A stretch of DNA of 33,424 nt from Flavobacteriales bacterium (lineage in GTDB: Bacteria > Bacteroidota > Bacteroidia > Flavobacteriales > Flavobacteriaceae). The position numbers and the translations under genes are program-made. The stretch lies in assembly GCA_027061855.1 (NCBI GenBank), contig JAMOVT010000081.1, positions 1-33,424 on the forward strand. Direction: 5' to 3'. The notes below the pieces were generated by a model, which was not told the origin of the DNA, did not search any database, and worked only from the letters and a program-made list of their open reading frames with translations. How positions within the stretch are numbered: position 1 is the stretch's first letter; each line of letters opens with the position of its first letter. Below, one piece after another: positions 1 to 33,424 of this stretch.

Positions 1-1
1 C

Positions 2-112
2 GAAAGAGTAATAAAAGTGGCCATAGCCAATAAATTAATAAAGCAAGCATTCGCTATTGTAAACAGTGGAAAAAAATATGATGAAAATTATACAAAAAAA
101 TTTGGATTTTAA
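2..112 (+). CDS. IS110-family transposase, C-terminal fragment (cut by window edge)
   Basis: The frame starting at base 2 is open from the window edge to a TAA at 110-112 and gives 36 residues. They include the run ANKLIKQAFAIVNSGKKYDE, which resembles the extreme C-terminus of IS110-family DEDD transposases (a basic helix, then a short segment with YDENY near the stop). The 5' part lies outside the window, so it cannot be told whether the full gene is intact. IS110 elements lack long terminal inverted repeats, and none is visible here. The right end of the element probably lies between 112 and the start of the next gene at 298. The call rests on a short stretch, so the family is likely but not certain. 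Confidence 0.6.
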   Translation, partial: ERVIKVAIANKLIKQAFAIVNSGKKYDENYTKKFGF

Positions 113-117
113 CACAG

Positions 118-151
118 TTCATCCCGATAGAGCGCAGCAACGAGGGATCTC
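118..151. repeat. REP-like imperfect palindrome after the transposase
   Basis: ATCCC at 121-125 pairs with GGGAT at 144-148 around an 18-base GC-rich core (GAGCGCAGC inside). The pattern resembles short intergenic REP-like units of Bacteroidota, and IS110-type elements are known to insert next to such palindromes. Only one copy is in the window, so its repeated nature is inferred. The rest of 152-297 shows nothing recognisable except a C-rich, G-poor stretch at about 174-245. Confidence 0.35.
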
Positions 152-297
152 TATTTTATCAAAGAATATAACAGCCCCCCAAGTATCACAAACATAATCC
201 GTCCCTGAAAATCCAAATCCCCTTCCCCTCCACTCCAAGCCTCTTTTCAAAGTTTTTTCCTATTTTAGCTATATCGAATTGAAGGAAACGAAAAAAA

Positions 298-804
298 ATG
301 AAAGAAATCAAACTTTTTATCACGGATATAGACGGCGTATGGACTGACGGATCCATGTATTACAGTGAAGAAGGCTATCAAATGAAAAAATTCCATACCT
401 ATGACAGTGCCGGGGTTTTATTTCTTACACTGGCCGGAATTCCGGTAGCCATCGTTTCCGGAGAAAATTCCGAAGCGGTTCGTAAAAGGGCTGCCAAATT
501 AGGAATCGAGGAAGTTCATACGGGCATACAAGACAAAGTGGCACTTATAGAACAACTGCTATCTAAATACAATCTCAGTTGGGAAGAGACCGCATATATC
601 GGAGATGATTTAAACGATATAAAAGTTTTGCAAAAAGCCGGATTGACTGCCTGCCCTTCTCAATCGGCAGACTATATAAAAAAACTCACCGACTGGCCAT
701 TAACCAAAAAAGGAGGAGAAGGAGTATTTAGAGAGTTTGTGGAAAAATATTTGAAAGAGAAAGGAATTTTTGAAGATATTCTGAACAACTACTTAAAAGG
801 ATAA
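298..804 (+). CDS. KdsC-type HAD phosphatase (nonulosonate/octulosonate phosphate phosphatase)
   Basis: This 168-residue protein is a cap-less HAD-superfamily phosphatase (C0 type, normally a tetramer). Motif I is DIDGVWTDG with nucleophile D10 and acid/base D12. Motif II is around S54 (IVSGENS), the conserved Lys is K80, and motif III is GDDLND with D103/D104. The length fits KdsC and the phosphatases that act on 9-phosphate sugars such as KDN-9-P. With a NeuB-type synthase and an SpsF-type cytidylyltransferase just downstream, removal of phosphate from a nonulosonic acid 9-phosphate is as likely as the Kdo-8-P step of LPS core synthesis. The sequence alone does not decide the substrate. The start ATG follows a purine-rich stretch. 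The gene ends 16 bases before a strong bidirectional terminator. Confidence 0.85.
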   Translation: MKEIKLFITDIDGVWTDGSMYYSEEGYQMKKFHTYDSAGVLFLTLAGIPVAIVSGENSEAVRKRAAKLGIEEVHTGIQDKVALIEQLLSKYNLSWEETAYIGDDLNDIKVLQKAGLTACPSQSADYIKKLTDWPLTKKGGEGVFREFVEKYLKEKGIFEDILNNYLKG

Positions 805-815
805 TATCCTAAAAC

Positions 816-843
816 AAAAAAGTCCGCTAAAACGGACTTTTTT
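816..843. terminator. Bidirectional intrinsic terminator
   Basis: AGTCCG (821-826) and CGGACT (833-838) form a 6-bp stem with loop CTAAAA. A run of A (816-820) lies before it and a run of T (839-843) after it, so the stem extends with A-T pairs and works in both directions. It sits between the convergent phosphatase (+) and thioredoxin-fold (-) genes. Confidence 0.85.
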
Positions 844-862
844 ATTTATCCGGATGTACAAA

Positions 863-1198
863 TTAATTAAACATCAAATTATAAATACGTTCCATTTCCA
901 TCCCCAGTTTTTCCACATTGATATGACGCGCATGACGGATGGTTTCTTTTCCGTCAAAATAAACCAAAACGGTGGGAATAACAAACACGTTAAAATATCC
1001 TCTTGCTTCGGGAAGCAGTTGTACATTCACTTCCAGGAATTTTACTTCGGGATAATGTTCTTCCAGCATCTTTTGCAATTTGGGAGAAAGAGCATCACCC
1101 ACATTGCAAGATTCATCCGAAAAAAATACCATAACAGCCGGATTTTCTTTGATAAAAGTATTGGCCTCATCTAAGGTTTGCGCAAAAGTATAACTCAT
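863..1198 (-). CDS. Thioredoxin-fold protein with a single active-site Cys
   Basis: The 111-residue protein has no signal peptide, so it is probably cytoplasmic. It has the thioredoxin layout: a strand AVMVFFS, the active-site turn, a helix, then the cis-Pro segment FVIPTVLVYFDG (P75), close to the C-terminal strand and helix of the fold. Where a redox-active member has CxxC it has C31-N-V-G34, so only the first Cys remains. A classical dithiol exchange is therefore not possible within one chain. It could act through mixed disulfides, as a monothiol reductant, or as a binding protein. It has its own consensus promoter upstream and ends at a shared terminator, so it is a single-gene unit inside the nonulosonate gene group. 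Confidence 0.8.
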   Translation of the reverse strand: MSYTFAQTLDEANTFIKENPAVMVFFSDESCNVGDALSPKLQKMLEEHYPEVKFLEVNVQLLPEARGYFNVFVIPTVLVYFDGKETIRHARHINVEKLGMEMERIYNLMFN

Positions 1199-1220
1199 TT
1201 TTTTTCAATTTTTTAGGTCG

Positions 1221-1253
1221 CAAATATATTATTTTTTTTCATTTCATACCAAA
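1221..1253 (-). promoter_or_regulatory. Bacteroidota-type promoter of the thioredoxin-fold gene
   Basis: Reading the minus strand, TTTG (1253-1250) is followed after 21 bases by TATATTTG (1228-1221), which matches the -33 TTTG and -7 TAnnTTTG consensus. The box ends 22 bases before the ATG. Confidence 0.65.
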
Positions 1254-1394
1254 TAAAAATAATTCCTTCGTTTTATGCAATTTGAAGTGTTAATTAGAGA
1301 TTTATTTTTTTCTCATTTTATTAAAAAAATATCATCTTAATAAATTGACGTAAAATATTTTACACCATATGTAGTTATATTTAAGAAATAAGTG

Positions 1395-1402
1395 TATTTT
1401 TG
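1395..1402 (+). promoter_or_regulatory. -7 box TAnnTTTG upstream of the cytidylyltransferase gene
   Basis: TATTTTTG lies 24 bases before the ATG at 1427. A -33 TTTG at the right spacing is not visible, so only the -7 half supports the call. The surrounding region 1230-1400 is very AT-rich. Confidence 0.45.
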
Positions 1403-1426
1403 CAGTAACTAAATTTATTATTCATA

Positions 1427-2170
1427 ATGAACACGGGCATAATTATACAAGCGCGACAAGGATCTACACGGTTTCCGGGGAAAATGTTAAAACCTTTTTA
1501 TAATAACGAGAGTGTCTTGGATATTCTTATAAGTAAATTGAAAAAAATATATCCATCCGTACCTTTGGTGCTGGCAACCACTCAAAATAAAGAGGATGAC
1601 GCTATAGAAGAATTGGGAAACAAACATAATGTGGAAGTGTATCGTGGAAGTACGGAAAATGTTTTGGGCCGCTTTATCGAAGCCGCAGAAAAAAACAATT
1701 TGGACTCTATCATTCGTATTTGCGCGGATAATCCGTTTCTGGATATGCGACACATTCAAATATTGATGGATGAATTGGAAAAAGGAAACCTCGATTATGT
1801 GAGTTATCAAACACCGGAGGGAGTTCCCGTGATCCAATCCCATTTAGGGTTATTTGCGGAAGCTGTCAGCCTTGACGCTCTGAAAAAAGTAGCCAATCAA
1901 ACGGTAAATCCCGAATATCTTGAACATGTGACCAATTATATTTACAAGCATCCGGATGAATTCAATATCAAATTTCTTTCTCTCCCGGCCTATTTTAAAG
2001 ATGCCGATACCATTCGTCTGACTTTGGATACCGAAGCCGATTTTGAATTGGAAAAAGAAATTTACAAAGAATTACGTTTGCGCAATACCTATAAATTGAT
2101 CAAACATATCAAATCCAGACCCGAATGGCTGGAAATCATGCAAAAAGAAATTCGTAAGAATCAGAAATAA
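1427..2170 (+). CDS. SpsF-type cytidylyltransferase family protein
   Basis: The 247-residue protein begins with the nucleotide-binding signature of the NeuA/KdsB/SpsF nucleotidyltransferase fold (IIIQARQGSTRFPGKM, about residues 5-20). A second conserved patch is IIRICADNPFLD (about 95-106), where the Asp of the metal-binding loop is expected. The family transfers CMP from CTP to an acidic sugar such as a nonulosonic acid; SpsF itself is named from spore coat polysaccharide genes. The NeuB-type synthase that follows and the KdsC-type phosphatase before it support a role in making a CMP-activated sialic-like sugar for surface glycans. The protein is cytoplasmic, with no signal or membrane segment. 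The exact sugar cannot be read from the sequence. Confidence 0.8.
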   Translation: MNTGIIIQARQGSTRFPGKMLKPFYNNESVLDILISKLKKIYPSVPLVLATTQNKEDDAIEELGNKHNVEVYRGSTENVLGRFIEAAEKNNLDSIIRICADNPFLDMRHIQILMDELEKGNLDYVSYQTPEGVPVIQSHLGLFAEAVSLDALKKVANQTVNPEYLEHVTNYIYKHPDEFNIKFLSLPAYFKDADTIRLTLDTEADFELEKEIYKELRLRNTYKLIKHIKSRPEWLEIMQKEIRKNQK

Positions 2171-2253
2171 GTTCTACTTGTTCTTTTCGTGAACCCATAA
2201 AAAACCTACTTACTATCACTCCGCTTTTTCTTAAAAAAGAGCGGGAAAAATAC

Positions 2254-2261
2254 TATCTTTG
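2254..2261 (+). promoter_or_regulatory. -7 box TAnnTTTG upstream of the NeuB-type gene
   Basis: TATCTTTG lies 24 bases before the ATG at 2286. A weak hairpin (CCGCT 2221-2225 with AGCGG 2240-2244, plus A-T pairs) lies just upstream and may partly terminate the preceding gene, though no T run follows it on the plus strand. The last three bases of the box, TTG, are in frame with the gene and could be mistaken for a start codon. Confidence 0.5.
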
Positions 2262-2285
2262 AATATTCTTAAAGAAAGAATCAGT

Positions 2286-3323
2286 ATGACTTATATTATC
2301 GGAGAAATCGGGCAAAATCACAATGGATCAGTGGATCTGGCCAAGCTAATGGTCGAGATTGCCGCACGTCCGGTAATCGATAAACTCTTTAACCGGAGTT
2401 TGAAACCACTGGATGCCGTTAAATTAACCAAGCGTGATTTATCGCAAGAATTATCCGCATCGGCTATGAATCGTCCTTATGATTCACCTCACTCTTTCGG
2501 GAAGACCTATGGAGAGCACCGCGCCTTTTTGGAACTGACAGATGAAGAACATTTTGAAGTGTACCGTTTAGCCAAAGAAAAAGGCTTGGACTTTGTCGAA
2601 ACACTTACGGCGCCGGGAACTCTATCTCTCTTAAAATTATTTACTCCCGACAGGCTGAAAGTCGCTTCACGTGACTTAACCAATCTCCCTTTACTCGAAG
2701 TAATGGCCGAAACAAAAATCCCTATTATCCTCTCTACGGGAATGGGAGAAAAAAAAGAAATAGACGAGGCATTGGAAGTAATTACAAAATATCACGATCA
2801 GATTTCCATCCTGCATTGTTTGTCGGAATATCCGGCACAATATAAAAATATAAATCTGAAAACCATCCTTTACCTCAAAGAAAATTATCCGCAATATACC
2901 ATCGGTTATTCCGATCACTCCATCGGGATTGCCGTGCCGGTAGCGGCTGTTGCCATGGGAGCGGAAATCATCGAAAAACATATCACTATCGACCGCCAAT
3001 TAAAAGGTACGGATCATGCAGGATCCCTCGGGATTGACGGCTTATGGAGAATGGTAAGAGATATCCGCAATATCGAATTGGCTTTGGGAGAAAAAGATAT
3101 TTTTATTCCCGATGCGGTTGAAACGGCCCGAAAAAAACTGGAACGTTCCATTGCAGCAAAAAAAGAACTTCCCGCAGGACATATCATACGCGAAGAGGAT
3201 TTACATCTGCTCAGCCCCGGTGACGGATACCAGTGGAGAGACAGACATCTTTTAATCGGTAAAAAACTGAAAGAAAAGGTACCTGCCGATGAAATTATTT
3301 ATAAAAAACATATAGAAGATTGA
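2286..3323 (+). CDS. NeuB/SpsE-type nonulosonic acid synthase
   Basis: The 345-residue protein has the two-domain plan of N-acetylneuraminate synthase. The N-terminal TIM barrel starts IIGEIGQNHNGS and includes STGMG (about residue 150), HCLSEYPA, GYSDHSIG and EKHIT, the usual PEP and metal-binding patches. The C-terminal SAF (antifreeze-like) domain covers roughly the last 60 residues and includes KKELPAGHII. The family condenses PEP with a six-carbon acyl-amino or neutral sugar (or its 6-phosphate) to a nine-carbon acid. The presence of a KdsC-type phosphatase hints at a phosphorylated substrate, as for KDN-9-P. I chose the ATG at 2286; an in-frame TTG at 2259 is part of the promoter box. 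No epimerase or aminotransferase for the precursor sugar is in the window. Confidence 0.88.
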   Translation: MTYIIGEIGQNHNGSVDLAKLMVEIAARPVIDKLFNRSLKPLDAVKLTKRDLSQELSASAMNRPYDSPHSFGKTYGEHRAFLELTDEEHFEVYRLAKEKGLDFVETLTAPGTLSLLKLFTPDRLKVASRDLTNLPLLEVMAETKIPIILSTGMGEKKEIDEALEVITKYHDQISILHCLSEYPAQYKNINLKTILYLKENYPQYTIGYSDHSIGIAVPVAAVAMGAEIIEKHITIDRQLKGTDHAGSLGIDGLWRMVRDIRNIELALGEKDIFIPDAVETARKKLERSIAAKKELPAGHIIREEDLHLLSPGDGYQWRDRHLLIGKKLKEKVPADEIIYKKHIED

Positions 3324-3349
3324 TTATAAATACTATTTTACCTCTTTTT

Positions 3350-3357
3350 TACGTTTG
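3350..3357 (+). promoter_or_regulatory. -7 box TAnnTTTG upstream of the lipoprotein gene
   Basis: TACGTTTG ends only 9 bases before the ATG at 3367, so the transcript would have almost no 5' leader. The TTG inside the box is in frame and gives a false upstream start. No convincing -33 box is seen. Confidence 0.45.
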
Positions 3358-3366
3358 AAATTTATT

Positions 3367-4905
3367 ATGAACACCAAACAAATCATAAAAAATATTAGTT
3401 TTCTCATCCTTTTGTTACTTGTTTTTTGGACAAGTGGCTGCAGGAAGGATTTTGATGTGGTGCCGGGAAACGGTGATTTCAAAACCAGCACGGATACACT
3501 TTTTCTCGATTCCGTTTTTACGAATATTGCTTCACGCACTTACTATTTTAAGATTTATAACACTTCATCAACAGATATTTACCTCAATAAAATCTACCTC
3601 GAAAAAAAAGAAAATTCCTTCTACCGGTTAAATGTAGACGGGAAACCCGGCAAAGAATTTGAAAACATTTTGATTCACGCCAAGGATAGTATTTTTGTCT
3701 TTGTGGAAGTTACAGCGGATATAAACCGGCTTCCCGATCCCGTTTATGAAGAAAACTTATATATAGAAGATAATGCTCTTACAAAAAAAGTATTGTTAAC
3801 CGCTTTTATCAAAGACGCCGATTTTTATTATCCTGCGCGCTTTCCCGATGGGAGTAAAGACTCTTTAACGGTTTATATCGATCCGCAAACGGGTGAAACC
3901 TCAAAAATTGCAGGATTTTTTCTCCCAGACAATACTACTTTTACTTCCGACAAAGCCATTGTCATTTACGGACATATGGCTGTTCCACCCGGAAAAACCT
4001 TGACTATAGAAAAAGGAAGTCATTTGTATTTCCATTATAATTCGGGATTGATTGTTTGGGAAAATGCCACTTTAAAAGTCAATGGTGAACTAGGAGAAGA
4101 AGTAATTTTTGAAGATGACCGGATGGAGCCGGAATATGAAAACAAGCCGGGAATGTGGAATTTTATTTGGCTGAGAGAAAATGCCATCAACAACGAAATG
4201 GATTATGCCATCATAAAAAATGCTTCTGTAGGGATTGAAGCTATGCCTACCAATAACGGTCGTCCCATTCTCACTATTAAAAATACGCAAATTTATAACG
4301 CCTCATTAGTGGGAATATATGCCATAGGTGCCGAAATAAAAGCAGAAAATTTGGTACTGAATAATTTTTCACTCAATGCCGTACGTATAGACTTAGGCGG
4401 CTCTTATGAATTTGAACATTGTACGATAGCCAATTATAACAACGGTATTCGCAATGAAAAAAGCGGTGCTTTTTATGCCCGGAATTTTTATGATACACCT
4501 GATAATACCCGTTATATTAATGACTTGGAGAATCTCCAAATAAGCAATTGTATTATTTACGGAAATAATTCTATTGAATATTTTATTGAAAAAGATTCCG
4601 GGGCTCTTTTTGAATATGAAATAAAAAATACTCTTATCAAATTCAAAGATATTCAAAACAGATTCACCAATAGAGAAGAATTGAATTTTAACGATGCAAT
4701 TCACTATCATTCTATTCTCTTGAATGAAGATCCCGATTTTTATATGCCCTGGGAAAATCAACTTATAATTGGAGAAAACTCCCCCTGTATAAACAAAGGT
4801 GATTTATGCACAGCCCTTTCGGTTCCTCTGGATATTAAAGGAGTAGATCGTACACTGGCACCCGATTTAGGCGCCTATCAACATATTACTTTTCCAAACG
4901 ATTAA
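3367..4905 (+). CDS. Outer-surface lipoprotein with right-handed beta-helix repeats
   Basis: The 512-residue protein starts with a type II signal peptide: a hydrophobic run ending FWTSGC with lipid-attachment C25, followed by RKDFD. The first 150 residues look like a beta-sandwich. The rest has short parallel beta-helix turns rich in Asn and Ile (for example AIIKNASVGIEA, LTIKNTQIYNASLVGIYAIG, ISNCIIYGNN), as in pectate-lyase-like right-handed beta-helices. The end, DIKGVDRTLAPDLGAYQH, is typical of Bacteroidota surface lipoproteins with this fold. No catalytic site is evident, so ligand or glycan binding is possible. I take ATG 3367 over the TTG at 3355 because the latter is within the -7 box. 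It heads a group of three genes with the small protein and the PorV/PorQ-like barrel. Confidence 0.75.
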   Translation: MNTKQIIKNISFLILLLLVFWTSGCRKDFDVVPGNGDFKTSTDTLFLDSVFTNIASRTYYFKIYNTSSTDIYLNKIYLEKKENSFYRLNVDGKPGKEFENILIHAKDSIFVFVEVTADINRLPDPVYEENLYIEDNALTKKVLLTAFIKDADFYYPARFPDGSKDSLTVYIDPQTGETSKIAGFFLPDNTTFTSDKAIVIYGHMAVPPGKTLTIEKGSHLYFHYNSGLIVWENATLKVNGELGEEVIFEDDRMEPEYENKPGMWNFIWLRENAINNEMDYAIIKNASVGIEAMPTNNGRPILTIKNTQIYNASLVGIYAIGAEIKAENLVLNNFSLNAVRIDLGGSYEFEHCTIANYNNGIRNEKSGAFYARNFYDTPDNTRYINDLENLQISNCIIYGNNSIEYFIEKDSGALFEYEIKNTLIKFKDIQNRFTNREELNFNDAIHYHSILLNEDPDFYMPWENQLIIGENSPCINKGDLCTALSVPLDIKGVDRTLAPDLGAYQHITFPND

Positions 4906-4912
4906 TTTTTTG

Positions 4913-4920
4913 TAATTTTG
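4913..4920 (+). promoter_or_regulatory. -7 box TAnnTTTG upstream of the 122-residue protein
   Basis: TAATTTTG lies 19 bases before the ATG at 4940, within the 34-base gap after the lipoprotein gene. It may give a second, internal promoter for the small protein and the barrel gene. No -33 box is clear. Confidence 0.4.
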
Positions 4921-4939
4921 AGGAAACAACAATAAAATC

Positions 4940-5308
4940 ATGAAAAAATTTATCATTTACTTTTTGCTTTTCACCATCCTTGTCGGAGGTTCTCTCTATG
5001 CATTTGATTATTACGTCCCTTATAGTGAAGGATGGCGAGCAGGAAAATTAATAAAAATCAGTAAAAAAGGAATCTTAATCAAAACCTGGGAAGGACAATT
5101 GAGCACGGGTATCGGGCAAGATCATCTGTGGAATTTCTCGGTTGAGCCCAAAGATAAACTGGTTATACAAAAATTAATTGACTACCAAGGAAAAGGAGTA
5201 AAAATAAGATATATCGAGCGTTTCTGGAAAATTCCTTGGCTGGGAGATACTAAATATTTTGCTAAGGAAGTCGTCCTCGACCGGGATGCAGAACAAATCG
5301 GAGACTAA
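4940..5308 (+). CDS. Conserved small exported or membrane-anchored protein of unknown function
   Basis: The 122-residue protein starts with MKKF and a hydrophobic stretch to about residue 22 (IIYFLLFTILVGGSLYAF), either an uncleaved anchor or a signal peptide. The mature part is a compact, mostly beta domain with YSEGWRAGKLIKISKKGI near its start and a VKIRYIERFW strand near the end. Bacteroidota proteins of this type are sometimes labelled as 6-phosphogluconate dehydrogenase, but there is no nucleotide-binding fold here and that label should not be used. It lies 34 bases after the lipoprotein gene and 10 bases before the barrel gene, so cotranscription with both is likely. Confidence 0.65.
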   Translation: MKKFIIYFLLFTILVGGSLYAFDYYVPYSEGWRAGKLIKISKKGILIKTWEGQLSTGIGQDHLWNFSVEPKDKLVIQKLIDYQGKGVKIRYIERFWKIPWLGDTKYFAKEVVLDRDAEQIGD

Positions 5309-5318
5309 TTTTGCCCTA

Positions 5319-6392
5319 ATGAAAAATACGGCCTTGCTTCTTATTTTTTTAATCCCGTTTTTATTCCGGGGGCAAACGGCCAAACATTACTCAAATGAAT
5401 TTTTGAATATCGGAGTGGATGCACGCGCCATGGCTCTGGGAAATAGTGTGGTAGCCCAAACAAGCGATGTAACCGCCGGCTACTGGAATCCCGCCTTGTT
5501 GTATACTGTAACAGAACAAGAAATGGCACTGATGCATGCCGCTTATTTTGCCAATATTGCCCAGTATGATTATATGGCATATGCCAAACCCATAGACGAA
5601 AACAGTTCCTTTTCAATCTCCCTGATACGCTTTGGGGTGGATAATATCATGAACACTACCCGTTTGATTGATGCAGAAGGGAATATCGATTATGATCGCA
5701 TTACCTATTTTTCTACTGCCGACTATGCCTTAAATCTCTCTTTTGGAAAGAAAAAACTATGGAAAAACATAGATTTTGGTTTGACCGCTAAACTTATCTA
5801 TCGTCATATTGGAGAATTTGCCAGCGGCTACGGAATCGGTTTTGATATAGGAATGGCCTATCAGGCAGGAAAATGGAATCTGGGGCTTATTGCAAGGGAT
5901 ATTACCACCACTTATAATTACTGGTCTGTTAATGAGGAGGAATTGGCAGCCATTCAAGAAGCCATTCCGGGGCAAAATCAAACACCTCCGGAGTCGGTGG
6001 AGTTAACTTTACCGAAAATCCAACTGGGAATACAAAGGAGTTTTCCATTAAAAAAGGCATGGGAACTCTCTGCCGAATTTGATATTCAATCTCGTTTTTA
6101 TCGTACTTCCTCCATTATCGCTTCGGATGCAGTGAGTATTGATCCGGCACTTGGCTTGGAATTCGGCTATGCAAAAACGGCCTTTTTACGCCTTGGAGTA
6201 AATAATTTTCAGCAACAAGACTTTTACGGAGAAAAGGAAGTCACCTTTCAGCCCAATGCGGGGCTTGGTTTTTTCTATAAAGGAATTGCTCTGGATTATG
6301 CCTTAACAAATATCGGATCAGATGGTTTTTTCTCGCATGTTTTTTCCTTAAAAATAAAACTCGATCGTTTTTTTCAGAAGAAAAAGGACTAA
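5319..6392 (+). CDS. PorV/PorQ-family outer-membrane beta-barrel protein
   Basis: The 357-residue protein has a signal peptide (TALLLIFLIPFLFRGQ) and a mature start with NIGVDARAMALGNSVVA followed by YWNPALL. This is the N-terminal pattern of the PorV/PorQ (UPF0164, FadL-like) barrels. The rest alternates amphipathic strands with aromatic ends and finishes with a strand LKIKLDRFF. PorV and PorQ belong to the T9SS attachment complex, but the family also has members outside T9SS, so its precise role is open. ATG 5319 is chosen because the next in-frame start upstream lies inside the preceding gene and lacks a signal peptide. The stop codon overlaps the stop of the convergent membrane protein gene by four bases, with no terminator between them. 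Confidence 0.8.
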   Translation: MKNTALLLIFLIPFLFRGQTAKHYSNEFLNIGVDARAMALGNSVVAQTSDVTAGYWNPALLYTVTEQEMALMHAAYFANIAQYDYMAYAKPIDENSSFSISLIRFGVDNIMNTTRLIDAEGNIDYDRITYFSTADYALNLSFGKKKLWKNIDFGLTAKLIYRHIGEFASGYGIGFDIGMAYQAGKWNLGLIARDITTTYNYWSVNEEELAAIQEAIPGQNQTPPESVELTLPKIQLGIQRSFPLKKAWELSAEFDIQSRFYRTSSIIASDAVSIDPALGLEFGYAKTAFLRLGVNNFQQQDFYGEKEVTFQPNAGLGFFYKGIALDYALTNIGSDGFFSHVFSLKIKLDRFFQKKKD

Positions 6393-6928
6393 GTTTTTTT
6401 CGTCGGTTTTATCCATACGAATAGAAAACTTAATATAGTAAGCAATGAAAAAATCCATTTCATTTTATTGGCCCACGAAATATAAGGCACCCGTTTTTCA
6501 TCATAAGTAAAAGGATTTTGAAGAAGATATAATATTCCAAAGTTTTCAAGCAAATCAAAAAAACCGATTAATAAAGGCAGTAAAACCAGAAAACGAAAAG
6601 AATACATGGCCTTCCTTTTTAATAAATATGCCATTGACAAGGCATATGTAAATCCGTAAATAATAGCATAAGGAATATCCACACATAAAGTTGATAAAAA
6701 ATATACTTCACGACCTTTTTCTCCTAAGATATTCAGTAACCTTCTGACAAAATCATTCTCGAAGCCAAATTGCAAATCCAAAATAGAAGACAATGGAATC
6801 GAAATCCCAAACAAACGGGGAAAATAGGGAAAAACCACAAAGTTGATGATAAGAATCAATACTATTCCAACGAGGATATTTCTCCCGGTTGCTTTGGAAA
6901 AGAAAAAATCCGGCATTTTATTTTTCAT
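6389..6928 (-). CDS. Hypothetical membrane protein with four predicted helices
   Basis: The 179-residue protein has about four hydrophobic segments: ILVGIVLILIINFVVF, the segment around YAIIYGFTYALSMAYLL, FLVLLPLLIGFFDLLENFGI, and the C-terminal IFSLLTILSFLFVWI. The first loop (PLSSILDLQFGF) and the FFDLLEN segment are its most distinctive parts. I do not recognise a named family and no catalytic motif is apparent. A longer frame reaches 6979, but its first 17 codons run through the upstream terminator and a TATATTTG promoter box, so ATG 6928 is the better start. It lies downstream of the cysteine synthase gene on the same strand but appears separately transcribed. Confidence 0.6.
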   Translation of the reverse strand: MKNKMPDFFFSKATGRNILVGIVLILIINFVVFPYFPRLFGISIPLSSILDLQFGFENDFVRRLLNILGEKGREVYFLSTLCVDIPYAIIYGFTYALSMAYLLKRKAMYSFRFLVLLPLLIGFFDLLENFGILYLLQNPFTYDEKRVPYISWANKMKWIFSLLTILSFLFVWIKPTKKT

Positions 6929-6943
6929 GTATGTATATACAAA

Positions 6944-6951
6944 CAAATATA
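6944..6951 (-). promoter_or_regulatory. -7 box of the hypothetical membrane protein gene
   Basis: On the minus strand TATATTTG ends 15 bases before ATG 6928. Its first T is the last base of the T run of the preceding terminator, so terminator and promoter are fused. The nearest -33-like TTTG is 25 bases away, slightly too far. Confidence 0.5.
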
Positions 6952-6987
6952 AAAAGACTTCTTTGATTTTGGTTATCAAAGAAGTCT
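6951..6987 (-). terminator. Intrinsic terminator of the cysteine synthase gene
   Basis: A perfect 13-bp stem (6955-6967 with 6975-6987) encloses a 7-base loop. On the minus strand it is followed by five T. On the plus strand TTTT also follows, but the minus-strand cysteine synthase gene ends 26 bases upstream, which fixes its main direction. Confidence 0.9.
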
Positions 6988-7012
6988 CTTTTCTAAAACG
7001 ATTGGAATAATA

Positions 7013-7996
7013 TTACTCGGCGGTAGCTTTCTCTACCCATTTTTTATCAAACAAAGTGCCGGTATATTTATATCCGGTATCTCCGATAGTCGTTACGATA
7101 TTGATCCGGTCTTCTTCCTTATCGGCTTTGTGTTTTTTTGCCATTTGGATGGCTCCCCAAACATTGGCGCCTCCACTAGGCCCGATAATGATTCCTTCTT
7201 CATGCAGCACTTCGTAAACGGTATCGATCGCTTGTTTGCTTTTGATTTCGATTACTTCATCTATATATTGAGCCACCAAATTTTTGGTAGGCAAAGCATT
7301 CCCGATTCCTTCGATAAAATGGGATTGTGGTTTGGGTAATTCTTGATTATAAAAAGCCGCACGAAAAACAGAACCTTTGGGATCGACACCATAAATTTTT
7401 ACTCCGGGTATTTTTTCTCTTAATGCTCTTCCTATACCTGATAAAGTTCCTCCTGTTCCCACGGCAGCAATAAAAATATCTACATTCCCTCCCGTTTGTT
7501 CATATATCTCCTGTCCGGTTGTCATATAATGTGTTTCGGGATTGTCCAAATTATCGTGTTGATTTAAAAACCATACATCTTTATGCCGATTTGCGTAGGT
7601 TTGTGCAAAATTATTGTAAGACTCCGGATGGGAAGGATCAATGGTGCTGTCCACTTCTATCAACTTCACATTATCTCCAAAGGCTTCCAATACTCTTTTC
7701 TTGTCCGGGGAAAGTGTATCGCGCACCACTATTAATAAATTATATCCTTTTTGTTTAGCCACCAATGCCAGACCGGTGGCTGTATTTCCCGATGAATTTT
7801 CAATAATGGTATCTCCGGGTTGAATCAATCCCTCTTTCTCCGCCTTTTCAATCATATATTTGGCTATGCGGTCTTTGACACTCGAAGTAGGATTAAAATA
7901 TTCCAGTTTGGCATAAATATTCGCTCCGTATTTATCACTTAATTTTTCCAATTTTACCAAAGGGGTTTTCCCTACCGTATCCAATAAAGTAGTCAT
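7013..7996 (-). CDS. cysK: Cysteine synthase family PLP enzyme (CysK/CBS type)
   Basis: The 327-residue protein is a fold-type II PLP enzyme. The Schiff-base lysine is K41 in NPTSSVKDR, the substrate-binding loop is NSSGNT (67-72), the phosphate loop is GTGGT (180-184), and the pyridine-nitrogen Ser lies in GPSGGAN (about 273-279). Such enzymes replace the acetyl group of O-acetylserine with sulfide to make cysteine. Some close relatives are cystathionine beta-synthases that use serine or O-acetylserine with homocysteine, and the SSGNT variant and NQHDN segment do not exclude that. There is no CBS-domain tail. It is cytoplasmic, transcribed alone, divergent from the fumarase gene, with its own terminator. 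Confidence 0.85.
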   Translation of the reverse strand: MTTLLDTVGKTPLVKLEKLSDKYGANIYAKLEYFNPTSSVKDRIAKYMIEKAEKEGLIQPGDTIIENSSGNTATGLALVAKQKGYNLLIVVRDTLSPDKKRVLEAFGDNVKLIEVDSTIDPSHPESYNNFAQTYANRHKDVWFLNQHDNLDNPETHYMTTGQEIYEQTGGNVDIFIAAVGTGGTLSGIGRALREKIPGVKIYGVDPKGSVFRAAFYNQELPKPQSHFIEGIGNALPTKNLVAQYIDEVIEIKSKQAIDTVYEVLHEEGIIIGPSGGANVWGAIQMAKKHKADKEEDRINIVTTIGDTGYKYTGTLFDKKWVEKATAE

Positions 7997-8034
7997 GTTT
8001 ATTTGTGTTTTTAGTATGTTAATGAAAGCTTTTG

Positions 8035-8042
8035 CAAAGATA
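8035..8042 (-). promoter_or_regulatory. -7 box of the cysteine synthase gene
   Basis: TATCTTTG on the minus strand lies 38 bases before ATG 7996. A 10-bp inverted repeat (8047-8056 with 8076-8085) lies directly upstream of the box, over the -12 to -50 region, and could be an operator. It is AT-rich, so it may be chance. Confidence 0.5.
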
Positions 8043-8229
8043 CATTTCTTATTTATATTTCATCAGTCCTGGCAAATAAATAAGATAAAAAGAAGAAAAG
8101 ACTTGAATATAGCATGCAATTTGAATGATTCATAAAATAAAAAATGTATTTCTATAGGGGACAAAACGCAAATAAATTGTTTTTAGTATATCATTTCTAT
8201 AAAATTAAATGTCCAAAAAATGATAAATG

Positions 8230-8263
8230 ATTGAGGTCAATCCGGCGAATATCTTTAAATTTG
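8230..8263 (+). promoter_or_regulatory. Bacteroidota-type promoter of the fumarase gene
   Basis: ATTG (8230-8233) and TAAATTTG (8256-8263) are 22 bases apart, matching the -33/-7 consensus. The -7 box ends 22 bases before ATG 8286. The rest of the 289-base divergent region is AT-rich with nothing else recognisable. Confidence 0.65.
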
Positions 8264-8285
8264 AAAGAACTCAAAAATTACCACC

Positions 8286-9683
8286 ATGAAATATAGAATT
8301 GAACACGATACCATAGGAGAAGTAAAAGTCCCCGCTGATAAATACTGGGGTGCACAAACAGAACGTTCCAGAAATAACTTTAAGATTGGGCCCGAAGCTT
8401 CAATGCCTAAAGAAATCATCGATGCTTTTGCCATTCTAAAAAAAGCAGCTGCCTATACCAATCATGAATTGGGGGTATTACCCAAAGACAAAAGAGATTT
8501 AATCGCACAGGTAGCCGATGAAGTATTGGAAGGGAAATTATATGATCAATTTCCTTTGGTAATATGGCAAACCGGCTCGGGAACACAAAGCAATATGAAT
8601 TTTAATGAAGTGGTTTCCAATCGTGCCCATGTTTTAATGGGGAACAAACTCGGAGAAGGAGAAAAATATATTCACCCGAATGATGACGTTAACAAATCAC
8701 AATCTTCCAATGATACGTTTCCCACAGCCATGCATATTGCTCTTTATAAAAAGATAGTGGAAAAGACTATTCCCGGATTGGAAATGCTTCGAGATGCCTT
8801 GGCAAAAAAATCCGAAGAGTTTATGAAAGTCGTCAAAATCGGGCGAACCCATTTGATGGATGCCACTCCCCTTACCTTAGGACAAGAATTCTCGGGATAT
8901 GTAGCACAATTGGATCATGGAATCAAAGCGCTGAAAAACACTTTGGATCATTTAAGTGAATTAGCCTTAGGAGGGACTGCCGTCGGAACGGGAATCAACA
9001 CTCCCGAAGGCTATGATGTGACTGTTGCCAAACATATTGCCGAAATGACAGGTCTTCCGTTTAGAACCGCTGAAAATAAATTTGAAGCCTTGGCTGCTCA
9101 CGATGCCATCGTAGAAACACACGGAGCTTTAAAACTACTGGCAGTATCTATCAATAAAATTGCCAATGATATCCGTTTATTGGCTTCCGGTCCACGATCC
9201 GGAATTGGAGAAATTATCATTCCCGCCAATGAACCCGGAAGTTCAATTATGCCCGGAAAAGTAAATCCGACACAAGCAGAAGCCATCACCATGGTTGCAG
9301 CTCAAATTATGGGAAATGATGTGGCGATCACTGTCGGAGGAACACAAGGTCATTATGAATTGAATGTATTTAAACCCATGATGATCTACAATGCCTTGCA
9401 ATCGGCCGATTTGCTGGGAGATGCAGCCGTATCCTTTACCAAAAATCTTATAGAAGGGATTGAACCCAACTATAAACGAATAGAAGAATTGTTGAACAAT
9501 TCCCTTATGTTGGTCACCGCATTAAATCCTCATATCGGATATGAGAAAGCTGCAAAAATTGCCAAGACCGCTCATAAAGAAGGAACCAGCCTCAAAGAAG
9601 CGGCTGTAAAATTGGGAATTTTAACAGAAGAGGAATTCGACAAATATGTTGTTCCCGAAAAAATGGTTGGAAAAATAAATTAA
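8286..9683 (+). CDS. fumC: Class II fumarate hydratase
   Basis: The 465-residue protein has the normal length of class II fumarases (iron-independent homotetramers of the aspartase/fumarase superfamily), which interconvert fumarate and malate in the TCA cycle. The superfamily signature [10 protein letters not shown] is at 318-327. Other conserved patches are [31 protein letters not shown] and [11 protein letters not shown], which bind substrate and supply the catalytic residues. It starts with a clear ATG after a consensus promoter and ends at an intrinsic terminator, so it is a single-gene unit. The possibility of aspartase is small, because the [10 protein letters not shown] and [11 protein letters not shown] patches follow fumarase closely. 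Confidence 0.96.
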
Positions 9684-9703
9684 TTTGTTTTTAGTGATAA
9701 TAG

Positions 9704-9736
9704 AAAGGCTGTTCTCTATATGGGGAGCAGCTTTTT
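9704..9736 (+). terminator. Intrinsic terminator of the fumarase gene
   Basis: AAAGGCTGTTCTC pairs, with a few G-T pairs, with GGGGAGCAGCTTT around a short TATAT loop, followed by a T run to 9736. It begins 20 bases after the fumC stop. Confidence 0.8.
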
Positions 9737-9740
9737 ATCA

Positions 9741-9956
9741 CGCATTATTCATGAAATTAGCTTTATGCAGATACGAGGCATCGAAATCCGCAGGAATACT
9801 TGCGTATTTCAAGGTTTTTGTAACGAAGTAGGTGCGTGAAGATAATTTCAAGGCACATTCAAATTTGGGTATGTTTATTTCTAACAAATATTGTTTGTCC
9901 CCTTGAGCTTTTATTGCGTTTGTTTGTAAAATTTATAATAACCGATGAATAATGCG
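9741..9956. mobile_element. MITE-like element with 12-bp perfect terminal inverted repeats
   Basis: CGCATTATTCAT (9741-9752) is the exact reverse complement of ATGAATAATGCG (9945-9956). The repeats bound 216 bases that fit no neighbouring gene. Inside lies a hairpin (9783-9810; 10-position stem with one mismatch, 8-base loop). On the minus strand a 64-codon frame without a usable start (9738-9932) remains open and could be a coding remnant. No transposase is present, so mobility in trans would be required. The element lies between the fumarase terminator and the stop of the glycosyltransferase gene, only 2 bases from the latter. No clear target-site duplication is seen. One copy only is visible, so the mobile nature is inference. 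Confidence 0.5.
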
Positions 9957-9958
9957 GA

Positions 9959-10870
9959 TTATATTAATCCAAGATATACTTTGGTTTTCCACCAACGAAC
10001 TTTGATCAACATTCCGAATTTTTCCCATTGTGAGGTAAAAATATAATAGAAACCAAGTGGAATCAATGCAAACCAACGTAATAATTCTTTCAACAAAAGA
10101 ACAATGTAGGCAATAAAACCCTTTTCTTTGGCGATCTCTTTCTTGATTTTGGCGGTTTCAATTATATGTTCTTTTACGTATTGTTTTGATAATTTTTCTT
10201 GCGGTATAAAATGCCAAACCACCAAGTCATGAAAGTAGTAAACAGGGATTCCCGCTTGTCGCACACGCTTGAAGAAATCTGCTTCGAGTAATCCGGGAAC
10301 AAAATCTTCTTTACCTCCAAACAAATCGGTTTTAAATTTTCCCAATTTATCAAATACATCTTTGGAAATCAGCATATTGGTTCCGAAGGGATGTTTCTTT
10401 TTCGGAAACTTACTGCGTTGCCCAAGGTCGATTTCGGCAAAAACAGGCATGATAAATTTATTGATCCAGGCAGGTTTTTGCGATTCGAATACCGGTGAAA
10501 TATGTCCACCTCCGGTTATATTTTTAACAGGTGACCTGAAATCGTCCGAAAGTAATTTAAAATAATCCTGATGAAGAGTTACATCATCATCAAAAAACAC
10601 CAATAATTCGCCTTGTGCTTCTTCCACTCCCCTATTCCACGCATGTACTAATCCCTCTTTGGGTTCTTTGATATATTTTATAAAGGAAAACTGCGGATGA
10701 TTATGAATAAATTCTTTTAACTGCTTTTTCACGTCATTGGTCGAATTATTATCGATAATCAGAATTTCAAATTCATCGGGATTAAATTCTTGAACCGTTA
10801 AACTTTCCAATAATTCGCCCAATAAAACCGGCCGGTTGTACGTAGGTATTATAACACTAAACTTCTTCAT
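9959..10870 (-). CDS. Family 2 glycosyltransferase
   Basis: The 303-residue protein starts with the GT2 nucleotide-sugar fold: FSVIIPTYNRPVLLGELLES, then ILIIDNNSTND (D40) and the DxD-type motif FFDDDVT (D94-D96), which binds the metal and the UDP- or GDP-sugar. The acceptor half contains LGGK-like and ED-like features (FGGKEDFVPGLLEADFF) where the catalytic base is expected. A hydrophobic stretch near the C-terminus (IVLLLKELLRWFALIPLGFY) may attach it to the inner membrane face. Its start overlaps the end of the YfhO-family gene by 14 bases, so translation is probably coupled and the two should work in one glycan pathway. The sugar cannot be told. Confidence 0.9.
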   Translation of the reverse strand: MKKFSVIIPTYNRPVLLGELLESLTVQEFNPDEFEILIIDNNSTNDVKKQLKEFIHNHPQFSFIKYIKEPKEGLVHAWNRGVEEAQGELLVFFDDDVTLHQDYFKLLSDDFRSPVKNITGGGHISPVFESQKPAWINKFIMPVFAEIDLGQRSKFPKKKHPFGTNMLISKDVFDKLGKFKTDLFGGKEDFVPGLLEADFFKRVRQAGIPVYYFHDLVVWHFIPQEKLSKQYVKEHIIETAKIKKEIAKEKGFIAYIVLLLKELLRWFALIPLGFYYIFTSQWEKFGMLIKVRWWKTKVYLGLI

Positions 10871-13277
10871 TTTTTCTTTTCCTTATATAAATAAAAGCAA
10901 ACAAAAATATAATAATAAAAAGAATATAGGAAATCAATGAGATTTTCGCTCCTTTTTTTACAACTTTGGGATCAAAGGAAAATTCTATTTTATGTTCTCC
11001 TTTTGGAACATATAAAGCTCTCAATGCATAATCGGCTTTTAAAACAGGCACTTCCTTTCCGTCAATGGTGGCAATCCATCCATGGGGATACCATGAGTCG
11101 GAGAAAACCGCCAATCCGTTTTGCGAATTTTTTGATGTATAAACCAATTTTTCAGGCTGATAAGAAATCAATTTTATAGAGGCTAAGCTGTCTCGGCCTA
11201 TTTGCTTTATTTCATTCTTATATTTTGTTTGTACTACGGCTGTTTTTTTCGTAGAAATATTTTTTAAGGCCGAAATTTCCCGGTTTTCGTCCTCCACCCA
11301 TTTAATATTTTCTACGAACCATGCATTCCCATTAGCCTGATCATTGATTTGCAAACCTGCTTGTTCTCCGGAAGGTACTACCAGATATTTCACATTATAC
11401 ATATTCAGGATTTCCGGATTTAGATCGGAAGACAAATAAAAATCAAACAAATCTTGTATGCGCCGGGGTTTGGCAGCATGATAACCGCCTAATTGTTTAT
11501 GATGATAAGAGGTAATACCGTCAGTTAAAGGATTGCGTGTAAAGTTCATCACACGATAATAGCCAGTATCTTTAAGAATTTCCAGATCTATGGGAGTGGG
11601 GCGGAAAACTCTTTCCAAATAATCCTCATCCACAAAATTATTCTTGTTTACATAGCGTTTATCTACACTCACCAAGTCAAAAACGATCAAAAACAAAAGA
11701 AGACCCAGCAATACATTCCGGGATATTTTTTCTTCCAAATATGCATATAAAACACCAGCTGTCAAGAGAATTAGAACCAAAGAGCGAATGCTGTCATGAA
11801 CCAGCATTGCTTTTCTGTCTTCAATCAGCGCTTCTAGCAAGCCGTATTTTGCATACATTCCGTCATAAGGACTTTCAAAGGTGAAAAAAGAAGGGCCGAA
11901 TAAGATAAATATTAAAAGAAGAACCGATATGCCGGCAGTAATTTTGATTAATTTCTTTCTTTTTTGTTCTTTTTTTTCCGGGGAATTTATAAAACCATAA
12001 AGCCCGAAAACCGCCAATACAGGGATAAGAAACTCAATAATCACTTGAATAGAGGCAACAGTTCTAAATTTATTATATAAAGGCACATAATCGATAAAGA
12101 AGTCTGTCAACAGACTGAAATTTTTGCCCCAAGAGAGCAGCAAAGTCAATACAAGAGCTGCAAGGATCCATTTTTTATGTTTACCGTGATAAAAAAACAA
12201 AGCCAGTATGGCCAAAAAGATGACAGTTGCTCCTATATATGCCGGAGCGGCTACGATAGGTTGATTTCCCCAGTAGGTACTGACACTTTTTATGAAATCA
12301 TCGGCTGTTCTACGGTTTGTTTTGGTTAAAAGCTCTTTATATAAATGCGAATCTTCTCCCAAACTTTCCATATTCGATCCCCCCATAAAACGGGGAATCA
12401 ATAAATTAAAAGTCTCTGCCAATCCATAGCTGTATTCGGTGATATAAGATTTATCCAAGCCTTCCTTTACCGGCTTTTTCTTTCCGTCGGGAGTAATCGT
12501 CAGGATTTGTTTTCCGCGTATACTTTCCTGCACATATTCCCGGGCAGGTAAAATATGAGAAAGATTCATTCCCAAAGCCAAAATTGCCGCCACAATTAAA
12601 ATGGATAATTCCTTAAAAAAAGTAACCAGTGTTTTCTTTTTATACGCCTCCCACAAAAGAAAAGCTCCTAAAAATAATACCGCAAAAAGAAGGTAATAGG
12701 TCATTTGATAATGACCCGAATTGATTTCCAAAGAAAGCGCCAGCGTTGTCAGGACAAATCCCCATAAATATTTTTTTCTTTCAAAAACAAGTAAGATTCC
12801 GGCCAATACAAGTGGAAAATAGGCAATGGCACGCACTTTTGCCAGATGTCCTACACCGATAATAATGAGGTAATAAGTAGAAAATCCGAACGCTAAACTT
12901 CCCAATAAAGCCAATTTCCAATCCACTTTTAAAACCAGCATCAATATATAGAAAGACAAAAAATATAAAAACAAGAAGTTGGCCGGACGAGGCAAAAAAC
13001 TCAATGTTTTTTGGATTTTCAAGGTATAATTATGAGGAAAAGAAGCGCCTAAGAGATAAGTGGGCATTCCGCCAAAAGCCGAATTGGTCCAATAGATTTC
13101 CTTTCCTTCCTTTTGTTTGTAAACCTCTCTTTCATGCTCCATTCCTTTGGCTTGTACAAGGTCACTTTGATTGAGGATTTTTCCTTGCAGCACCGGACTG
13201 AAATAAATCAAGGAAATAAGCATAAACAGCACTATGGAAAAAAGATGAGGCAGATATTCTGAGTATTTCGATTTCAT
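10857..13277 (-). CDS. YfhO-family polytopic membrane protein (probable glycosyltransferase of the GT-C type)
   Basis: The 806-residue protein has about a dozen hydrophobic segments over the first 550 residues, a soluble extracytoplasmic C-terminal region, and a last helix (ISYILFIIIFLFAFIYI) before a basic tail RKRKN. The pattern DLVQAKGMEHER, WTNSAFGGMPTYLLGA and the late VFSDSWYPHGWIATIDG are marks of the Bacteroidota YfhO family. Relatives in Firmicutes are lipid-linked glycosyltransferases that glycosylate teichoic acids, so transfer of a sugar from a polyprenyl-phosphate donor outside the membrane is likely but unproven here. A longer frame starts at 13328, but MKSKYSEY at 13277 gives the natural start. 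The following GT2 gene overlaps its end and may make the lipid-linked sugar it uses. Confidence 0.8.
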   Translation of the reverse strand: MKSKYSEYLPHLFSIVLFMLISLIYFSPVLQGKILNQSDLVQAKGMEHEREVYKQKEGKEIYWTNSAFGGMPTYLLGASFPHNYTLKIQKTLSFLPRPANFLFLYFLSFYILMLVLKVDWKLALLGSLAFGFSTYYLIIIGVGHLAKVRAIAYFPLVLAGILLVFERKKYLWGFVLTTLALSLEINSGHYQMTYYLLFAVLFLGAFLLWEAYKKKTLVTFFKELSILIVAAILALGMNLSHILPAREYVQESIRGKQILTITPDGKKKPVKEGLDKSYITEYSYGLAETFNLLIPRFMGGSNMESLGEDSHLYKELLTKTNRRTADDFIKSVSTYWGNQPIVAAPAYIGATVIFLAILALFFYHGKHKKWILAALVLTLLLSWGKNFSLLTDFFIDYVPLYNKFRTVASIQVIIEFLIPVLAVFGLYGFINSPEKKEQKRKKLIKITAGISVLLLIFILFGPSFFTFESPYDGMYAKYGLLEALIEDRKAMLVHDSIRSLVLILLTAGVLYAYLEEKISRNVLLGLLLFLIVFDLVSVDKRYVNKNNFVDEDYLERVFRPTPIDLEILKDTGYYRVMNFTRNPLTDGITSYHHKQLGGYHAAKPRRIQDLFDFYLSSDLNPEILNMYNVKYLVVPSGEQAGLQINDQANGNAWFVENIKWVEDENREISALKNISTKKTAVVQTKYKNEIKQIGRDSLASIKLISYQPEKLVYTSKNSQNGLAVFSDSWYPHGWIATIDGKEVPVLKADYALRALYVPKGEHKIEFSFDPKVVKKGAKISLISYILFIIIFLFAFIYIRKRKNEEV

Positions 13278-13453
13278 AAAAACAAATGAATTTTTCTTGG
13301 GTAAAAATAAGAAATAAAGATATACCACTGCCGAAAAAAATTAATTGAAAGGAATTATCAATTATTTAAAAAAAATCTCTACTTTTATTTACATAAAAAT
13401 CATTCTTTACTATTTTTTAACTTCGAAAGCCTTACTCGTTTTTTATTTAATCA

Positions 13454-13461
13454 TAAATTTG
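13454..13461 (+). promoter_or_regulatory. -7 box of the nagB-pfkA-gap operon
   Basis: TAAATTTG ends 8 bases before ATG 13470, so the mRNA would start almost at the initiation codon. No clear -33 box. The region 13278-13453 is AT-rich and holds no convincing gene. Confidence 0.5.
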
Positions 13462-13469
13462 CATATCCT

Positions 13470-15380
13470 ATGGATTATAAGAGCTTACAATACACAAAAC
13501 CGGGGCAATTTGAAGATACACGTTATGAAAAAATTCATAATGTAATCTTTGATGACCGCAATTCTGCATCAATTCAGGTTGCCCGCGAAATAGCCGATTT
13601 AATCCGTACCAACAATGAAAAAGGAAAAAACACAGTTTTGGGATTGGCTACCGGTTCTTCTCCGGTTAAAGTCTATGAAGAACTTATCCGTTTACATAAA
13701 GAAGAAGGTTTGAGTTTCCGGAATGTAATTACTTTTAATTTGGACGAATACTATCCCATTTCACCAGATGACATCAATTCCTATCATTATTTCATGAATG
13801 AATATCTCTTTAAACATATCGATATCAAAAAAGAGAACATTCATATTCCGAAGGGAGACCTCAAACCCGAAGAAATTAAAAATTTCTGTATCTCTTATGA
13901 AAAGAAAATTGAAGAGGCCGGAGGAATCGATTTCCAATTGCTGGGTATCGGACGAACGGGACATATAGGTTTTAATGAGCCCGGATCCCATAAAAATTCC
14001 CGTACACGTTTGATCACCCTAAACCATATTACCCGTATTGATGCCGCCGAGGCTTTTAACGGACTAAAAAATGTTCCCACCAAAGCCATCACCATGGGAA
14101 TTGCCAGTATTATGCAATCCAAACGAATCATTTTGCTGGCTTGGGGTGAAAAAAAAGCAGATATCATCAAAGAAACCATTGAAGGAAATATTTCCTCAAA
14201 TGTGCCTGCCACCTATCTCCAAGAACATCCCAATACTACCTTTGTTCTTGATAAAGATGCTGCACAAAAACTCACACGAATTGACACTCCTTGGATGGTT
14301 AAAGATGTGGAATGGAATTCCTACAATACAAAAAAAGCCGTCACTTGGTTGAGCAATAAAATAAATAAACCGGTTTTAAAACTTACCGATAACGATTACA
14401 ATATCAATTCATTGGCCGATTTAATAGCTACCGAAGGAACTGCATACGATTTAAACATTAAAATATTTAATGCGCTTCAACATACCATTACTGGATGGCC
14501 GGGAGGAAAACCCAATGCAGACGATTCTCATCGTCCGGAACGAGCCGAGCCTGCAAAAAAACGGATAATTATTTTTAGTCCGCACCCCGATGACGATGTG
14601 ATTTCCATGGGAGGAACTTTTGACCGGTTGATCCAACAAGGACACGAAGTACATGTTGCTTACCAAACTTCGGGAAGCAATGCGGTAACCGATGAAGAAG
14701 CCTTAAAATACCTGGAAGTTTATAAACATTTATTTTCTAACAGAGAGATAGAAGAACTTATCCGTTTTATTCAAAACAGAGATAGCTCGCAAGCAGATAT
14801 TCCTTTACTGAGGAAAGTAAAAGCATATGTACGTCGTGCCGAAGCTTTGGCTTCCGTACGCTTTTTGGGCTTAGCCGATACCAATGTTCATTTTCTCGAT
14901 TTGCCTTTTTATGATAAAAATCCGCTTTTAAAAAGAAAAATCGAAGAGCCGGACTTGCAAATTATGGAGAATTTAATGGAGAATATAAAGCCGCATCAAA
15001 TTTTTGCCGCAGGCGATTTGGCCGATCCCCATGGTACCCATCGAATTACTTTTGATTTATTATCTTTGGTGTTGAAAAAAATTAAAAAACAAAATTGGAC
15101 CAATGATTTGAGAGTATGGCTTTATAGAGGAGCCTGGGGCGAATTTGAAGTGTATGACATCGATATGGCTGTTCCGATGAGTCCTGCACAAGTACAAAGA
15201 AAAAGACAAGCCATTTTCTATCATCAAACCCAAAAGGACAATGTAATGTTCAAAGGCGAAGATGAAAGAGAATTTTGGCAACGCGTAGAAGAAAGAAACA
15301 AAAGGCTGGCGCAAAAATACCACCAATTAGGATTGGCTGATTATGAAGCGATGGAAGCCTTTAAAAGATTATATTTTTAA
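13470..15380 (+). CDS. nagB: Glucosamine-6-phosphate deaminase fused to a PIG-L/LmbE deacetylase-like domain
   Basis: The 636-residue protein has two domains. Residues about 25-280 are NagB-like: GLATGSSP (58-65, phosphate loop), LDEYYP with D92, and GIGRTGHIGFNEPGS (159-173) with H165 and E170. In the classical enzyme the base before GH is Asp (GNDGH), but here it is T163. Residues about 366-600 are a PIG-L/LmbE domain with the zinc motif SPHPDDD (370-376) and DPHGTHR later in the domain, giving a possible N-deacetylase. The fusion occurs in Bacteroidota and could couple deacetylation of an amino sugar with deamination of GlcN-6-P to fructose-6-P and ammonia. It heads an operon with pfkA (16-base gap), which uses the fructose-6-P formed. 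Confidence 0.88.
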   Translation: MDYKSLQYTKPGQFEDTRYEKIHNVIFDDRNSASIQVAREIADLIRTNNEKGKNTVLGLATGSSPVKVYEELIRLHKEEGLSFRNVITFNLDEYYPISPDDINSYHYFMNEYLFKHIDIKKENIHIPKGDLKPEEIKNFCISYEKKIEEAGGIDFQLLGIGRTGHIGFNEPGSHKNSRTRLITLNHITRIDAAEAFNGLKNVPTKAITMGIASIMQSKRIILLAWGEKKADIIKETIEGNISSNVPATYLQEHPNTTFVLDKDAAQKLTRIDTPWMVKDVEWNSYNTKKAVTWLSNKINKPVLKLTDNDYNINSLADLIATEGTAYDLNIKIFNALQHTITGWPGGKPNADDSHRPERAEPAKKRIIIFSPHPDDDVISMGGTFDRLIQQGHEVHVAYQTSGSNAVTDEEALKYLEVYKHLFSNREIEELIRFIQNRDSSQADIPLLRKVKAYVRRAEALASVRFLGLADTNVHFLDLPFYDKNPLLKRKIEEPDLQIMENLMENIKPHQIFAAGDLADPHGTHRITFDLLSLVLKKIKKQNWTNDLRVWLYRGAWGEFEVYDIDMAVPMSPAQVQRKRQAIFYHQTQKDNVMFKGEDEREFWQRVEERNKRLAQKYHQLGLADYEAMEAFKRLYF

Positions 15381-15396
15381 CTAAAAGAAAGAGAAT

Positions 15397-17405
<2,009 letters not shown>

Positions 17406-17415
17406 ATGACAAAAC

Positions 17416-17464
17416 TTAACCCACAAAAAAGAGGACTGAATCAGTCCTCTTTTTTGTGGGTTAA
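17416..17464. terminator. Bidirectional terminator, 24-bp perfect inverted repeat
   Basis: Bases 17416-17439 are the exact reverse complement of 17441-17464, with a single base at the centre. The stem includes a GC-rich inner part (GAGGACTGA) and AAAAAA/TTTTTT tracts, so it acts in both directions. It ends the GAPDH gene on the plus strand. On the minus strand its right arm contains the last codons and stop of the tcdA-like gene. Confidence 0.9.
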
Positions 17465-18169
17465 ATAATTAATTACTTCTGCTGCGGCAAATAATCCAAA
17501 CAAAGCAGGCATATAACTAATTGTTCCGTAATGCGATTTTTTGTAGCCGGTATTATCGGTCATCTGCAAGGCCTCCGCCTTTTGGAGTTCGGTAGAAAAT
17601 ACACATTTCACTCCTTTATGAATATGGAACTTTTTTAATCGTTTACGAATGGTTCGTGCCAAAAAATCTTCACGGGTTTTTGAAATATCGGTTACTTTTA
17701 CTTTTGACGGATCCATTTTTCCGCCTGCTCCCATTGCCGAAATAATTTTTACTTTATTTCGTTTTGCTGCCACAATCAAATAGATTTTTGGAGAAACACT
17801 ATCTATTGCATCAATAATATAATCTATATGCCTGTTTTTGATTAAACTGTCAAATTCATCCGGTTCTATAAAACGATTGATGGCGTGGATTTTTAAATTA
17901 GGATTTATATCTTGCAGTCTGTTTTTTATCAAATCGGTTTTATATTCGCCTATGGTGGAATGCAAAGCAGGAAGCTGCCTGTTGATATTGGTCACATCCA
18001 CCCGGTCTCCATCTATTATCGTCATCTCCCCTACTCCTGCTCTGGCAACATATTCGGCTGCCGATGAGCCTACGCCACCTAATCCTACTATCAAAATATG
18101 GGCGGAATGTAATTTTTTTAAACCTTCTTCTTTGAGTAACAAAGCTGTTCTATCCAACCAATTCTCCAT
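17441..18169 (-). CDS. tcdA: tRNA threonylcarbamoyladenosine dehydratase (ThiF/E1-like)
   Basis: The 242-residue protein is an E1-like adenylating enzyme: Rossmann motif GLGGVGSS (29-36), the ATP-contact segment NINRQ (61-65), and DAIDSVSPK as the substrate Asp patch. TcdA (CsdL) uses ATP to cyclise t6A at position 37 of ANN-decoding tRNAs to ct6A. The KSHYGTISYMPALFG ending supports TcdA over MoeB or ThiF, and no zinc CxxC pairs typical of those are present. It follows PorX by 4 bases and is probably translated from the same mRNA. The last residues THKKED and the stop are encoded inside the shared terminator hairpin. Confidence 0.88.
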   Translation of the reverse strand: MENWLDRTALLLKEEGLKKLHSAHILIVGLGGVGSSAAEYVARAGVGEMTIIDGDRVDVTNINRQLPALHSTIGEYKTDLIKNRLQDINPNLKIHAINRFIEPDEFDSLIKNRHIDYIIDAIDSVSPKIYLIVAAKRNKVKIISAMGAGGKMDPSKVKVTDISKTREDFLARTIRKRLKKFHIHKGVKCVFSTELQKAEALQMTDNTGYKKSHYGTISYMPALFGLFAAAEVINYLTHKKED

Positions 18170-18173
18170 AATT

Positions 18174-19718
18174 TTACCTGGGACTTAATTCAACAAAGGG
18201 AATGATCATTTCTTGCAAAGAAATTCCACCGTGTTGATAGGTATTCATAAAATGTTCGACAAAATAATTGTAATTATTCGGGTACACAAAAAAGTAATCT
18301 TCTTTTGCAAAAATAAACGGACTATTGATAGATACGGAAGGAAGTTTTATTTTTTCGGGTTTTTCTACTGCATAGACATCTTTTTTCTCATAAGTAAGAC
18401 TTCTTCCTGTTTTATAACGCAAATTTAAACTGGCTTCCTTGTCACCAATTACCTTTGTGGGACGTTTCACATTAATCGTACCATGATCGGTGGTAATCAT
18501 CAATTTCATTTGATTTTCTGCGGCCAATTTTATAATTTCAAAAAGAGGAGAGTTCTGAAACCAACTCTTTGTCAGTGACCGGTAGGCTTTGTCGTTGGAT
18601 GCCAATTCTTTTATAATATCCATTTCGGTTTTGGCGTGCGAAAGCATATCCACAAAATTATAAACCACCACATTTAAATCGTAATTTTTAAACCGGGAAA
18701 ATTGACTGATGATTTTTTGTCCGAATTGATAATTCAGAATCTTGATATAATTGGTTTTTAAATCCAATCGCAATCGTCTGATTTGGGCTTCGAGAAAATC
18801 TGCTTCATGTAAATTTTTTCCTCCTTCATCAGAGTCATCTTTCCACCATTGCGGATAATGTTTTTTCAATTCCAAAGGCATTAAACCTCCAAAAATACTA
18901 TTCCGGGCATATTGTGTAGCCGTAGGAAGAATGGAATAATATAAAATTTCTTCATCCACACGGTAGTAATCGTTAATCATAGGAGCAATCACACGCCATT
19001 GATCATACCTGAGATTATCAATGACAATCAACAGGGTGCTGCCTTTTATTTTCGGAAAAACTTTCTTTCTTAATAATTGGTGTGACATTAAAGGAGCCTC
19101 TTCTTCCTCTTCAAACCAGTCTTCATAATTTTTTGAGATAAAGCGAAAAAAAGCGCGATTGGCTTCCTGTAACTGGCCTTGTAAAATTTCATACATCTGG
19201 GAATCCTTCAATTGATCCATTTTCAATTCCCAATAGACTAATTTTTGATAAAGATCGGCCCATTCTTCATAGGAAGAAATCATCGAAATATCCATTGAAA
19301 TTTTCTGAAATTCCTGCTGGTAGGAAAGATTGGTTTTTTCGGAAACCAATTCTTTTTTTTGAAGTATTTTTTTTAGAGAAAGCAAAATCTGATTGGGATT
19401 TACCGGTTTGATTATATAATCTGTGATCTGTTGACCGATGGCTTCTTCCATTATATTTTCTTCCTCGCTTTTGGTAATCATTACCACCGGCACCGCCGGA
19501 GAAAGCCTCTTTATGCGTGACAATGTTTCCAGTCCGTCAATTCCCGGCATTTGTTCATCTAAAAAAATAATTTCGAAATGATTGTCTTTTAGAAGATCCA
19601 AAGCCTCAACACCGCTATTGGCCGCAGTCACATCATAGCCTTTTTGCTCTAAGAACAAGATATGCGGTTTCAGCAATTCGATTTCATCATCAACCCAAAG
19701 AATTTTTGTTTTACTCAT
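18174..19718 (-). CDS. porX: PorX-type response regulator with PglZ (alkaline phosphatase-like) domain
   Basis: The 514-residue protein has a receiver domain (residues about 4-120; D10/D11 acidic pocket, phosphate acceptor D54 in FLDEQMPG, K104 in IIKPVN) and a helical linker to about 215, then a PglZ-type alkaline phosphatase-superfamily domain with D234 (VIDNLRYD), T266/T268 (PTATQYA), D357 and H361 (DMLSHAKTE), D411-H412 (TTDHG) and H496. This is the architecture of PorX, the cytoplasmic regulator of T9SS genes that works with the kinase PorY, and in Porphyromonas gingivalis has oligonucleotide phosphodiesterase activity. I start at MSKTKILWVDDE (19718); a longer frame to 19754 adds 12 poorly fitting residues. 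No PorY-like kinase lies in the window. Confidence 0.92.
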   Translation of the reverse strand: MSKTKILWVDDEIELLKPHILFLEQKGYDVTAANSGVEALDLLKDNHFEIIFLDEQMPGIDGLETLSRIKRLSPAVPVVMITKSEEENIMEEAIGQQITDYIIKPVNPNQILLSLKKILQKKELVSEKTNLSYQQEFQKISMDISMISSYEEWADLYQKLVYWELKMDQLKDSQMYEILQGQLQEANRAFFRFISKNYEDWFEEEEEAPLMSHQLLRKKVFPKIKGSTLLIVIDNLRYDQWRVIAPMINDYYRVDEEILYYSILPTATQYARNSIFGGLMPLELKKHYPQWWKDDSDEGGKNLHEADFLEAQIRRLRLDLKTNYIKILNYQFGQKIISQFSRFKNYDLNVVVYNFVDMLSHAKTEMDIIKELASNDKAYRSLTKSWFQNSPLFEIIKLAAENQMKLMITTDHGTINVKRPTKVIGDKEASLNLRYKTGRSLTYEKKDVYAVEKPEKIKLPSVSINSPFIFAKEDYFFVYPNNYNYFVEHFMNTYQHGGISLQEMIIPFVELSPR

Positions 19719-19788
19719 TTGTTTTGTTTTATAACTAAACGATTGAACCGGCATTTTCCGTATATAATTTCCGGTTTTTATGAAAACT

Positions 19789-20319
19789 TTAGCCTTCTTT
19801 TTCTTCCAATAAAGCTTTTATACAATCCGGTTTGAAACAAAAAAAAGGAACACGCTTTTTATATTCCCGGTAAGCCTCACCGAATTTTTTCTCTGCCTCC
19901 GGCTCTTCCCATATTTTAATCAGCAAAAGCATGAGAAACATTTCCAAGGGAGCAATAAAAAATATAAATGTAGGACTTCCTACCAATAAAGCAAAAGCCA
20001 AAGGGAAAAACCATAATCCAAAGTGCATCGGATGACGCATCAATCCGTACACTCCTTCGGTAACAAGCCGGTTGGTTTCCATTCGCGGGAGATTTCCTTG
20101 CCTGCCTCTTCCTGCTAAAAATTTTCCGGTATTGCGCGAAGCTTTTATAATAAGTTTCAACAAGAAATAACCGAGGACAAAAGTGGTGATATGAAAATAC
20201 AGACTGTCAAAAAGATCTTTAAAATAGATTTTATCAAAATAAATTCCCACTACCGCTCCACCGATCAACATCAGCAGCCATAAAAAAATGCGGATATAAT
20301 TTTTTGTATTCATATGCAT
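19789..20319 (-). CDS. ICMT/PEMT-like membrane methyltransferase
   Basis: The 176-residue protein has about four hydrophobic segments. It carries the C-terminal signature of the isoprenylcysteine carboxyl methyltransferase and phospholipid methyltransferase group: VTEGVYGLMRHPMHFGLWF (SAM contact), then EEPEAEKKFGEAYREYKKRV. The methyl acceptor in bacterial members is mostly unknown. It may be a lipid, isoprenoid or membrane protein. ATG 20319 or 20313 can serve as start; an in-frame TTG at 20331 is less likely. The gene lies 70 bases upstream of porX on the same strand with only a weak hairpin (19746-19776) between, so partial cotranscription with porX is possible. Confidence 0.78.
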   Translation of the reverse strand: MHMNTKNYIRIFLWLLMLIGGAVVGIYFDKIYFKDLFDSLYFHITTFVLGYFLLKLIIKASRNTGKFLAGRGRQGNLPRMETNRLVTEGVYGLMRHPMHFGLWFFPLAFALLVGSPTFIFFIAPLEMFLMLLLIKIWEEPEAEKKFGEAYREYKKRVPFFCFKPDCIKALLEEKEG

Positions 20320-20351
20320 AAAGATAAGCAATTTATCAGAAGAAACAGCAT

Positions 20352-20388
20352 AAAAACAAAACCCGGCAGACCAAAGCCGCCGGGTTTT
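20352..20388 (-). terminator. Intrinsic terminator of the glutamate dehydrogenase gene
   Basis: AAAACCCGGC (20358-20367) pairs with GCCGGGTTTT (20379-20388) around an 11-base loop. On the minus strand a TTTTGTTTTT stretch follows (down to 20352). It is placed just after the gdhA stop. Confidence 0.88.
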
Positions 20389-20411
20389 ATAAATATAAAA
20401 AATAGATAAAA

Positions 20412-21767
20412 TTATACTACTCCTTGCGCAAGCATTGCGTCAGCCACTTTCACGAAACCGGCAATATTCGCTCCTTTTTCATAATCCACCCAACCATCGG
20501 GTTGTTTACCGTATTTTACGGTGTTTTCGTGGATGCTTTTCATTATCTGACGAAGTTTTGCATCTACCTCTTCGTCAGTCCAATTGAAACGCATAGAGTT
20601 TTGACTCATTTCCAATCCGGATACCGCTACACCTCCTGCATTTGAGGCTTTACCGGGAGAGTAAAGAATTTTTGCCGCTTTAAAAATTTTGATAGCATCG
20701 GGAGTGGAAGGCATATTGGCTCCTTCTACTACCGCCATTACTCCATTTTTGACAAGTTGAGCGGCATCTTCCTCTTGTAATTCGTTTTGAGTAGCGGCAG
20801 GTATGGCAATATCCACTTTTCTTTCCCAAGGTTTTTTTCCGGGATAGAAAGTGGCTTCGGGATACTGATCGGCATAAGGGGCAACTACATCATTATTGGT
20901 AGCTCTTAACCGCAATAAATAATCGATTTTTCTGCCGGAAATTCCTTCGGGGTCATAGATATAACCGTCGGGGCCGGAAATGGTCACTACCTTTGCACCG
21001 AGTTCCGTTGCTTTTTTAATTACTCCCCAAGCTACATTTCCGAAACCGGAAACCGCTACGGTTTTTCCTTTGATATCTTCGCCTATCGTTTTAAGCATTT
21101 CTTCGGCAAAGTATACCACACCATAACCGGTGGCTTCGGGACGAATTAATGACCCTCCGAAAGCCAAACCTTTTCCGGTCAATACTCCCGAAAATTCATT
21201 TTTTATTTTTTTATATTGTCCGAATAAATAACCTATTTCGCGACCTCCTACTCCTATATCTCCGGCAGGAACATCGGTATTAGGGCCGATATGTCTAAAC
21301 AATTCATTCATAAAGGCTTGAGAGAATCGCATCACTTCGTCATCGGATTTTCCTTTCGGGTTAAAATCAGATCCTCCTTTTCCTCCTCCCATGGGCAAAG
21401 TAGTCAAAGCATTTTTGAAAATTTGTTCAAATCCCAAGAATTTCAAAATACTTTGATTTACCGTAGGGTGAAAACGCAATCCGCCTTTATAAGGACCGAT
21501 AGCCGAGTTAAATTGAATCCTGTATCCTCTATTCACTTGGATTTCTCCTTTATCATCTACCCAAGGCACTCTAAATGAGATGGTTCTCTCGGGCTCAATC
21601 ATTCTTTCCAATAATTTCTTTCCTTGGTATTTGGGATTTTCAGCAATATAAGGGATTACCGCTTCGGCAACCTCTTTGACCGCTTGCAAGAATTCAGGTT
21701 CGTTTGGATTACGCATTTTAGCATATTCCATAAACTGATCGATTTGTTGTTGATATTTATTTTCCAT
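20412..21767 (-). CDS. gdhA: NADP-specific glutamate dehydrogenase
   Basis: The 451-residue protein belongs to the hexameric small-subunit class (about 450 residues) that makes glutamate from 2-oxoglutarate, ammonia and NADPH. Substrate lysines are K94 (GPYKGGLRFH), K118 and catalytic K130 (PMGGGKGGSDF), with D170 in PAGDIGVG. The dinucleotide loop is SGFGNVAWG (240-248) followed by ISGPDGYI, with S264 rather than an acidic residue, which favours NADP. The gene has a consensus promoter and its own terminator. Ammonia released by the deaminase at 13470 would be a substrate, although the genes are not linked. Confidence 0.96.
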   Translation of the reverse strand: MENKYQQQIDQFMEYAKMRNPNEPEFLQAVKEVAEAVIPYIAENPKYQGKKLLERMIEPERTISFRVPWVDDKGEIQVNRGYRIQFNSAIGPYKGGLRFHPTVNQSILKFLGFEQIFKNALTTLPMGGGKGGSDFNPKGKSDDEVMRFSQAFMNELFRHIGPNTDVPAGDIGVGGREIGYLFGQYKKIKNEFSGVLTGKGLAFGGSLIRPEATGYGVVYFAEEMLKTIGEDIKGKTVAVSGFGNVAWGVIKKATELGAKVVTISGPDGYIYDPEGISGRKIDYLLRLRATNNDVVAPYADQYPEATFYPGKKPWERKVDIAIPAATQNELQEEDAAQLVKNGVMAVVEGANMPSTPDAIKIFKAAKILYSPGKASNAGGVAVSGLEMSQNSMRFNWTDEEVDAKLRQIMKSIHENTVKYGKQPDGWVDYEKGANIAGFVKVADAMLAQGVV

Positions 21768-21809
21768 TAGAATTGAATTTTGCTTATATATTTTTGTTTA
21801 AATTTTGCT

Positions 21810-21839
21810 CAAATGTATCATTTTTTATTAAAAAACCAA
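21810..21839 (-). promoter_or_regulatory. Bacteroidota-type promoter of gdhA
   Basis: On the minus strand TTG (21839-21837) and TACATTTG (21817-21810) are 19 bases apart, a good -33/-7 match. The box ends 42 bases before ATG 21767. The remainder of 21768-21937 shows nothing else. Confidence 0.65.
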
Positions 21840-21937
21840 GTGCAAAAGACATTTAAATTGCTAATATTTCAATAAACTTCATCATAAAAAATTACAAAAC
21901 TGACAATTGTCATAATTATGCTTAGGAAGGTAATTAT

Positions 21938-23170
21938 TTATTTTTTTAACAACCATTTTTCGGGGTTCAATTTGGTTAAATTTTTATAAATCATAAATTT
22001 TATTTCCGTTTTTCCGGTTGTTGGATCAGTAGCTACTTCTCCTATATTTTGTTTTGTTTTTACTCTGTCTCCGGGTTTCACATATACCTTTTTCAGATTT
22101 TTATAAATGGTGATATAATCTCCGTGTTTGATATAAACGGCCGTATTTCCTCCGGGAATTATTTGGATTTGCAATACTTGTCCTTCAAAAACCGCTCGTA
22201 CTTTGGCTCCTTTGGTCGTGGCTAAATTTATTCCTGAATTTTGCACGACCACATTTTTGAATACTTCATGTTTTTGAACTCCAAATCGTCGTGTAATATA
22301 GGCTTTGGTGACCGGCCAAGGCAAAATTCCCCGGTTGGCGGAGAATTTATCGGCCAATTTTTTTCCTTCCGGTGTCAAGAAAAATTTGGTTTTTGAGGTA
22401 CTTGTCCTTTTTCCAGAGGAAGATTTAGCCCTTTTGTTGGAGCGTGCAATGGCTTTCTTTATCTCGGCTTCAATTAACCTGTCTATTTTTTTCTTTTCCT
22501 TTTCTTTCTTTTTTATTTCGGCTAAATAATGAGATCTCTTTTTCTTGATTTTTTCGATAAGTGCCAATTGGGCTTTTTGTTCTTTCAGGATTTTATTTTG
22601 TTCTTTTTTGTATCCGGCATACAACTTTCTTTTGGCAGCCCTGTCTTTTTGTAAAGAAGCTTTCAGCTCTTTGAGTTCTTTTTGTTTGACCAGAATTTCT
22701 TCTCCTTGCTTTTTTCTGTAAGTAGAAAACTGTTTTAAATATTGCATGCGCTTGAAAGCCTGATAAAAATTATCCGATGAAAAAAGAAAATACAATTTAC
22801 CGTTTCTCGACCTGCTTTTATAAGCTTGGCGGATCATATGCGCATAGTCTTGTTTGAGTTTTTTCAAGTCTTTTTCAAGAGATTCGATTTCTTTTTCCGT
22901 TTTGTTGATTTGACGACTGATTCCATTGATTTCCCGCCGCATATTGTCGGCCAATTTTTTTCTAATACGTATTTTTTCTTGAATTTGCTCGGCTTTTTCC
23001 AAGGCAGACATTTTTGTTTTGTCCATCTCGGAAATACGTTGATTTATCTCTTCGATTTGCTTTTGCAAAGCCATACGTTTGGCTTCCAGTCTTTGCCTGT
23101 TGGATTGTGCAGATGCCGCAAGAGGAAGCATCAAAAGAAGAAGTAAACTGAAAATTAATTTATTGTTCAT
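21938..23170 (-). CDS. EnvC-like coiled-coil protein with degenerate M23 (LytM) domain
   Basis: The 410-residue protein has a signal peptide (LIFSLLLLLMLPLAASAQS) and a long, highly charged coiled coil (about residues 24-230) with few Pro. The C-terminal LytM fold covers roughly 280-410 (LPWPVTKAYITRRFG to the end). The zinc ligands of M23 peptidases are missing: the HxxxD site reads NSGINLA and the HxH site reads KHGDYITIY. The domain is therefore probably inactive and acts like EnvC, which activates periplasmic amidases at the division septum. ATG 23170 is chosen because the signal peptide starts there. It follows rnhB after 62 bases, with no clear terminator between them. Confidence 0.88.
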   Translation of the reverse strand: MNNKLIFSLLLLLMLPLAASAQSNRQRLEAKRMALQKQIEEINQRISEMDKTKMSALEKAEQIQEKIRIRKKLADNMRREINGISRQINKTEKEIESLEKDLKKLKQDYAHMIRQAYKSRSRNGKLYFLFSSDNFYQAFKRMQYLKQFSTYRKKQGEEILVKQKELKELKASLQKDRAAKRKLYAGYKKEQNKILKEQKAQLALIEKIKKKRSHYLAEIKKKEKEKKKIDRLIEAEIKKAIARSNKRAKSSSGKRTSTSKTKFFLTPEGKKLADKFSANRGILPWPVTKAYITRRFGVQKHEVFKNVVVQNSGINLATTKGAKVRAVFEGQVLQIQIIPGGNTAVYIKHGDYITIYKNLKKVYVKPGDRVKTKQNIGEVATDPTTGKTEIKFMIYKNLTKLNPEKWLLKK

Positions 23171-23232
23171 AAAAACATTCTGCAATCAGGCATTTATTTA
23201 AAATACGAATATATTAAATCTTTTCCAAAAAA

Positions 23233-23835
23233 TCAGAAATTCATCTTGGTTTGCACAGGTGGAATTAAATTGTATGATTTTCTATGATAACGGCAAATTC
23301 CGTATTTTCTTATGGCTTCACGATGGGCAAGCGTGGGATATCCTTTATTATTGATCCAATCATAATAGGGAAATTTTTGATGAATCTTCATCATAAATTC
23401 ATCCCGATAGGTTTTAGCTAAAATAGAAGCAGCCGCAATACTTATATATTTGGCATCCCCGCCGATTATTGTTTCAAAGGGTATATTTTTGTAGGGATTA
23501 AAGCGATTGCCGTCAACCAATATCAATTCCGGTGTCAGCCTTAAATTATCCAAGGCTTTATGCATCGCCAAAAAAGAGGCATTCAAAATATTTATTTTGT
23601 CTATGGTATGCTGGTGAACAAATGCCACTCCCCATGCCAAAGCATCTCGCTGAATTACCCTGCGTAATTCCAAGCGTTTTTCTGCCGTTAGCTGTTTACT
23701 GTCGTTAATGCGTTTGTTTCTATATTTTTTATCAAAAATTACTGCTGCCGCTACAACCGGCCCTGACAAACTTCCTCTTCCCGCTTCGTCACAACCGGCC
23801 TCAAAACGATGTTCCCTGCTAAAAAATATTTTCAT
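23233..23835 (-). CDS. rnhB: Ribonuclease HII
   Basis: The 200-residue protein removes ribonucleotides from RNA-DNA hybrids and single misincorporated ribonucleotides from DNA. The four acidic catalytic residues are D16 and E17 in AGCDEAGRGSLSGPV, D108 in LILVDGN, and D145 in KTYRDEFM. The usual length is about 200 residues, with no N-terminal TBP-like domain (as in RNase HIII). The start ATG overlaps the end of the upstream 100-residue membrane protein gene by four bases (ATGA type), so translation is probably coupled. The gene is followed after 62 bases by the EnvC-like gene. Confidence 0.95.
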   Translation of the reverse strand: MKIFFSREHRFEAGCDEAGRGSLSGPVVAAAVIFDKKYRNKRINDSKQLTAEKRLELRRVIQRDALAWGVAFVHQHTIDKINILNASFLAMHKALDNLRLTPELILVDGNRFNPYKNIPFETIIGGDAKYISIAAASILAKTYRDEFMMKIHQKFPYYDWINNKGYPTLAHREAIRKYGICRYHRKSYNLIPPVQTKMNF

Positions 23836-24134
23836 TTGGATTTTTTCTTTTTCTTTTTATTGGATTTTTTTACTCCGGTTTTTGATTTTATTTTCGTATA
23901 ACGTCGCTCACGATTCCACCATAAAAAAGGTCCTAAAACAACTACTCCTATTAAAATAGCTGTTGCGGCTACCAGAAAGTCCGAGGTGGAGAAATGAAAG
24001 TCCCATGCAAAAAGCTTGGCAAAGAAAATTACAAATAAGGCATAGGTGATTCCGGTCACAATTGAAAAACGATAAAAGCCCGCCGAACGCTTTCTCTCCC
24101 AATATTCTATAAATTGTTTTTCTTTTTCTGTCAT
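23832..24134 (-). CDS. Small membrane protein with Lys-rich tail
   Basis: The 100-residue protein has a charged N-terminus (TEKEKQFIEYWERKR), two predicted helices (ITYALFVIFFAKLFAW and FLVAATAILIGVVVLGPFLWW), and a basic C-terminal tail with long Lys runs (NKKKKKKSK). Both ends should face the cytoplasm, where the tail could bind nucleic acid or acidic lipid. The family is not one I can name, although similar two-helix proteins next to rnhB occur in flavobacteria as far as I recall. The overlap with rnhB suggests a linked role or just compact packing. It has its own promoter, which is divergent from that of tilS. Confidence 0.7.
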   Translation of the reverse strand: MTEKEKQFIEYWERKRSAGFYRFSIVTGITYALFVIFFAKLFAWDFHFSTSDFLVAATAILIGVVVLGPFLWWNRERRYTKIKSKTGVKKSNKKKKKKSK

Positions 24135-24149
24135 TCAATAAATTTTTCA

Positions 24150-24157
24150 CAAAGTTA
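24150..24157 (-). promoter_or_regulatory. -7 box of the small membrane protein/rnhB genes
   Basis: TAACTTTG on the minus strand ends 15 bases before ATG 24134. A -33 box is not clear. Confidence 0.5.
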
Positions 24158-24224
24158 ATAAAAATCGACACCTGTCTCTCTTTGAATTAACTTTTCATAA
24201 ACAATTAAATTAGTGGATATTATG

Positions 24225-24232
24225 TAACTTTG
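24225..24232 (+). promoter_or_regulatory. -7 box of tilS
   Basis: TAACTTTG ends 19 bases before the GTG at 24252. It is the same eight bases as the divergent box at 24150-24157, so the two genes have mirrored -7 boxes. Confidence 0.5.
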
Positions 24233-24251
24233 CCAGCAAAACCTAAAACAG

Positions 24252-25559
24252 GTGCAGGAAAAATTTATAAAACATATCAAACAAGTCCCCGATTATGCTC
24301 AAAAGAAATACCTGTTGGCTGTTTCCGGTGGAATCGACAGTGTGGTTTTGGCACATCTCCTTCATCAAAACAAGTTGAATTTTGAAATGGCCCATTGCAA
24401 TTTTGCTTTACGCGGAGATGAAAGTAATCAAGATGAAGAGTTTGTAAAAAAATTAGCCAAACAACTCGATGTTCCTTTGCATATTAAAAAATGCCCGGTA
24501 AATACAAAAGAAAATACGCAACTCGCTGCTCGAAATCAAAGATATGAATGGTTTAATAAACTTAAACATACCCGTCATTTCGATTATATACTTACGGCAC
24601 ATCATCTCAATGATGCCATAGAAACTTTTTTTATAAATCTTTTACGGGGAACAGGCATACAGGGTCTTCTGGGAATTCCGGAAAATGAAACCTATTTAAG
24701 ACCGCTTTTGGATATTTCACGTGAAGAAATTCATAAATATGCCAAAGAAAAACAATTGCAATGGCGGGAAGACAGCAGTAATGCTTCTGTTAAATATCTC
24801 CGTAATAAAATCAGACATAATCTTATTCCCGAAATCAAAAAAATAAGCCCCGAATTTGAATTGATTATGCAGCGAACTTTCAAGCATTTACAAGAAACAA
24901 ATGGTATCGTGCTCGATTGGTTTGAGGGGCATAAAAAGGAAATTATTAAAGAAAAAAACGAAGAACAAATACTGGATATAGAAAAATGGAAAAATCTTAA
25001 AAACAAGAACCGGTTTCTGTTTCAATGGCTGAAAAACTATGGATTTTCCGACTGGGAAAGCATTTATCAATTGCCTTTTGCCCAAAGCGGGAAATATCAT
25101 CAATCAGGGAATCACCTATTACTAAAACACAATAACCAATTAATTCTCAGTCAAAAGCCGGCTAGCCTAAAAAATGACTCCTATATTTTCAATTCGATTC
25201 CCGAACAAATCCAAGAACCTTTTGCAGCCAAATTTGAGATCCTCCATGAGAATCAAATCTCTTTGGATGAAATTAAAAAAGCTGGAAAAAATATTTTATT
25301 TATAGATTTTGACAAACTGAATTTCCCATTAATCATAAGAAAAAAACGGGATGGAGATTATTTTTATCCATTGGGAATGAAAGGCAAAAAAAAATTAAGC
25401 GATTTTTATAAAGATGAAAAAATTTCTATGACCGAAAAAGAAAAAATTTGGTTATTTTGCGACAATAAAAATATAGTTTGGGTTTCGGGTAAAAGGCCGG
25501 ACGATCGTTATAAGATAAATGCAAAAACGAAAAAAATTTTAAAAATTACATTGTTATGA
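24252..25559 (+). CDS. tilS: tRNA(Ile)-lysidine synthase
   Basis: The 435-residue protein adds lysine to C34 of the CAU anticodon of tRNA-Ile with ATP, so that it reads AUA codons. The PP-loop ATP motif SGGIDS is at 25-30. Other conserved patches are AHCNFALRGDES and TAHHLNDAIETFFINLLRGTG (tRNA and lysine contacts). The C-terminal domain (about 350-435) has LSDFYKDEKIS and VWVSGKRPDDR. Initiation is at GTG: the next in-frame Met comes after the PP-loop. It ends with an ATGA overlap with the DsbD-like gene, so the two are translationally coupled. Confidence 0.95.
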   Translation: MQEKFIKHIKQVPDYAQKKYLLAVSGGIDSVVLAHLLHQNKLNFEMAHCNFALRGDESNQDEEFVKKLAKQLDVPLHIKKCPVNTKENTQLAARNQRYEWFNKLKHTRHFDYILTAHHLNDAIETFFINLLRGTGIQGLLGIPENETYLRPLLDISREEIHKYAKEKQLQWREDSSNASVKYLRNKIRHNLIPEIKKISPEFELIMQRTFKHLQETNGIVLDWFEGHKKEIIKEKNEEQILDIEKWKNLKNKNRFLFQWLKNYGFSDWESIYQLPFAQSGKYHQSGNHLLLKHNNQLILSQKPASLKNDSYIFNSIPEQIQEPFAAKFEILHENQISLDEIKKAGKNILFIDFDKLNFPLIIRKKRDGDYFYPLGMKGKKKLSDFYKDEKISMTEKEKIWLFCDNKNIVWVSGKRPDDRYKINAKTKKILKITLL

Positions 25560-27742
25560 AAAAAATGATTTGGCTTATTCTTCTATTGCCGATGTTCTCT
25601 ATGGCTCAATTCGGGCAACCTCAAGTGAAAAATCCGGTGCATTGGAAAACCTCTGTGGAGCAAACCGGTGAAGACACATACAATCTCATCATTGAAGCGG
25701 ATCTCGATAAAGACTGGCATCTTTACTCGCAATTCAATGATCCTGACGGTTCATTACCCATAGAATTCGAGTGGAAAAATAAAGACGGAAATTATGAAGT
25801 AATTGGAAAAGCCAAAGAAATCGGTACCCATAAAGAGTATAATGAAGTTTTTGGTGTAACCGAAACATTTTTTAGTGATCATGCCAAATTGATCCAACCC
25901 ATAAAACTTTTAAATAAAAACCTCAATAAAATCGAAACCCGCTTATATGGGCAAGTATGTAAAGAGGAATGTATTCCCATTAAAAAAGACCTGGTTTTCG
26001 ATCTTACCAAAGCTAAAAAAGTAATTACTCCCGCAAAAAAAAAAGAGGAAGTAGAAAAAGTTGAAAACACACCGGTTGAAACACCGGTTGAAACCAAGCC
26101 GGAAACGAAAAAAGAATCTTCTAAGGATACTAAAAGCAATTCACTTGCTATAAATTCCGACGAAAAAAAGAATGAAGCAAAAGAAATTCCAGCCAAACCG
26201 GAAGATAGTGTTTCTTACAATAATGGGAATGAAAAAACCATTGAAGTTGCCGCTGAAAAAAACGAACCTGAAAAAAAGCCCTTGAATCCCTGGAAAGTTT
26301 TTTGGTGGACATTTTTTGCCGGTCTTGTGGTCTTACTTACTCCTTGTGTTTTTCCTATGATACCGCTCACAATAAGTTTTTTTACCAAGCAAAGTGAGAA
26401 AGGGAGCAGCGGGAAATTTAATGCCTTGGTCTATGCTCTATCGATTGTATTGATTTATGTAGCATTGAGTTTGCCTTTCCATTTGTTGGATAACGTAAAC
26501 TCGAGTTTTCTTAACAACTTCTCCACCAATACCTATGTCAACCTGTTTTTCTTTGCCATCTTTTTTATTTTTGCATTGAATTTATTCGGAGTTGAAAAAT
26601 TAGATCCGGTACGACTTATACCCTCTTCTTGGGTAAGCTCTGCCGATAAAAAATCAAACAAAGGAGGAATATTGGCCGGCTTCTTTATGGCTTTAACCCT
26701 TGTGATTGTTTCCTTCTCTTGCACAGGGCCCGCTTTGGGATTGATTCTTGGAAATGTATTATCAACAGATGGAGGCGCTACAATGCTGACCATTGCCATG
26801 TTAGGATTTGGGCTGGGAATTGCCCTGCCTTTCGGTATTTTGGCATTTGTACCTTCTTTATTGCATAAGTTACCTCAATCCGGAGCTTGGTTGAATTCCG
26901 TAAAAGTAATTTTCGGTTTTATCGAATTGGCTTTTGCCTTTAAATTTCTTTCCAATGCCGATTTGGTCAACCAATGGCATTTCCTTCATCGCGAATTATT
27001 TATAGCCATTTGGATTGCTATAAGTTTGACAATGGCAATGTATCTATTCGGAAAATTGACTCTTGCACATGATATGCCCGTAGAGAGAATCGGAGTATTC
27101 CGTTTTCTGCTCGGATTGGCTTCTTTGACTTTCGGGATATATTTGTTCCCGGGATTATGGGGCGCGCCTTTAAGTATCATCAGCGGTTTTCCTCCTCCGA
27201 TGAAATATGCCGAATCCCCTTTTGGCGTAGGTAACCAGCAAGCAGGTAATTGCAAGGATTCGGGAACTAAAGAAATATTACCCGAAGGCGCTGAACACGG
27301 TCCGCACAATATTATTCTTTTTGAAAATGATTACGACAAAGCTCTTGCTTATGCTAAAAAAGTGAATAAACCTTTGATGCTTGATTTTACGGGAAGAGCC
27401 TGCCAAAATTGCCGGTTAATGGAAGAAAACGTATGGAACAAACCGGGAATTCTTCCGATTATGAAAGATAGTATCGTTATTGTATCCTTATATGTAGATG
27501 AACGCACAAAATTACCTGAAAACGAACAATATATTTCAAAATTTTCAGGCGATAAAATAGAAACAGTCGGAGATAAATGGAGTGAGTTGGAAACTTATGT
27601 TTATAAAAATAATTCACAACCTTACTATGTATTACTCGACCATAACGAGAAAAAGCTCAATGAACCCGTAGGATATACACCCAAAGAAAAAGAGTTTTAT
27701 AAATGGCTGACTTCCGCATTGAAAAAATTCAAAAATAAGTAG
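25556..27742 (+). CDS. DsbD-like thiol:disulfide interchange protein
   Basis: The 728-residue protein has a signal peptide (MIWLILLLPMFSMAQ) and three modules. The periplasmic DsbD-alpha-like domain ends with the pair C135/C139 (VCKEECIP). A Lys/Glu/Pro-rich linker (about 155-245) with TPVET repeats follows. The eight-helix transmembrane part has C264 (TPCVFPMIPLT) and C389 (SCTGPALG), the CcdA-type electron carriers. A C-terminal thioredoxin-like domain contains C616-Q-N-C619. The protein moves electrons from cytoplasmic thioredoxin to periplasmic partners (for cytochrome c maturation or disulfide reduction). The linker is unusually long and charged compared with E. coli DsbD. It overlaps tilS by four bases and is followed by an 79-base gap before der. 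Confidence 0.9.
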   Translation: MKKMIWLILLLPMFSMAQFGQPQVKNPVHWKTSVEQTGEDTYNLIIEADLDKDWHLYSQFNDPDGSLPIEFEWKNKDGNYEVIGKAKEIGTHKEYNEVFGVTETFFSDHAKLIQPIKLLNKNLNKIETRLYGQVCKEECIPIKKDLVFDLTKAKKVITPAKKKEEVEKVENTPVETPVETKPETKKESSKDTKSNSLAINSDEKKNEAKEIPAKPEDSVSYNNGNEKTIEVAAEKNEPEKKPLNPWKVFWWTFFAGLVVLLTPCVFPMIPLTISFFTKQSEKGSSGKFNALVYALSIVLIYVALSLPFHLLDNVNSSFLNNFSTNTYVNLFFFAIFFIFALNLFGVEKLDPVRLIPSSWVSSADKKSNKGGILAGFFMALTLVIVSFSCTGPALGLILGNVLSTDGGATMLTIAMLGFGLGIALPFGILAFVPSLLHKLPQSGAWLNSVKVIFGFIELAFAFKFLSNADLVNQWHFLHRELFIAIWIAISLTMAMYLFGKLTLAHDMPVERIGVFRFLLGLASLTFGIYLFPGLWGAPLSIISGFPPPMKYAESPFGVGNQQAGNCKDSGTKEILPEGAEHGPHNIILFENDYDKALAYAKKVNKPLMLDFTGRACQNCRLMEENVWNKPGILPIMKDSIVIVSLYVDERTKLPENEQYISKFSGDKIETVGDKWSELETYVYKNNSQPYYVLLDHNEKKLNEPVGYTPKEKEFYKWLTSALKKFKNK

Positions 27743-27821
27743 AAATGTCAGTCTTATAGAAATATTTTTATTTGGAACAATTCTTGACTAACTTGCAGCC
27801 TAATTAAATAAGAAAAAGAAA

Positions 27822-29132
27822 ATGGGAAATATAGTCGCAATTGTAGGGAGACCAAATGTCGGAAAATCACAATTATTTAACCGTTTGACCGGTCAAAGAC
27901 AAGCTATTGTAGATGATGAAAGCGGTGTAACACGAGACCGGCACTACGGAACTTCCGAATGGAATGGAAAAGAATTTACAGTAATTGATACCGGTGGTTA
28001 CGTAAAAGGTTCCGATGATATATTTGAAGATGAAATTCGCAAGCAAGTGGAATTGGCTATCGACGAAGCAGATGCAATTATTTTTGTTACAGATGTGGAA
28101 CAAGGTATACATCCTTTGGACGAAGAGGTCGCTAATCTGTTGAGAAAGACTAAAAAACCGGTGTTTTTGGCAGTAAATAAGGTGGATAACAATAAAAGAC
28201 AAAATGATGCAATGGTTTTCTACAACCTTGGCTTAGGCGAAATTTATCCTATTTCCGCCATCAACGGAAGCGGAACCGGCGAACTTTTGGATGCCGTGGT
28301 TGAAGCTTTACCGGAAGAAGATAAAAATGAAAACGAAGAAAACGAAATTCCTCGTTTTACGGTAGTCGGACGACCTAATGCCGGAAAATCCACTTTCATC
28401 AATGCCCTTTTGGGAGAAGACAGGAATATCGTTACGGATATCGCAGGAACGACACGGGATACCATTTCAACCCGTTACAATAAATTTAATCAGGAATTTG
28501 ATTTAATTGATACTGCCGGAATAAGAAGAAAAACCAAAGTAAAAGAAGATATTGAGTTTTATTCCGTAATGAGAGCCATTCGTGCTATTGAGAATTCTGA
28601 TGTGGTATTCCTTGTGGTTGATGCTACTCGCGGTTTTGAGAGTCAGGATCAAAAAATATTCGATCTGGCCAAAAAAAATAACAAAGGAATTGTTATTTTG
28701 GTAAACAAATGGGATTTGGTCGATAAAGAAACCAATACCGCCAAAGATTTTACAGAGTACATCAAAAAGGAAATAGCTCCTTTTGACGATGTGCCTATTT
28801 TGTTTATTTCCGCGAAAAATAAACAACGGATTTTCAAAGCTATAGAGGAAGGGATGAAGGTTTATGAAAATCGTAAAAAGAAAATCAAAACCAGCAAGCT
28901 AAATGAAGTAATGCTCCCGATTATTCAAAATAATCCGCCTCCGGCACATAAAGGGAAGTACATCAAAATTAAATTTGCTACCCAACTGCCTACACATAGT
29001 CCGAAATTTGCTTTTTTTGCCAATTTACCTCAATACATTAAAGAACCTTACAAACGTTTTATTGAAAACCGTTTACGAGAAAATTTTGATTTTAAAGGTG
29101 TTCCTATTGAAATTTATTTCAGAAAAAAATAG
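27822..29132 (+). CDS. der: Ribosome assembly GTPase Der
   Basis: The 436-residue protein has the tandem GTPase domains that define Der (EngA). The first P-loop is GRPNVGKS (9-16), with DTGG and NKVD (about 119-122). The second P-loop is GRPNAGKS (183-190), with DTAG and NKWD. A KH-like C-terminal domain follows from about 350 ([20 protein letters not shown]). Der is needed for assembly of the large ribosomal subunit. The linker between the two G domains is acidic ([11 protein letters not shown]). Only a near-match to the -7 box (TAACTTG, 27789-27795) is seen upstream. The stop codon is directly followed by the ATG of the TSUP permease gene. Confidence 0.97.
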
Positions 29133-29888
29133 ATGTATGATTTTTGGACCATACTAATCCTTTTATTCACAGGCTTGATTGTCGGTTTTGTCAATACACT
29201 TGCCGGTGGCGGTTCAACCCTAATGTATCCCGTTTTGATATTTCTCGGAATGCCCATTCATACAGCCATAGGTACGAGCAGAGTATCTTTTTTGGCACAG
29301 GGAATATTTTCTGTTGCAGGCTTTAAAAGCAAAGGTGTATTTCTTTTCCCTTTCAACCTCTATGTCGCTTTAAGCAGCCTGTTCGGCGGTTTGCTGGGAG
29401 CTTGGATAAGTCTTCAGGTTTCGGGTGAAAAAATGACTAAAATACTGGTAATTGTAATGGTAATTATCGCCTTTTTGATACTTTTCCAATCCAAAATAAA
29501 ATATTCCGATATGGAAAAAAGAATCAAAGGCAAGTACCTTTGGATTAGTATGATTATTTTCTTTTTTATCGGCCTTTATGGAGGTTTTATTCAAGCGGGA
29601 ACCGGTTTTTTAGTAATAATTGCTTTAATGTTATATAACCGTTTAAGCATCACTGAAGCCAACAGTATAAAAGGCTTGGTAGTATTGATATTTACCATTC
29701 CGGCGTTAATTTTGTACATAAAAGCCAATCATGTAAATTGGACCGCCGGTTTTATCCTTGCCATAGGTACTTCGCTTGGCGCTTGGCTGACAAGCCGTTG
29801 GTCGGTAAGCATCCCCGAAAAATATGTGCGAGGTTTTCTTACTTTTATGATATTATTTCTAGCTATAAAACTATGGTTTACCTCATAA
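29133..29888 (+). CDS. TSUP/TauE-SafE family permease
   Basis: The 251-residue protein has about eight hydrophobic segments and the two repeats of the TSUP family (formerly DUF81): FVNTLAGGGSTLMYPVLIFLG in the first and YGGFIQAGTGFLVIIAL in the second. Such permeases carry sulfite, sulfonates, sulfoacetate or other small anions, and the substrate cannot be told from sequence. The ATG immediately follows the der stop (no gap), so it is most likely translated from the der transcript. A bidirectional terminator begins 3 bases after its stop. Confidence 0.88.
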   Translation: MYDFWTILILLFTGLIVGFVNTLAGGGSTLMYPVLIFLGMPIHTAIGTSRVSFLAQGIFSVAGFKSKGVFLFPFNLYVALSSLFGGLLGAWISLQVSGEKMTKILVIVMVIIAFLILFQSKIKYSDMEKRIKGKYLWISMIIFFFIGLYGGFIQAGTGFLVIIALMLYNRLSITEANSIKGLVVLIFTIPALILYIKANHVNWTAGFILAIGTSLGAWLTSRWSVSIPEKYVRGFLTFMILFLAIKLWFTS

Positions 29889-29890
29889 AA

Positions 29891-29915
29891 AAAACTCCTG
29901 ATTTACAGGAGTTTT
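29891..29915. terminator. Bidirectional intrinsic terminator
   Basis: AAAACTCCTG (29891-29900) pairs with CAGGAGTTTT (29906-29915) around loop ATTTA, with A/T runs on both sides. It lies between the convergent TSUP and PorP/SprF-like genes. Confidence 0.88.
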
Positions 29916-29924
29916 AATTTTTTA

Positions 29925-30845
29925 TTAAAAAAATCTAGGTGATCGTATTCGATTGGTATCGATAAAATAAAAATCATAACCCAACATGATCTCATGACTC
30001 CCGCTGTTATAATTCTGTAAGTCCGTCAAAGTATAATCATAGGCATAACCCACACGGAACTGAGGCGTGACATAATATTGCAATAATGCCGAAAAACTGT
30101 CTCCAAATCGATAGGCGGCTCCTACTCCGAATTTATCATTGATGAAAAAATTACCCGATAAATCAATCGATAAAGGAGCGCCAGATACCGCTTTCATTAA
30201 AAACGAAGGCTTAAATTTTAAATACTCGTTCAATTCAAACACATAACCTCCAATTAAAAAATAATGACGGCGTTCTTTGCTGGCACTAATCTCACCGCTT
30301 TTTAAATCGTGCTCCAATAACTTCGGAGCTGATAAACCAATATAACCTTTATCCGAATAATAATAAGCACCCACTCCGATATTCGGCAACAAACGGTTGC
30401 TGATATTGTAAATCGCAGGATCATTCGACTGATTCGGATTCAAAGCTAATAAATCCGCCTGATAAATATTCACTCCCGCTTTCAATCCCAAAGATAATTT
30501 GGCATTTGGGGTCGTTTGAATATGATAGGCATAGTCCGCAAACAACATCGTTTGATGAATAGGACCTACCTTATCATTGATAACCGATAAACCCAAGCCC
30601 ATATTCTCGTTATAAACCGGACTGTGAACCGTTAAGGTTTGGGTTTGGGGCGCTCCGTTTATTCCAATCCATTGCGTGCGGAACAAACCGTTTAAACTCA
30701 ATGCACCGCGGCTGCCGGCATATCCCGGATTAACCGATAAGGTATTGTACATATATTGCGTATACATCGGGTCTTGCTGAGCCAATAAATGAAAACTCCA
30801 TAAGCTTATAAGACCAATGAAAAATGTTAATTTAGTTCTATTCAT
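29925..30845 (-). CDS. PorP/SprF-family T9SS-associated outer-membrane barrel
   Basis: The 306-residue protein has a signal peptide (LTFFIGLISLWSFHLLAQ) and starts the mature part with the family motif QDPMYTQYMYNTLSVNPGYAGSR, which begins the PorP/SprF domain. Amphipathic strands follow (GLGLSVINDKVGP, LSLGLKAGVNIY, FGVGAAYRFGDSFS, and the final EIMLGYDFYF). SprF-like proteins form a pair with a surface protein that carries a type B sorting domain and are needed for its export. The upstream gene encodes such a protein, so this is the expected partner. A hairpin between the two genes could lower its expression relative to the substrate. Confidence 0.92.
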   Translation of the reverse strand: MNRTKLTFFIGLISLWSFHLLAQQDPMYTQYMYNTLSVNPGYAGSRGALSLNGLFRTQWIGINGAPQTQTLTVHSPVYNENMGLGLSVINDKVGPIHQTMLFADYAYHIQTTPNAKLSLGLKAGVNIYQADLLALNPNQSNDPAIYNISNRLLPNIGVGAYYYSDKGYIGLSAPKLLEHDLKSGEISASKERRHYFLIGGYVFELNEYLKFKPSFLMKAVSGAPLSIDLSGNFFINDKFGVGAAYRFGDSFSALLQYYVTPQFRVGYAYDYTLTDLQNYNSGSHEIMLGYDFYFIDTNRIRSPRFF

Positions 30846-30861
30846 AATTATAAAAATTTAA

Positions 30862-30893
30862 AATTTCTGCGGAGAAGTGCCTCCGCAGAAATT
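30862..30893 (-). terminator. Hairpin between the adhesin and PorP/SprF-like genes (partial terminator or attenuator)
   Basis: A perfect 13-bp stem (30862-30874 with 30881-30893) with loop AAGTGC lies 3 bases after the adhesin stop. On the minus strand an AT-rich tail with TTTT and TTTTT follows, but interrupted. It may reduce read-through into the barrel gene, for which I see no separate -7 box. Confidence 0.65.
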
Positions 30894-30896
30894 AAT

Positions 30897-33424
30897 TTAT
30901 CGGTCTAAATAAATCCAATCTACAATAGGTTTCTTACCATCTTTCAAATCCAATTCATAGAAATAGGTTCCGGTGGGTAATTTCTTATCTCCTTCAATGA
31001 CCCATCTTCCATTGGATTCTCCGGTCCAATCATTATTGTAGGGATCTGCTTCATATACAAGATTTCCCCATCTATTGTAAATCTTAATCGTCGGTTTATT
31101 GTAATGATCCAGTCCGATGATTTCGAAGACATCATTTATGCCGTCTCCATTGGGGGTAAAGATATCGGGAATAATCACACCAATAGTAATTACAACAGTT
31201 GGATCATCATCTCCGTTATCAACCACTGCATTCGGATCATCTGATACATCAGTTACAGGATTTCCTTGTGGATCATAAGCCGTAACAGTAGCAGAATTTT
31301 CCACATTACCTCTTTCGATATCCTCTCTTGTAATGATATAGGTAGCAGTAAATGTAGTGGAGTCTGAATCTCCCGGAGCCAAATGCACAATAGTACCTCC
31401 TGTAACCGTCACCAAAGGATCATAAATACTTATATCGGTTAAAGTTACATTTCCGGAATTAATTACCGTGAAAGTATATGTGATTGTTTCTCCTACATTG
31501 GCTCTTTCATCTCCATTTTCATCATTAAAATGGCCTTCTTTTAATAGAGTGATTTCCGGACATTGTACAATATTGGTAATAGTTACTCCATCTGCATTTA
31601 CATCTGACGGATGAGAAAGGTCGCTCACATTATTTCCGCAAGCATCTTGTGCTGTCACTTCCGCTTGGTTGTCAAAATGTCCGGCATCAATATTTTCCTG
31701 TGTAACTGCATAATTGGCCGTATAAATCCAAACTTCATTAATATCTAAGATATTGTCCCCGTTATCATCTCCCGAAACAAAAGTAGGTGTAATTCCCAAA
31801 TTGCTCAAAACACTATCATTGAGGTTTATATTACTTAAAGCGATATTACCTCGATTGGATATCTCAAAAGTAAATTGAATTTCATCTCCCACTTTGGCAC
31901 AAGAAGTGGTAAAGTTAGAGGTTTTTATCAATGCAATATCCGGATTTAGAGGGATAGTTATTTCGGTCGGATCATCGGGATCATTTTCCGGATCATTATC
32001 ATCGGGACTATCTATATTTGCTGACACATTGGGATCATCGGAATAGTTATTATAATGCAGATTCAAAGCATCATATTCTATTTCCGCTTGATTAACCACT
32101 TTACCACAATTATCAATATCCGATTGCTGTATAATATAGTCCAAAACAACTACCTCACTTTCTCCCGGATTCAAAGCGCCGGTTCCTACTGGTTGTTGTA
32201 TAATTCCAAGTAAATTATCATTCAAAACAATATTGGTTGATTCAACATTTCCTGTATTTGTAACCGTAATTGTATATCTAATGATTTCTCCTGCTTCGAT
32301 TTGACCGTCATTATCCGAATCGATTAATTGTGCTTCTTTTGTTATAGACATATACGGAAGTAAATAAGGAGTAAGGTCTGTTATTGTTGAATCATCAGGA
32401 TCATCATTCGGCTCGGTATCATTATTATCCACATCATTATTGTCATCGGGATCATCCGAAGCATTGGTATAATGATTCCCTTGAGGATCATCATAAGCAA
32501 ATAAAGCTGAATTGACCACTTCTCCCGAATTGATATCTGTTTGAGTAATGGTATAATCCGCATTATAAACCCAAGTCTCTCCTACATCCAAAATTCCATC
32601 ATTATCAATATCTCCATTAAGCAATTGGATACTTCCTCCTGCATTAGTGATTAAATCATCAGTCAACACAGGATTCAAAATCGAAATATTTCCGGTATTT
32701 TGAACTGTAATGGTATAATGAATTATATCCCCGGCATAAAGTAACCCATCAATACCTAAATCAAGATTATCAATTTTTATAACAGATAAGGAATTTATTT
32801 GATCAATATTCGTAATAGTAGGATCATTCACATCTAGAGTGTCAGGATCGTCTGAAACTTCAGATAAAACTACACCCGTTCCTGTTTCGGCTCCAACTAT
32901 TGCCTGGTTACTAACTTGTCCGGCATCAATATCGGATTGTAATAAAATGTATTCACCTGTAATTGATTCGGAATCTCCGGGATTCAAAATACCGGTTACC
33001 AGATAATTATTTAAACCGATTAAAGCATCATCAATTCTGACATTGTTCAAAGTGGTATCACCATTATTTAAAATTACAATTGTATACTCAATTTTGTCTC
33101 CTGCATTATAAATACCATCATTATTAACATCAATATAATTATCAGTTTTTGTTACAATATAACTAGGATTATTTTCATTATCAATAATAGTCACTGTACC
33201 ATTTACATTAGAATTAGAAGTATTTGCTGAGGTAATTGTACCAATAACCGCAAAATTTTCATCATTCTCATCAATTGTATCATCTATAATCGGTATACTT
33301 ACCGTTGTACTGGTGCTGCCCGCAGGAATCGTTACCGTAGTAGTCGTTCCCGTATAATCATCCGGATCAACAGCTGTTCCATCCGCAGTACTGATGTTTA
33401 TTGTTACGTCCGTAGTCGTCGGAT
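30897..33424 (-). CDS. T9SS-secreted repeat surface protein with type B gliding-motility C-terminal domain (5' end outside window)
   Basis: The frame is open to the right edge, so at least 841 residues are visible and the true start is outside. The first 76 visible residues look like a Calx-beta domain (TISTADGT-like strands, SIPIIDD, VTIIDNE). Five beta-sandwich repeats of the DUF11/DUF7507 type follow. Each has YTI..NTGN or similar, then a loop such as DSDNDGQIEAGE. Acidic linkers such as DDPDDNNDVDNND separate them. The last 90 residues are the gliding-motility-associated C-terminal (type B) sorting domain, with DIFTPNGDGINDVFEI, YNRWGNLVY and the end VDWIYLDR. The protein is thus exported by T9SS and attached to the cell surface. 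A GTG at 33194 is not the start, as the coding frame continues above it. Confidence 0.93.
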   Translation of the reverse strand, partial: PTTTDVTINISTADGTAVDPDDYTGTTTTVTIPAGSTSTTVSIPIIDDTIDENDENFAVIGTITSANTSNSNVNGTVTIIDNENNPSYIVTKTDNYIDVNNDGIYNAGDKIEYTIVILNNGDTTLNNVRIDDALIGLNNYLVTGILNPGDSESITGEYILLQSDIDAGQVSNQAIVGAETGTGVVLSEVSDDPDTLDVNDPTITNIDQINSLSVIKIDNLDLGIDGLLYAGDIIHYTITVQNTGNISILNPVLTDDLITNAGGSIQLLNGDIDNDGILDVGETWVYNADYTITQTDINSGEVVNSALFAYDDPQGNHYTNASDDPDDNNDVDNNDTEPNDDPDDSTITDLTPYLLPYMSITKEAQLIDSDNDGQIEAGEIIRYTITVTNTGNVESTNIVLNDNLLGIIQQPVGTGALNPGESEVVVLDYIIQQSDIDNCGKVVNQAEIEYDALNLHYNNYSDDPNVSANIDSPDDNDPENDPDDPTEITIPLNPDIALIKTSNFTTSCAKVGDEIQFTFEISNRGNIALSNINLNDSVLSNLGITPTFVSGDDNGDNILDINEVWIYTANYAVTQENIDAGHFDNQAEVTAQDACGNNVSDLSHPSDVNADGVTITNIVQCPEITLLKEGHFNDENGDERANVGETITYTFTVINSGNVTLTDISIYDPLVTVTGGTIVHLAPGDSDSTTFTATYIITREDIERGNVENSATVTAYDPQGNPVTDVSDDPNAVVDNGDDDPTVVITIGVIIPDIFTPNGDGINDVFEIIGLDHYNKPTIKIYNRWGNLVYEADPYNNDWTGESNGRWVIEGDKKLPTGTYFYELDLKDGKKPIVDWIYLDR
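31185..33164 (-). repeat. Five tandem DUF11-type beta-sandwich repeats with DxDxDG-like loops
   Basis: Repeat units run at about 33164-32811, 32792-32376, 32360-31956, 31943-31566 and 31559-31185. Each starts with a short K/T strand and an Asp-rich loop (DVNNDG, DNLDLGIDG, DSDNDG, TTSCAKVGD, DENGDE), then YTI/YTF and NTGN/NSGN. Some carry a second loop (DIDNDG, DDNGDN). Units 2 and 4 have the longer form. Confidence 0.85.

Follow-up and report, generated by a model that had tools for sequence, protein, structure and literature searches.

Between fumC and a convergent glycosyltransferase gene, the window (the whole stretch of 33,424 nucleotides that was analysed) carries a short sequence bounded by inverted repeats, and the question raised by this locus is whether that sequence is a mobile element and, if so, of which type. 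The first-pass annotation had described a 216-bp MITE-like element at 9741-9956 whose termini match perfectly over 12 bp and no further, and these termini are indeed seen in the window, with CGCATTATTCAT at 9741-9752, its reverse complement ATGAATAATGCG at 9945-9956, and the match ending there at both sides. Taken alone, the repeat is not beyond chance: perfect inverted repeats of at least 12 bp whose arms lie 30-300 bp from each other number two in the window, and 40 Markov-1 simulations gave 1.7 on average. Outside evidence was therefore needed, and the significance comes from comparison with a family of same-ended elements. The second perfect inverted repeat (13 bp, 32692-32995) lies inside the minus-strand ORF 30897-33194 and is likewise at chance level.

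A family of elements with the same ends

Genome contigs were scanned for both 12-bp ends at a spacing of 176-236 bp, and the same two ends were recovered at the window spacing in at least 117 stretches, chiefly from Nitrospira, but also from Bacteroidales and others. Among the 80 of these matches that were listed by host, 66 belonged to Nitrospira or other Nitrospirota/Nitrospirae, 9 to Bacteroidales and 5 to other hosts (Chromatiales, Mariprofundaceae, Deltaproteobacteria and, twice, Thermodesulfobacteriota). Sequence clustering of 117 listed stretches (L070-L186) placed 97 in one Nitrospira-type cluster, comprising elements of 182-233 bp with the same 12-bp ends in at least 97 copies, and 12 in a Bacteroidales cluster.

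The flanks of these copies lay outside the query pattern. Nearly all family copies among the matches listed end in CC-CGCATTATTCAT, next to a 4-bp target duplication that is mostly YTAR. In the 113 of 117 listed stretches used for flank statistics (four with fewer than 10 bases of flank were dropped), the two positions before the ends were C in 111 and 110 cases and the two positions after them G in 107 and 110, followed mostly by YTAR. Identical 4-mers stood outside CC/GG in 67 of these 113 copies, compared with 28.0 when the right flanks were shuffled, and none of the other offsets or lengths tested gave a comparable excess; among the listed copies, 49 non-palindromic left sites included 19 direct and 2 inverted repeats. 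The excess of 4-mers and the preponderance of direct over inverted repeats demonstrate a 4-bp target duplication. A literature search found no paper giving the end sequences as strings and no title on such a family; registration in ISfinder is possible.

Boundaries of the element in the window

Applied to the window, the family rule (CC...GG plus a 4-bp duplication) shows that the 216-bp element is real but was drawn 4 bp short, the full element being 220 bp long (Table 1). The layout is TTAT-CA-CGCATTATTCAT ... ATGAATAATGCG-GA-TTAT, so that the outermost bases, CC/GG in the family, are CA and GA here. The flanking TTAT pair had been absent from the earlier description. Identical 4-mers at the same spacing occur at 215 of 33196 window positions (0.65%), and other copies (L157, L235, L239) likewise show a duplicated TTAT or the complementary ATAA. 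With its length of 220 bp, terminal inverted repeats, TTAT at both sides and no transposase gene, the element shows generic MITE traits, and the label MITE-like is borne out by the terminal repeats and target duplication, together with the absence of coding support and the presence of same-ended elements in many other genomes.

Table 1. Features of the element and of its surroundings (positions in the window)
Feature	Position	Strand	Remarks
fumC, left neighbour	8286..9683	+	Lyase_1 and FumaraseC_C domains
Hairpin with T-rich end 3' of fumC, probable terminator	9695..9740	+	fold -20.0 kcal/mol; overlaps element by 2 bases
Target duplication, left copy, TTAT	9735..9738	.	family 4-mer rule
Whole element	9739..9958	.	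220 bp; family boundary rule
Left terminal inverted repeat CACGCATTATTCAT	9739..9752	+	13/14 to consensus CCCGCATTATTCAT
64-codon frame without start	9741..9932	-	no coding support
Conserved strand-specific imperfect hairpin, left arm	9752..9850	+	alignment A1 columns 14-112
Hairpin helices	9752-9755/9847-9850, 9761-9774/9828-9841, 9777-9789/9813-9824, 9793-9799/9804-9810	+	
Interior, right part	9872..9944	.	not conserved with related copies
Right terminal inverted repeat, TCCGCATTATTCAT read inward	9945..9958	-	13/14 to consensus CCCGCATTATTCAT
Target duplication, right copy, TTAT	9959..9962	.	contains glycosyltransferase stop codon
Family 2 glycosyltransferase, right neighbour, convergent with fumC	9959..10870	-	Glycos_transf_2 domain

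Insertion site and neighbouring genes

On the left, TTAT sits in the tail of the hairpin behind fumC, for which a consensus terminator scan listed no terminator. On the right, the element abuts the glycosyltransferase stop, as had been noted; this TAA, on the minus strand at 9959-9961, is contained in the right-hand TTAT. The orthologous glycosyltransferase of the congener G001 (63% identity) ends at the same C-terminal residue by hand reading (KELLGFT-stop in the window versus KVYLGLI-stop), which indicates that duplication of TTAT preserved the stop codon and that neither fumC nor the glycosyltransferase gene was truncated. The element is missing next to the glycosyltransferase gene of G001, where other DNA follows, and next to fumC in the congener G002, where other DNA lies 3' of the gene; in both cases the neighbour differs from that in the window, and a strict empty site was not found in these two congeners compared at the neighbour genes. 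Elsewhere in the window, a 636-aa ORF (13470-15380, plus strand) combines an initial match to Glucosamine_iso with a later one to PIG-L deacetylase, and is thus a fusion of the two domains.

Copy number and relatives sharing the interior

The element is single-copy in its own genome (2.04 Mb, 95% complete), which thus lacks the many copies that are a generic MITE trait, whereas related elements are multi-copy elsewhere. The single-copy state that the first-pass annotation named as evidence against mobility therefore holds within this genome and fails for the family. Near home, relatives were scarce: DNA searches of 98 other genomes gave short weak matches only (best E 8e-4), the two 11-bp ends at window spacing occurred in no other genome among 394 of the order, and 394 genomes of the phylum gave no DNA relative at 1e-5, a weak negative with two candidates scored per genome listed. 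The window element as query had no match in phages and plasmids, Persicobacter copies included, and viral contigs scanned with three end patterns gave none.

The left arm of the window element shares 76% identity over 140 bp with L119. Related matches were obtained in the Bacteroidales genome G475 (21), in G476 (3) and in G474 (1); a DNA search of G480 yielded none. In the G475 copies with both ends visible, the flanking 4-mers were identical at 11 of 14, seven of the 21 loci being left out because no second end lay within the stretch. With L119 as query, 48 places were located on seven plasmid records of Persicobacter sp. JZB09; the copies L251-L253 are 216 bp long with TTAG or TTAA flanking both sides, and L254 and L255 have unequal flanking 4-mers. 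The right part of the interior is variable among related copies. Two loci depart from the common layout: in the Persicobacter copy L250 (1631-3128), the right end was not found within reach and ORFs resembling inserted transposases follow the left arm, and in L222 (1422-1662) the left terminal repeat is interrupted by extra bases.

Proposed assignment to the IS1380 type

The ends and the 4-bp duplication resemble those of IS1380-family insertion sequences, and on this likeness the element is read as a putative IS1380-type MITE. L197 has TTAA-CCTGAATTATGCAT at both sides, and L217, from the same taxonomic family as the window, is a 1597-bp element with the structure TTAA-CCCACATTATTCAT ... ATGAATTATTCGGG-TTAA (its right end also given as CCCGAATAATTCAT-TTAA) and an open frame covering profile positions 162-429 only. 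The two arms of L217 match the consensus CCCGCATTATTCAT at 13/14 and 12/14 positions, and the likeness of IS1380 ends is weaker or absent elsewhere. In a further search of IS1380 loci, which required CC/GG and equal 4-mers so that arm similarity alone counts as free evidence, arm-to-arm matches were 14/14 in L249, 11/14 in L247 (annotated ISAcr4) and 10/14 in L246, and weak in L245 and L248 (8/14 each); in L244 no ends were found under the rule of CC/GG and equal 4-mers. IS1247, another member of the family, is printed with a 5-bp duplication. The interior of the window element has no convincing match to the IS1380 loci compared.

Profile PF13701 (IS1380 family) matched 4 of the 12 genomes searched; it was absent from the other eight, several of which contain family copies, among them the genome of L070 with at least three. 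The window's own genome (G000) gave no match at E 1e-5, and of 299 genomes in its taxonomic family two matched the profile at E 1e-60. A transposase with the same ends, to which the first-pass annotation had pointed, exists in approximate form in L217, with TTAA at both sides, and no autonomous partner with exactly these ends was found. Long-distance end pairs in L080, L094, L131, L154 and L168 were rejected as partners, having by eye no recognisable transposase ORF, as was a full-length Persicobacter IS1380 with differing ends. Near-identical IS1380-family elements of Persicobacter (L257-L259, L262, L263, L268) bear the quite different ends CCTTATATCCGCAAG / CTTGCGGATTTCAGG, and the IS1380 family thus has more than one end type.

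A conserved hairpin in the left arm

The small hairpin noted earlier at 9783-9810 can form in the window, but relatives have not preserved it, and it represents a local alternative to the larger conserved hairpin at 9752-9850. Ten aligned left arms, six of them Persicobacter copies so that independent lineages are few, form one long imperfect hairpin with 98.1% of cells paired, compared with 35-56% in slid controls, and 15 of its 32 pairs changed on both sides, a level of covariation reached in none of 500 shuffles by any measure. The fold is strand-specific (-35.0 kcal/mol on the plus strand versus -16.5 kcal/mol on the minus strand), and none of 200 column shuffles was as low on either strand.

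The corresponding covariance model matches the window at 9739-9871 with 122.1 bits and finds divergent copies outside its training set (L125, L142, L154, L083, L259, L260 and more places in L252-L254). In the 27 model matches (25 distinct), whose alignment was fitted to the structure, 92.3% of cells pair, 22 of 32 pairs changed on both sides, and both-side-changed cells number 144 versus 52.5 after shuffling. Free alignment of 16 sequences with MAFFT yields a shortened hairpin in which 15 of 22 pairs show both-side changes, with a weak fold of -9.15 kcal/mol. G-U exceeds A-C by 84 to 14 in the 25 distinct sequences, whose cells share ancestry; the window copy itself has 27 Watson-Crick pairs, four G-U, no A-C and one other. 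No covariance model of Rfam 15 matched 9752-9850 with E as high as 5 allowed, or the family elements in eight loci at E up to 1.

The left-arm model has no match among the Nitrospira-type elements at E 0.01. Their interiors nevertheless fold end to end: in 50 distinct copies (of the 98 matched elements, 53 passed a selection on length and score), the fold is -68.3 versus -44.8 on the other strand, both-side changes affect 23 of 60 pairs, and there are 193 G-U against 37 A-C. Relative to the strand of the fold, the upstream gene is sense in 46 and antisense in 42 of 98 Nitrospira-type copies; in 26 Bacteroidota copies (32 listed minus six with repeated left flanks) the upstream gene leans mildly to sense (14 versus 9 antisense) and the downstream gene to antisense (15 versus 7 sense). 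Since the strand is near even relative to neighbouring genes, a role in host mRNA is unlikely, and the fold, if selected, would serve the element rather than a host gene.

The 64-codon frame

A start-less minus-strand frame of 64 codons exists as the first-pass annotation had it, but the idea of a transposon-gene remnant found no support. Searches of Pfam (to E 0.01) and NCBIfam (to E 0.1) gave no match for the frame, its differences from L119 are spread evenly over codon positions (10, 9, 11), and in Persicobacter copies it is broken by 1-nt gaps; a coding remnant was accordingly rejected. Counter to this rejection, some Bacteroidales pairs have a third-position excess (7, 3, 13 for L119/L141), which is tentatively put down to the stem. 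Protein relatives of the frame, sought in 148 genomes besides the window's own, gave a best E of 0.03 with internal stops, and there were none in plasmids.

Origin of the element and alternative explanations

Taken together, the ends, the target duplication, the same-ended family, the copy numbers elsewhere and the covariation point with good probability to a non-autonomous MITE with IS1380-type ends at 9739-9958, now an orphan, which was inserted in trans at TTAT and kept the hairpin of its left arm. The 14-bp ends were probably recognised in trans by a transposase of the IS1380 family, and insertion would have taken place at TTAT, between the hairpin on the fumC side and the glycosyltransferase stop codon, the duplication retaining that codon and leaving both genes at full length. 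The present copy would be an orphan in a genome without the transposase, its hairpin presumably maintained by compensatory changes among Bacteroidota family members.

That the locus is ordinary intergenic DNA with a fortuitous inverted repeat is refuted by the family comparison and can be given practically no weight: the 12-bp repeat is within chance expectation, the copy is single and no relative was found in the sampled order and phylum genomes, but the same two ends recur with constant flanks and duplications in at least 117 stretches, the left arm is 76% identical to L119, and TTAT stands at both sides. It is improbable, though less so, that a transposase of another family mobilised the MITE and that its IS1380-like ends arose by chance or convergence. 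The lack of an IS1380 transposase in eight of 12 genomes and of an autonomous partner with exact ends would favour such an origin; against it, several independent IS1380 elements agree with the window element in their ends, CC start and 4-bp repeats, and one of them, from a genome of the same taxonomic family, has an arm matching at 13/14.

Other readings concern the fold. A role for the host, as a regulatory RNA or as a structure at the 3' end of fumC or of the glycosyltransferase gene, would be in keeping with the convergent gap, the conserved fold and the antisense downstream gene in 15 of 22 Bacteroidota copies; it would also agree with the 19 Bacteroidota copies that have a gene within 400 bp on either side, of which 7 lie between convergent genes and one between divergent ones. 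The near-even strand relative to flanking genes (46/42 Nitrospira-type; 14/9 Bacteroidota) and the fumC of G002 without the element downstream make such a role very unlikely. The main alternative for the covariation invokes no selection: template switching would correct one arm of a quasi-palindrome against the other. This mechanism is known for quasi-palindromes, and the Nitrospira-type interiors, unrelated in sequence, likewise fold end to end. However, template switching should yield Watson-Crick pairs on both strands, whereas folding is much stronger on the plus strand and G-U outnumbers A-C (84 to 14, in cells sharing ancestry), so that it is possible but on the unlikely side. That the hairpin of the IS1380-type MITE is a functional structured RNA or single-stranded DNA signal that an IS1380-type transposase requires for mobilising it, or that aids this step, a principle kept in the unrelated Nitrospira interiors, is a doubtful proposal.

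Significance and comparison with known elements

Read as an IS1380-type MITE, orphaned and with a conserved hairpin in one arm, the fragment is linked to a set of tiny transposons whose ends are near-identical across Nitrospira, Bacteroidota, Thermodesulfobacteriota and proteobacteria; mobilisation by IS1380 transposases offers a testable model for the whole set. A covarying, strand-specific hairpin missing from Rfam is kept in at least the Bacteroidota branch; if this fold is selected, it would point to a stage of the MITE's life that involves RNA or a single strand, unexpected for the passenger of a cut-and-paste transposase.

The Nitrospira-type elements (L070 and the cluster of 97 of 117 listed) resemble the window element in their 12-bp ends, CC/GG, YTAR duplication and size class, and its left arm in the strand asymmetry of the fold, theirs running end to end, but their GC-rich interior is unrelated. 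BOX, ERIC and Correia elements are small non-coding repeats mobilised in trans that form hairpins when transcribed; they resemble the window element in size, non-coding character and hairpin, and differ in ends, hosts and transposases. IS1380-family elements (PF13701, NF033539) share with it the approximate end form CC-[C/T/G]-G-N-AT-NN-T-N-CA-[T/C] and 4-bp repeats, theirs being TTAA, CTAA or CTAT (L197, L217, L249, L246, L247), from which it departs in having no transposase and 220 bp instead of 1597-1795 bp (L217, L197). IS1380 is described as a distant prokaryotic relative of piggyBac (PMC10140906). piggyBac is eukaryotic, and the kinship runs through the transposase, which the window element is without; the two are nonetheless alike in a TTAA-like 4-bp duplication and terminal repeats of about 14 bp starting with CC.
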